43,085 nucleotides of DNA from a virus. The stretch covers positions 1-43,085 of IMG/VR virus record IMGVR_UViG_3300013772_000012. One strand, 5' to 3'. The notes under the pieces are model-generated. The model did no database searches, had not been told where the DNA came from, and was given only the letters and a program-made list of their open reading frames with translations. This document shows positions 1 through 43,085 of the stretch, piece after piece. The position numbers and the translations under genes are program-made. The first letter of the stretch is position 1. Each line of letters opens with the position of its first letter.

Positions 1-156
1 GAATGGCATGACTTGTTTAAGCGCTTAGATGCTACTGCGCGGGAATGGGCCGATGCTAACAACATCCACAGGCATGTGTGGGCATTTGATAAAATTCGCA
101 ACCGCGAAGATATTCCTGCTGACCCCAAGCCAGAAACAGTGCTTGGCAAATCGTAA
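1..156 (+). CDS. C-terminal 51 residues of an unknown protein (5'-truncated)
   Basis: Frame 1 is open from the first base of the window and ends at TAA 154-156, so the start lies upstream of the window. The visible part is hydrophilic, rich in charged and aromatic residues (it begins EWHDLFKRL and ends ETVLGKS), with no recognisable motif, signal peptide or membrane segment. It is the first visible member of a rightward run of short genes ending at the terminator near 2305. I do not recognise the family. A tight run of small genes on the opposite strand to the late genes would fit an early or accessory phage region, which is inference only. Confidence 0.5.
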   Translation, partial: EWHDLFKRLDATAREWADANNIHRHVWAFDKIRNREDIPADPKPETVLGKS

Positions 157-175
157 ACAAGAAGGATGTGGATAG

Positions 176-322
176 ATGGGAAAACGCAGCGCACAAAAAC
201 GAATGACTAAAATCCGCAAAGGAAAGCAAGCCATAATGAGAGAATTGCAGAAAATTGTGCAGAAGAAACAGCGCTACCCGACTGCTCGTGAACTTGAAAG
301 CATAATAAGGATGTGGGGATGA
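176..322 (+). CDS. small basic hypothetical protein (48 aa)
   Basis: ATG at 176 is preceded by AAGGA about nine bases upstream, and the frame stops at TGA 320-322. The product is very basic in its first half (MGKRSAQKRMTKIRKGKQ), then has a helical segment and a short tail containing RYPTARELESI. Such a Lys/Arg-rich N-terminus would suit nucleic-acid or ribosome contact, but no domain is recognisable. Its stop overlaps an 18-codon reading frame (319-375) by ATGA; I do not count that as a gene by itself, though the GGAGG inside it serves the next gene. Confidence 0.5.
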   Translation: MGKRSAQKRMTKIRKGKQAIMRELQKIVQKKQRYPTARELESIIRMWG

Positions 323-378
323 CACCCACCCCTTACATCGACACACGTTCGCGCATGACTGCGCCGGAGGAATGAACC

Positions 379-480
379 ATGAGTGAGCCAGCAACTAAAG
401 ATTTCTTCTACGGGCTGTTTTGGGGTGTCGCAATATGTTTTCTTTGTGTGGTTGTTACCGCGTGGCTGGTAATCCCATGA
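379..480 (+). CDS. single-pass small membrane protein (33 aa)
   Basis: ATG at 379 follows a strong GGAGG (about 8 bases upstream) and the frame ends at TGA 478-480. After a short polar N-terminus (MSEPATKDFF) almost the whole protein is one hydrophobic helix (residues 9-32, with FWGVAICFLCVVV in its middle), so it should be a one-span inner-membrane peptide. It overlaps the next gene by ATGA, which implies coupled translation. Its position in a rightward accessory operon does not reveal a job. A holin or exclusion role is possible, but nothing in the sequence decides it. Confidence 0.55.
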   Translation: MSEPATKDFFYGLFWGVAICFLCVVVTAWLVIP

Positions 481-668
481 GTGACCCTAACATGAGCCGC
501 TTACGTGAACTGCTGGCGAAGGCGGAGAAGGGGAGCGTGATCGCGGAAGATTACGCCGAATTGGTGCTTGTGACATTTCTCAAGCCAAATTCATATCACC
601 GCAGCGCTGTCACCCCCGCCCAATTCGCCCAGATGAAAAGCGAGTTTCCAACGGTTTGGAAGGAATAG
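477..668 (+). CDS. hypothetical protein (63 aa)
   Basis: I chose the ATG at 477, which overlaps the preceding stop as ATGA. The longer frame opening at 420 would run through the membrane-peptide gene in another frame and adds a Cys-rich stretch unlike the rest. The product starts MSDPNMSRLRELLAKAEKG and is mainly helical, with a C-terminal segment (TPAQFAQMKSEF) that looks like a folded end. No catalytic motif is visible. Four bases separate it from the next gene, whose ribosome binding site lies in its last codons. Confidence 0.55.
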   Translation: MSDPNMSRLRELLAKAEKGSVIAEDYAELVLVTFLKPNSYHRSAVTPAQFAQMKSEFPTVWKE

Positions 669-671
669 AAT

Positions 672-1058
672 ATGGCTTGGTCTAAAACATTCAAATTAGA
701 TGGCTCTGATGATAAAGAGATCGAGAAATTTGTTGCCGATGTGCAGGCGCACGGCATTGGCACGGCTATAATCAACGGTTCGGATGGCGATCTTGAGTAT
801 GTGCCTCACGACAAAGTGTTTATTCATCCCTCTGATACAGTCACCCTTCCCAAAGCCACGGTTGATGCCTTGCGTGAGGCGTTGAAGCCGTTTGCCAATG
901 CCGTGGATGATTTCAAAGATGAACCTTATAACCTTGAAATTGAATTGGTTGGCGATGACACCAAAATAAACCCGTGCATTATGGTGGACAACCTTCGCAA
1001 AGCCGCAGCCGCCCTCGCGCTGCTAGATGGAAAAGTTTTGGAGAAAGACAATGGCTGA
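672..1058 (+). CDS. hypothetical phage protein (128 aa)
   Basis: ATG at 672 is preceded by GGAAGGAATAGAAT, a good ribosome binding site. The first 45 residues mix charged helix and strand (AWSKTFKLDGSDDKEIEKF). The middle contains TLPKATVDALREALKPFANA, a helix of the kind common in small phage proteins of unknown function. No enzyme motif, membrane segment or metal site is visible. The end overlaps the next start by eight bases, as expected in a coupled operon. Confidence 0.6.
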   Translation: MAWSKTFKLDGSDDKEIEKFVADVQAHGIGTAIINGSDGDLEYVPHDKVFIHPSDTVTLPKATVDALREALKPFANAVDDFKDEPYNLEIELVGDDTKINPCIMVDNLRKAAAALALLDGKVLEKDNG

Positions 1059-1368
1059 TGAAATAACACTGACACAGGACGATGTGGACAAGTTGCTAAA
1101 GACACAGATCGCACGAGAAGAATATCATGGCAAAGAATATATGGATGAAGAGGCTTGCCCCCATGATATGTTTATATCTCTCTGCCGCCTTGCGCTCAAG
1201 TCATTCGATCCAAACCCAGCCCGCGCATTGATTGAGAAGATGCGTGATGCCTTAAAAAGTTTGATGGTTGCAAGCGAAGAAAATCCCGAAGCCATCTATG
1301 AAAGTGAAGATGCAATTATAACCGCCGCCGAACTTTGGCTTAAGGCAAACCCACAGGGGGAATTATGA
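1051..1368 (+). CDS. hypothetical acidic protein (105 aa)
   Basis: The start at 1051 (MADEITLTQDDVDKLL) has GGAGAAAGACA directly upstream. The more upstream ATG at 1027 lies well inside the previous gene and has no better site. The protein is acidic and helical, with a central CPHDMFISLCRLALKSF segment holding two cysteines, and a helical C-terminus ending in PQGEL. The function is unknown. It overlaps the next gene as ATGA (1365-1368), so translation of the two is probably coupled. Confidence 0.6.
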   Translation: MADEITLTQDDVDKLLKTQIAREEYHGKEYMDEEACPHDMFISLCRLALKSFDPNPARALIEKMRDALKSLMVASEENPEAIYESEDAIITAAELWLKANPQGEL

Positions 1369-2012
1369 CTGACGAATTTACGGCTGCAAGCGAACTGAGC
1401 GAAGCTGAAAAGGCAGAAAAGCTAAAATCTCATGAAGCCGAGTTAGCTAAAGAACTCGACACTTTGCTCAAAGCTTTTGATAAAGGCGAATTGGTGATGA
1501 GTGTCAGCGCAATGACGTTGGTTGATTTTCTCCGCGCCGAACTCGCTTTATCAAAAGGACTTACCGAAGCAAAGCAGCTTGTCATCAACAGACTTGAAGC
1601 GGAAATATCCACCCTTCGCGCCAGCCAGAAAGCGCGTGTGGATGAGGGGTGGAATGACCCAGATTTGTCGCCGCCAGTTAAACATAGATCATATGACTCC
1701 TTTATTGTTGCGGTCTATCGCAAACACAGCGACAAGATTTACACTTTTTGCGCGGATTATTTAAATCAATACCCGCTTGCGTATGATGACGGTCATACGG
1801 ACTTGAACGACGATGAAGGTTTGCGCCCGACAACTGGCTGGTTCGATCACAGCAGCAACTTTGAATATGATGATCTGTGGAACACTCTTAGTTTCGGCGA
1901 TGGCGACAAAATGGTTGGCTGGCGCGAAGTTCCTGACTGGCCACTCACCCGCCCAACCCCTACCGCAGGAGAGAAGGCAAGCCCTTCCACTCAACAAGAG
2001 AACGCGGTATGA
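1365..2012 (+). CDS. DUF551-like hypothetical protein with N-terminal coiled coil (215 aa)
   Basis: The start overlaps the upstream stop (ATGA). Residues 5-105 are an acidic and basic helical region with heptad character (SELSEAEKAEKLKSHEAELA), probably a coiled coil. The C-terminal third (GYVFYRK-like strands, then GWFDHSS, MVGWREVPDWP) resembles the short DUF551 domain seen in many phage proteins, whose hallmark is a W-x-P ending after a strand; DUF551 has no known role. The tail from about 195 is disordered and Ser/Thr/Pro rich. DUF551 membership is from memory of the family's pattern, not from a search. Confidence 0.55.
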   Translation: MTDEFTAASELSEAEKAEKLKSHEAELAKELDTLLKAFDKGELVMSVSAMTLVDFLRAELALSKGLTEAKQLVINRLEAEISTLRASQKARVDEGWNDPDLSPPVKHRSYDSFIVAVYRKHSDKIYTFCADYLNQYPLAYDDGHTDLNDDEGLRPTTGWFDHSSNFEYDDLWNTLSFGDGDKMVGWREVPDWPLTRPTPTAGEKASPSTQQENAV

Positions 2013-2239
2013 AAAATCAACACGGAACGAGCCTCTGCTTGCAAGCTTGTTCCATCTTATTCGCCCGCAAGGGCAAAGAGTTTGAGAGGGCGGCGTGGAA
2101 AGGACACGTGGCCAACATCGTCCGCAATGGTGAAACTCCGGCGCGAACATTCGAGGATAGACTGAAAGCTTCGTTGGGAAGCGCCCGAAACCCCCAAACT
2201 GGCCAATGCAGAGGCCATAGTCAAAATAGATACGGTTAA
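2009..2239 (+). CDS. hypothetical small basic protein (76 aa)
   Basis: ATG at 2009 overlaps the upstream stop as ATGA, the spacing seen throughout this operon. The product has a Cys-containing N-terminus (MKNQHGTSLCLQACSILFA) and a basic remainder with RTFEDRLKASLGSARNP. Composition shifts toward a less protein-like C-terminus (QTGQCRGHSQNRYG), so the gene may be real but decayed at its end, or a fortuitous frame. It is the last rightward frame before the terminator at 2305. Confidence 0.35.
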   Translation: MKNQHGTSLCLQACSILFARKGKEFERAAWKGHVANIVRNGETPARTFEDRLKASLGSARNPQTGQCRGHSQNRYG

Positions 2240-2304
2240 ATCGGGCAGGAAGTCGATGTTGAGTTTTCTACAGCCAGTAACCAATCTGGCCCCTCTCACC
2301 TAAC

Positions 2305-2340
2305 AAAAAAGCCCGCGTCATCCTTTCGGAGCGCGGGCTT
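2305..2340 (-). terminator. intrinsic terminator at the convergence of the two operons
   Basis: A perfect nine-base stem (AAGCCCGCG at 2309-2317 with CGCGGGCTT at 2332-2340) encloses a 14-base loop that can itself form a small TCC/GGA stem. Read on the minus strand the hairpin is followed by TTTTTTG, a proper U-tract, so it should stop the long leftward late transcript. Rightward transcripts meet the same stem with only a short T run, so it may act both ways. Confidence 0.85.
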
Positions 2341-2460
2341 AAGTTTACAGGGAGGTAACAACGTCAACAGAGTGGAAGATCCACTCGGAGAAACCCAGAA
2401 CAGTCTGGAGTTTGTCAGACCGCGAGAGACTGCGCGGCAACAGATTCGCCCGAAGGCGGA

Positions 2461-2628
2461 TTAGTTTAGAAATGCTACAACTTTCCACACGCCTGCAACC
2501 ACCATCAGGAAAATGCCAACGCCGGAACAGAGCATCCCTATGTTTGCTGCGGGCGGATTTGTCGCTAAATTAACAGCGACAACCGATGCGATGAAAATGA
2601 ATAGACCAAGGCAAAACATTATGATCAT
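2461..2628 (-). CDS. two-span small membrane protein, holin candidate (55 aa)
   Basis: ATG at 2628 overlaps the stop of the Rz1-like gene as ATGA. The 55-residue product has two hydrophobic segments, roughly residues 5-19 (LGLFIFIASVVAV) and 31-53 (GVGIFLMVVAGVWKVVAFL), joined by a short loop with NPPAAN. This two-helix layout after the spanin genes suits a class II holin or a lysis accessory, but small two-span proteins are common in phages and position alone does not prove function. It is the last gene of the leftward operon, about 120 bases before the terminator. Confidence 0.6.
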   Translation of the reverse strand: MIIMFCLGLFIFIASVVAVNLATNPPAANIGMLCSGVGIFLMVVAGVWKVVAFLN

Positions 2629-2879
2629 TTGCAGCCATAACCTTGCCGCGAAGCATTATTGATGGTCACAAATCGGTTGGTGATGCGGATAGACTGCGCC
2701 GTCTCAGGCGTGATTACATCGCCCTTGCGATTATAGGACGCTGTTGGCCCCGACTTCCAAATAGAACAATTCAAGGGTTCACTTCCCTTTGAGGTCACCG
2801 GGGTCAGCCTGTCCATCGAACACCCTGCCAGCAGCATCGCCAGCAGAAGCAGCGGAATTGGTACGATTGATCTCTTCAT
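2625..2879 (-). CDS. o-spanin, Rz1-like outer-membrane lipoprotein
   Basis: The start at 2879 (MKRSIVPIPLLLLAMLLAGC) gives a textbook lipoprotein signal: basic N-terminus, hydrophobic core and a lipobox LAGC with the lipidated Cys at residue 20. Longer upstream starts would bury this signal. The mature part is about 65 residues. The gene begins inside the i-spanin frame and overlaps it by about 100 bases in another frame, the classic nested Rz/Rz1 arrangement. In known phages the o-spanin sits in the outer membrane, binds the i-spanin across the periplasm and disrupts the outer membrane in the last step of lysis. This points to a Gram-negative host. Confidence 0.8.
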   Translation of the reverse strand: MKRSIVPIPLLLLAMLLAGCSMDRLTPVTSKGSEPLNCSIWKSGPTASYNRKGDVITPETAQSIRITNRFVTINNASRQGYGCK

Positions 2880-3030
2880 TGGTAGCCTCCACTTGGTTTG
2901 CATCAGCACCCGCTTGCCGCTCTTGCGCCACAGCAGCGGCAGCGGCGCGGGCATAGTACGCCTTGAACACCCAATACAATAGCCCAACGATGCCAGCAGC
3001 ACCGCCGAGCGCCGTGTAAAGCCAGAGCAT
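2779..3030 (-). CDS. i-spanin, Rz-like (83 aa)
   Basis: The start at 3030 abuts the endolysin stop. The N-terminus is one membrane anchor (MLWLYTALGGAAGIVGLLYW), followed by an Ala-rich, charged helix (ARAAAAAVAQERQAGADAN) that should form the periplasmic coiled coil, and a Gly/Asp-rich tail. It is shorter than lambda Rz but has the expected layout, and the lipoprotein gene nested in its 3' end identifies the pair. In the family model, the i-spanin in the inner membrane and the o-spanin in the outer membrane fuse the two membranes once the wall is degraded. Confidence 0.72.
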   Translation of the reverse strand: MLWLYTALGGAAGIVGLLYWVFKAYYARAAAAAVAQERQAGADANQVEATNEEINRTNSAASAGDAAGRVFDGQADPGDLKGK

Positions 3031-3464
3031 TATGCGCCAGCCGCAGCTTTAGTGACAGTGGTGTTGGCAGCGGTCACCGTGGTGTTATCGACAACAGCGT
3101 TTGCGGAAGCTACTGTTGCGGCCGTATTAGCAGTTGTGGCTGCGGCGGCATCGTGAAGACCGCGAGCAACTTGGTCAAGAGCCACTTTCAGCGCAGGATC
3201 AATAGCCGCAATGGCTGGGAGTACCGTATCTGCCAATGTATTTTCAACCGCGACAGCAGTTCCGGCAGGGATTAAAGCTTGGACTAAAATACCAACAACC
3301 ATTGCGGCTGCGGCGATGAGGCCAGCGGTGCCGAACTCGGTGAGAATCTTCGGCAACAAGGCAGTTAGTCCGCCGAAAGCCGAAAGAAGAGAAACGATGT
3401 TTAAAGTGTTTAAAAAGCTGGTCGTCTTAACAGTGGGGGTAGGGGCAGTAACAGCGGTAGTCAT
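3030..3464 (-). CDS. internal in-frame start: separate holin-like membrane protein (144 aa)
   Basis: Within the endolysin frame, ATG 3464 is preceded by AGGAGATACGACC, the best ribosome binding site of the lysis region, and the preceding codons are AT-rich like an intergenic spacer. Initiation here would yield a 144-residue protein with two hydrophobic helices (about residues 18-37 and 46-68) and a long Ala/Thr/Val-rich tail that is probably helical. This is what a separate downstream gene would look like if the endolysin stop had been lost. A holin or membrane-anchor role fits the neighbourhood but is inference. Confidence 0.5.
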   Translation of the reverse strand: MTTAVTAPTPTVKTTSFLNTLNIVSLLSAFGGLTALLPKILTEFGTAGLIAAAAMVVGILVQALIPAGTAVAVENTLADTVLPAIAAIDPALKVALDQVARGLHDAAAATTANTAATVASANAVVDNTTVTAANTTVTKAAAGA

Positions 3465-4262
3465 GGTCGTATCTCCTGAAAATAAGCTAATTTGCCTGTT
3501 TCCCACAGGCGCGGGTCTGAAAAACGATAACAACCACGCCCAGAAGCCTATTGCGGGCGGTTTTAGAGGGGCTACAGGCGTTTTTGCAATAGGGGTGGCC
3601 ATTGGGGCCGAGACGGCTGAAATTGGCACAGGCGCAGCGGCGCGTGGCGCTAGAGGCGCAATTCCAATGGGAGACGAGGTGATTGCTGGTGGTTTTGGTT
3701 GAGCCGTGCCAAGGCTGGCCACATGCGCCGGAATGTCCAAATCCTCGGTGATGATAAGTTGGGCGCGGTGGATATAGCCGATGCGTACTGCCTCGCCATT
3801 GAAGCCGCCATTGATCCGGTGCGTCACTTCATGTTCGTTACCTGCAAGGGCCAACGGTATCAGGCCATTATCAACCCAAAACTGGCAGGATGCGTGAACA
3901 CCCTCATCAGCGTTCAAAAGTAATTCTGGGTGATTGACTAGATCAAGGCCAGTTTCCTTGGCAATCCGTGTGTCATTGTCTCGGCCAGTGAGCATATCCG
4001 GCCCCATGCCCGCGAACTTTACGCCATCGCCAGGATTAACATTTCCCATTCGACCTTGATAAGCAGCGCCAGAAGCATATTCACGGAAGGTTTTGAACCC
4101 GTCCGTTTCTTCTGCCCACTGGCCCAATGCCATTGCAGCCACGCGCTTATCAGCCATCCCGTAGATTGGGAACCAATAGTTTACAGCAGGCGCAAGCGCG
4201 GTGATAATTTTTTCATTGGCGATTGGGGCAATGGCACGTAGATGCTCTTTGGTGAGAATCAT
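3030..4262 (-). CDS. GH19-type endolysin fused in frame to a hydrophobic C-terminal membrane domain (410 aa)
   Basis: Residues 1-180 resemble phage glycoside hydrolase family 19 lysins, which cut the glycan strands of peptidoglycan: MALGQWAEETDGF carries the likely catalytic Glu of the family's HE/EE motif, followed by YQGRMGN, GDGVKF and GPDMLTGR. A Pro/Ala linker (190-240) leads to a hydrophobic FWAWLLSFF stretch. From Met267 comes a different protein with two membrane segments (NIVSLLSAFGGLTALLP and AAAAMVVGILVQALIPAG) and an Ala/Thr tail. Usual GH19 phage lysins end near 200-270 residues, so this is about 140 too long. The junction reads like an intergenic region that lost its stop (see the internal start at 3464). 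It lies between a small membrane protein and the spanins. Confidence 0.75.
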   Translation of the reverse strand: MILTKEHLRAIAPIANEKIITALAPAVNYWFPIYGMADKRVAAMALGQWAEETDGFKTFREYASGAAYQGRMGNVNPGDGVKFAGMGPDMLTGRDNDTRIAKETGLDLVNHPELLLNADEGVHASCQFWVDNGLIPLALAGNEHEVTHRINGGFNGEAVRIGYIHRAQLIITEDLDIPAHVASLGTAQPKPPAITSSPIGIAPLAPRAAAPVPISAVSAPMATPIAKTPVAPLKPPAIGFWAWLLSFFRPAPVGNRQISLFSGDTTMTTAVTAPTPTVKTTSFLNTLNIVSLLSAFGGLTALLPKILTEFGTAGLIAAAAMVVGILVQALIPAGTAVAVENTLADTVLPAIAAIDPALKVALDQVARGLHDAAAATTANTAATVASANAVVDNTTVTAANTTVTKAAAGA

Positions 4263-4426
4263 AGGTGCAGTCCAGTGCTAACGCCTCCAAGCTGCAATAG
4301 AATAATCACGCAGGCAATGGCAACGATGACAACGAGAATTACACCGCCTGGAGGCGGTAAGCGTGGATAGGCCCACACTATTCCCGCAACTGCCAAACAT
4401 GCAATAACGAGTGTGATGATACTCAT
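4259..4426 (-). CDS. two-span small membrane protein, holin candidate (55 aa)
   Basis: ATG 4426 overlaps the upstream stop and the TGA overlaps the endolysin start (both as ATGA), so it is translated as a link between its neighbours. Residues 2-19 (SIITLVIACLAVAGIVW) and 28-47 (GGVILVVIVAIACVIILL) are strong membrane helices joined by a Pro-rich turn (PRLPPP). A two-helix protein directly before the endolysin is the position expected for the holin that releases or activates it, making this the best of the holin candidates here. Homology was not testable. Confidence 0.65.
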   Translation of the reverse strand: MSIITLVIACLAVAGIVWAYPRLPPPGGVILVVIVAIACVIILLQLGGVSTGLHL

Positions 4427-4791
4427 GCCGCAGGAACCACGGGAGCTGTTGGCGCTACAGGAGCCGCTGTGTCAGTCACAAGCGCATCGGTCGCAGCGGT
4501 GAGCGCTGTAGCCTGAGCGTCAGTGATGGCATTGGCTTGAGCCGTAGCAAGTGCAGCAGCAGCCGTTACCGCAGCGGCTTCCAAGTCTGCAATCTTTTGG
4601 TTTGCAGCAGCCAATTCAGTTGCGCGGTCTTTAGCCTGTGCATCTGATTGTGTCAGGCGAGTTAGGTTTTCTTCAAAGGTAGCCATTCGTTTCTCCATTT
4701 TAATCATAAGTTCAATGAGCCAAACAATGAGTGCTTCCAGCGTTCGGCCCTTAGCTGGAATTTCGTGGTGATGGTCTTGTGTTTCGTTCAT
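4423..4791 (-). CDS. coiled-coil protein of the lysis region (122 aa)
   Basis: The N-terminus has a His run (NETQDHHHEIP), then an amphipathic or hydrophobic helix (LEALIVWLIELMIKMEKR) and a long coiled coil rich in Ala (LAAANQKIADLEAAAVTAAA), ending in a Pro/Val/Ala tail. A second possible start lies at MATFEENLTRL, with GGAG a few bases upstream, which would omit the hydrophobic helix. The gene overlaps both neighbours by ATGA-type junctions. Function unknown; a membrane-associated or structural coiled coil is the safest reading. Confidence 0.55.
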   Translation of the reverse strand: MNETQDHHHEIPAKGRTLEALIVWLIELMIKMEKRMATFEENLTRLTQSDAQAKDRATELAAANQKIADLEAAAVTAAAALATAQANAITDAQATALTAATDALVTDTAAPVAPTAPVVPAA

Positions 4792-5588
4792 TGGTGATCC
4801 CTATCAGCAGCGGGCGGCTTTTCAAGTATAGCGCCAAATCCTGCTTTAACAATCATAGCCTTTGTGTAAGAGATCGGCACGGCAAAACTAACCGCCGACC
4901 CACGTATGCCTGCGCTCAGTGTGCCAATCATTTCGCCATTATCATTGAGAACAGAACCGCCTGAATTGCCACCGATTACAGGGGCAGAGATTTGGAAAAC
5001 CTTGAAATGTTTGTCGTCAATATCAAGCATCCGCTGCGGTGCCGAAATGATGCCGTCGGTGATCGAGTCGTCAAAGGTGATGGCCGGATTCCCAACGACA
5101 TAGACTTTTAAGCCGCGCTCATAGCTATAAGTATCAGGGGCCAATGGTGCGGCGGCTAATGGGATATAATCCGTGTCAATAACTTGGATTAGCGCAATGT
5201 CGTTGTCCTTATCGGAACTGATAATCTTGGCCGCGTGGTCTTCGGTAGCGACGATTTCATAATTGCGGACTTTGTTGGTGGTGATTTTGAGAGGAACAAG
5301 CTTCTGCTTGGTGATTTCTTTAATCTCGCCCGTCTTAGGGTCAACTATCTTTTCTGTGGTTTCTTGGAATAAATCATCGACACAATGATAGGCGGTGAGA
5401 ATGAGACGCTGGGGTACGGAAATAATTGTGCCAGAACAAACGCCGCCAACAATAACGTTAGTATCTTCAATCTGGGTGTTCATCTTGTCAATGTCCCATG
5501 CGCGGGCCGTGCTGGTTAACGCTAACCACCAAACCACAGCAAGCGCAAGCAACGAGACAGCGATCAAGATTTTTTCAGGAAGTTTCAT
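4788..5588 (-). CDS. trypsin-like serine protease with N-terminal signal anchor (266 aa)
   Basis: A hydrophobic segment (residues 7-29, ILIAVSLLALAVVWWLAL) should export or anchor the protein, putting the protease domain in the periplasm or on the outer side of the inner membrane. The chymotrypsin-fold triad is visible: His68 in LTAYHC, Asp130 in DNDIALIQV and Ser209 in GGNSGGSVL, with VGGVCSGTII at the start of the fold. Family members (DegP/S1-like) cleave peptide bonds with this triad. The gene overlaps both neighbours by four bases within the lysis cassette, so a part in envelope breakdown or processing of a lysis protein is plausible, though not shown. Confidence 0.8.
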   Translation of the reverse strand: MKLPEKILIAVSLLALAVVWWLALTSTARAWDIDKMNTQIEDTNVIVGGVCSGTIISVPQRLILTAYHCVDDLFQETTEKIVDPKTGEIKEITKQKLVPLKITTNKVRNYEIVATEDHAAKIISSDKDNDIALIQVIDTDYIPLAAAPLAPDTYSYERGLKVYVVGNPAITFDDSITDGIISAPQRMLDIDDKHFKVFQISAPVIGGNSGGSVLNDNGEMIGTLSAGIRGSAVSFAVPISYTKAMIVKAGFGAILEKPPAADRDHQ

Positions 5589-5929
5589 GTCCGGCTCCTG
5601 TCGCGTGATTGACCGCTCTTTCCAGCGTTAAACACTTCTGCAACACGCGATGGCATTTCGTTCATCGCTTTGGTTAGGTTGTTGATTGCGGCGACTAGTC
5701 GCTCTTCGACCTCTTTCATCGAAGCCGCTGTCGCGTATTTTTCGGCAACAGCCAGCTTAAATTTACCAAGCTCTTTATCGGCTTCGTCAATCTTTTCATG
5801 AGCCCTATCCGCACGGTTCATCGCACCGTCTATTTTTTTCATCAGCCAATTAGCAACACCAGCAAGGGCCGCTAACCCTGCGAGAAGCAACCCGAAAAAT
5901 GAAACTATATTTTCAAACGTAAACGTCAT
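5585..5929 (-). CDS. membrane-anchored coiled-coil protein (114 aa)
   Basis: The N-terminus carries one membrane helix (residues 7-30, VSFFGLLLAGLAALAGVANWL), followed by a charged coiled coil (MKKIDGAMNRADRAHEKIDEADKEL begins it) to about residue 95 and a basic tail. This shape matches small phage membrane proteins such as hemolysin-XhlA-like or spanin-like anchors, but I cannot choose between them. Its start overlaps the stop of the 23-codon leader peptide (TAATG) and its stop overlaps the protease start (ATGA), so it belongs to the lysis operon. Confidence 0.6.
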   Translation of the reverse strand: MTFTFENIVSFFGLLLAGLAALAGVANWLMKKIDGAMNRADRAHEKIDEADKELGKFKLAVAEKYATAASMKEVEERLVAAINNLTKAMNEMPSRVAEVFNAGKSGQSRDRSRT

Positions 5930-6000
5930 TATTGCCCCATGCCATGCAAAACAAACGGAACGCCTGCATCAATAACAGATTGTGGGCATGGAGTTGTCAT
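5929..6000 (-). CDS. very short peptide gene upstream of the lysis operon (23 aa)
   Basis: ATG 6000 has AAAGGAACTATCT upstream, and the TAA overlaps the next start as TAATG. The peptide (MTTPCPQSVIDAGVPFVLHG, then MGQ) is not hydrophobic enough for a membrane span. It may be a coupling leader that sets translation of the membrane protein after it, or a tiny real protein. The good ribosome binding site and tight junction are the only evidence. Confidence 0.45.
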   Translation of the reverse strand: MTTPCPQSVIDAGVPFVLHGMGQ

Positions 6001-6029
6001 AGATAGTTCCTTTCAGGGTTGTTGAATGA

Positions 6030-7094
6030 TCATGTTTTGATGATGTGATTACAAATAATTGTTGGTTGAACGTTAGCGTGGGGGCCATCACCGCCTGTTG
6101 AATTGGTCGGAAAGCTTGAGCCAGTCCCTTGCCATGTGTTGCCGTTAGTGCCGCCAGCGGTGGATAAATTTCCACCAGCCGTATGGGTGTGTGATGGCAT
6201 TTCCGAGGTAATGAGCGTGTGGGTTTCTGCGCCGCCTGTGGCTCCGAGCGTAGTTCCTGCGATGCCTGAGCCGCCAACCGTTATTCGGCCAGCCGCAGCA
6301 GCGCCTCCCATATCGTCCTTACCAACACCAATTCTACCGCGCTTGTCAGGTACGTTAAAAGTGGTTGAGCCATCACCCGCACCATAGGTCGTTCCTACAG
6401 CAGCAAAAAGGGCAGCATAGGTTGTGCGCGAAACAGCTTGTGCATTGGCAAAAAGATAGCCAGCAGGGGCTGTGGTTCCATAGTATTCAAGCACTGTCGC
6501 TGTTGGAACATAACTGTTTGGAGGTGCTGGTGTAGTCCAAACCGCTGTTGAAGGAGGGCCAGAAGTGGTGCATATCCAAAATTGGTTGTTTGTGGTATCC
6601 CAAACAACCGAGGCTGGAGCCGTAGAATTGCCAGCCACTACACCATTTGGGTTTCCAGCGTTGATTGGAAGTCCTGAAATCTGCAAAAGGTTGATATATG
6701 GAGAAGTTGTTGTATCGACAAAAACGAGATACTGACCTCCCTTTGGGATTACCACCGTTCCAACATTATATCCGATTGAAACATTGTGGTTTACTGTGCA
6801 TGAATTGCTTATGATCCAAAACCCGCCAACACCAGCAGGAACGTTGTAAAGAACATCGTTGGAAAGAACGCCCGTAAAGTCAAGCATGAGACTTTGATAT
6901 TGGGCCAGCGTTAAGGTTTGCGTGGTGGTCACGCCCGTAACGCTAATGGCAGATGTTGAACCCAAGGCATTGTCGAGAGTGGTCATGTTGTAATTAACAG
7001 GAGAATCCCATGACGTATAAGCGTTGCCATTCGGCAGTGTACCGCTCGTGTTGTTAAAGGTTGGTTCGACCAGACTTTTATTTACGGTAACCAT
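6030..7094 (-). CDS. tail fibre / collar-domain protein (354 aa)
   Basis: Residues about 205-255 (GYLFANAQAVSRTTYAALFA, then GAGDGSTTFNVPDKRGR) are a clear phage tail collar domain, found at fibre tips, and the C-terminus has the SHTHT and HANVQPTIICNHIIKT features that usually close such proteins, including His clusters that bind metal in related tips. The N-terminal 200 residues are beta-rich and probably attach the fibre to the tail. It is expected to recognise the host surface or decorate the tail. It lies between the long virion proteins and the lysis genes. Confidence 0.85.
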   Translation of the reverse strand: MVTVNKSLVEPTFNNTSGTLPNGNAYTSWDSPVNYNMTTLDNALGSTSAISVTGVTTTQTLTLAQYQSLMLDFTGVLSNDVLYNVPAGVGGFWIISNSCTVNHNVSIGYNVGTVVIPKGGQYLVFVDTTTSPYINLLQISGLPINAGNPNGVVAGNSTAPASVVWDTTNNQFWICTTSGPPSTAVWTTPAPPNSYVPTATVLEYYGTTAPAGYLFANAQAVSRTTYAALFAAVGTTYGAGDGSTTFNVPDKRGRIGVGKDDMGGAAAAGRITVGGSGIAGTTLGATGGAETHTLITSEMPSHTHTAGGNLSTAGGTNGNTWQGTGSSFPTNSTGGDGPHANVQPTIICNHIIKT

Positions 7095-7105
7095 GTTTTA
7101 TTCTC

Positions 7106-9043
7106 TCAAATGTGAGCATTGGCAACGGCCAGCGCTTTTGTGATTGCCTCGTCAGGAACATTAAGCAATGGACGAGTTTTAGTGCTGTGTTGTTTGCGGA
7201 TTCTTCCAACTTCACCAATCAGGCGTTCAGCTTCCTTTTCAGGATCAATGACTGAACCACCATCTTTGCGTTCAATGCGTCCGCCATTGGCTTGTGCTTG
7301 CGGGTAATTTTGAAGTTGTGAACCTTGTTCAAGCACATTGCCTTTCAGTGGAGTGATCTTCTTTGGAAGCTTAGAGAGTTTCCCAATGCCATAACTAATG
7401 TTGGCATTGACCCGTGGAGAAGATGCGGCAAGAAGGGGAAGCATTGCTGGGTTATGCATGGCAGCAAACAATGCAATTGGGCTTTCGATTGCTGTTCTTA
7501 GTTTGCTTGGGAGAACATCGTGCATTGCATGTCCTGCCAATCTATATGGGATTGTTGGGTCTTGCGCTGCCAAAGCGCCAAGGAGCGTGTCATCTCCCTT
7601 GCGGGTACTCAACATGACCTTGGCAAATTGTTTAGTGGCAGGGATCTTGTCGCTGCCTGCCTGACTCATTAGGTCTTTCGCATCGTAAATGTTTTGTTGA
7701 CTTTGTTCCATCAAAGGCTGGTAATCAGGATAAACATCAACAATGGATTTTTTAACACCATTGTAAACTCCTCCAAGTATCCTTTTTGTCGATGGGGGGA
7801 TACTGGGGCCATAAGTCATGTTTCCTATTTTCTGTTTGAGATCATCAAAGCCCTCAAGTGTATTGAACACAGAACCTACAGGTTGATTCATTAATCCTAA
7901 TTTCCCTGGGGAATTAGCCGTTGGCGGAGTTCCTCTAATTTCGGCATCAAGATCATCCAACATGGGATCGGCCATTTTATCTTTGATCATAAATGTACCA
8001 GTTGTTGGGTCAGTCGTTCGTGTTTCTTTTCTGGCCGCGTCCAAAGCGTCCGTGACATTCCCCCAATCCAGTGGTTGCAATTGACCGTTTGCAGTCAAGG
8101 CTTTTTTGCCAGCAATATAATCAGAGCTTTGTTCTTTAAGTATTCCATTAAGAGCATCACGAACAACGTTATTAGTCTGTCCCGCTGCCGCTGTGCCAGA
8201 TGTAAGCGTTTCGTTAAAGGCATCCTTAAGAACAGGATTGGTTGTGGAACCAGCGGAAGTCGCCACGTCAATCAGGTTCTTCGGAACGCCTGTGAATCCG
8301 GCCTGCATATAAGGCGCAACCTTCTTTATTGGCCACGTTAGAGGCTTCGCAACCGTTCCAGCCACACGCAAGGCGTTCTGAACCGGATCAATGGCAGAAC
8401 CAAGTTTGCCTGCCAAGGCTCCAGCTTTACCGAGCATTCCGGGGGCTTTGGCCAACATGCCTTCACCGCCTGTTAGAACTGTGGCTGCATCCATGAGTGG
8501 CTCAATTGGGCCTTTTGTCATCAGCTCTTTTTTCAAGCCAGAAGTATCACCACTCAAAAGACCGCCGTAAGTATCTTTGTAATGTTGGCCTATGGCATTG
8601 ACAAGCGATTCGGTTTTGGCTTTTTCAGCAGGGTCTTGTTGAACGCCAAGATAGCCTTCAGCTTTTGACGCAAGACCAGAACCAATTTTGCCAAAATTCC
8701 CAACAGTTTCTGATATATTATATGGGTTTAGAGTGTGCCCTATCCCCTGGACAGTTTCAACAAATTGCTTTGGTGCCAATTTTGCTGTCGCTGGCAAGAC
8801 ATCTGTAAGCCATCCCTTGCTAGCATAATCAGTATTGTCTGGTGATTTTGCTTCATCTGAAGCAGTAGGAGCCGATGAATTTGCGTCTTTCGAGGGAGTT
8901 CCTTTTTCTGTCGCACCAAACGTAAAATTATCACTTGCGCCAGCGTCTGTACCAGCGTCTGGCTGATCGCCAGCAGGTTGAGTGCCGCTTCCAAACGAAA
9001 AATTGTCAGATGTGGCATCAGGAGAAGTGTCAGTATTACCCAC
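7106..9043 (-). CDS. large virion-associated protein, possible ejection protein (about 645 aa)
   Basis: I prefer the GTG at 9043, which has GGAGG five bases upstream; an ATG four codons earlier (9055) is possible but poorly placed. The first 90 residues are low-complexity Ser/Thr/Asp/Gly with repeats of DNF(S/T)FG. The middle is Ala/Gly/Lys-rich helical sequence (LAKAPGMLGKAGALAGKLGS), and the C-terminus has ANGGRIERKDGGSV, the GG-motif shared with other late proteins here. It overlaps the end of the 1227-residue virion protein, and the pair resembles internal or ejection proteins of short-tailed phages. The specific role is inference. Confidence 0.6.
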   Translation of the reverse strand: MGNTDTSPDATSDNFSFGSGTQPAGDQPDAGTDAGASDNFTFGATEKGTPSKDANSSAPTASDEAKSPDNTDYASKGWLTDVLPATAKLAPKQFVETVQGIGHTLNPYNISETVGNFGKIGSGLASKAEGYLGVQQDPAEKAKTESLVNAIGQHYKDTYGGLLSGDTSGLKKELMTKGPIEPLMDAATVLTGGEGMLAKAPGMLGKAGALAGKLGSAIDPVQNALRVAGTVAKPLTWPIKKVAPYMQAGFTGVPKNLIDVATSAGSTTNPVLKDAFNETLTSGTAAAGQTNNVVRDALNGILKEQSSDYIAGKKALTANGQLQPLDWGNVTDALDAARKETRTTDPTTGTFMIKDKMADPMLDDLDAEIRGTPPTANSPGKLGLMNQPVGSVFNTLEGFDDLKQKIGNMTYGPSIPPSTKRILGGVYNGVKKSIVDVYPDYQPLMEQSQQNIYDAKDLMSQAGSDKIPATKQFAKVMLSTRKGDDTLLGALAAQDPTIPYRLAGHAMHDVLPSKLRTAIESPIALFAAMHNPAMLPLLAASSPRVNANISYGIGKLSKLPKKITPLKGNVLEQGSQLQNYPQAQANGGRIERKDGGSVIDPEKEAERLIGEVGRIRKQHSTKTRPLLNVPDEAITKALAVANAHI

Positions 9044-12000
9044 CTTTGCCTCCATTAAAATATCTCAGCACATCAGGCGATTCTTTGCCGTATCTCGCTA
9101 TCATCCCTTTGATGAATTGAGGTGAAACATTTCCTGCATTTTTTGATATGTAACCAAAAGTCGTTTGCGGAACGCCGTTAATCACCACTGGGTTACCATT
9201 ATTCATCACAGGATCATTGAACATTTTTTCGAGAATTTGTTGATCTTTTGCAAGACGTGGTTGTTCATATTTGTTAAAGGCTTGCTTGAACCCATCGCCA
9301 GATACAGCTGATTGATTGGGTTGCAGACCATATTTCTGTTCGCCTGCTGCGCGGTAGCGTCCGCCCATTTCATCTTCATCAATTGACCTTTGGTTTAACA
9401 CTAAAGTGCTTGCAACGGTCTTGGCTTGGCCTGCTTTCGATAAATGATCTGAAGGGAAGGCCGTCAGCATATTTGACAAAGCAGTTACGCTTGGAGAGGC
9501 CTGTCCTGAATTTGCGGCCAACGCCGTAAGCTTCTTGACTTCTTCAACATTGGCAACCCCACTGGAATCGAAGATTGGGCCAAGGCCAATTTGCTGCGCA
9601 AGATCATTAACATTCTTGCGAAACGGCAGAAGAGTTTCAGAAGAAATCGGGCCACTGAAATTGGCTGGCAAATCTGCAAGGCTTCCCGTTAAGGCTAGAA
9701 GTTGTGGTGTTGCTGCCCTAGCGCCATCTGCACTTTTGCGCGTTTCCTCAAATGGAGCGTTTGTTTCTGGGTTCTTCGCCAATGCTTCAGCTGAAGTTCC
9801 ACCAACGCGAGGGCCATTCTGATCAACAAGCTTATCTAATTCAGGCGGAAGATTGCTGCCTTGAGATTGGTTTGCTGAGGGAGTTGTAACTTGGCCTTGG
9901 TTGGCCGCATTTACATCTGTTGGTGAGCCAGCACCTGCTGTTGGGATGCTTGGAATGACTGACGGATTAACCGCACTTGTTGATTGGCTGAGCGTTGCTG
10001 GCCGTCTAGCAAGGTTCCATTGCGAAAGTGTCATTGTGCCGTTTGGCATCAACACAGTTGGAATACCTGCCGCGTTCATATAAACATCGCCCTGCTGCAC
10101 TTTTTGTTGGTTTTGACCAGCGATGGCTTGTGAGTTTGCAATATCGGCCTGCAATTTTGGATAAGTTGCATAGGAATCTGCTGCTGCGCCAGCGCCTTGC
10201 AATAATGCCGTGCCAAGATAGCGGCTTGGCGAAGATGCCATTGCTCCGATGCCTTTTAATAGAGGCACAAGAAGGTCTTTGTTTTTATCGAGGAAATTTC
10301 TTGCTCCCGCAAGTCCAGTTGGTTGCTGGGTTTGATCTCCCGTTGGTGTGATTGACGCGCCGCCAAGTCCAGCAGAGTTTTGGCTTGGTGGATTCTGAGA
10401 GTTAGAAGATGCCACAAGGCCAGCCGAAAGTGGCCCTTGATTTGAGGACGAAGATGCAACACTTGATGGATCGGCCCCGCTGGCAATCTTTTGATTGTCT
10501 GCAATACGGTTCATCCATCCTTTGCTATTGTCAACCTGTCCGTCTTTTACTTGCTTTGTTGAGATATTCTGTAAATGCCCTGCTACAATACTGAAAAACT
10601 TATTTTGATCGCCGCCAGATTGGTCAAGCGCCTGCTTGGCAATAGTTGGATTGAGCATTGATAAATCAACATAAGCCGCCGCAAAATTGGGCCCATATTT
10701 TTGGGCGAGTTGATCTCCACCTTGAGAGTCATACCAATTCTTCTGGGCAACCGCGATGTTGTTTGGGGTTACATCATTTAAGGATCGAATGTTTGGATTG
10801 ACGGCTTGATACTGCTTCAGGTTGAAGCCTGCCAAAGTGCCACCATTCGGATCACTATGGTTAATTCCAAGCCCTTCATGGTTTAACGCATGTTCACTAA
10901 ATATTGTGAAAGCATCGCCTTTCGATTGAACGGTTGGAACTGGGCTCATGGTTTTTGGGCCAGTCATACCCGTGGGCTGCAATCCGGCTGCTTTTTGCGG
11001 AACAGGTGGTTGATTATCAGTAATCAATGGATATTGTGACAAGTCACTCGTAAGCGCTGGCGAAAAGCCATTGGCAGGCGGTACAGAGGGCGCTGGAGCG
11101 GTTATTGATGCTTGTGGTGGGGAAGATGGCGCGTCTGGCACTACCCCAGCAGAAGGGCTTGGTGGTGGCGTGGCGGGGGCTTCTTCTGTCAATCCGTTAT
11201 TCCAAATGGATGAAGCAGCCTTAGCATCCTTGCCGCGCACCAATAAGTTCGCAATATCCGAGCCTAGGCCAGTGCGCCATTGTCTTGCTGGAGGTAATGG
11301 CTGGGCAAGAGGATCAACGGGCGCATCTTCTGTTGTTGTTGCTACTGGAGGCGGTGAATTAGATGCTTCTGTTGAGGGCGGCAACCCATTTGACCAATCA
11401 TAAACTGGTACGCCACCATCATCAAATCCTGCACGGCCACCCGATGCAAGTCCGGGGATCAATTTTGCAATGCTTGCTATTCCTGAAAGCAATCCGCCAA
11501 TGCCACTACTCTTTTGGCCATTGGAAGACGGCGCAACTGCCAATTGAGGTGTTTGTGAAGGCGTGTTGTCAGGAACATAGCTTGCGCCCATATTACTATC
11601 ATCATAAGGCAACCCGCCCGTTGCTAGGCCTGCACGAACTGTGCCACCTTTGGCGTAAAACGAACTTGGCGCAGAAGAAAATATATTTTTTGCAGCCTGC
11701 CAATCAGTAGGAGCGTTGTTTGCAATGTGGGCGATGTTTGAAGTCGCGGCAAGAACGTTTGCCATATGATCACGATTGAATTGTGGCTGAGCGGTCATAA
11801 GATGGCCTACAGGAAGATTTGCACCCGGAACATAGCCAGACAAGCCTGGATTGGCCGCACCAGCGCCGTAAGCCCCGCCATTTGGATTTAAGCCAGTGTT
11901 TAATCCCGCTGCCCATGGGGAATAATCCGCTGGTTGGCCACCTCCTGCTAGACCTGCACGTGGTTCCACTGTGCCGCCATCCGCAAAGCCAGAGAAAAAG

Positions 12001-12719
12001 CCTGCTGGCTGTGTTGTGGTTGTAGTTGAACCGGAATTTGCACCAGTGCCCTCAGCGATATTGGCTTGGAATTGTGCCGTCTGGAATGGATAGGCTTGTT
12101 TCTGTTCGTATTGATTGTAGAGCGCAGTCTTACCAGCTTGGTCAGTCTGTTGTTGAACTTGGCCAGCCGCAACTTCCGCCTGTCCAACACCTGCCTGACG
12201 GGCAAGATCAGCCTGACGCGCCGCAAGATCAGCCCCTTGCTGCTGCTGGGCAGTGCCTTGCGCTTGAGTAAATCCAGTGTTGAAAATGTTGCTAATAGCA
12301 CTAGCCGATGCGAGTTTCTGTTGTCGATCAAGATTTGCCGCCGCAACACCTGACCGATCTCCAAAAGCAGCACCCGAACCAGCGGCATTACCCAATTGGC
12401 CAGACATTTCCTGTTCATTTTGTTGCGTAAGCAAATCCATTGTGGATTTGGCAACATCGTTAACATAGGGGCTCATGTATTTGTTAACATCAAGAGTGCC
12501 TAGCCCCGCAGAGCCTCCCGCACCTGAAATATCTGACATGCCTTTTTGTTCTGTGGAATTTGTCCCTGCAACAAAATCATTAGGGTCACTGGAATAGGAT
12601 TGAAACGGCGTTGCCGCTACAGTGGCAGCATTGTTATTTACAGTGTTGTATCTCGCCAGAACTTCTGGTGGAATAGTGACCTGAGACGTTGTTGTTTGAT
12701 TTTTACCGCCGCCACACAT
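9036..12719 (-). CDS. 1227-residue virion protein with GH108-like muramidase domain
   Basis: Begins MCGGGKNQ at ATG 12719, sharing bases with the stop of the GNAT-like gene (TAATG). The first 250 residues are Gln/Ala-rich and helical. Three FADGGTV-type motifs follow (about residues 246, 360 and 430), then Pro-rich linkers. Residues about 600-750 resemble the GH108 lysozyme family: SEHALNHEGLGINHSDPNGG (Glu in HEG is the expected catalytic residue), then AAYVDLSMLNP, and GWMNRI near the end. A long helical tail follows. In known short-tailed phages such proteins are ejected and open the peptidoglycan during DNA entry. It is the largest gene in the window, flanked by other virion proteins. Confidence 0.75.
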   Translation of the reverse strand: MCGGGKNQTTTSQVTIPPEVLARYNTVNNNAATVAATPFQSYSSDPNDFVAGTNSTEQKGMSDISGAGGSAGLGTLDVNKYMSPYVNDVAKSTMDLLTQQNEQEMSGQLGNAAGSGAAFGDRSGVAAANLDRQQKLASASAISNIFNTGFTQAQGTAQQQQGADLAARQADLARQAGVGQAEVAAGQVQQQTDQAGKTALYNQYEQKQAYPFQTAQFQANIAEGTGANSGSTTTTTQPAGFFSGFADGGTVEPRAGLAGGGQPADYSPWAAGLNTGLNPNGGAYGAGAANPGLSGYVPGANLPVGHLMTAQPQFNRDHMANVLAATSNIAHIANNAPTDWQAAKNIFSSAPSSFYAKGGTVRAGLATGGLPYDDSNMGASYVPDNTPSQTPQLAVAPSSNGQKSSGIGGLLSGIASIAKLIPGLASGGRAGFDDGGVPVYDWSNGLPPSTEASNSPPPVATTTEDAPVDPLAQPLPPARQWRTGLGSDIANLLVRGKDAKAASSIWNNGLTEEAPATPPPSPSAGVVPDAPSSPPQASITAPAPSVPPANGFSPALTSDLSQYPLITDNQPPVPQKAAGLQPTGMTGPKTMSPVPTVQSKGDAFTIFSEHALNHEGLGINHSDPNGGTLAGFNLKQYQAVNPNIRSLNDVTPNNIAVAQKNWYDSQGGDQLAQKYGPNFAAAYVDLSMLNPTIAKQALDQSGGDQNKFFSIVAGHLQNISTKQVKDGQVDNSKGWMNRIADNQKIASGADPSSVASSSSNQGPLSAGLVASSNSQNPPSQNSAGLGGASITPTGDQTQQPTGLAGARNFLDKNKDLLVPLLKGIGAMASSPSRYLGTALLQGAGAAADSYATYPKLQADIANSQAIAGQNQQKVQQGDVYMNAAGIPTVLMPNGTMTLSQWNLARRPATLSQSTSAVNPSVIPSIPTAGAGSPTDVNAANQGQVTTPSANQSQGSNLPPELDKLVDQNGPRVGGTSAEALAKNPETNAPFEETRKSADGARAATPQLLALTGSLADLPANFSGPISSETLLPFRKNVNDLAQQIGLGPIFDSSGVANVEEVKKLTALAANSGQASPSVTALSNMLTAFPSDHLSKAGQAKTVASTLVLNQRSIDEDEMGGRYRAAGEQKYGLQPNQSAVSGDGFKQAFNKYEQPRLAKDQQILEKMFNDPVMNNGNPVVINGVPQTTFGYISKNAGNVSPQFIKGMIARYGKESPDVLRYFNGGKGG

Positions 12720-13264
12720 TATTCCACCCCAATCAAATAATCGTCTTTTCCGATGTCACTTTGGTCAAGCCCTGTTTCTCCGCCGTAAAGGAAATAAACT
12801 CCAGCAGGCGCTCCAAACATTCGCTCATAAAGCTTCATTTTCCCTTTGGTGCGTTCATTACTCAAAACCCCAATCATCAAGGGCAAATTCAATTCTCTTG
12901 AAGCTTGCTTTGAAAACTCACAAAGTCTGCGAGCGCGGCCACCTTTTGCGGCGCGAAATTCAGGCAAAACAAACACAACTTTTTCTTCGAGAACGGGCTC
13001 TTGAGAATACCACAATGCGCCTACAGTCAAAAGTATTGCGCCTTCAATCGGTTTATCGGGTTCTCCCACAATCCCAACAATGCCAGATTGACAATTTAAT
13101 GCGTTCCAGAAAAGTTCTAGGAGTTTCAGCCGATCCGGCAACACAACCGCATTGTCCTTGGCAGCGGCTTCTGCCCATGCCATCATTCCATCGAGATCAT
13201 CAGGGGTTCCTGTTCTGACTTCTATGATGGGTCTGTCTAACATCGACATTGCTCGTGTTTCCAT
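12719..13264 (-). CDS. GNAT-like acetyltransferase family protein (181 aa)
   Basis: The fold pattern is GNAT-like: an N-terminal strand with VRTGTPDDLDGMMAWAEAAA, a central strand EKVVFVLPEFRAAKGGRARR with the R-x-x-G/A-like acetyl-CoA loop, and a C-terminal KMKLYERMFGAPAGVYFLY segment. Similar proteins sit among the virion genes of several short-tailed phages, where their substrate is not known. Start choice among three close methionines (METRAMSM) is uncertain; the first has a weak GAAG upstream. It lies immediately before the muramidase-bearing virion protein. Confidence 0.65.
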   Translation of the reverse strand: METRAMSMLDRPIIEVRTGTPDDLDGMMAWAEAAAKDNAVVLPDRLKLLELFWNALNCQSGIVGIVGEPDKPIEGAILLTVGALWYSQEPVLEEKVVFVLPEFRAAKGGRARRLCEFSKQASRELNLPLMIGVLSNERTKGKMKLYERMFGAPAGVYFLYGGETGLDQSDIGKDDYLIGVE

Positions 13265-13270
13265 TTGCTT

Positions 13271-13864
13271 TTACTTCGGGCCGGGGAGCTTAGAAAGAGT
13301 TTTTATAACATGTTTTCGATATTGTTTAACAAAGGCAGCAAGGATTTTGTGGCCAAGATCAATGTCTCCTTTGCCGCAATATTGGCATTCTTCCGGTGTT
13401 ATAACATATTCGCCGCCCGCTGCAATGATCGGAACGCCATCAACCGCTCCACCATCGGCGCGGCGGGCTGAATAGGGCGAGCCTTCTCCAAAGTAAGGGA
13501 GGCCATTGCCAGAATAGGGCAGACCGTTACCACCATAAGGAACGCCTTTTCCTTTGTAAGGCAGCCCATCGCCACTATATGGCAAAGCATCTTTGGAATG
13601 GTGGACTTCGGTTTTAAGCGGAGGTGTCGAAAAAAGCGACTTGGCAACTTTAAAGCCAGCCATTGAATTGCCTTCGCCCATGGCAGAAATAATATCCGCT
13701 GGAATGACGTAAGAGCCGCTCTTGACGTGCATGGGAAGATGATCGGTACGTCCCGCTACGTTGGAATGAATAGCGCCTTTATGGATTTTAGATGAAACCT
13801 GCCCACCATGCGCCCTGAGTTCACGCACTGTATTTAGTGCGTCTCTAACCGCCTGCTTTTCCAT
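13271..13864 (-). CDS. virion-region protein with tandem LPYxGxG repeats (197 aa)
   Basis: I use ATG 13864 (MEKQAVRDALNTV), which overlaps the upstream stop as TGATG; the frame continues upstream but there runs antiparallel to the neighbour's coding sequence. Residues about 90-130 hold seven copies of a hexapeptide PYxGxG (ALPYSGDG, LPYKGKG, VPYGGNG, LPYSGNG, LPYFGEG), likely an extended turn-rich structure. Then come RADGGAVDG and VPIIAAGGEYVITPEECQYCG, a Cys pair, and a basic helical end. The GG-A-V motif links it to other late proteins here. Function unknown, structural by position. Confidence 0.6.
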   Translation of the reverse strand: MEKQAVRDALNTVRELRAHGGQVSSKIHKGAIHSNVAGRTDHLPMHVKSGSYVIPADIISAMGEGNSMAGFKVAKSLFSTPPLKTEVHHSKDALPYSGDGLPYKGKGVPYGGNGLPYSGNGLPYFGEGSPYSARRADGGAVDGVPIIAAGGEYVITPEECQYCGKGDIDLGHKILAAFVKQYRKHVIKTLSKLPGPK

Positions 13865-14292
13865 CACCCGCGCCCTCCCGTGATGTGAATTGTTAGAGTT
13901 GTCGCAGAACCAATGGCTTGAATTGTATCGCCAGTTTGAATTACCTGCCCACCTTTCCATTGAAAGGTCGTGTTGGCCGCTACCGAAACCGTCCCGAACA
14001 AAGCATTGCTAGCCGCTGCGGTTCCACCAGACGGAACAAGATAAACCGAATAGGTCAATGCGCCTGCGCTCGTATTGGCAATTTCAATGTCAGTCACAGT
14101 GTATTGTCGCCCAGCCTGAACCGTGAATAGCGTCGAAGTTGAAGTTGTCATTGCACCACGAAACAGCAATTCGCCTTTGGTGAACAAAAACTGATTGCCC
14201 AAATAAGTGGCAACGGTATTGATCGCAACAACGCCATTTTTAAGCGTTGTGAGAGAGGTGTTGTCACTGGTTTGGTTTGAGTTATCAGCCAT
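13864..14292 (-). CDS. beta-rich structural protein (142 aa)
   Basis: Start at 14292 (MADNSNQTSDNTSLTTL), overlapping the stop of the 854-residue protein as TGATG. Sequence is alternating strands rich in Thr, Val and Gly (FTVQAGRQYTVTDIEIANTS, FQWKGGQVIQTGDTI), typical of a small beta-sandwich virion or tail protein. No catalytic or membrane features. Its place between two tail-region genes supports a structural role. Confidence 0.6.
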   Translation of the reverse strand: MADNSNQTSDNTSLTTLKNGVVAINTVATYLGNQFLFTKGELLFRGAMTTSTSTLFTVQAGRQYTVTDIEIANTSAGALTYSVYLVPSGGTAAASNALFGTVSVAANTTFQWKGGQVIQTGDTIQAIGSATTLTIHITGGRG

Positions 14293-16856
14293 CAGAATTT
14301 CCCATCCGGGGCTAGACGATAACGAATACCGCCAAGTCGCCAAAACGAATTCAAATCACTACTCGAAATTCCTATAGAAACCAAGCGGCCACGAAAACGC
14401 GGGGTCAGGAAAGTGACAGTATTATTCATCGTGTAGGGGCCAAAAGTGGTGATTGGCCCATCCGGATAATCAGCAACATAAAATGTGATTTGAACAGACG
14501 CGGTTTGGGTTCCATTGAAATATCCCCATTTCATGTCTGGCCAGATTTGATCAACGAAAATCTTGTATTCTGCTTCCGAGAGTTGAAAGAAGCCAGTTTG
14601 AAAACTTGAAACCATAGCGGCCCCATCAGCGTTGGGGGAAACCTCATGCTGGTAAATATAGCCACTTGATGATGTTCCGAGTGGAGCGCCAAGAATACTT
14701 TGGTCAAGCCATGCAGACCTGTTCAAAAGGCCATAATCCCAGCCATTTTGAGGCCCTAGAGCGACATTATATTTCACATAACTGTCATTCTCGCCACTGA
14801 TGCTGTTTATCGAAGGATAATACCACGCCACTTCACCAAAACGTGAATTCGCGGCAAAGCGGATATTGTTCAAATAGTTCAAGTTCATATTTTGGAAAAC
14901 AATGTCCCAAACCGGACAAGTGAGTGGATTAACACCGTTCCCATCCAAGGAATAAAATTGTGTCGGCCCCATCCAATAGACTGTTCCATTCAATGCTCCA
15001 GCGGCCTTTTGCCCAATCAGACCACAGCCCGTGGCAATTTCATTGAATTGATAGACATAAGGCTGGTTGACATATTGCATTGCCCATACGCCAAGATCAG
15101 TCCAAAGCAACCCTTGTTGGGGAGCCTGCATCCCGCCAACAATCTTGCTGCCTCTTGGAATGACATAGGAGCCAGCCTGATTTGTTATCTGTGCAACCCA
15201 TGTGGTAAAGTTCCCAATATCAGTCCAACGCACCAAAAGAGGCTGTTGAATCCCACTGAAAGTCGATCCCCATGCAACAATTTGTTGCTCAGGCATCGCA
15301 ATGAACATCCCATCATTGGCAATCGGAGAATTTGCAATGATTGAAGCCGAAATTGCGCCTGTCCCTGGTTCCCATTGGTAAATGCCACCACCTTGTGGGC
15401 AAGCGATGAGAATGTCACCCCAGTTGCCTAGCGTCCAATCGGTAGAAGATTGAGCGCCATATTGAGTGAAAGTTATTGTCCCACCTGAAACATATGCACC
15501 TGTCGTGGCTGATGCGATTGTCACAGTTGAAGTTTGCAATTGTCCAGTTTGGATGCCGCTTTGGCTTCCTGAAGTCGTTATAGGGCTTCCAGCCAATGTC
15601 GTTGCGACATTGAATGTCGTGCTGTCGATTGGTTGGACATAATAATTTGTTCCAGCGGTCAATCCAGTTGGCAATGCGCCAGTTGTTGAAAACGAAATAA
15701 GATCACCAAGAGAAAACCCATGGGCAACAGGAAGTGCGCCGCCCCATGTTACAACAGCAGAAGCACCGATGGTGATTGTTGTGATGTTGTATGAATTGCC
15801 ATAGGTTGAACTTACGGTTGGTGGTTGAATAGAGGTGTTATAGCCTGAAGGCGTTACCCCGCTTACGCTGATCGTTGTACCAATTGGAACGGAAACAATG
15901 TCAGTAAAATAATAAGTGACAAACCCAGAAGATGGCGATGAAGGAACCACATTGGTTATCGTGGCAGTCCTGCCTGAAGTTGGAACAACCCCAACACCAA
16001 AGCCCCCCACGCCAAAACCACCAGCTCCAAAGCCAAGTGCCGCTGGTGGGGTTGAGGTTCCGATGAAATACTCAACCTCTGCATTGCCGTTGTTCATCGA
16101 AACGGTTTGTGATGCAGAAGCGGTTTGGGCAGCCCTGATAGTAAATGCGTTAGCAGTAAAGCCTTGCGGCTGAACTACATAATTTCCCTGAATAATCAGT
16201 CCTGCAAAGCTTGTGGATGGGAGCGCTGGAAAAAACGATCCTACACCATACCCGTGGTTGTTCATAGCCACCGTAACAGTATTTGAACCTGAAACCGATG
16301 TGAAAGTTGGAACCGCCCCTCCATTGCTTACAACAGAAGTCGCTAAAATGGGATTTCCCAAAAGATCAACAGCCGTTATTGTATAGGTGTTTGCATCAAT
16401 GAAGGTGACTTGGTACTGCCCAAACAGCAAAAGATTGGCCACGCTTATTTGGGTTCGCAGATAAATGGTATCGCCAGTTTTTACGTCAGAATTGGGATCA
16501 ACCACACGAACAACTGCCGACCCCACAGCCGTTGTGAAATTTGGCACAATGTCAGCCGTATAATACTGTGGATAGATCGAATAGAGAAAGTTGTTTGTAA
16601 TTGCGTCTAGGTTTGTAGTGGTTCCAATCGCAAGGTAGGGGTTGGTGTTCGAGTCTTCAAAAGACCACAAAACTTTTGGCACACCAGAAAGCGCAATCCC
16701 GTAAAACTTGGCCCAGCCGCCAAGCTTTTGTGGCAATGCGCCGAGACCCCGATCAGGAAAGAAGCGGATAAATTGACTTGTATAAATGGCAGCTTCATTG
16801 AGGGTCAACGTTTTTACTGTGTCCACCCCCGGCAAAAGTTTCAAAGTTGCGTGCAT
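14292..16856 (-). CDS. large tail / DNA-stabilisation-type virion protein (854 aa)
   Basis: The beginning (MHATLKLLPGVDTVKTLTLN, with FFPDRGLGALPQKLGGW) and the end (GTVYWMGPTQFYSLDGNG, FGEVAWYYPS, ENDSYVKYNV, GWDYGLLNRSAWLD) match the layout of a family of beta-propeller-like virion proteins of short-tailed phages, often annotated as packaged-DNA stabilisation or tail proteins. The middle holds Ig-like repeats with the AHGFSLGDLISF and GTNYYVQPIDSTTFNV pattern and a Gly-Phe tract (GFGAGGFGVGGFGVG). These probably build the tail or its knob. ATG 16856 overlaps the GIY-YIG gene end by 16 bases, so the endonuclease was inserted at this junction. Confidence 0.65.
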   Translation of the reverse strand: MHATLKLLPGVDTVKTLTLNEAAIYTSQFIRFFPDRGLGALPQKLGGWAKFYGIALSGVPKVLWSFEDSNTNPYLAIGTTTNLDAITNNFLYSIYPQYYTADIVPNFTTAVGSAVVRVVDPNSDVKTGDTIYLRTQISVANLLLFGQYQVTFIDANTYTITAVDLLGNPILATSVVSNGGAVPTFTSVSGSNTVTVAMNNHGYGVGSFFPALPSTSFAGLIIQGNYVVQPQGFTANAFTIRAAQTASASQTVSMNNGNAEVEYFIGTSTPPAALGFGAGGFGVGGFGVGVVPTSGRTATITNVVPSSPSSGFVTYYFTDIVSVPIGTTISVSGVTPSGYNTSIQPPTVSSTYGNSYNITTITIGASAVVTWGGALPVAHGFSLGDLISFSTTGALPTGLTAGTNYYVQPIDSTTFNVATTLAGSPITTSGSQSGIQTGQLQTSTVTIASATTGAYVSGGTITFTQYGAQSSTDWTLGNWGDILIACPQGGGIYQWEPGTGAISASIIANSPIANDGMFIAMPEQQIVAWGSTFSGIQQPLLVRWTDIGNFTTWVAQITNQAGSYVIPRGSKIVGGMQAPQQGLLWTDLGVWAMQYVNQPYVYQFNEIATGCGLIGQKAAGALNGTVYWMGPTQFYSLDGNGVNPLTCPVWDIVFQNMNLNYLNNIRFAANSRFGEVAWYYPSINSISGENDSYVKYNVALGPQNGWDYGLLNRSAWLDQSILGAPLGTSSSGYIYQHEVSPNADGAAMVSSFQTGFFQLSEAEYKIFVDQIWPDMKWGYFNGTQTASVQITFYVADYPDGPITTFGPYTMNNTVTFLTPRFRGRLVSIGISSSDLNSFWRLGGIRYRLAPDGKF

Positions 16857-17470
16857 GGCTTTTTGCTCTTTGCTACGTATCTAAGTCTCGACTCACGCAT
16901 TTTCATTCTGGTCTCTAAAGAATATTTTCTATTCTTTGCCATTTCGCTTAATCTTTGTTTTTCAGCATCTGAGCATTTTCTGCCGAGACAATGCTTGTTT
17001 CCTTTTTGTGATTCGCTAATTTTTTTCCTGGCTTCTTCAGAGTGAGTTTTGCCTAAGAAATATTTATTCCCTTTGCTACGTTCTCTTAATTTACGGATTT
17101 CTTCTTCTGGGGGTTTTCTTCCGAAACCATATTTATTTCCTTTTTTGCTTTCTCCCATTTTCTTTTTTGTTTCTTCAGACCTTTTAAAACCAGAAACCCC
17201 TTCCCCACCATTAGTCATATTTGCTAGATCAGCACCTGCTGATCTCCAGAAGGCAATCCGTTCAACCTCAAGAACAAATGCCTCTTTTTCGGTCAAACCA
17301 TCAGCCACTATCTTAATATCAAAAGAAAACCCTTCACGATGAAGTTTTGCCACGATTGCTTTGTGATGAAAATTCCTACGCTTCAGTTCATACGCTCTAT
17401 TGGCCTGTCCTTTGCCAACGTAGAAGCAAATCGATTTATCATTTCTCCAATGCTCATAAACGTAAAACAT
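16841..17470 (-). CDS. GIY-YIG homing-type endonuclease with NUMOD3 repeats (209 aa)
   Basis: The first 90 residues are the GIY-YIG nuclease domain: MFYVYEHW and CFYVGKGQANRAYE supply the GIY and YIG strands (here YVY and YVG), the conserved Arg falls in ANRAYELKRRN, and the Glu in KEAFVLEVERIAFW. The rest is four or five NUMOD3-type DNA-binding repeats (SEETKKKMGESKKGNKYGFG, then KGNKYFLGKTH, KGNKHCLGRKC). Free-standing enzymes of this class nick or cut an empty allele and copy their gene into it. ATG 17470 follows AAGGGGGTGATGA, which overlaps the adaptor gene's end. Substrate unknown; domain call is strong. Confidence 0.88.
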   Translation of the reverse strand: MFYVYEHWRNDKSICFYVGKGQANRAYELKRRNFHHKAIVAKLHREGFSFDIKIVADGLTEKEAFVLEVERIAFWRSAGADLANMTNGGEGVSGFKRSEETKKKMGESKKGNKYGFGRKPPEEEIRKLRERSKGNKYFLGKTHSEEARKKISESQKGNKHCLGRKCSDAEKQRLSEMAKNRKYSLETRMKMRESRLRYVAKSKKPCTQL

Positions 17471-17473
17471 TCA

Positions 17474-18232
17474 TCACCCCCTTGTTGGACTTGCAACAGG
17501 GGTTGGCTGCATGGATGACCACGCGGCGGCGGAATATTTTTTTCGGGCTTCTTCAACCACAGCACTTTTCAGTAATGTACCATAAGCACTTTCGTACGCC
17601 ATAGGCATGGAGGGATCATTAGAAGACGCACCAGAGAAATTTCTCTGGTACTCGCTCACAAAAATCATGGACGATTGGATCATGAGATCGGGCAGAAACA
17701 GCGAAATAAATGTCGTCAAATTAGTTGCTGACAAACTTGCGGGCCGTGCAGTTCCAACCACTTCAACAGTATAAGCAGCGTCTGGTGGTGGGCCGAAATA
17801 GAACGTATTGTCAGTGAACGGAGCAATGTAAATTGGCAGGCCTTGATTGGCAACTGCCGATGAGCCGTAAACCTGATCGAGAAATTCCTTAGTGGTGGGC
17901 AGACATGGGTTGCGTGTTGCTGCCACGTCATTTGGATTGGTTGAAGTTGACGGCGTGATGATGTTGAATTGTTCTGTCACCACGAATGGATATGGCGTTG
18001 CGCCCACAAGTGAAAGTGAGCGTTGGCCTGCCGTCATTAAGAATGTCGCTGAGGTTTTTGTGCTGAGAAAATCTACGTCTCGATAAAGACGATTCTCCGA
18101 ATAGGAAATAATTTGTGGAAGTGCGATCAGGAAGTTTGGATCGGTTGGGCTAACCACAGCCATGTTGGCAATCTGGGCAACGTAGGAATTTGTCCCAGCA
18201 ACAGTGCCGTCATATGAGAGGCCCGTGGTCAA
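17474..18232 (-). CDS. phage adaptor (head-tail connector) protein (252 aa)
   Basis: The helical N-terminus with LPQIISYSENRLYRDVDFLS, the central EQFNIITPSTSTNPNDV loop and the C-terminal LPDLMIQSSMIFVSEYQRNF followed by ESAYGTLLKSAVVEEARKKY match adaptor proteins of short-tailed phages of the SU10 type, which sit under the portal ring and close the head. This assignment is from memory of the family pattern. It follows the two small exported or coiled-coil genes and precedes the GIY-YIG gene and the big tail protein. Confidence 0.65.
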   Translation of the reverse strand: MTTGLSYDGTVAGTNSYVAQIANMAVVSPTDPNFLIALPQIISYSENRLYRDVDFLSTKTSATFLMTAGQRSLSLVGATPYPFVVTEQFNIITPSTSTNPNDVAATRNPCLPTTKEFLDQVYGSSAVANQGLPIYIAPFTDNTFYFGPPPDAAYTVEVVGTARPASLSATNLTTFISLFLPDLMIQSSMIFVSEYQRNFSGASSNDPSMPMAYESAYGTLLKSAVVEEARKKYSAAAWSSMQPTPVASPTRG

Positions 18233-18233
18233 A

Positions 18234-18485
18234 TCAGTTCATCGCTTCCGGTTTTTGTTCAGCTTCAGAAGGTTCTGTTGGCACTGGTGGTGCGGGTGGC
18301 GTTTCAGGAGTCGCTGGGAGCGTGTCATCTACAGGCTTTTGAGGTGCTGCAATTTGAGAATTACCCTGCGAGGCGATTAAGTTGATCAGATCACCAACAT
18401 CCTTGAACTTTCCTTCAGCCAAATGAGCGAGGATGATGTTCACTTGCGCTGCCGTCATTGTTAGAACGATTTGTTTGGTTTGCAT
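18234..18485 (-). CDS. small hypothetical protein with Pro/Glu tail (83 aa)
   Basis: The N-terminal 45 residues (QTKQIVLTMTAAQVNIILAH, then GKFKDVGDLINLIASQ) look like a small helical fold often seen in phage proteins with QVNIILxAL patterns, and the rest is a disordered Pro/Glu tail (PETPPAPPVPTEPSEAEQKP). No catalytic or membrane features. Its start touches the stop of the preceding exported coiled-coil gene, and two bases separate it from the adaptor. Function unknown. Confidence 0.55.
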   Translation of the reverse strand: MQTKQIVLTMTAAQVNIILAHLAEGKFKDVGDLINLIASQGNSQIAAPQKPVDDTLPATPETPPAPPVPTEPSEAEQKPEAMN

Positions 18486-18757
18486 TACTTGGGCTTATCT
18501 TCAGCGGGTGTTACTGCTTTGGCTGCGGTGAGTTGCTTTTGCAGGTCAGCATTTTGTTTTTGCAGCTCCGAAATCTGCCCTTGAAGCGCGGATGCGTTCC
18601 CAAAAGCGTCAGCAACTCGGCCATTTGCCTCGCCTAACAGTTGTGAGAATGCAGTGAGTTTTGATGGGCATAGTGTATCAGCCCCGCTTACCACTGCGTT
18701 CTGCGCCATCGCAGGCGAAGCAAAAGAGAGAGTGGCAAAAATCATAAGTTTCTTCAT
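18485..18757 (-). CDS. small exported coiled-coil protein (90 aa)
   Basis: An apparent signal peptide (MKKLMIFATLSFASPAMAQ) with an AMA-Q cleavage site is followed by a short region with one Cys and then a helical coiled coil (LQGQISELQKQNADLQKQLT), ending in a Lys-rich tail. Export would place it in the periplasm, odd in the middle of a virion-assembly operon. It could be an envelope-modifying protein carried as a passenger gene, or a virion protein whose hydrophobic N-terminus is not cleaved. It sits between a fibre-like gene with its own signal peptide and the small gene before the adaptor. Confidence 0.6.
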   Translation of the reverse strand: MKKLMIFATLSFASPAMAQNAVVSGADTLCPSKLTAFSQLLGEANGRVADAFGNASALQGQISELQKQNADLQKQLTAAKAVTPAEDKPK

Positions 18758-18781
18758 TGGTCTATCCTTCTGAGTTGGACA

Positions 18782-20230
18782 TTAAATAGGTTCACAGGAT
18801 ATTAGCAATATATCGCCTGCAACCCATGCGCCTGCTATACCAGCCGTGGTATAATTTGCAATGCCCGCTTGCGTTGCATTATTGCCAGTTTGCTTTAAAG
18901 AAAATACAGTTGTGCTCTGCGTGGTTATGTCGTTGCCATTACAAGACCACCCAACAGTTGTTATGCCGGTTGGAAAACCAATAACACCGGATGATGCAGC
19001 GCCACCAGTGCCGACAGTAATTTTAAACGCATAAGATTGTGGACTTGTAGCTATTGCTGGCGAGGTGCCAAAACCCGATACAATTGTGGGCGCAGTAGTC
19101 GAAACAGTTCTTGTGCATCCCAAATCAGTTGTATCTACCCATGCTTGCAAACATGAACTATTCCAATATGAATTAATAAAATTGCCGCCATAGCTTCCCG
19201 CTGTTCCTGATCTGGAAGTATAGCCATCGGCCTGCATAATAGTTGGGTTAGACCCTGGTGTAGGTTGATATAATTTAGCATCCCCAAAAACAACGGCGTT
19301 TGCCCAAGAGCCCGTAACATTAAGGGCTGTTGTTGCCGGAAATGCGCTGCCAGTGCTATCCGCAGTATAGGCTACCAAGGTCGAACCAGAAACTGAGCTT
19401 GTGAGGTTGAGTACCACCCCCTCCATAACCCCAGCTACCGTTGTAACTTGTCCTGTTATGCTTATGCCACGATTTGTTCCACCATTTATTGATTGAATAG
19501 TGCCACCAAAACAATGATTTCCCTCGCTTGTGTCGGTGGAAATTTGCTTTGTGGTTATGTTACATTCATAGCCTTCTAGGTTTGACAGTGTGCCTGCTGG
19601 AACTTCAGTGCCGGAGTCTCCCCATTTCATATTATAGGTTGAAACAAAGCCCGTATTTACGGTCATTGCCCCAATAACAGGCCATACAAAAACCGCCGAG
19701 TTATTGCCGACGCCCAAACCGCCAGAGGTTAGGGTTGGCGTTGCATAAATCTGTGCATTGCCAGTGGCTCCACCACCAGCGCCAGACGGATTAACAATTA
19801 ATAGACCGCCAGCAAATGTCGTTACGCCACTTGCAAGTGCTGTGCCTGTTAAATTTGCAGCAGGAACCGCATTGGCGGTGATTGAGGTATTGGCGGCGAT
19901 TGAGGTATTGCAGGTGAATGCTGATGCACCGCCGCTGGTCGTCCAATTAAGTGCGCTGGAAGCTGTTGAACAAGATGGAATGGCAAGTGCCGTTGGCGCA
20001 GCAGAACCCGCAGTGGCATTGGCTGGTATTGTGTTTGATGCCTGTGGCGCTATATCCGTTAACGGCACGGTGGCCGCCGCCGTGCATGGTGAAGACCCGT
20101 TGCACTTGAGATAGCCAGTCTTAGACTGGATGGTGATGTTATTATAAGTTGGCGAAGGGTATGTCTGTGCAACGACCTGCTCGGAAAGCGCCAGAATAAA
20201 TAAAATGCACAGGGTTAGTTTTTTTAACAT
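18782..20230 (-). CDS. tail-appendage-like protein with N-terminal signal sequence (482 aa)
   Basis: The N-terminus (MLKKLTLCILFILALSEQVVAQ) has a typical signal peptide with a VVA-Q site. The rest is Ser/Thr/Gly/Ala-rich beta sequence (GGLLIVNPSGAGGGATGNAQ, TLTSGGLGVGNNSAVFVWPV) of the kind found in trimeric fibres or spikes. Cysteines near residues 43 and 50 (LKCNGSSPCTAA) recur. No enzymatic motif seen. Signal peptides on fibre-like genes are unusual because virions assemble in the cytoplasm; possibly this is a surface protein of the host-phage interface. It lies directly after a GGTG-repeat fibre gene. Confidence 0.55.
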   Translation of the reverse strand: MLKKLTLCILFILALSEQVVAQTYPSPTYNNITIQSKTGYLKCNGSSPCTAAATVPLTDIAPQASNTIPANATAGSAAPTALAIPSCSTASSALNWTTSGGASAFTCNTSIAANTSITANAVPAANLTGTALASGVTTFAGGLLIVNPSGAGGGATGNAQIYATPTLTSGGLGVGNNSAVFVWPVIGAMTVNTGFVSTYNMKWGDSGTEVPAGTLSNLEGYECNITTKQISTDTSEGNHCFGGTIQSINGGTNRGISITGQVTTVAGVMEGVVLNLTSSVSGSTLVAYTADSTGSAFPATTALNVTGSWANAVVFGDAKLYQPTPGSNPTIMQADGYTSRSGTAGSYGGNFINSYWNSSCLQAWVDTTDLGCTRTVSTTAPTIVSGFGTSPAIATSPQSYAFKITVGTGGAASSGVIGFPTGITTVGWSCNGNDITTQSTTVFSLKQTGNNATQAGIANYTTAGIAGAWVAGDILLISCEPI

Positions 20231-20242
20231 GCTATTGATCCT

Positions 20243-21595
20243 CTAAGAAACCGAAACAGTTCCGCCATTATTCCACGCAACGCCTGCACTTCCTGGTAAC
20301 GAAGTTTGGAGCGCATTAAACCATGCGAGAAATGAGCTGTTGAAAGACGCACTTGATATATTACCACTACTATCTCTCAAAACCAATGTATTTGCCGTTG
20401 CTGCCGTGGCAACACCTGTTCCAGTTGGAGTCCCGTTCAGGATAGGCGTGGTCAGGGTTTTCGCGGTCAGGGTTTGAGTAGCGCCGAGCGTTACCACCGT
20501 GTCAGACGTTGATGGGAATGTCCAAGTCTGGCCATCAGCACCCGCTGCCAGCGTCATAGTGTTATTGATAGTCAGTGTTTTCCCATCAAGAATCGTTAGG
20601 GTTGATCCCGTGGCTGGGGCAGTCAGAGTGACCTTATTGATGGTGGTGGCACTCGCCACGCCCAACGTTGGAGTCACAAACACTGCATTGGTAGTTAGTG
20701 CGATGGCCCCAGAGCCATTGACATTGGTGCCAAGAGCCGTTGCCACGCCCGTGCCGAAGGACGTAATGCCCGTTCCACCGTTGGCTATGGCCAACGTGCC
20801 AGCAACAACGATAGCCCCTGTAGTGGCTGAATTTGGCGTTAGACCAGTGGTTCCGAAAGACAGCGAAGTAACCGCAACATCTGTGGCTGCACCCCAAGTT
20901 GGAGCAGCGCCTGTGTTGCCAATTAAAACCTGTCCAGTAGCACCCACAGCCGTGGCTAGAATGGCTCCCGTGCCATTGCCATAAAGTACACCATTGGAAG
21001 CCAAGGTTGCAACGCCAATGCCACCATTAGTGACTGTTAATGCCCCAGTGACATTTGTGTTGGCGACACCAAGAGCCATGTTCCCAAAGGCTGGGCCAGA
21101 AGTGCTGTTTGCAAGCAATGGCTGGCCTGTAGTGCCAGTCGCGGTTGAGGCTAAAATGCCAGTTGTTGAAGCATAAATTGCGCCCCATTGCGTCCAATTT
21201 GAAGCCTGTCCCGTGCCACCTGAAGAAACAGGAAGCGGGGTTGTGGCGGACAATGTGGTGAATGCGCCTGTTGATGGCGTGTTGGCCCCAATAGGTGTGT
21301 TGTCCAAACTGTCGAGGGTAATGGCAACGCCTTGAATAGTACCGCCTGTAATTGCCACTAAATTGGCATTTTGAACTGCCATGGTTCCAAGACCGAGATT
21401 GGTTCTTGCCCCAGACGCTGTGGTTGCACCTGTACCACCAATTGAAATTGCATAAGGAACAGACTGCCCCAAAGCCAAGATTGCTAATTGGGCAGTCGTG
21501 GCACGGCTTGAAACACCGCCTTGAACGACTTCAAACTCTTCTGTGCCAGTGAGTGAAATGACGGGGGGGAGCGCGGGTATCTGAATGTTCGCCAC
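20243..21595 (-). CDS. tail fibre with GGTG repeats (450 aa)
   Basis: The N-terminus (MANIQIPALPPVISLTGTEE and FEVVQGGVSSRATTAQLA) is typical of the attachment end of fibres. The body has repeats of the form (L/S)(P/A)(V/I)SxGGTGxT followed by LASNGVLYGNGTGAI, seen at about residues 50, 120, 190 and 275, each probably one beta-helix turn. The C-terminus ends with SSFLAWFNALQTSLPGSAGV. Such proteins form trimeric tail fibres. It sits between connector-type and signal-bearing appendage genes. Confidence 0.75.
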   Translation of the reverse strand: MANIQIPALPPVISLTGTEEFEVVQGGVSSRATTAQLAILALGQSVPYAISIGGTGATTASGARTNLGLGTMAVQNANLVAITGGTIQGVAITLDSLDNTPIGANTPSTGAFTTLSATTPLPVSSGGTGQASNWTQWGAIYASTTGILASTATGTTGQPLLANSTSGPAFGNMALGVANTNVTGALTVTNGGIGVATLASNGVLYGNGTGAILATAVGATGQVLIGNTGAAPTWGAATDVAVTSLSFGTTGLTPNSATTGAIVVAGTLAIANGGTGITSFGTGVATALGTNVNGSGAIALTTNAVFVTPTLGVASATTINKVTLTAPATGSTLTILDGKTLTINNTMTLAAGADGQTWTFPSTSDTVVTLGATQTLTAKTLTTPILNGTPTGTGVATAATANTLVLRDSSGNISSASFNSSFLAWFNALQTSLPGSAGVAWNNGGTVSVS

Positions 21596-21597
21596 GA

Positions 21598-22368
21598 TCA
21601 GCCTCCAACCTGTGGAATGGTTATTTGTCCACGTGGGATTCCAACCAAAACAGTTTTGACAATTGTTGAGGGCAATAGAAACGAAGTGATGCCAACGGGA
21701 GTGGACGCAATGGTGTAAGTGAAGGTCAGCGCATCAATTACAGTCACGCTATAAAATCCGTCTGTGGTACTCAGGGCCGAGCCCTCAATTGAGACTTGGT
21801 TATTGGTTGAGAGGCCATGGGCTGTTGAACAAGTCACGGTCAGCACTGGTGAGCCGCTTGCGGTGATTGAAGTCACCGACAATTTAACATCATAAACTGT
21901 CTTGCCAAACAATGGCATTGCAGCGCCAGCATCAAGGCCAGGTGGGTTTTCCAAGCCGCCTGTTTTACCAATTTCCTGAGTCACACGTGGATCAGTTGTT
22001 GCATTGCCACCGGATGTCGTAACGCGCTGCACAGTTCCAGGAATAGTAATGCCTGTGAAGAAATCAACAGTGTTTTGACCAGACGTTGTGCGAATATCAT
22101 TGCTGGCCAATTCAAAATCCTGAATGCGCGGGTCTTTAATTGGAATTGGATCGGCAGGAACCGCGAAAGCCATGAGCTGTTGTTGCGGAGTGTCTTCGCA
22201 GCGAGCGCACACAAGAATACGGATATTTTGCAGCGATGATCCACGCCACTCGAACTGCCACCGTAATTGATTGTGTTGATACGCCGCGCCACATCTGTCG
22301 CAAATTCCAGCGGCTTCGGGTGCCATTGAATTGGCACGTGCATGGCCTTGTTTTGACGCGTAGGACAT
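21598..22368 (-). CDS. virion-region protein with N-terminal zinc ribbon (256 aa)
   Basis: ATG 22368 is preceded by GGGAGAAATA. Residues 22-57 contain CDRCG and CARC, a four-cysteine zinc ribbon, followed by an aliphatic middle and a C-terminal Ig-like beta domain (TVTCSTAHGLSTNNQVSIEG, then DGFYSVTVIDALTFTYT) with the HGL-x-x-N-x-V pattern of phage tail domains, also seen in the 854-residue protein. A role as a tail or connector component is likely; the zinc ribbon suggests a stable fold rather than catalysis. Confidence 0.6.
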   Translation of the reverse strand: MSYASKQGHARANSMAPEAAGICDRCGAAYQHNQLRWQFEWRGSSLQNIRILVCARCEDTPQQQLMAFAVPADPIPIKDPRIQDFELASNDIRTTSGQNTVDFFTGITIPGTVQRVTTSGGNATTDPRVTQEIGKTGGLENPPGLDAGAAMPLFGKTVYDVKLSVTSITASGSPVLTVTCSTAHGLSTNNQVSIEGSALSTTDGFYSVTVIDALTFTYTIASTPVGITSFLLPSTIVKTVLVGIPRGQITIPQVGG

Positions 22369-22377
22369 TATTTCTCC

Positions 22378-23124
22378 CTACGGCCTGAAATAATTTGAAA
22401 TTTGAGGTGCTATAAATATATCCGCTCGCTCGATGTTTCGTGATGCGGCCACTTCGTAACTTTCATCCGCAACACTTTTCAATGCGGGCGCAATCGCTTG
22501 GTTCCAAATCTTGGCAAGCCGATATGCCAAGCCATCCACGAACGCTTCTAGGAAAAGATATGGCAGGTCGAGAGTTTGCCCATTGGAGAAATTAGCGGTT
22601 TGTGATTGAACGAGCCGATAGTAACGCAAAAATTGTGCACTGGTTCCATCTGGCACGAGCCACAATGTAATCTGTGGGCCTGTGATAGGTGGCGTTTGTG
22701 AAGAACCCGGGGAGTTCATATCAGAATTTACATCCAACCGATCAAACCAATAAGTGGTGGAGAAGCCTTGCTGGGTTTTGTTTGGGTATGAAGCATATTC
22801 TGAGCGGCTCACAGGCATAATAATCCGGTCAATTGGATTGCCAGAACCATTGTCAATCGTCAGGTAAGCGTCCAGAATAACCACTGTGGATGGATCAACC
22901 GCATATGTGGCTTGGCCTTGAACTAAAGGCACTGAAACCAGATCAACTTTCCAGAGATCAACGCCTTTATTCGCCCAGTTCACCAATAGCATGTTGGTAG
23001 CCATTTGGGCCGTGGTCATATGCTCTTGCAAAACTGACGTGCTACGCACCCCAATGATGTTATAGCAATAGAGGATCAGGCCTCCCATTGCGGGGTTGAA
23101 ATTATATGATCCAGAAGTCGTCAT
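22378..23124 (-). CDS. P22 gp4-like tail accessory / head-completion protein (248 aa)
   Basis: A helical N-terminus (MGGLILYCYNIIGVRSTSVL, QMATNMLLVNWANKGVDLWK), a central strand region with SVPLVQGQATYAVDPSTVVI and IMPVSRSEYAS, and a C-terminal helical part (YLFLEAFVDGLAYRLAKIW) match the family of short-tail connectors that join the portal to the tail (P22 gp4). The 10-residue pattern YRLVQSQTANFSNGQTLDLP is also typical. This is family recognition by eye. It follows a beta-rich structural gene and is followed by the zinc-ribbon protein. Confidence 0.68.
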   Translation of the reverse strand: MTTSGSYNFNPAMGGLILYCYNIIGVRSTSVLQEHMTTAQMATNMLLVNWANKGVDLWKVDLVSVPLVQGQATYAVDPSTVVILDAYLTIDNGSGNPIDRIIMPVSRSEYASYPNKTQQGFSTTYWFDRLDVNSDMNSPGSSQTPPITGPQITLWLVPDGTSAQFLRYYRLVQSQTANFSNGQTLDLPYLFLEAFVDGLAYRLAKIWNQAIAPALKSVADESYEVAASRNIERADIFIAPQISNYFRP

Positions 23125-23154
23125 GTGGGCAGTTGCGTTCCTTTCAAGGAAAAA

Positions 23155-23802
23155 TCAGTAAGGAGCAACTCCAAGTTGGGAAACAACGGTTGAGACTGAT
23201 CCAGTGCCAGAATTTAGCAAAACCTTCACGAAAATTGGCGCATAGGCAAAATAACTAGCCACCGTACCCGTTGCACCCACACCGCCAGTGTCCGCCGTGC
23301 TGATCCATGCCACAGAATATGGAACCACCGGATTGGTCGGGCTATTCGGGTCTTGCATGGTTTGTTGGATCGTATAATTCACCGTGCCACTGGCCGTGCA
23401 TTGAACCGCTACCTGCGCCGAGGCCCATTCATCAAGCCTAACCCATTGCGATGAACCAACGCCATTGGTTCCCACCGTCAAAGCATTTGCGGCAGCTGCG
23501 CTCAAAGCGATTGAACTAACGGTCAGAAAATCCAGATTGGTGTAAAACGCAGAGGCATTCGTGCCTTTAATTATCTCAGTTTGCGCCGTGCCATTCAATC
23601 CCGTGCCAGTGATGGTAAACACATTCAAGTGTTCATCACCCGTTGGTGTGATTAAAACACGCCGAGGAGTGTCCAGCGTTGCAACCCCGCCAGTTGCTGT
23701 CGAACCGTTAATGGTGACAGTGCTAGCAGGGGTTTGCGTCAGCGCGATATTGTTGGCCACAGCAGAAGCCAATGGGCCGACAGTGACCGTTGTTGGACGC
23801 AT
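23155..23802 (-). CDS. beta-rich virion protein (215 aa)
   Basis: The protein starts MRPTTVTVGPLASAVANNIA and runs as Thr/Val/Ala/Gly-rich strands (VTINGSTATGGVATLDTPRR, TGTVASYFAYAPIFVKVLLN) to the end, with no membrane, signal or catalytic features. This composition is that of structural virion or tail-sheath-less phage proteins. It lies between a very basic small protein and the gp4-like connector. Specific role unknown. Confidence 0.6.
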   Translation of the reverse strand: MRPTTVTVGPLASAVANNIALTQTPASTVTINGSTATGGVATLDTPRRVLITPTGDEHLNVFTITGTGLNGTAQTEIIKGTNASAFYTNLDFLTVSSIALSAAAANALTVGTNGVGSSQWVRLDEWASAQVAVQCTASGTVNYTIQQTMQDPNSPTNPVVPYSVAWISTADTGGVGATGTVASYFAYAPIFVKVLLNSGTGSVSTVVSQLGVAPY

Positions 23803-23832
23803 GGGTTCTCCTAAAAGACAAGCCTGTTTAGT

Positions 23833-24120
23833 CTAGTCGATGTCAATGGCCTTGCGACCCTTGGCAGTCGTACCGCCATGAGCCGAAGACAATGGAGATT
23901 TATCCGAACCAACACGGCCACCAGCCTTGCGTGGCTTACGCCCTGCATGTTTCTTGGCCATCTTGCCATCAGCCTTGCCACCGTGCTTGCGCTCAACAGC
24001 TTCACGATTGACTTCGCTGTCCTTGGTGTATTCCATGTTTTTCTTGTCAAGGTCTTGTTCCCATTCCTTGGAACCCTTGGTAGCGTCTCCGCCTTCAGCT
24101 CTGCCTTTGCGACCTTTCAT
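23833..24120 (-). CDS. very basic small protein sharing HAGRKPR and GG-R-V motifs (95 aa)
   Basis: ATG 24120 follows AAAGGAGACTTTCA. The sequence is Lys/Gly/Glu-rich and low in hydrophobics (MKGRKGRAEGGDATKGSKEW), with AKKHAGRKPRKAGGRVGSDK near residue 60. The stretch HAGRKPR-x-x-GG is also present in the 358-residue protein at 32679-33755, so the two share an element. A basic, disordered protein in a head-assembly region could bind DNA or the capsid interior. This is inference from composition only. Confidence 0.6.
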   Translation of the reverse strand: MKGRKGRAEGGDATKGSKEWEQDLDKKNMEYTKDSEVNREAVERKHGGKADGKMAKKHAGRKPRKAGGRVGSDKSPLSSAHGGTTAKGRKAIDID

Positions 24121-24151
24121 TGAAAGTCTCCTTTGAAAATTGAATTAGACA

Positions 24152-24841
24152 TTATGCTACTTCCACTTCTGGTTTTAGAGGAACAACATTTGAAGCCGAA
24201 TGCCTTTGAAGATATTCAGCAGCGGCGATGAGAACTTGTGGATTGTCTTTTGCCAAGCCCAACATTCCGTTACACATGCCACACAGTAGATCACGAATAG
24301 CGCCAGTGGCGTGGTCATGATCGACGTGCATTACTTTAGGAACACCGTTTAACATTGCAGTCTCAGGGTTGCCGCAGATAGCGCAGAGGCCCTTCTGATC
24401 GGCAAGCTTTTGACCGTATTCTTCGCCAGTCATGCCATAGTAGCGTTTCAGGCCATAATGGCGCTGTTGCTCTTTGGGCATTTTATAGACGCGACGACCA
24501 TCTTTCATGCTCTTGATCGATGGATAATTTGCAAGTCTGAGATTATCAAACTTGATGTTTGTGGTGTCACCATCTTTGAACAACATATTAGTCTCAGGCC
24601 ATGAGCCCGTCTGCAAAAGCCATGCAACGCGGGCTGCTGGTGTCGATACGCCGTGGAGCGTAATATACCAATATGTAGGTACTTCCCCCCCGCGTATGCT
24701 TTTAAGAGCACCTGCTTGTGAGCCAACTTTGTGACGGCGGCTGGGGGCCTTTTTCCAAACAAAAATACCAGTGTCGGGGTTGTAGGAAATGAACTCCGAC
24801 ACGTTTTCAAGAGTAAGATCGATGCGTTTAATGTTGGTCAT
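24152..24841 (-). CDS. endonuclease VII-like protein with degenerate N-terminal HNH-type domain (229 aa)
   Basis: I chose ATG 24841 (MTNIKRIDLTLENVSEF), which has AGAAGGAGAGCTATCCC upstream. The C-terminal part is a clear endonuclease VII/recombination-endonuclease domain: LCAICGN, MHVDHDHATG and LLCGMCNGMLG, with Cys-x2-Cys, a histidine cluster and a second Cys-x2-Cys, a zinc fold that resolves DNA junctions in T4. The N-terminal part (YNPDTGIFVWKKAPSRRHKV, then ARVAWLLQTGSWPE, ending NIKFDNLRLA) resembles the HNH/AP2-linked domain of homing endonucleases, but the expected DHIN catalytic part reads LFKDGD, so that site looks lost. It is an ordinary mobile-gene position beside the capsid gene. 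Confidence 0.75.
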   Translation of the reverse strand: MTNIKRIDLTLENVSEFISYNPDTGIFVWKKAPSRRHKVGSQAGALKSIRGGEVPTYWYITLHGVSTPAARVAWLLQTGSWPETNMLFKDGDTTNIKFDNLRLANYPSIKSMKDGRRVYKMPKEQQRHYGLKRYYGMTGEEYGQKLADQKGLCAICGNPETAMLNGVPKVMHVDHDHATGAIRDLLCGMCNGMLGLAKDNPQVLIAAAEYLQRHSASNVVPLKPEVEVA

Positions 24842-24961
24842 GGGATAGCTCTCCTTCTGTTGAGAAGGTAAACTTAGCACATTTCCATCACGGTAGCAAA
24901 TTGTCATTTGAAGGTTATACTTTTCAAAAGTTACTCGTTTTAGTGAAAGGATATGCAGCTA

Positions 24962-25873
24962 TCAGCTTGGAAAGCTTCCCCAAATTGCTCGCCAATTATA
25001 GTAGCTAAAACTGTACCTTTCATAACCTTTGCATAAAAGATTGTCGGTAACAAAGTCTACCTGCATATCCGTTTCAAACTTAATGCGCTCCATGTATGAG
25101 AGGCCATCAATGTTGGTGAGCAGGAACCAGTTGCGAGAGCTGGTCAGGAAGTCATTGGTCATGAAGGATTCAGGCAGGCCACCAGCGGTTGTGAGAATAG
25201 CGTTCACATCGTTGTCGGCAGTGCCTGGGCGCAATTCGGTTTTGCACAGGCGGATTGCAACTGGTTCCAATTGAGGTGGAACAATCAGTTTGCGGGCGCG
25301 GGCAAATACTTTCAGACCAGCTTGATCCTTGAAGTTGGTACGAACTGAAATCATGCCGTTGAGCAGCGTGGCTTCGTTCAAATCAACGTCAGTCGTTGGG
25401 CGATTTGCTACAGTGCTGCCGTCGATAGGATGGGCCGTTGAGCAAAGCGCAACGCCGTCACCGCCAATGGCAGAGTTATAGGTTGTAGCAGTATTCAGGA
25501 TCGAAGCGCCATAGATTTCCTTGGTCTGTTGGAAACTTTCAATCAGGCCGAGGTTTGATGGATGGAACTGCGTCTTGTAAAGGTTGTCATCAATCGCCTT
25601 GCGGGTGATGGCATAGCCAAGGGCGATTTCATTGTGCTCTTGGTTGTAGATGAAACGTTCACCAGCTCCGTTGTCAAAGGCAGTTTGACCGCCTTCAGTC
25701 TTGAGCTGAGCAAAGCCCATGTAACGCATTTCAGCGGTACGTTCCAAAGCCATTTTGGAATTGTGCTTGGTGAAGATTTTATCATATTGGCTCGGTATCA
25801 TCTCGTATTTTCCCTCAACTCCACGGAGTCCAGGAAGCAACAAGTCCTTGATTTGACTAAGATTAACGGCCAT
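24962..25873 (-). CDS. major capsid protein (303 aa)
   Basis: ATG 25873 has AAGGAGCTAGGTAACC upstream. The sequence has the order of phage major head subunits of the Mu-gpT-like kind: MIPSQYDKIFTKHNSKMALE, FIYNQEHNEIALGYAITRKA, IDDNLYKTQF, GGDGVALCSTAHPIDG, and a C-terminal WFLLTNIDGLSYMERIKFE followed by DFVTDNLLCKGYERYSFSYY. It would assemble as the icosahedral shell around the scaffold. It is followed by an endonuclease-VII type gene and preceded by a larger surface or decoration candidate. Confidence 0.85.
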   Translation of the reverse strand: MAVNLSQIKDLLLPGLRGVEGKYEMIPSQYDKIFTKHNSKMALERTAEMRYMGFAQLKTEGGQTAFDNGAGERFIYNQEHNEIALGYAITRKAIDDNLYKTQFHPSNLGLIESFQQTKEIYGASILNTATTYNSAIGGDGVALCSTAHPIDGSTVANRPTTDVDLNEATLLNGMISVRTNFKDQAGLKVFARARKLIVPPQLEPVAIRLCKTELRPGTADNDVNAILTTAGGLPESFMTNDFLTSSRNWFLLTNIDGLSYMERIKFETDMQVDFVTDNLLCKGYERYSFSYYNWRAIWGSFPS

Positions 25874-25887
25874 GGTTACCTAGCTCC

Positions 25888-26856
25888 TTAAATGCCAACG
25901 CCAACACGGTTCATTGAGTTGTTAAACCCAACGATGATCCGGTTGTACGCAGTGGTTGAGTCATTGCCATTGATGGAAACCAACGGTGAAGTCTGGCCTG
26001 GAATGTAATTCTGCAATCCAACAATCTTGAAGGGCAGGAAGGCATTCGTGGTCTGGCCCGCTACAGAGTTCGCGATCAGCGAATACTGGTCAGCAAAGAA
26101 GGTCGAAAGGCCTGTCGAGGTATTGCCATTCGTTTCGCCAGTAGAGGTCGAATCATCGTAGGCAAAACTGATGGTCTGGCCAACGTTCGCAATACCCATG
26201 GCGGTTGCCGTGGTATTCGAGTTCGCAGTCTGAACCGAGAACTGGGCGTTTGGATCAGTGACCACATAAGCAATAACATCGCCGTTAGCGTCCGAGCCGT
26301 TCCAATAGGGATACCAATTGACGCGCTTTTGCAAGGTTGAGAGGAACTTGCACCCAACGAAGATACCTGCAATCGGAACCACAACGCTAACCGTACCAGA
26401 AGCACTTGAAGTGCCGTTGACGGTAGCACCGGAACCAATTGCCACCGCAGTCGTTGTTGAAGACGATGTGATGGTGTAATATCCGTTCAGGTTGCCCGAA
26501 GTCATTGTCGAACCCGAAATAATCAGGGTTGCACCAACTGGAGGAGCCCACGTATTTGGCGAGGTTGGCAGGTTGCCTGAAGTCGCAGCGGGCGCAGTGA
26601 AGGTCACCGTGATAGCACCCGTTGTGGCGTTTGAGGTAATGGCGGTTGCTGCCACCGTCAACGTCACAGGGCCATAAGCCTGAGTGATGTAACCAGTGCC
26701 AAGGCCAGTCGTGCCAGCGGCTTGCATCACGGGGTCACCAGTGAAGATTTTTGTGGTGTTAGCCGAAGCAATGGCCATTTGAACCTGCTCATAAGTTGGA
26801 GCAGAGCCGGTGCCCTGATACTGACTAAAACCATTCGGCGCGAATGTATTCGCCAT
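25888..26856 (-). CDS. capsid-associated structural protein, decoration candidate (322 aa)
   Basis: The first 100 residues (NTFAPNGFSQYQGTGSAPTY, IFTGDPVMQAAGT) lead to Thr/Ala/Gly-rich Ig-like strands, and the rest has FVGCKFLSTLQKRVNWYPYW, DVIAYVVTDPNAQFSVQ and STFFADQYSLIAN, a pattern I associate with a phage structural protein family next to the major capsid gene. A role as a decoration or minor capsid protein follows from the position. ATG 26856 lies 18 bases after the leader element described at 26875. Not an enzyme. Confidence 0.6.
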   Translation of the reverse strand: MANTFAPNGFSQYQGTGSAPTYEQVQMAIASANTTKIFTGDPVMQAAGTTGLGTGYITQAYGPVTLTVAATAITSNATTGAITVTFTAPAATSGNLPTSPNTWAPPVGATLIISGSTMTSGNLNGYYTITSSSTTTAVAIGSGATVNGTSSASGTVSVVVPIAGIFVGCKFLSTLQKRVNWYPYWNGSDANGDVIAYVVTDPNAQFSVQTANSNTTATAMGIANVGQTISFAYDDSTSTGETNGNTSTGLSTFFADQYSLIANSVAGQTTNAFLPFKIVGLQNYIPGQTSPLVSINGNDSTTAYNRIIVGFNNSMNRVGVGI

Positions 26857-26874
26857 TGGTCTGTCCTTTTAATT

Positions 26875-26911
26875 GGGAGTTTGCGTGTCAAGCGCCGAGC
26901 TGACATGAAAC
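26875..26911 (-). promoter_or_regulatory. structured leader element, copy 1
   Basis: Read on the minus strand, GTTT and AAAC form an outer stem around an inner stem (TGTCA with TGACA, ten-base loop containing TCGG), and the sequence ends in CAAACTCCC. A second copy at 28304-28342 has the same frame of conserved blocks (GTTTCATGTC and AAACTCCC), and its inner stem differs at both partners of two pairs. Both lie directly upstream of structural genes, so a role in leader control, RNA processing or ribosome access is possible but unproven. Confidence 0.6.
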
Positions 26912-26962
26912 GGGGATTACTTCAGGGCTTCAACAACCGGAGAGAAGCGGGAAAACTCAGTA

Positions 26963-27700
26963 TTAACTATATGTACCAACTGCAACCGATTGCAGTGTGG
27001 CGGTAGTCAAAGTGTTCAGCGTGACAACAAATTCACGCCATGTATTTTGGGCAATTGTCATTGTGCCAGTCAGCGTCCAACCCGTGTTGGTGGTTACCGT
27101 CCAAGCAAAGTTTGCCGATGATTCGTTGATGATCCGCAAGCGGTAGCTGGAACCAACCGCTGGTGTAGCCATGGCTAAGGTCGTGGCAACAACTGTTGGC
27201 ATCTGAATGTTTGCTCCAGCGCCAAGTGTGCCAGTGAGTGCCAGATCAACAGTTGAAATGCCGCCCGTTACGTTTGCAGCGCTTAATGTTGCGCCTGTGG
27301 TGGCAACGTTAGTATTGAAAGCGGCTTGCTTAGTGGTATCGGTCTGTGCCGTCCATTTGCCAGCAACAGTGCAATTAAACGCCGTGGCGGAACCTACTGG
27401 AACAGAAACACCGATTGTCGCGGCAATGCCGTTGATTGTGTCAGTTGCGCCAATCAGAGGATAAACCAAAAGTGGATTTGCCCCGATGTTGATAACCTCA
27501 ACAATCAATCCGGCTACTGATGCAGGCAGATTAACACCCGTGCCAGAACTAACCGTGCCGACAGTGTTGACCGTGGCGGTTAATTGAGTGCCTGTGGCTT
27601 GGGTTGTGCCAGCGGCTGCAATCGCATCGCCCGCTGAGCTTGCGCTGGTTCCGGAGGCGGTGAGATTCCCTTGAACGATTAGGTTGTCAGCAATTTGCAT
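26963..27700 (-). CDS. beta-rich virion protein (245 aa)
   Basis: The N-terminus (MQIADNLIVQGNLTASGTSA) resembles the start of the next protein in the operon and of many phage structural proteins. The rest is Thr/Ala/Val/Gly-rich with strands such as VEVINIGANPLLVYP and YRLRIINESSANFAWTVTTN. No enzyme motif or membrane segment. It lies between the 182-residue protein and the capsid-associated protein, so it is probably a head or fibre-type structural protein. Its ribosome binding site (AGGAAACCCG) is moderate. Confidence 0.6.
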   Translation of the reverse strand: MQIADNLIVQGNLTASGTSASSAGDAIAAAGTTQATGTQLTATVNTVGTVSSGTGVNLPASVAGLIVEVINIGANPLLVYPLIGATDTINGIAATIGVSVPVGSATAFNCTVAGKWTAQTDTTKQAAFNTNVATTGATLSAANVTGGISTVDLALTGTLGAGANIQMPTVVATTLAMATPAVGSSYRLRIINESSANFAWTVTTNTGWTLTGTMTIAQNTWREFVVTLNTLTTATLQSVAVGTYS

Positions 27701-27708
27701 CGGGTTTC

Positions 27709-28257
27709 CTAGCTTGCCATATCAATGCCTTGGACGTAGGTAACGGTAAGCGTTCCAACACCAGTGCCTGTATTTGTTGAGGTTATAAGAATTTGAACGT
27801 CAGTAGTACCAACGTTATCCCAGTTGCCAATTGCCGTGGCAGAAGCCGCTGGGGTGAATGTAATAGGGCCAAGGCCAGTTGCACTACCAGCACCAGCGGC
27901 GGTGTATGCCGTGGCTGAAACCGTATTGCCAATGCCAAGCGTGGCGGATGAACCGCTCCAAGCCGCTGTCACCATTAAGGTGATTGAAAGGATTTGGCTT
28001 TGGGCAGGGATGATAATGTTTGGGTCAGTCCAAACGCCTGCCGATGAACCGTTAGTGGCTTGCTTGATGACAGAAGATTGGGCCATGACAACATAGCCCG
28101 CATTTGCAGGGCCACCTGCCATTCGACCTACGCCGGAGAGAGTTGATGAACCATCGCTGGTTAAAATGTTACCAGCAACTACTGGGCCTGTGAAAGCTGT
28201 TCCGGGGAAAGCTGGGTTACCAGCTGTTTGGGTAAGTTGACCGCCGTTGATGTTCAT
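27709..28257 (-). CDS. virion structural protein (182 aa)
   Basis: The sequence (MNINGGQLTQTAGNPAFPGT, then VVAGNILTSDGSSTLSGVGR) is Gly/Thr/Ser/Ala-rich and ends with strands QILITSTNTGTGVGTLTVTY. No catalytic, membrane or metal motifs. It is the first protein gene after the tRNA cluster in transcription order and is preceded by the second copy of the structured leader element. A head-surface or tail role is likely from context; the family is not recognised. Confidence 0.6.
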   Translation of the reverse strand: MNINGGQLTQTAGNPAFPGTAFTGPVVAGNILTSDGSSTLSGVGRMAGGPANAGYVVMAQSSVIKQATNGSSAGVWTDPNIIIPAQSQILSITLMVTAAWSGSSATLGIGNTVSATAYTAAGAGSATGLGPITFTPAASATAIGNWDNVGTTDVQILITSTNTGTGVGTLTVTYVQGIDMAS

Positions 28258-28303
28258 AAATCGGTGTCTTTCGCTGTTGGTCTAAACAGGATTAAAAACT
28301 TGA

Positions 28304-28342
28304 GGGAGTTTCTGGGTCGCGCAACCGAAGGCGACATGAAAC
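28304..28342 (-). promoter_or_regulatory. structured leader element, copy 2
   Basis: On the minus strand GTTTC pairs with GAAAC outside and GTCGC with GCGAC inside (ten-base loop containing UUCGG), ending in AAACTCCC. The match to copy 1 at 26875-26911 covers GTTTCATGTC and AAACTCCC, with the variable loop between. The two inner pairs that differ do so on both strands (A-U and G-U against G-C and C-G). It lies 46 bases upstream of the 182-residue gene and directly next to the hairpin at 28355. Confidence 0.6.
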
Positions 28343-28354
28343 AGAAATGTTTCA

Positions 28355-28378
28355 AAGTTTCCGCACCGAGGGAAACTT
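28355..28378 (-). other. perfect 8-bp hairpin between tRNA cluster and structural genes
   Basis: AAGTTTCC at 28355-28362 pairs with GGAAACTT at 28371-28378 (loop of eight). A smaller six-base stem, GAAACA with TGTTTC, lies next to it at 28338-28353 and competes with the leader element's outer stem. No U-tract follows on the minus strand, so it is not a standard terminator. It may separate the tRNA transcript from the structural genes by processing. Confidence 0.5.
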
Positions 28379-28430
28379 GGCGGCAAGTATTGAACCTGAT
28401 TTGAAGTTACGTCAAGAACTATTTTTTGGA

Positions 28431-28505
28431 TGGTAGTTCCGTGTGGATTTGAACCACAATAAGTCGGTTATGAGCCGACAGTCCTAACCTTTGAACGACA
28501 GAACC
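28431..28505 (-). tRNA. tRNA with CAT anticodon (Met or Ile2)
   Basis: A full 75-base cloverleaf with encoded CCA: acceptor GGTTCTG with CGGAACT (one G-U pair at the top), D-stem GTTC/GGAC, anticodon stem GTCGG/CCGAC around CTCATAA, T-stem TGTGG/CCACA. The anticodon CAT can belong to elongator Met or to an Ile2 tRNA. The anticodon-stem GC pattern (CGG/CCG) is not the GGG/CCC of an initiator. It is the last tRNA of the leftward cluster. Confidence 0.85.
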
Positions 28506-28510
28506 ATATT

Positions 28511-28587
28511 TGGACTTCTCGGCTGGACTTGAACCAGCAACAACCAAACTAGAAAAATGGTGCTCTATCCAATTGAGCTACGAGAAG
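28511..28587 (-). tRNA. tRNA-Arg (TCT)
   Basis: Acceptor CTTCTCG with CGAGAAG, D-arm GCTC/GAGC, loop TTTCTAG giving anticodon TCT (codon AGA), T-stem GCTGG/CCAGC, CCA encoded. The anticodon stem CCATT/TTTGG has two U-U mismatches at its loop-proximal end, unusual for a functional tRNA. The 5' end shares the last bases of the HNH gene, which stops at 28578. Confidence 0.78.
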
Positions 28588-28940
28588 AAATCGTTTGGAT
28601 AACTATTAGATTTTTGCCACAGAACCTCAAGACCAACTTCTTTTTCACGCTTCTTATTTTGTTCGTGATTGCACAACCAGCAAGCGGCGACAACTCTTAT
28701 TTCGCCAAAGTGCTTTCCTCTTTCTGGCGAATATCTATCATCGAGATGTTCCAGTGTGCATAGATCATGCGGCATGACTTTCGCCTGTGCGGGCATCTTC
28801 AATAGCCGCATTGGCTTTTTGCAATAATAGCATTTACCTTTTTGACGATGGAAAGCATTATGCCGCCGTCTCTTTGTGTCCTTCGATATTTCACCCTCCC
28901 GTAAAATTGGCTGGAAAGCTTGGAATCGAACCAAGGACAT
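28578..28940 (-). CDS. HNH endonuclease between tRNA-Asn and tRNA-Arg (up to 120 aa)
   Basis: The HNH zinc core is clear: GKCYYCKKPMR (Cys-x2-Cys), LCTLEHLDDRYSPE (the His/Glu strand) and AACWLCNHEQNKKREKEVGL (Cys-x2-Cys, His, Asn). The upstream ATG at 28940 lies inside tRNA-Asn and gives a strange N-terminus; protein-like sequence begins nearer SKDTKRRRHNAFHRQ, after a GGGAGG that would suit initiation, but no standard start codon lies there in frame. The 3' end overlaps tRNA-Arg by ten bases. HNH enzymes of this class cut DNA and often behave as mobile genes. Start uncertain, domain confident. Confidence 0.75.
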   Translation of the reverse strand: MSLVRFQAFQPILREGEISKDTKRRRHNAFHRQKGKCYYCKKPMRLLKMPAQAKVMPHDLCTLEHLDDRYSPERGKHFGEIRVVAACWLCNHEQNKKREKEVGLEVLWQKSNSYPNDFFS

Positions 28941-28983
28941 CGTGATTAACAGTCACGCGCTCTACCGTCTGAGCTACATTCCA
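28908..28983 (-). tRNA. tRNA-Asn (GTT)
   Basis: A 76-base cloverleaf with anticodon loop CTGTTAA and encoded CCA. Acceptor TGGAATG against CTTTCCA has one U-U mismatch, D-stem GCTC/GAGC, anticodon stem CGTGA/TCACG, T-stem CTTGG/CCAAG. The long form of the HNH gene that follows would start inside its T-arm. Confidence 0.88.
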
Positions 28984-28987
28984 ATAA

Positions 28988-29062
28988 TGGAGCGGGGTAG
29001 GAGATTCGAACTCCTGACGAACAGCTTGGAAGGCTGACACTCTACCACTGAGTTAATCCCGC
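28988..29062 (-). tRNA. tRNA-Gly (TCC)
   Basis: A 75-base cloverleaf: acceptor GCGGGAT with ACCCCGC (one mismatch), D-stem ACTC/GAGT, anticodon loop CTTCCAA giving TCC (codons GGA/GGG), T-stem AGGAG/CTCCT, CCA encoded. Spaced only four bases from tRNA-Asn. Confidence 0.88.
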
Positions 29063-29069
29063 TTTAGTT

Positions 29070-29145
29070 TGGTGGAGATAGTTGGGCTCGAACCAACCGC
29101 CTCTTGCTTGCAAGGCAAGTGCTCTCCCAGATGAGCTATATCCCC
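29070..29145 (-). tRNA. tRNA-Ala (TGC)
   Basis: A 76-base cloverleaf: acceptor GGGGATA with TATCTCC (one G-U), D-stem GCTC/GAGC, anticodon stem CTTGC/GCAAG around CTTGCAA, T-stem GTTGG/CCAAC, CCA encoded. Anticodon TGC reads GCA and related codons. Confidence 0.9.
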
Positions 29146-29151
29146 TAATTT

Positions 29152-29226
29152 TGGTGCCCTAGCGAGGAATCGAACCCCAGACCAACGAGTTACAAGGACG
29201 CTGCTCTACCACTGAGCTACACGGGC
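29152..29226 (-). tRNA. tRNA-Thr (TGT)
   Basis: A 75-base cloverleaf with encoded CCA and anticodon loop CTTGTAA (TGT, codon ACA). The acceptor GCCCGTG/CTAGGGC has two mismatches and the anticodon stem GCGTC/CTCGT two, so this copy may be partly decayed or need unusual modification. First tRNA of the cluster in transcription order. Confidence 0.78.
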
Positions 29227-29235
29227 GAATAGGTC

Positions 29236-29261
29236 GCTAGGCCCGCACATAGGGGCCTAGC
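29236..29261 (-). other. perfect 9-bp hairpin just upstream of the tRNA cluster
   Basis: GCTAGGCCC at 29236-29244 pairs with GGGCCTAGC at 29253-29261 (eight-base loop). No U-tract follows on either strand, so it is not an ordinary terminator. Its place, ten bases before tRNA-Thr and opposite the hairpin at 28355 on the cluster's other side, suggests a role in processing or a protein site. The remaining 80 bases to the next gene hold a TTGACT that could be a -35 box, but no convincing -10. Confidence 0.5.
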
Positions 29262-29308
29262 TTTGACTGGTTGACGCTTACTACAGTCGATCAGGGGCAG
29301 TCAATTTT

Positions 29309-29815
29309 TCAAGTCTTATCAGGAATCGGAATTGGCGTATAGGACTTTTTAACACTGGCTAACTTATTGCCTTTGTTATCGCGTTCAAACTGGCCTTGTG
29401 GGGCTTCATTCAATTGCTGTTCTTTGACGCGGACTTGATCTCTGGCGCGTTTCTTGTCAATCTGGCGCAGTTCTTCAGTGATTGCAGTTGGGCGTTCCAT
29501 TAAGATCATGCCCTTGCGAATGACTGTAGGGTCTTTAGAACCAACTGGCATCATTTCTGGATGACGTGCGGCTGGAACTGGTTCCCAGCCTTGCCTACGC
29601 AATTGTACTTGATATGAAGGGTCTTCCTGATTGAGGACTGTAAAGCGCTTCCATTCATAAGTCCAATCGTCAGGGATTTTCTCTTGTTCAATAAAAAAAT
29701 CATCCGTGCCTTCATCCATGTTTCCGCCGTCAAAGCCAGACCTAATTTCTGCGGCTCGTTCAGCGGCGGTTTTTTGCGAAGGAAGCTTGTGGTCAGCATT
29801 GGTTTGAATGTTCAT
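29309..29815 (-). CDS. hypothetical phage protein (168 aa)
   Basis: I take the ATG at 29815 (MNIQTNADHKLPSQK), which has GGAGAACAAG upstream; an in-frame ATG four codons earlier provides that ribosome binding site sequence. The middle includes WTYEWKRFTVLNQEDPSYQV and QLRRQGWEPVPAARHPEMMP, a motif I have seen in short-tailed phage proteins of unknown function near the portal and scaffold genes, and the end is basic (EELRQIDKKRARDQVRVKEQ). No enzyme motif. It lies between the scaffold candidate and the tRNA cluster. Confidence 0.6.
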   Translation of the reverse strand: MNIQTNADHKLPSQKTAAERAAEIRSGFDGGNMDEGTDDFFIEQEKIPDDWTYEWKRFTVLNQEDPSYQVQLRRQGWEPVPAARHPEMMPVGSKDPTVIRKGMILMERPTAITEELRQIDKKRARDQVRVKEQQLNEAPQGQFERDNKGNKLASVKKSYTPIPIPDKT

Positions 29816-29829
29816 CTTGTTCTCCATGA

Positions 29830-30735
29830 TTAATTAGCACGGCCTAAGCGGCCCTCAGCAGTGAGTTTCTGCTTGTTTCTCGCGTATTCTTCTTTGGTCT
29901 GGCCAGACATTTCGGCCATTTCAATTTCGTCTCTTGTCAGCGTGACAACATTGATTTTCTTGCCGTCACTGCCCATTGAACGGCTGGGAGGAGCGGCGGC
30001 TGGTGAAGAACGCCGTTGAATAGGCTTGGCAGCATCCGCCATTGCGTCAACTTCTGGTTCATCGGTCTTTTGTGTCAAGCCCAATGTGCTTTCAACATGG
30101 GTGAAGTATTCAGGTGAGCCTTCTTTAACATCATCGGCCATTGCCAGGTTATGAGCGGCTATCATTTTGCGGTTTAGTTTCGTATCAGTGACATAATCAG
30201 GGTGTTGCCTGATCCATGCGGCGGCTGGAGCCTGTAGGTTCTTAGCGAAAGCCTCAACCGGATCAACTATAACAGGCTGAGTTTGTCTCGGCCTTTCAGA
30301 CAATGCAACTTTGCCGTTTTCGAGGTTCAAAAGCTTGGCAGCAATGTCAGATTGCTTCTCGCTAATATCAGAAGCGGCTTCAAAGTCACCCGCCGCAAGT
30401 GCAGCAGCATAAGCCTTCTTCAAATTGCCGCGTTCAACCTTGGCAAACTCAATGGCGTTGTCAATGGTAGTGAGCTGGCTCTTGTCAACTTCGGTTTCTA
30501 GTCGATTAGCCTTCTCAGCATGTTGGTTTGCGCTATACTCGGCTTTGATTCGGGCCTGCGTTTCCTTTTGCAATTGGCCCTGAAGTTTCTTGATGCCTTC
30601 TTCAGCAGAAACCGCTTCTTTCTTGACGGGCGTTTCAATTTTCTTATCCGGAACCTCTTCAATCGTTAAATCTGGATCAACTTTATTCTCTGGCTCCTTT
30701 AGTTCAACGTCAATTTCGCCATTTTCTTTATCCAT
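29830..30735 (-). CDS. scaffold-like head assembly protein (301 aa)
   Basis: A strongly acidic N-terminus (MDKENGEIDVELKEPENKVD) is followed by a long coiled coil (KKLQGQLQKETQARIKAEYS, KANRLETEVDKSQ), a helical middle (FAKVERGNLKKAYAAALAAG), a Pro/Ser-rich hinge (RRSSPAAAPPSRSM) and a helical C-terminal hook (ETAEMSGQTKEEYARNKQKL-like). This acidic, helical, hook-ended pattern is that of capsid scaffolds. I use ATG 30735, whose upstream ATGGAGAACATA mirrors that of the next gene. It follows the co-chaperonin gene, and the capsid genes follow the tRNAs. Confidence 0.65.
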   Translation of the reverse strand: MDKENGEIDVELKEPENKVDPDLTIEEVPDKKIETPVKKEAVSAEEGIKKLQGQLQKETQARIKAEYSANQHAEKANRLETEVDKSQLTTIDNAIEFAKVERGNLKKAYAAALAAGDFEAASDISEKQSDIAAKLLNLENGKVALSERPRQTQPVIVDPVEAFAKNLQAPAAAWIRQHPDYVTDTKLNRKMIAAHNLAMADDVKEGSPEYFTHVESTLGLTQKTDEPEVDAMADAAKPIQRRSSPAAAPPSRSMGSDGKKINVVTLTRDEIEMAEMSGQTKEEYARNKQKLTAEGRLGRAN

Positions 30736-30746
30736 TATGTTCTCCA

Positions 30747-31121
30747 TCACCAAATTGCATCGGGTTGATTGATTTTTCCTTCAACGCGCACGTCTTCAAG
30801 ATAACGACAATCAACGTCATTGAACTTCATGGCTATTCCGTTGCTTGCCCTAAACCAAACCCAGTCTCCAACTTCAACGTTTTCAGTGAAGTAGTTCACA
30901 TCTGTGAAAGCCAACGGGCCTTTCTTGATAACCAAGCCAACTTTGCCTTGGTAAATGTCTTCGTCTCTGGATTTTTCTGGCATAAGGATGCCACCAGCAG
31001 ATTGTAGTGGGCGTAGATAAATGGCAACCAGAACTTTCGGGCCAAAAATGCTGAGATTTGAAATGTCCCCAACTTTCTCAAGCAATTCTTTGGCAGGATC
31101 ACCACTATGTTTCATTCTCAT
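30747..31121 (-). CDS. GroES-like co-chaperonin (124 aa)
   Basis: The sequence fits a Cpn10 fold: VLVAIYLRPLQSAGGILMPE matches the RPL start and the mobile loop (SAGGI-hydrophobic-hydrophobic) by which GroES binds GroEL, then GKVGLVIKKGP, VEVGDWVWFRASNGIAMKFN and CRYLEDVRVEGKI follow GroES strands. Phage T4 gp31 is a known example that replaces GroES for capsid folding. ATG 31121 overlaps the stop of the preceding gene as ATGA and has AGGCGG upstream; a start six codons earlier is possible. It sits in the head module, as expected for capsid folding. The assignment is by motif. Confidence 0.75.
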   Translation of the reverse strand: MRMKHSGDPAKELLEKVGDISNLSIFGPKVLVAIYLRPLQSAGGILMPEKSRDEDIYQGKVGLVIKKGPLAFTDVNYFTENVEVGDWVWFRASNGIAMKFNDVDCRYLEDVRVEGKINQPDAIW

Positions 31122-31393
31122 GGGTTTACCGCCTGCCATTGGTCATTTAGTTTGTCTATTGGCCCCGTTCCTTCAGGGTATAAAGGCGACATTGCCAAAA
31201 GAGATTTGGTGAATGGCGCGTATTTAGGATCATCTTCTTTGAGTATCTGGGCCTCAGTATCTTCCAGAGCTTTTCTAATTACATCAATTGCTTTTATGGC
31301 GTTTTGCCTAGGAAATTCAGAGTCCATGGCTAATTCTACACGAGCGATAAGGCGGTCATAATCAAAAAAATAAAGTCTATCATTCAAATCCAT
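31118..31393 (-). CDS. hypothetical helical protein (91 aa)
   Basis: ATG 31393 is preceded by CTGGAGTAAGCTAA. The product is helical and acidic, with LIARVELAMDSEFPRQNAIK and VIRKALEDTEAQILKEDDPK. No motifs of an enzyme or membrane protein. Its stop overlaps the co-chaperonin start (ATGA). Possibly a regulator or partner in head assembly, but that is inference from place only. Confidence 0.6.
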   Translation of the reverse strand: MDLNDRLYFFDYDRLIARVELAMDSEFPRQNAIKAIDVIRKALEDTEAQILKEDDPKYAPFTKSLLAMSPLYPEGTGPIDKLNDQWQAVNP

Positions 31394-31407
31394 TTAGCTT
31401 ACTCCAG

Positions 31408-31815
31408 TTATATCTTTAAAATACCGCCGAATTTGGCATCAAATGTTTCACAAAACACCACATCCATAGCAATCTCCGATACTATTTTTCTATTCGCCAA
31501 GAGCGGCGCAGCAGCCATTGCATCTAAAACCTCTTTTTCTGCCTCATCTTCTTCAGGAAGGTTACAATATGTAATCCATTTTATAGCCCTTTCAAAATCC
31601 CACGTATCCAAAGAAAAATTCATTGTCTTTGGGAGGTTTTCAGGATTCAATGCTATATTTGAAATAGTTATGCTTCGATTGTTTGGAGGAAGCTTGTTCC
31701 TATTGATAATATGATAAACAATGTATGATTTATCATGGGATGTGTTTAGAAAAAAATCATCGCCCAAATCTCGCAACAAAGCATCTGTTATTTCCCTAAA
31801 TTTTTCATCTATCAT
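31408..31815 (-). CDS. hypothetical protein (135 aa)
   Basis: I take ATG 31815 (MIDEKFREITDALLRDLGDD), as the TTG at 31833 lies in a stretch without a good site. The protein is mixed alpha/beta with acidic helices and a segment FERAIKWITYCNLPEEDEAE. No clear family. It lies between two similarly unassigned small genes in the portal-to-scaffold interval. Confidence 0.5.
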   Translation of the reverse strand: MIDEKFREITDALLRDLGDDFFLNTSHDKSYIVYHIINRNKLPPNNRSITISNIALNPENLPKTMNFSLDTWDFERAIKWITYCNLPEEDEAEKEVLDAMAAAPLLANRKIVSEIAMDVVFCETFDAKFGGILKI

Positions 31816-31844
31816 TCCGCGCTTATCCTTCAATCCGGCCAGAG

Positions 31845-32030
31845 TTATCGCTTCAAAATGTTGGTTTTGGCTTGGTCAATCAGGTCAAGAGCTTCACGCA
31901 AGCCCAAAAGGTGACCCGTTAACCGCTTGTATTCTTCCATATTAGGCAACATTCCAGTCGAAACGCTGTCTTTCAGACTATCAGTCCGCTCGGTAACTAA
32001 TTTGGTGAACTCAGCGATCAATTGTTCCAT
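31845..32030 (-). CDS. small hypothetical phage protein (61 aa)
   Basis: ATG 32030; the product MEQLIAEFTKLVTERTDSLK is helical, with EEYKRLTGHLLGLREALDLI, a pattern I recognise from short conserved phage proteins near the portal but cannot name. Seven bases separate it from the coiled-coil protein upstream. No enzyme motif. Confidence 0.6.
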   Translation of the reverse strand: MEQLIAEFTKLVTERTDSLKDSVSTGMLPNMEEYKRLTGHLLGLREALDLIDQAKTNILKR

Positions 32031-32037
32031 TTCATGC

Positions 32038-32676
32038 CTATTTTTGAATTATTGGCGTTAGTATTCTCTCGTTTTCAAAAGAAGACGGCAAAGGAATTTC
32101 TCCAAATAAATCTACCCTGAAAAGTTTGCGGATATTCTCAGTCAAAACCTTCTGTGGGTTTTTTGTCTTAGGTTTCATCCCCAATGAAGTCATCAGGGCA
32201 CGATGAACAGCCCCATTCCACAGTTGATCGGCATCCTTTGCCCCTGTCACTACATCTTGAATCTCAACATATTTGACTGGTATTTTGTCCGCATTATTGA
32301 GTTTTTGAACCCATGGAACCAAAGCTTCCTTATGCCAATCACGCGATGAAGTCATGTGAGCTAGACTAATCTTAGTCTGAGCGTACTCAACACTTTCCGA
32401 CCGTAACCGAGAATTTTCTTGCCTGAGCGCATCATTTTGTGTCTGGAGAATAACAATTTTTTCATTTGCCGACAAAATCGATAGATGGTTCTCCCGAACA
32501 AGATTCGCCGCAGCCTCACAATACTCTTTAACCGATTCACTTTTTGATAGATCAAGCGCAGCGGACAATAAGTTGAATTCATCCCTAAAGTTAGGTATGG
32601 GAGCTTCGTGGTGAGATGCTAATTCCCTCGTTGGGTAGTAAGGCGGGTTTTTGAGTGGCGGTTTATTTTCTGTCAT
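32038..32676 (-). CDS. coiled-coil hypothetical protein (212 aa)
   Basis: The central region has strong heptad character (EKIVILQTQNDALRQENSRL) bounded by a disordered Pro-rich N-terminus (TENKPPLKNPPYYPTRELAS) and a mixed C-terminus with RALMTSLGMKPKTKNPQKVL. The length and coil suggest a virion or assembly partner. No catalytic residue pattern seen. Its start follows the stop of the basic GG-rich protein by two bases. Confidence 0.55.
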   Translation of the reverse strand: MTENKPPLKNPPYYPTRELASHHEAPIPNFRDEFNLLSAALDLSKSESVKEYCEAAANLVRENHLSILSANEKIVILQTQNDALRQENSRLRSESVEYAQTKISLAHMTSSRDWHKEALVPWVQKLNNADKIPVKYVEIQDVVTGAKDADQLWNGAVHRALMTSLGMKPKTKNPQKVLTENIRKLFRVDLFGEIPLPSSFENERILTPIIQK

Positions 32677-32678
32677 TC

Positions 32679-33755
32679 TTAATGCCTTTTCTGGATTTCA
32701 ATCTTCTCCAAGCGGCCTAAACCACCGCCTGCGCCCGCATCAAGGATAGTGCGACCACCAGAAGCACGTGGCATTGGGCCTGCGCCCATCGCTGGGGGCG
32801 GAACACCAAGGCCTGGGGGCAATGACCCACCATTCATTGGAGGTGGCATAGCGCCAGCGGGTGGCATGGGTACTGGCATAGGCATAGGAGGCTTTGGAGC
32901 AGAGTTGATATTGATGTGAATATCAGTCTTGCCTTTGGTGCGGCCACCATCCTTGCGAGGCATCCGCTCACCCGTGATCGGCGTTCCGCCGAATGCCTTC
33001 TTCGCGCGCTTGCCGCTAACGTTGACCGTGGTATCCCCGTCACCAGCCCCGCCCGTCACAGTGACATTGCCCTTCGTGTCGGCCTTGGTCGATGTTGACG
33101 TACGGGTTGGGCTCCGTACATCCGATGAGGTACGCGTCGCTCCTTTAGCGGACGCGGCCTTACCGCCATTGGCGTGTGACAGTCGGCCGCCAGTCGGGCG
33201 AGTGCCGCCTTCATAATTGGCTGAACCGCCTGTGGCGCGTGTTTCACGTGAAACCTTAGCTTCACCACCATTACACATCTTGCATGTGCAGCCTTTAGCG
33301 TGGACTTTACCACCAGAAGCGAGTGTGGCTGGAACTTTGGCTTTGCCTTCAAGCTTTTCTTCGGCGGCTTTGATCCCCTTAAACCTTTTCAGTTCCTGCT
33401 GCCCAGCTTTCGCAGCAACAGCAATTGGAGCAAATTCAGATGTTCTTGTCCTATTGCTTTTAACTTCGTCTGACTTTGCACGGTTAAGATAGCTTTCCAA
33501 TTTCCCGCCACTTGCCCTTGGCTTGCGGCCAGCATGGGCCTTAGATTCTTCGCCTTCAACCTTACCGCCGCGCTTAAATGCGCGTGGAACTGGGCGACCG
33601 CCTGTTTTGCGTTCAGTCTCCATGGTTGGTTCTTTCCAACCTGAAGCGTCAATATCGCCCTTTTGAGGGGCAGCACGGCGTTGTGCTTTCTCATTGCGGG
33701 CCGATCTGGCGTTGTCGTAAAAGTCGGTACTGTCGTTGATGTTAATCTTTTCCAT
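32679..33755 (-). CDS. very basic, GG-repeat protein with Cys metal site (358 aa)
   Basis: ATG 33755 has AGGAGACTAAA upstream. The sequence is Lys/Arg/Gly/Ala-rich with at least eight GG-(K/R/S/E) motifs (RKTGGRPVPRAFKRGGKVEG, TLASGGKVHAKGCTCKMCNG), HAGRKPRASGG (shared with the 95-residue protein at 23833), a Cys-x-Cys-x2-Cys cluster, and a Pro-rich tail (MPMPVPMPPAGAMPPPMNGG). Such a disordered basic protein could pack with DNA or bind the head interior. The shared motif is seen in sequence; the role is inference. Confidence 0.55.
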   Translation of the reverse strand: MEKININDSTDFYDNARSARNEKAQRRAAPQKGDIDASGWKEPTMETERKTGGRPVPRAFKRGGKVEGEESKAHAGRKPRASGGKLESYLNRAKSDEVKSNRTRTSEFAPIAVAAKAGQQELKRFKGIKAAEEKLEGKAKVPATLASGGKVHAKGCTCKMCNGGEAKVSRETRATGGSANYEGGTRPTGGRLSHANGGKAASAKGATRTSSDVRSPTRTSTSTKADTKGNVTVTGGAGDGDTTVNVSGKRAKKAFGGTPITGERMPRKDGGRTKGKTDIHININSAPKPPMPMPVPMPPAGAMPPPMNGGSLPPGLGVPPPAMGAGPMPRASGGRTILDAGAGGGLGRLEKIEIQKRH

Positions 33756-33756
33756 T

Positions 33757-33840
33757 TTAGTCTCCTATAGGGTCAACCACTTGCGTCCAAGTGCTGCCGA
33801 TTGATTGCACAGATGGCTTGACAGTGGGCCAACTGAATTG
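33757..33840 (-). other. open 27-codon extension after the UGA stop of the pyrophosphatase-like gene
   Basis: After the TGA at 33841-33843 the same frame stays open for 27 codons (QFSWPTVKPSVQSIGSTWTQ then VVDPIGD) and ends at TAA 33757-33759, one base before the ATG of the next gene. The sequence looks protein-like, and its end position matches the usual spacing of this operon. It may be a former C-terminus cut by a nonsense change, or a readthrough extension. A competing 23-codon frame (ATG 33844 to TGA 33773) overlaps it. Confidence 0.4.
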
Positions 33841-34359
33841 TCATTGAACTGTACCGCCGAATTTGCGAGCAATCCTTTTAGTCTTATCCTCGTCTTTAAG
33901 CCAATGCTTGAATTCATCAAGGTTCATTTCCTTGATTGAGCCAATGCGGGTAGCACCTTTGCCATCGCTAAATCCTGCAATGTAAGTCTTGCGAGCGTCT
34001 GCTTCGTCTTTGAAGCCTAACATGACTTTCGTTTCATCGAACTTGCCAGTGTTGTGATCGTGCTGGTTTATGATGAACACCCGCTTTGAAACCATGTCCG
34101 GCCCAACATAAACGTCAACATGATCGCCGTCAGCGCCTTCTGTGCGTTTGAAATAGCCGTAATGCGCTGGCATTTTAACAGACCAGCGCTTGCCATTATG
34201 ATCGCAGCCAGACCTTGTGGAGCCTTTTAGATTTTCGAGGGCAATATCCAGTCCATGAAATTTGATGTGGTGCTTGGCATAATTACCAGCTTCCTTTTGG
34301 GCCTCAGAAGGCTTGAAGCTTCGTGCTGTCAATAGGGCTGCATGAAGAGCGTCAGGCAT
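33841..34359 (-). CDS. inorganic-pyrophosphatase-like (InPase-type) protein (172 aa)
   Basis: Residues about 25-120 contain GYFKRTEGADGDHVDVYVGP, VFIINQHDHNTGKFDETKVM and ARKTYIAGF, matching the small InPase-like domain found in phage polyvalent proteins (Pfam's 'Inorganic Pyrophosphatase' type, from memory). The acidic DGDHVDVYVG stretch is where metal ligands would lie. Pyrophosphate removal would favour nucleic-acid synthesis; whether it has activity is unknown. Its start overlaps the preceding gene by eight bases. Confidence 0.6.
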   Translation of the reverse strand: MPDALHAALLTARSFKPSEAQKEAGNYAKHHIKFHGLDIALENLKGSTRSGCDHNGKRWSVKMPAHYGYFKRTEGADGDHVDVYVGPDMVSKRVFIINQHDHNTGKFDETKVMLGFKDEADARKTYIAGFSDGKGATRIGSIKEMNLDEFKHWLKDEDKTKRIARKFGGTVQ

Positions 34360-34558
34360 CGGACTTTACTTTCAATTCAGGAAACCGTTTTTGAACCTCT
34401 TTCACACTCATCATTGAACGCATCAACATTCCAGTGGCATGAGCCGAAAGCTCTCTGCCTTTCTCTGAATCAGGATCAACTGGAATAAGTTCACCACCAA
34501 CTTCAAGATAAAATTGTTCAGTTGGATAGATCATGATTATTTCGTCCCTGTCAGTCAT
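34352..34558 (-). CDS. small hypothetical protein (68 aa)
   Basis: The product (MTDRDEIIMIYPTEQFYLEV, then RSMMSVKEVQKRFPELKVK) is a short mixed fold, no motif recognised. It overlaps the pyrophosphatase-like gene by eight bases and shares one base with the stop of the gene above, so it is an operon member. Function unknown. Confidence 0.55.
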   Translation of the reverse strand: MTDRDEIIMIYPTEQFYLEVGGELIPVDPDSEKGRELSAHATGMLMRSMMSVKEVQKRFPELKVKSDA

Positions 34559-34854
34559 TACACTTCGCCCTTCTCAATCTTGTCGGCCAACACCAAAAGA
34601 TCAGGAATGCGGATCATGATTGATGTTGGGTCTTTCCAATTAGCCATAGGATCAATCGGCGCATTTTCTAAATAATCATGCCCGAGCCTTACTCCATCAG
34701 CCTTGGCCTTGCGAAGGACTGCGGCAATACCAACGCGCTCTTCGGCTATTTTTTGAAGGCCACCTGTAGGGTTCAGTTTCCATGCAACCTCGTCCGCCCA
34801 ATCAGGATTTTCAAGTGCCGCCGCATAGGCCTTCTTCAAATTTTCAATCATCAC
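34558..34854 (-). CDS. small hypothetical protein near the portal (98 aa)
   Basis: The protein (MMIENLKKAYAAALENPDWA, then PTGGLQKIAEERVGIAAVLR) is helical; NLKKAYAAAL-x3-D also occurs in the scaffold candidate, and the underlying 16-17 bases are nearly the same, so a short duplicated element may be shared. No enzyme motif. The 5' end overlaps the portal gene's end by 11 bases. Confidence 0.55.
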   Translation of the reverse strand: MMIENLKKAYAAALENPDWADEVAWKLNPTGGLQKIAEERVGIAAVLRKAKADGVRLGHDYLENAPIDPMANWKDPTSIMIRIPDLLVLADKIEKGEV

Positions 34855-37165
34855 TCTTACCCTTCAGACCCGCAAGTTTTTCTTCATGCTCCATTTGATT
34901 AGCGTGTTTTACATGCTCTGACAAATGATCACGAACTTGTGATTGATTTTCATGGGCCATCTTTGTGTGTGCGTTCACCAAATCGCCTGCAAGCCGCATT
35001 TTCTCAGTTTGCAAGTCGGTTTGATCTTCGTTTTGATCGGCCACATGATCTAACATTGCCTTCTTCTTTTGGAACTCAAGATGATCTTGGTCTTGTTTAA
35101 GCTTGGCAACCTTTAGCGGCATATCGTTCTGTGCCTGTTCAGGTGGCTTTTGGACTTCAAGCAATTTCACTTTGGAATCGGTTTCAGCCGTCAAGGTCTT
35201 CGCATCGGCTTCCTGATGCTTGATCTTTAATTCTTCTTCGCCTTTCAAGACTTCCGGCGATGGCTTGCCTTGTGCAGATGGCGGGGCCATGAACTGCTCA
35301 GGATTTGACCAGCCGATTGCTTTCAGCGCCGCCTTATCAACCGCAATAGGGTCGTAAAGTGTCGGGCTTGAACTTTGCAATTGTTTGAGCGCCACAACTT
35401 TCATCAATCGCTGCGAATGGCTTGACGTATTAGGATCGGCCTGCGGAACCAGCGTACAGTCGTTCAAGGCCTTTAGGAACGTTTGCTCATCCCAAGGGCG
35501 GGCAGGCTTACGGTTGCGCTGCCAGAAGCTCTCAGGGTGTTCTTGGAAGCATTTGGCCAGCAGCTGAAACTCTTGAGCCTGCGCTGAGTGCATCCGCTTG
35601 TGAACGCTGTTCAGCATTTTGGTAGCCTGTTCAATCAATGCAAGAGTCGTGCCAACTGGTGCATCATTGCGCCCCTCGCCAACTGACATTTCAGACGTGC
35701 CGCCTAATCGCTGGCCAGTTGTGGCCATGTTATCAACCAGTGTCATCAAGGCCGATGATGGGTCTTTGTAGGGCAATGGCATAATTGCATCACCAATTTT
35801 CATGCCATTGGTCTTGACCTGTGCGCCTCCTCCTGGAGGAACACGGAATATAGTTGTGTCTTGCCTGCCGCCCGCGTCAGACATGAGAAAGCCGGGGAAA
35901 CTTGCAAACATGCCAGCATCTAGCATTTCGCGCCAAGCCGCTGTCAGTGCATTTGTGGTGTTGCCTAGAATATGTAACAGGCCAATGTCATAAAAGCCTA
36001 AGCCTGGAACAAAGGTGTACTTGACAAAGTTCTGTCTAGCTTCTGGCAATTCCTTGGTGTCTTCATCGTAGTTTCGCACTACGGATAGAATTTGTTCCGA
36101 TGAAACGTCAATCGTAACACGGTATGGAATATCAAGCCCGCTGATTTTGCCCTTGTGCTTATGCTCAAAGCCCTTGATGTCCAACTCGCATGAGATTTCA
36201 TAAATCTCACGGTCATTGTCTTCTGGATTGGATGTACTGGAACTCACGCCCTGAATAGCGTCTTTTTGGTCGCCAACTGCATCGTTGGTTTTGGCCTTTG
36301 GTGTTGAAAGCTGAACGTCACGGTAAACCTCAAGAATCTGCATCCGCTTGACCACCGATGGCCGCATCATAATCCGGTGCGTAATGCGTGTGGCATTGCC
36401 AAGATCAGTCGTGGTATTGCTCACGATTAAATCATCAGCATCAACACTTTCGCTGATCGGGCGCGATCTTAACGGGCAAAAGTAAACCTTCTTGAACGCC
36501 GTGCCGCCAAAGCCCAGCATGAAAAACAGCCGATCCGTGTCAGGATAATACTCTGTGGCAGTGACTGTCAGATAATGGTTCATGTCCTTTTCTAGATCAT
36601 TGGCCTCTGAATCATTCTGTTCCGTGGCTTCGTTATTGTCGTTCCTGATCTTTACAGGCCCGTCAGTGGGCAGCATTTCAGAACGGGCATTGGCCTGGAA
36701 CCGCAAAACAGCTTCATTCAACAGCGGATGGCGAACTCGGCTTTGGCCAGTTACACCTTCACCAGACGTAGCAGTTGATGGCAATTCAATCATAAGACCT
36801 AGCATTTTTAGACCCAATGCGCGGTTTTCAATCCAATCCTTGCGGCTGCCTATGTCATCACGCACCCCGCGCAGTAAATCTTGGGTAATGCGGTCAAGCT
36901 CCATTTTGTCGATGTCTTCAACGAGATTATCAAACCAGCCTTCGCGTGATTTGCCCTCAGCCTTTACCAATGGTGAACCGTCAATGGAAATTGTCACTGA
37001 ACCGTCAGGATGTTTGATCTCAATGACATTGCCGTCATTATCAGTTTGCTTTTGATCCGCGTTGTCGTCTGCTTCAACAACCGTAATATCTCCACCATCA
37101 AATTGTTTCGTTTCCTCTTCTTGAGGAACCAGTCTGATATTTGGTGCGAGTCCTGCGGTTGCCAT
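34844..37165 (-). CDS. portal protein (773 aa)
   Basis: The long sequence has the features of large short-tail portals: YYPDTDRLFFMLGFGGTAFK with KKVYFCPLRSRPI, IMMRPSVVKRMQILEVYRDV, PGLGFYDIGLLHILGNTTNA, MLDAGMFASFPGFLMSDAGG, and TSEMSVGEGRNDAPVGTTLA. The C-terminal 200 residues are a charged helical region. Portals form the 12-subunit ring at one vertex through which DNA is packaged and leaves. The assignment is by motif recall. The length is at the long end of the family. Two small genes separate it from TerL. Confidence 0.85.
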   Translation of the reverse strand: MATAGLAPNIRLVPQEEETKQFDGGDITVVEADDNADQKQTDNDGNVIEIKHPDGSVTISIDGSPLVKAEGKSREGWFDNLVEDIDKMELDRITQDLLRGVRDDIGSRKDWIENRALGLKMLGLMIELPSTATSGEGVTGQSRVRHPLLNEAVLRFQANARSEMLPTDGPVKIRNDNNEATEQNDSEANDLEKDMNHYLTVTATEYYPDTDRLFFMLGFGGTAFKKVYFCPLRSRPISESVDADDLIVSNTTTDLGNATRITHRIMMRPSVVKRMQILEVYRDVQLSTPKAKTNDAVGDQKDAIQGVSSSTSNPEDNDREIYEISCELDIKGFEHKHKGKISGLDIPYRVTIDVSSEQILSVVRNYDEDTKELPEARQNFVKYTFVPGLGFYDIGLLHILGNTTNALTAAWREMLDAGMFASFPGFLMSDAGGRQDTTIFRVPPGGGAQVKTNGMKIGDAIMPLPYKDPSSALMTLVDNMATTGQRLGGTSEMSVGEGRNDAPVGTTLALIEQATKMLNSVHKRMHSAQAQEFQLLAKCFQEHPESFWQRNRKPARPWDEQTFLKALNDCTLVPQADPNTSSHSQRLMKVVALKQLQSSSPTLYDPIAVDKAALKAIGWSNPEQFMAPPSAQGKPSPEVLKGEEELKIKHQEADAKTLTAETDSKVKLLEVQKPPEQAQNDMPLKVAKLKQDQDHLEFQKKKAMLDHVADQNEDQTDLQTEKMRLAGDLVNAHTKMAHENQSQVRDHLSEHVKHANQMEHEEKLAGLKGKSDD

Positions 37166-37166
37166 G

Positions 37167-37538
37167 TTATTTACTCTTCAATTTCTTGCATATTTCGATG
37201 CACCGCTGTTCAAATTCTTTTAGCAAAGGCGGAAAAGTCTTTTTCCAATCATCTATTTTGTCAGCGTTAGACTCCGCATATATTGTTTGAATATCTTTCG
37301 TCTGACCTCTAATCTTCATAAGGCAGCCGAATTTAAACCCATACTGAGCATAAACTCCATTTGCTTCAATTGTCTCATAATAAATAACTGGGTCAATCAT
37401 TACCACAAGATAATCTGGCGACTCTATTCCCAATGCTTTTTCTATTCTTTCATGCACCACACGAATACCGGGAAGAATGCGTTTGCAAATCTTCTCCATT
37501 TTTATAGTTGGTGTATCGGGTACGATGGCTAAATTCAT
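37167..37538 (-). CDS. hypothetical protein (123 aa)
   Basis: A mixed alpha/beta protein (MNLAIVPDTPTIKMEKICKR, DYLVVMIDPVIYYETIEANG) with a basic helical end (EFEQRCIEICKKLKSK). No catalytic motif recognised. It begins 15 bases after the extra gene that follows terL and ends just before the portal start. Could be part of the same accessory insertion or an older neighbour of the portal. Confidence 0.5.
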   Translation of the reverse strand: MNLAIVPDTPTIKMEKICKRILPGIRVVHERIEKALGIESPDYLVVMIDPVIYYETIEANGVYAQYGFKFGCLMKIRGQTKDIQTIYAESNADKIDDWKKTFPPLLKEFEQRCIEICKKLKSK

Positions 37539-37553
37539 GAAAGCTTCTTCGCC

Positions 37554-37573
37554 TCAAACATCATAAAGTGGTG
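37554..37573 (-). repeat. direct repeat of the terL 3' end, copy 2
   Basis: On the minus strand this 20-base stretch (CACCA followed by CTTTATGATGTTTGA) matches that at 38002-38021 (CACCG followed by the same 15 bases) and is read in the same frame to encode PLYDV and a stop. It ends the accessory gene. Confidence 0.7.
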
Positions 37574-38000
37574 TTCGGTACAGAATAAGCGTATTGCCTT
37601 CAACTTTATATAGGACAAAGGCAGTATAAAATTTGTACCCAATTCGGTTCCCCAAATGATCACGAGTAACCACCCATTCAGCGGGAATCTTCCACCAACA
37701 AAAATAATTTATACGCTCTTCTGTCGGTGGCCAAAGCTTCGTAACCTTCTCCCAAAACAACTTTTTTCCTTTTTGAAAATCATCACCATAGTAGTGATCC
37801 TGTACTTCAATAACATTATCAGGAAGGCGATTAAATTGAAGTGGAACTTCATATTGGTCTAATTCACCATGTTCACCAAACGGCTGATTAAAAACCCATT
37901 CACCTTTTGCCCTTTTATGCCACTGCTGCGCCGACATGCTAATCGACTCACCATTAGAGATGATTTTTATCTTTTGCTGAGAGTCGGCAATGTCGGTCAT
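37554..38000 (-). CDS. accessory protein inserted after terL (148 aa)
   Basis: I take ATG 38000 (MTDIADSQQKIKIISNG); an ATG at 38012 is also possible. The protein contains WVFNQPFGEHGELDQYEVPL, WWKIPAEWVVTRDHLGNRIG and YKFYTAFVLYKVEGN, all unlike anything I recognise. Its last codons, RTPLYDV-stop, copy the last codons of TerL (PPPLYDV-stop) over 20 bases with one mismatch, so the gene appears to have entered with, or duplicated, the end of terL. The function is unknown. Confidence 0.5.
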   Translation of the reverse strand: MTDIADSQQKIKIISNGESISMSAQQWHKRAKGEWVFNQPFGEHGELDQYEVPLQFNRLPDNVIEVQDHYYGDDFQKGKKLFWEKVTKLWPPTEERINYFCWWKIPAEWVVTRDHLGNRIGYKFYTAFVLYKVEGNTLILYRTPLYDV

Positions 38001-38001
38001 T

Positions 38002-38021
38002 TCAAACATCATAAAGCGGTG
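38002..38021 (-). repeat. direct repeat of the terL 3' end, copy 1
   Basis: Minus-strand CACCG plus CTTTATGATGTTTGA encodes the last codons and stop of TerL. The ATGATG inside it and the ATG a few bases later are also the candidate starts of the accessory gene. Nineteen of twenty bases match the copy at 37554-37573. Confidence 0.7.
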
Positions 38022-40602
38022 GAGGATTCGGCTTGTGCTGCATCCTCTCATTGATATTCTCAAGATGCTCGGCAGAACGAACAAGCATACCTGTTTTACG
38101 CAAATGGCTGAGGGCCATACTTGCAGAATCGACCAAATCGTCGTGCTTAGCTTTCGGGAATTGAGCGCACTGTGTAATCACCATATCGGCCCACGATCTG
38201 TCTGGCGCATAAATCATGCCTTCGGAAAACAAGTGTTGAACTGAATACAACCGTGCAATCTTGTCCATTGCGCCGGGGTTAATCAATTGTACTCCCCAAC
38301 TCTCACGATTGTAAAGCCTTTGTATTTCCTGCGCAACCGAAATCCCAGATGCCTTGCCTTCAATCAGCAACAGATCAACCTTCATGTCCTTGCAGGTCTT
38401 GGCAACTTTGGTCACCAAGGCGTGTAATTCAAGCCTCTCTGCCCATGCCGTGGTCAGAACGACCTTTGGATGCTGTTCGGCATATTTGCGTCCATGTTCC
38501 ATTGAGTAATCGTATAGCGTTCCAGCGCGTGAAACCGTGCGCGTGGGCTGTGCGACAATATCCTGTGAAAACACGCCCCAGACAGTCAGCGCTGACATAT
38601 CATTCTCGGTCTTTTCAGTGTAAGCCGTATCGAGAGAAGCGCACACAAAGTCCAATGGCGGGTAAACGTCATCATCCCATTTGATCCACCAGTCGCGCTT
38701 GATAATGCCGCCACCGCGTGGTTCAGGGGACTGTTGATGTTGGCCAGCGGTAGCAAATGGCCCCATGGCTTTTTCGTCACGATCAACAACTTCAGGCGGG
38801 AAGCGTTCTGGGAATAACAATTCTCCTTCTTCTTCTCGTGGATCGCTATAACCAAGTTGTGTTTCATGAGCGCGGGAAGGATCGAATCTCATGGGCAGAC
38901 AAATATGATCATATCCCAAATCTTTTTCGAGAATAATGCCGCTCACGTCCTCTTCGTGCAATCGCTGCATAATAACAACAATTGCTGACGTTTTTGGATT
39001 ATTGAGACGCAATGGCACAGCTTCAGTAAACCATTCGTTGGTTGAAGCACGAACAGCATCGGACGATGCACCTTCAACACTTATTGGGTCATCGATCAAA
39101 ACTCTGTCGCCACGCGCCCCGGTAATTCCGCCAGCTGCGATGGATTGCCGGAAGCCAGTCGCGGTGTTCTCAAATTTTATTTTCTGGTTATTATCTCCAG
39201 TAAGAGTTACGCGGTCTCCCCAAAATGATTGATACCATTCGGATTGAATGAGCCTACGCATTCGCAAGCCGTCACGCACAGCCAAGTTCTGTTCATGTGC
39301 GGCGCAAACATAACGCAAGTGAGGCATGTTCTTTGGGCCCCATTCCCATGAGGGCCAGAAACAATTTACTAGGAGGCTTTTCATTGTCCCGGGTGGAATA
39401 TTGATCAACAAACGATTGTATGGCGTCCCATCTTCGAGAACCGCACCAGCGGTGATTGATTCGAGATGGGCACAGTTATGAACCAATAAGTTATCAGCGA
39501 AGTAATTGTTGTTGCCTTCAACCTCTATGTTATAGACCGTATCTGGTATCCGTATTTCTCGCTCAATGCTAGATACATGAGATTCGACTGTTTTATAGCA
39601 AAGTCTTTCGATTTCCTGTACTCTTGCGCTCGATGACATATCCGACACAAAGCCACCAAGTTCCATAGTTCGTTGTTGGTTGCCTCTCTGTCGATATGAT
39701 GAACGTCCAGTTTCCTTTCCGCCGAGCAGACGAAACAAATTCCACCCTCGCGGGCGTGTATTTTCCTTTTCGCCGCCTTGAATGCCGTAGGATATGGAAC
39801 CTGAGCCTTCCCATCCACATAGGCTGGGTTTCGTTCCCCCCTTCTCCATTCCCCAGAACATTTGTGACCGCAGAAAACGCTCGGCACTGATGGCTTGTGC
39901 CAAACAGGATTTCCACAATTTCGACAGGGGACGTATTTTCCCCTCGTTATTTTTGCTGGGCGACACTTTATGCAAACGCTCCCAGCCCCACGCGATTTTG
40001 GGCCTCCACACATGCTGCATATTCGTTTTTCTGGTTCGTATCTTGCCTGAGCAAAACATGCCCTGCCGCAATATGTGTCCCCCACAATCTTCGCTGGACT
40101 TCTCTGAAAGCCCTTCCCGCACTGCTTGCAATTGAATAACACGATCTCCAACCCTCAACTGATCTGCTGGCACATATCCACGGCCATCGATAAAAACTGG
40201 ATGATTACCAGTCATTGAGACACTAGCATGATTTACTTTGAGTGTATATAGAGGCTTGCCCGGATTTTTCATACGCGCCAGAATTTTTTTCCATTCTGGC
40301 TTTCCGAGGGAGTGGTTGAAACTCAGAACCTCCCCAGCCCAGCCACTTTCGACAATATCTCCAATGGCCATCGGGCCATAGCGCGTTTCCAGTATGACAT
40401 GAGCGGGCAGGCAAATAAAATCCACGTGCCAATTATGTATGTAAGGCTGTCCTGGCTCAATGATTGGCCATGCGTAGCGAATGAAATTGGCTAGTGAGTT
40501 CTCACACTTTTTCTTTTGGATTGCCCTTAGCGTAACGCTTGAATCAATTGGGTCTGATGTTCCTGTGATTTTAGCGAGGAGCGGGTGTTTGACTATTGCC
40601 AT
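38002..40602 (-). CDS. terL: large terminase subunit interrupted by an intein (866 aa, 553 after splicing)
   Basis: The extein has a terminase ATPase with Walker A in NIPPGTMKSLLV, Walker B in GDRVLIDDPIS and a coupling region in IVVIMQRLHEEDVSG, then an RNase-H-type nuclease with ASLDTAYTEK, LIEGKASG and KHDDLVDSASM. Together these package and cut genomic DNA at the portal. The intein fills residues 64-376, about 25 residues before Walker A, and splicing would restore HVDFI-CAHLES. After splicing the length is normal (about 553). No strong ribosome binding site precedes ATG 40602; a 19-codon peptide ends four bases upstream, so coupling may be involved. The gene's last 20 bases recur after the accessory gene. 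Confidence 0.9.
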   Translation of the reverse strand: MAIVKHPLLAKITGTSDPIDSSVTLRAIQKKKCENSLANFIRYAWPIIEPGQPYIHNWHVDFICLPAHVILETRYGPMAIGDIVESGWAGEVLSFNHSLGKPEWKKILARMKNPGKPLYTLKVNHASVSMTGNHPVFIDGRGYVPADQLRVGDRVIQLQAVREGLSEKSSEDCGGHILRQGMFCSGKIRTRKTNMQHVWRPKIAWGWERLHKVSPSKNNEGKIRPLSKLWKSCLAQAISAERFLRSQMFWGMEKGGTKPSLCGWEGSGSISYGIQGGEKENTRPRGWNLFRLLGGKETGRSSYRQRGNQQRTMELGGFVSDMSSSARVQEIERLCYKTVESHVSSIEREIRIPDTVYNIEVEGNNNYFADNLLVHNCAHLESITAGAVLEDGTPYNRLLINIPPGTMKSLLVNCFWPSWEWGPKNMPHLRYVCAAHEQNLAVRDGLRMRRLIQSEWYQSFWGDRVTLTGDNNQKIKFENTATGFRQSIAAGGITGARGDRVLIDDPISVEGASSDAVRASTNEWFTEAVPLRLNNPKTSAIVVIMQRLHEEDVSGIILEKDLGYDHICLPMRFDPSRAHETQLGYSDPREEEGELLFPERFPPEVVDRDEKAMGPFATAGQHQQSPEPRGGGIIKRDWWIKWDDDVYPPLDFVCASLDTAYTEKTENDMSALTVWGVFSQDIVAQPTRTVSRAGTLYDYSMEHGRKYAEQHPKVVLTTAWAERLELHALVTKVAKTCKDMKVDLLLIEGKASGISVAQEIQRLYNRESWGVQLINPGAMDKIARLYSVQHLFSEGMIYAPDRSWADMVITQCAQFPKAKHDDLVDSASMALSHLRKTGMLVRSAEHLENINERMQHKPNPPPLYDV
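39475..40413 (-). mobile_element. intein within TerL (313 aa) with intact splicing blocks
   Basis: The first residue is Cys (CLPAHVILETRYGPMAIGDI, block A). Block B is MTGNHPVFI with the conserved His at residue 71, followed by DQLRVGDRVI. Block F is TVYNIEVEGNNNYFADNLL and block G ends VHN, with the extein continuing at Cys, the next nucleophile. All residues needed for class I splicing (Cys1, His in block B, penultimate His, terminal Asn, Cys+1) are present. The 205-residue middle has no endonuclease motif in this frame; an HNH gene lies in the +1 frame across exactly that part. Confidence 0.9.
39525..40142 (-). CDS. HNH endonuclease nested out of frame inside the TerL intein (205 aa)
   Basis: I start at GTG 40142, nine bases after GAGGG; a TTG at 40151 is possible. 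The N-terminus has a zinc ribbon (FNCKQCGKGFQRSPAKIVG, then TYCGRACFAQ), two further Cys pairs (RICSMCGG, YVPCRNCGN with VFCGHKC), and a full HNH core: GGICFVCSAERKLDVHHIDR, then NLVALCRICHRAQ. Its stop TAG (39525-39527) falls inside the intein's block F codons. The frame is +1 relative to terL. The layout is that of a free-standing mobile HNH enzyme, yet it sits exactly between intein blocks B and F, where an in-frame homing domain would be. Expected to cut an intein-less terL allele, which is inference. Confidence 0.85.
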   Translation of the reverse strand: MLFNCKQCGKGFQRSPAKIVGDTYCGRACFAQARYEPEKRICSMCGGPKSRGAGSVCIKCRPAKITRGKYVPCRNCGNPVWHKPSVPSVFCGHKCSGEWRRGERNPAYVDGKAQVPYPTAFKAAKRKIHAREGGICFVCSAERKLDVHHIDREATNNELWNLVALCRICHRAQEYRKSKDFAIKQSNLMYLALSEKYGYQIRSIT

Positions 40603-40605
40603 GGA

Positions 40606-40665
40606 TTAATAGCCGTGCATGTAGAGCAACCAGCAAACGAGAAAGAAGGCGAGAACTATGTGCAT
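40606..40665 (-). CDS. tiny membrane peptide before terL (19 aa)
   Basis: ATG 40665 opens a 19-codon frame (MHIVLAFFLVCWLLYMHGY) ending TAA three bases before the terL ATG. The peptide is one hydrophobic span. Its ribosome binding site is weak. It may be a coupling leader for terL, which itself lacks a good site, or chance. The only support is its position and hydrophobic composition. Confidence 0.35.
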   Translation of the reverse strand: MHIVLAFFLVCWLLYMHGY

Positions 40666-40668
40666 TAA

Positions 40669-40998
40669 TTATGCCTGTTTTTCAGTTAAGAGGTTATCGA
40701 GAAGCATGGCTCGGCTGAATCGCTTGCGCTTTCCGTGGCCAGACATGCAAGTGGTACGTTTGATCTGCCGCCACACCAATGTGCCGCGCTCTTTGCCATA
40801 ATGGCGCAATATATCGTCGCGGCCCACAAGGTCTTCCATGCAACGTAAATTATTCAGAGTTTTCTTGCGATGCCAGCCGCGCAGCATTATGCCTTCTTTA
40901 GGGTTTGGATTGAGACGCAACACGCGCTCACGGACGCGAGGGCCAACACATAGCTTGTCCATACGTGCAGTGAGATATTCGTGGTTAATCACTGTCAT
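40669..40998 (-). CDS. basic hypothetical protein (109 aa)
   Basis: The protein is rich in Arg and Lys (PRVRERVLRLNPNPKEGIML, HRKKTLNNLRCMEDLVGRDD, SGHGKRKRFSRAMLLD) with a probable nucleic-acid-binding character. No named motif is visible. It lies between TerS and TerL and overlaps the next gene's end by 14 bases. Confidence 0.55.
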   Translation of the reverse strand: MTVINHEYLTARMDKLCVGPRVRERVLRLNPNPKEGIMLRGWHRKKTLNNLRCMEDLVGRDDILRHYGKERGTLVWRQIKRTTCMSGHGKRKRFSRAMLLDNLLTEKQA

Positions 40999-41293
40999 TT
41001 GCGGTCACATCCTTAGCCAACAATCTTTCATTGACGCTTTTTATTGCGATGCGGGCAATAGGTAAATATGCGGCCCATAAAGGCCTCCACAATGGACTAT
41101 TAGCGAAGGCGTTGGCCCATCTGCTATCTGGCATCAAAACCGAAGGATGGTTTGCCACAACAGTGATGGTGTCAGCATCACGTCCTGCTATTCGCTTTGC
41201 CACGTCCTTTTCGATTTCAGGAACAGAGCTCTCCCACTCAGCCAAGATAGTGGCGATATATTCATCCCTCGCATGTTCCATTTTTTCATTCAT
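40985..41293 (-). CDS. hypothetical protein (102 aa)
   Basis: An acidic helical N-terminus (NEKMEHARDEYIATILAEWE) leads to a middle with AKRIAGRDADTITVVANHPS and a C-terminal helix (LWAAYLPIARIAIKSVNERL). No motif recognised. The gene is embedded in the packaging region and overlaps the basic protein gene downstream. Function unknown. Confidence 0.55.
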   Translation of the reverse strand: MNEKMEHARDEYIATILAEWESSVPEIEKDVAKRIAGRDADTITVVANHPSVLMPDSRWANAFANSPLWRPLWAAYLPIARIAIKSVNERLLAKDVTANDSD

Positions 41294-41303
41294 GGGCGAT
41301 TTC

Positions 41304-41720
41304 TCAAAACATTCTGTTCCGGTGCATAGATTCTATGAGGCTTCCTATTGCATCACGGGCAATCGTTTTGGCGATCTCAGCAACTAGGCCTTCCGCAAAG
41401 GCTTGCGTGGCTTCAGTCTTGTTCTTGCCAAATTCCTTAGCGCGGTGTTCACAACGCATCTTTTGGCCGTTGAGTTCAAAGAGTGCGATTGCCACAAAGT
41501 CTTGGCTCATGAGGTCATGCTGGGTTTGGACAATGCACTTAAAGCCGTTGGCCTCCAAGCGCACAGACTTTTCAAGCTTGTCCTGAGCGGCCTTTTCCAT
41601 TTCGCTGAGAAGGCGCACTGACTCATCCGTTGGTGCGCGGTTTTCAGTGATATTCACCTCTCTAGTGACATATTCAGTTGCAGCACGTGGCTGGGTGATT
41701 ACTAACGATCTATCGAACAT
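41304..41720 (-). CDS. hypothetical protein in the packaging region (138 aa)
   Basis: ATG 41720 has AAGGAGGAATT, the strongest ribosome binding site nearby. The sequence is helical with a charged N-terminal half (SEMEKAAQDKLEKSVRLEAN), a central QTQHDLMSQDFVAIALFELN strand region and a helical C-terminus (FAEGLVAEIAKTIARDAIGS). No catalytic motif. It follows the regulator gene. Function unknown. Confidence 0.6.
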   Translation of the reverse strand: MFDRSLVITQPRAATEYVTREVNITENRAPTDESVRLLSEMEKAAQDKLEKSVRLEANGFKCIVQTQHDLMSQDFVAIALFELNGQKMRCEHRAKEFGKNKTEATQAFAEGLVAEIAKTIARDAIGSLIESMHRNRMF

Positions 41721-41761
41721 AATTCCTCCTTATGATGCAATATCAATCTCAGTTTTCCCCA

Positions 41762-41953
41762 TTATTTAATCTCTCCGATGTCTTCCAATCGTCTATATAT
41801 AGATGTGGCAGCCAACGCGATATATTTTGGAATAGGCTTTTTCCCAGCTTCATAGTTTCCCAAAGTGTTCCTTGATATGCCAAGGCGCTTAGAAAAACTA
41901 TTGATGCTTTCGTGCTCGGCCTGCCGAATATGGGTTAATGTGGATGGAGTCAT
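41762..41953 (-). CDS. Cro/C1-type HTH regulator (63 aa)
   Basis: From ATG 41953 the protein (MTPSTLTHIRQAEHESINSF, then SKRLGISRNTLGNYEAGKKP, ending IPKYIALAATSIYRRLED) is a complete XRE-type helix-turn-helix, with the recognition-helix pattern SRNTLGNYEAG. An earlier start at 41989 adds residues with no site. The promoter at 41962-41991 places the ATG close to the predicted transcript start, and an inverted repeat overlaps the promoter, so this is probably an autoregulated, near-leaderless regulator gene. Its position between TerS and TerL is unusual. The DNA target beyond its own promoter is unknown. Confidence 0.75.
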   Translation of the reverse strand: MTPSTLTHIRQAEHESINSFSKRLGISRNTLGNYEAGKKPIPKYIALAATSIYRRLEDIGEIK

Positions 41954-41961
41954 TAAGCCAT

Positions 41962-41991
41962 CATATGCACACTTTAACGCATATATCAACT
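41962..41991 (-). promoter_or_regulatory. sigma70-like promoter with palindromic operator for the HTH gene
   Basis: On the minus strand TTGATA (41986-41991), an 18-base spacer and TATGAT (41962-41967) give five of six matches for each box. The inverted repeat ATATGC-N10-GCATAT (41965-41986) runs from the -10 box to the edge of the -35 box, the layout of a repressor operator. The start codon at 41953 is only 8 bases past the -10 box, so the transcript should be nearly leaderless, as known for lambda cI from PRM. Confidence 0.6.
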
Positions 41992-42071
41992 ACTTTGCAC
42001 GGTTAAAGTCACCAACCCCGCGATCTTCGCACATTACAGTGCAAGCCCACCGCCATTCGGCATTGGTTTTA

Positions 42072-42656
42072 TCATTCCTCTTCGCCACCTTCTGTTGGTT
42101 CCGCTGGCGTTTCAATCAGCAACAGCGCCTTCTCCAGAGCGTCTAGAACCTCAGGTGTCATGTTGTTCACATCTACATTGGCATTGATGGTTTTGATAAT
42201 GCCTGTAAGTTCATGTTCTTGCTTATCTCGCCATTGTTCTTTGCGGCGGTTCTTGAGCCAAAAGATTGCGGCCGGTGCTTCAGGCGGATTGAACCGATCA
42301 ACATCAACAACCTCCACATGCTCTTTGTATTGCTCATCTTTTACCTTGATAGCTTCTTGCTGTTTGAAGATGAAACCTGTTGCCATTTGGTAGAGACTAC
42401 GCTCTACTCGTTCGTCGGCAACTTCCTTGGCGTTCTTTATGGACTGACAAAACGTTGGTTGTTCTATCTTCCAACGATATAGTGTTCTGACAGAAATCCC
42501 AAAGAAATCAGCCATTTCCTCGTCTGTCGCGCCTAGGTTACAAAGCTTCTCTGCTTGCTCTACAAACTCTTCCCGATAAGCGCTAGGTCTGCCACCTAAG
42601 TTTTTGTCCTCAGTGTAAGTACCTGGTGGGTCTGGGAGTGTTTGGGTTTCCGACAT
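42072..42656 (-). CDS. terS: small terminase subunit (194 aa)
   Basis: After a disordered N-terminus (SETQTLPDPPGTYTEDKN), residues 25-80 hold a helix-turn-helix (GGRPSAYREEFVEQAEKLCN, MADFFGISVRTLYRWKIEQP) that binds phage DNA, a helical middle (AKEVADERVERSLYQMATG) and a C-terminus with APAAIFWLKNRRKEQWRDKQ. This is the small terminase layout, whose ring recognises the packaging site and hands it to TerL. The 180 bases upstream contain repeats described separately. Start at 42656 has AAAGGCAAGATAAGCACCAA, a weak site. Confidence 0.8.
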   Translation of the reverse strand: MSETQTLPDPPGTYTEDKNLGGRPSAYREEFVEQAEKLCNLGATDEEMADFFGISVRTLYRWKIEQPTFCQSIKNAKEVADERVERSLYQMATGFIFKQQEAIKVKDEQYKEHVEVVDVDRFNPPEAPAAIFWLKNRRKEQWRDKQEHELTGIIKTINANVDVNNMTPEVLDALEKALLLIETPAEPTEGGEEE

Positions 42657-42733
42657 TTGGTGCTTATCTTGCCTTTGTTTAGGATCGGCCCCGCCTGCAA
42701 CGCCGTGAGAAGGGTTTAAGGCGGAGGGACGGT

Positions 42734-42778
42734 GTTAGTTCACCGCTATTGGAGGACAGGAGGACTAACCTACAATAG
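42734..42778 (-). repeat. interlocked inverted repeats upstream of terS
   Basis: Four six-base blocks occur in the order A-B-A'-B': GTTAGT (42734-42739) with ACTAAC (42764-42769), and CTATTG (42746-42751) with CAATAG (42773-42778). The 12 bases between B and A' include a GGAGGAC direct repeat (42751-42757 and 42759-42765). The A-B-A'-B' order could form an H-type pseudoknot or serve as a protein site. The wider 42657-42836 gap otherwise shows no gene. Confidence 0.45.
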
Positions 42779-42836
42779 GGGCCGAAGGGGTTTGTTTGGA
42801 GTGTTTTAGCGTAAATAGTGTTAGACTGCAAGATGG

Positions 42837-43010
42837 TCATGAATGGCTGTTTATGGGTTCATTGAGGCTAACAGCTTCGGCGGTAGCGAAAACTGCTTTT
42901 TCATACCTTCGGTTGATCTCTTCAAACAACCGCTCTGTAAATGTTTTCACTGACTTAGCCTTGACGCGGAAGCGCCATTTGAAATCAGGGTTGAAGATGT
43001 GGTAGGTCAT
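42837..43010 (-). CDS. small hypothetical protein (57 aa)
   Basis: ATG 43010 is preceded by AGAGGGCGAAGC. The product (MTYHIFNPDFKWRFRVKAKS, then FTERLFEEINRRYEKAVFAT) is basic and helical with aromatic residues, no motif. It is the first visible gene of the leftward late operon. Function unknown. Confidence 0.5.
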   Translation of the reverse strand: MTYHIFNPDFKWRFRVKAKSVKTFTERLFEEINRRYEKAVFATAEAVSLNEPINSHS

Positions 43011-43040
43011 GCTTCGCCCTCTGGCTTTGCCTCCGCCGAT

Positions 43041-43059
43041 CGCCCGGGTCCCTCGGGCG
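43041..43059. other. GC-rich hairpin near the window's right end
   Basis: CGCCCG (43041-43046) pairs with CGGGCG (43054-43059), loop of seven, followed on the plus strand by a short T run (43067-43070) and on both strands by GC-rich sequence. The run of eight C at 43075-43082 is a low-complexity end. It may be a weak terminator. The function is unclear. Confidence 0.35.
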
Positions 43060-43085
43060 CTTACGCTTTTCGCCGCCCCCCCCGA

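What the first reader, a model, noticed from the sequence alone, without database searches (positions are those of the whole stretch)
39475..40413. HNH endonuclease gene nested out of frame inside the TerL intein
The intein frame stays open for all 313 residues and has every splicing block, but between blocks B and F it encodes nothing recognisable. The +1 frame over that same stretch (40142 to 39525) encodes a complete HNH enzyme with zinc ribbons and the CFVC, VHHID and CRICH core, with its own GTG start after GAGGG and its own stop inside block F. Normally the homing endonuclease is fused in frame at exactly this place. Here two proteins are read from the same DNA: the spliced terminase and an independent endonuclease. 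It could be a free-standing HNH gene that invaded a mini-intein linker, or an in-frame domain that slipped frame. I do not know a described case. It would let endonuclease level be set independently of terminase and leave the intein's splicing free of the enzyme.
Basis: partly seen in the sequence, partly recalled or inferred. Interest (0 to 1): 0.9.

Follow-up and report, generated by a model that had tools for sequence, protein, structure and literature searches.

The report
Endonuclease gene overprinted inside an intein
In this phage the gene for a DNA-packaging protein contains a self-splicing insert, and the insert's DNA is read a second time in another frame to make a separate DNA-cutting enzyme; the same arrangement recurs in many unrelated phages and both readings show selection, although it had been mentioned in passing once before.

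Summary
TerL (38002-40602, minus strand) carries a complete 313-aa intein (39475-40413). A 205-aa HNH nuclease ORF (39525-40142) lies in the +1 frame between splicing blocks B and F. It is neither chance nor an assembly indel. Seven further TerL inteins at the same site, plus 13 at other sites or genes (two in cultured phages, Gordonia phage Clown and Synechococcus phage S-EIV1), have an HNH in the same +1 phase. About 12 others carry a different HNH (HNH_3) in +2, and two a DUF559 nuclease in +1. Both readings are constrained. With the HNH protein held fixed, synonymous permutation predicts 11.2 intein-frame stops; none is seen (P<1/2000). Across relatives the HNH frame is conserved (44%), while the intein-frame linker is no more alike than shuffled sequence (28%). 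Best explanation: a mobile intein whose homing endonuclease is an overlapping independent gene, translated by internal initiation. The breadth, two-frame selection evidence, and fractured and deleted derivatives appear new. Expression, splicing and cleavage are untested.

The parts
38002..40602 (-). terL precursor ORF (866 aa): N-extein, intein, C-extein
   Evidence: Open throughout; phrog_38 terminase large subunit E=4.7e-72; spliced form aligns end to end with intein-less TerL
40414..40602 (-). N-extein of TerL, ending ...WHVDFI
   Evidence: Alignment with L002 and relatives; +1 Cys of the C-extein is invariant in the five aligned TerLs
39475..40413 (-). Intein, 313 aa, C1 ... HN313 / +1 Cys; site DxI|CxHLE
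   Evidence: PF14890 E=9e-11, TIGR01443 C-terminal region E=1.2e-4; profile hits mini-intein structures, DnaX 7cfv E=1e-23; AlphaFold pLDDT above 90 for most of residues 1-100 and 271-313
40375..40413 (-). Splicing block A (CLPAHVILETRYG)
   Evidence: C1, T10, G13 invariant among 17 inteins
40171..40212 (-). Splicing block B (TGNHPVFIDGRGYV; T68xxH71)
   Evidence: T68, H71, P72, Y80 invariant
39604..40143 (-). Intein-frame linker (residues 91-270), overprinted by HNH; residues 103-260 predicted disordered
   Evidence: pLDDT below 50 for almost all of 103-260; linker identity among relatives 0.277 against 0.279 for shuffled linkers
39475..39537 (-). Splicing blocks F and G (VYNIEVEGNNNYFADNLLVHN)
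   Evidence: N303, F305, L310, H312, N313 invariant
39525..40142 (-). Nested +1-frame HNH endonuclease ORF, 205 aa from GTG (208 aa from TTG at 40151), stop TAG 39527-39525
   Evidence: phrog_1271 E=9e-18; profile hits phage HNH endonuclease 5h0m E=4e-8; AlphaFold mean pLDDT 84, core 90-96
39624..39752 (-). HNH catalytic core (CFVC...LDVHHID...NNELWNLVALCRICH)
   Evidence: R131, C136, C139, H148, H149, N161, C166, C169, H170 (numbered from GTG) invariant in 17 nested HNHs
40140..40156 (-). Candidate initiation region: GAGGG (40156-40152), TTG (40151), GGAG (40149-40146), GTG (40142)
   Evidence: Sequence and start scan; not functionally shown
40155..40175 (-). +1-frame mini-ORF ATG TGC CAG CAG ATC AGT TGA ending just before the HNH start; relatives could use the equivalent ATG as HNH start
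   Evidence: Codon listing
38002..39474 (-). C-extein of TerL, starting CAHLE
   Evidence: phrog_38 residues 376-845

Best explanation
This is a mobile intein in the phage TerL gene whose homing endonuclease is not an in-frame domain but an independent gene overprinted in the +1 frame between blocks B and F. Ribosomes reading terL translate straight through, making a precursor whose intein (splicing domain plus a disordered, meaningless linker) excises itself and leaves a 553-aa TerL. Other ribosomes start inside the same mRNA, at GTG 40142 or TTG 40151, and make a separate zinc-ribbon HNH nuclease of about 205 aa. That enzyme is inferred to cut intein-less terL at the conserved DxI|CxHLE site, so repair copies intein plus nuclease gene together. 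Shown here: both ORFs, the intein and HNH families and folds, recurrence, selection on both frames, and empty sites in relatives. Inferred: splicing, internal initiation, and cleavage of the empty site.
For: Complete intein and complete HNH in different frames. The same +1 layout at the same TerL site in L088, L089, L091, L096, L097, L110 and L114; the first three came from a splice-junction DNA pattern blind to the HNH. Intein-frame stops avoided: 0 against 11.2 expected, P<1/2000, and 0 in 19 of 19 +1 inteins, while the third frame matches expectation. Free-standing, in-frame and fractured relatives are not stop-depleted; fractured L150 has 36 intein-frame stops. Wobble position switches from intein position 3 in the splicing blocks to HNH position 3 inside the nuclease: window-L091 p=0.005 and 5e-5, L128-L136 p=4e-4 and 5e-7, L165-L172 p=5e-16 and 1e-11. 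Same-site identities: extein 0.36, splicing domain 0.47, HNH 0.44, linker 0.28, equal to shuffled. Folds. Empty sites in relatives' TerL. HNH-deleted mini-intein alleles L120 and L132 keep the intein frame.
Against: No transcript, protein or cleavage data. The window's start site is weak (GTG or TTG, modest Shine-Dalgarno matches), and the ATG that several relatives could use is followed by a stop here. Same-site relatives are divergent (window against them 36-46% in HNH), so selection on this particular copy today is inferred from the lineage. Higher intein than extein identity suggests, but does not prove, horizontal spread.
Confidence: 0.85

Rival explanations
1. The HNH is a decaying relic or unexpressed ORF; only the intein matters now.
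For: No expression data; the window lacks the usable ATG start that several relatives have; HEN decay is part of the usual homing cycle.
Against: All catalytic and zinc residues are intact; HNH codon structure is conserved across relatives; all inteins found at this site keep an intact HNH; real relics look different, namely deletion remnants in L120 and L132.
Confidence: 0.08
2. Programmed ribosomal frameshifting near block B makes an N-extein-intein-HNH fusion instead of a free HNH made by internal initiation.
For: The nuclease always sits in a fixed phase within a class (+1 or +2).
Against: In the window the +1 frame is closed upstream by TGA 40157-40155, leaving about 9 codons for a shift before the first zinc cysteine; GTG/TTG starts with nearby purine-rich stretches exist; the fractured relative L150 has HNH as a separate gene starting at the end of the IntN ORF. 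No shared slippery motif was looked for systematically.
Confidence: 0.08
3. The HNH is a terminase partner needed for packaging (as for HNH proteins near terminase genes) and not a homing enzyme.
For: Terminase-associated HNH proteins are known in phages; the brucellaphage paper raises this for its own HNH.
Against: It lies inside an intein; relatives with intein-less terL dominate; mini-intein alleles lose it cleanly; the same family sits in inteins at several insertion sites.
Confidence: 0.07
4. Assembly or sequencing indel placed an in-frame HNH out of frame.
For: Would explain a single case; no tool result supports it.
Against: Independent metagenomes and two isolate genomes show it; two compensating indels would be needed to restore the C-terminal blocks; stop avoidance in the intein frame.
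Confidence: 0.01

Closest known systems
Out-of-frame 'putative intein-encoded' HNH in terL of brucellaphages (PMC4422536, 2015)
   Same: [quoted passage not shown] one SNP changes HNH and is silent in terminase
   Different: Noted in a few sentences; no splicing blocks, selection test or wider survey given in the section read; the sequences were not found under the accessions tried, so relatedness was not tested
ShiLan domain and Pacc40 insertion in actinophage DNA methylases (PMC11855218, 2025)
   Same: HNH gene hidden out of frame in an insertion that keeps the host ORF open; suspected homing element
   Different: No intein splicing domain, so the host protein is thought to keep the insertion; here a full intein is present to remove it
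Conventional inteins with in-frame homing endonuclease (e.g. cyanophage CL131 dCTP deaminase intein with HNH_3, splicing shown in E. coli, PMC6293099)
   Same: Splicing domain split by a nuclease at the same place between the N- and C-terminal blocks
   Different: There the nuclease is part of the intein polypeptide; here it is a separate overlapping gene
Fractured genes: split inteins with a free-standing endonuclease gene between the halves (from memory, Dassa et al. 2009; L150 here looks like an example)
   Same: Free-standing endonuclease gene within an intein at the same place
   Different: There the intein reading frame is broken and must trans-splice; here it stays open
Group I introns carrying HNH ORFs
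   Same: Independent nuclease ORF inside a self-removing element
   Different: Removal is at RNA level; here the host frame is open and a protein intein is present

Membership tests
Intein (Hint-fold protein-splicing element) | Nucleophile at position 1, TxxH block B, C-terminal HN, +1 Cys/Ser/Thr | tested here: met
   C1, T68-H71, H312-N313, +1 Cys
Intein (Hint-fold protein-splicing element) | Continuous in-frame insertion at a conserved extein site with an uninterrupted homologue | tested here: met
   313 codons; intein-less TerLs with DFICAHLE
Intein (Hint-fold protein-splicing element) | Intein fold | tested here: met
   AlphaFold model matches mini-inteins, 7cfv E=7e-7, TM (target) 0.85
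Intein (Hint-fold protein-splicing element) | Self-splicing activity | not testable with these tools
   No experiment possible
Conventional full-length intein with in-frame HEN domain | Endonuclease domain in the intein's own reading frame | tested here: not met
   Linker has no nuclease match in frame; HNH is in +1; linker conservation equals shuffled
HNH endonuclease | His-Asn-His core with zinc ribbon | tested here: met
   phrog_1271 E=9e-18; invariant H148 H149 N161 H170 and cysteines; Pfam HNH 19.9 bits is just under its 21.4 cutoff
Homing endonuclease | Cuts the allele lacking the element | not testable with these tools
   Only patchy distribution and empty sites shown
ShiLan-type hidden HNH | Out-of-frame HNH in an insertion that leaves the host ORF open | tested here: met
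ShiLan-type hidden HNH | No splicing element around it | tested here: not met
   Complete intein present
Fractured gene / split intein | Intein frame broken into two ORFs by the endonuclease gene | tested here: not met
   Window intein frame open; L150 meets it

The most novel reading that the evidence does not exclude
Overprinted endonuclease genes are a general and perhaps the prevailing architecture for non-LAGLIDADG nucleases in tailed-phage inteins. They evolved at least three times (HNH in +1, HNH_3 in +2, DUF559/PD-(D/E)XK-like in +1), are kept in a fixed phase within a class, decay by deletion to mini-inteins, and convert to fractured split inteins once the intein frame is no longer kept open. 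This would be a distinct class of intein between in-frame HEN inteins and fractured genes.
Probability: 0.6. Interest if true: 0.85.

Novelty: new variant of a known kind. Interest (0 to 1): 0.74.

Why it matters
It changes how phage inteins should be annotated: many that look as if they had an empty or meaningless linker encode a nuclease in another frame that gene callers miss. It gives clean natural dual-coding genes, with controls (fractured, deleted and in-frame relatives), for studying overlapping genes. It also offers a route between ordinary inteins and split inteins and makes the origin of split inteins testable. Because nuclease and splicing are separate polypeptides, nuclease level and intein folding need no longer be coupled.

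Tried and rejected
Assembly indel: rejected by independent contigs and isolates. Group I intron: not pursued with Rfam, because the terL ORF is open through the insert and all intein blocks are present. Recent invasion from a free-standing HNH: searches of viral and genome contigs with the HNH alignment returned nested copies first and only distant free-standing ones. In-frame ancestor: only L098 (29% identity, long branch) found; its own search gave no further in-frame case. A single-sequence HNH search of viral contigs found nothing, and an HNH alignment of the wider set had no stretch conserved enough to search. Brucellaphage accessions tried from memory are not in the collection, so that precedent was read, not re-analysed. 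[quoted passage not shown] The stop-permutation test is weak for most +2 inteins (expected stops only 0-2.7), and the L149 line used a wrong start and is not used. HNH/splicing/extein identity correlations were not significant.

Full report
The observation. terL (38002-40602, minus strand) is a single 866-codon ORF. Removing residues 64-376 restores a 553-aa terminase that aligns without a break to the intein-less TerL of MW202675 at 61%. The removed 313 residues (39475-40413) begin with Cys, carry TxxH in block B, end in His-Asn and are followed by Cys; they hit Pfam's intein model, and a profile of 17 such inteins hits mini-intein structures (DnaX mini-intein E=1e-23). AlphaFold gives pLDDT mostly above 90 for residues 1-100 and 271-313 and below 50 for nearly all of 103-260; the best structural matches are mini-inteins. 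In the +1 frame over the linker lies an ORF (39525-40142 from GTG, 205 aa) that matches phage HNH endonucleases (profile match to 5h0m) and folds with mean pLDDT 84, core 90-96; its whole-model Foldseek matches are weaker (EcoKMcrA, E about 1e-3).

It recurs. A DNA pattern for the C-terminal splice junction, blind to the HNH, returned five contigs (three distinct inteins); all have an HNH in the +1 frame of a TerL intein at the same site. Protein searches extended this to eight distinct inteins at this site (window, L088, L089, L091, L096, L097, L110, L114), and to L116, L117, L118, L126, L128, L130, L133 (short HNH), L134, L136, L144 and L145 at other sites or genes, all +1. Two cultured phages have it too: Gordonia phage Clown gp5 and Synechococcus phage S-EIV1 TerL; in neither record is the nuclease annotated. 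A second class has an HNH_3 nuclease in the +2 frame: L158, L159, L161, L162, L165, L169, L172, L149, L166, L173, L175 and the second intein of L096 (the last assigned by eye from its sequence). L096 carries one of each class in a single terL. Two inteins (L146, L155) carry a DUF559-type nuclease in +1. A clearly in-frame HNH was seen once (L098). These counts come from searches seeded with the window's own intein and HNH, so they are not unbiased frequencies.

Both frames are under selection. With the HNH protein and codon usage held fixed and synonymous codons permuted, the window's intein frame should contain 11.2 stops; it has none (0 of 2000 permutations), while the third frame has 6 against 7.1 expected. 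All 19 +1 inteins tested behave alike, P(0) at most 0.002. The controls behave as they should: free-standing relatives, in-frame L098 and fractured L150 show stop counts close to the permuted mean in both other frames; L150, whose intein frame is already broken, has 36. So the intein frame is kept open because it must be translated. Conversely, substitutions inside the HNH region concentrate at HNH third positions, whereas in the splicing blocks they concentrate at intein third positions. For L165-L172 the rates by intein codon position are 0.09, 0.06, 0.37 in the N part and 0.12, 0.37, 0.15 in the HNH region (p=5e-16 and 1e-11). For window-L091 they are 0.41, 0.32, 0.61 and 0.50, 0.24, 0.30 (p=0.005 and 5e-5). 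Among seven same-site inteins mean identity is 0.36 for exteins, 0.47 for splicing domains and 0.44 for HNH, but 0.277 for the linker in the intein frame, against 0.279 for shuffled linkers. The linker polypeptide appears to be constrained only to contain no stop.

History. In an HNH tree the +2 class is one group (99/98), distinct from the +1 members, which fall in several groups with free-standing relatives between them on long branches; the number of +1 origins is not resolved. Nearest relatives of the nested HNHs are nested. L120 and L132 are mini-intein alleles of L128/L134/L136 at the same site; both keep a piece of the 3' end of the HNH gene, L120 also the 5' end, and the intein frame is intact. 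This is direct evidence that the HNH is lost by deletions that spare splicing. L150 is a fractured terL: IntN ORF, HNH gene starting at its end in +1, then IntC ORF back in the original frame. L121-L124 are similarly split around another ORF. In-frame, overprinted, fractured and deleted states are therefore all visible in the data, though the order of change is known only for the deletions.

Mechanism. The HNH must be made by ribosomes that start inside terL mRNA. In several relatives (L088, L091, L097, L114, L126) the conserved intein block B motif G-x-G-Y-V is encoded so that TAT-GTN supplies an ATG in the +1 frame, with purine-rich sequence just upstream. In the window that ATG opens a mini-ORF of six sense codons whose TGA lies just before TTG 40151 and GTG 40142, so the start is GTG or TTG, possibly by re-initiation. 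This part is inference. Homing at DxI|CxHLE is inferred from the patchy distribution (intein-less relatives with the empty site) and from standard knowledge of intein HENs; no cleavage was tested.

Compared with the literature. [quoted passage not shown]). The ShiLan papers describe out-of-frame HNHs in phage methylases without any splicing element and cite a preprint on non-canonical intein architecture that could not be read here (PMC11855218). In-frame HNH inteins are established; one in cyanophage CL131 splices in E. coli (PMC6293099). So the arrangement is not unprecedented. What the accessible literature did not show is that it recurs across many phages, three nuclease types and two phases, that both frames are under selection, and that it has deleted and fractured derivatives.

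Verdict. Observation confirmed; interpretation partly supported; new variant of a known kind, with a real chance that it is a general and largely unannotated class.

Noticed in passing
L096:1227-4958 (IMGVR_UViG_3300050120_000049): One terL ORF carries two inteins: the first with HNH in +1 (1549-2493), the second (from 3843) with an HNH_3-like ORF in +2 (4055-4813).
   Followed up: partly
L150:1357-3771 (IMGVR_UViG_3300022868_000194): Fractured terL: IntN ORF 1357-2115, HNH 2102-2755 in +1, IntC plus C-extein ORF from 2713; the HNH has 36 stops in the intein frame.
   Followed up: yes
L123:2886-5910 and near-copies L121, L122, L124: terL split into IntN and IntC ORFs around a 341-aa ORF that looks GIY-YIG-like by eye but has no Pfam match to that family.
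   Followed up: partly
L146:3706-4323 and L155:3682-4245: DUF559/MTES_1575-type nucleases nested in +1 inside inteins of a helicase gene and a terL gene.
   Followed up: partly
L120:3507-4013 and L132:3499-3936: Mini-intein alleles of L128/L134/L136 that keep remnants of the HNH gene, showing HNH loss by deletion with the intein frame preserved.
   Followed up: yes
L176:2348-3502 (Gordonia phage Clown gp5) and L177:1932-4478 (Synechococcus phage S-EIV1 terL): Isolate phages with an unannotated out-of-frame HNH inside the terL intein; usable for experiments.
   Followed up: yes
window 40155-40175: Mini-ORF in the HNH frame (ATG...TGA) directly before the HNH start; the equivalent ATG is a likely start in several relatives.
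   Followed up: partly
L133:1914-5060: terL with two inteins: the first contains LAGLIDTDG in frame, the second a short 92-aa HNH ORF in +1.
   Followed up: no
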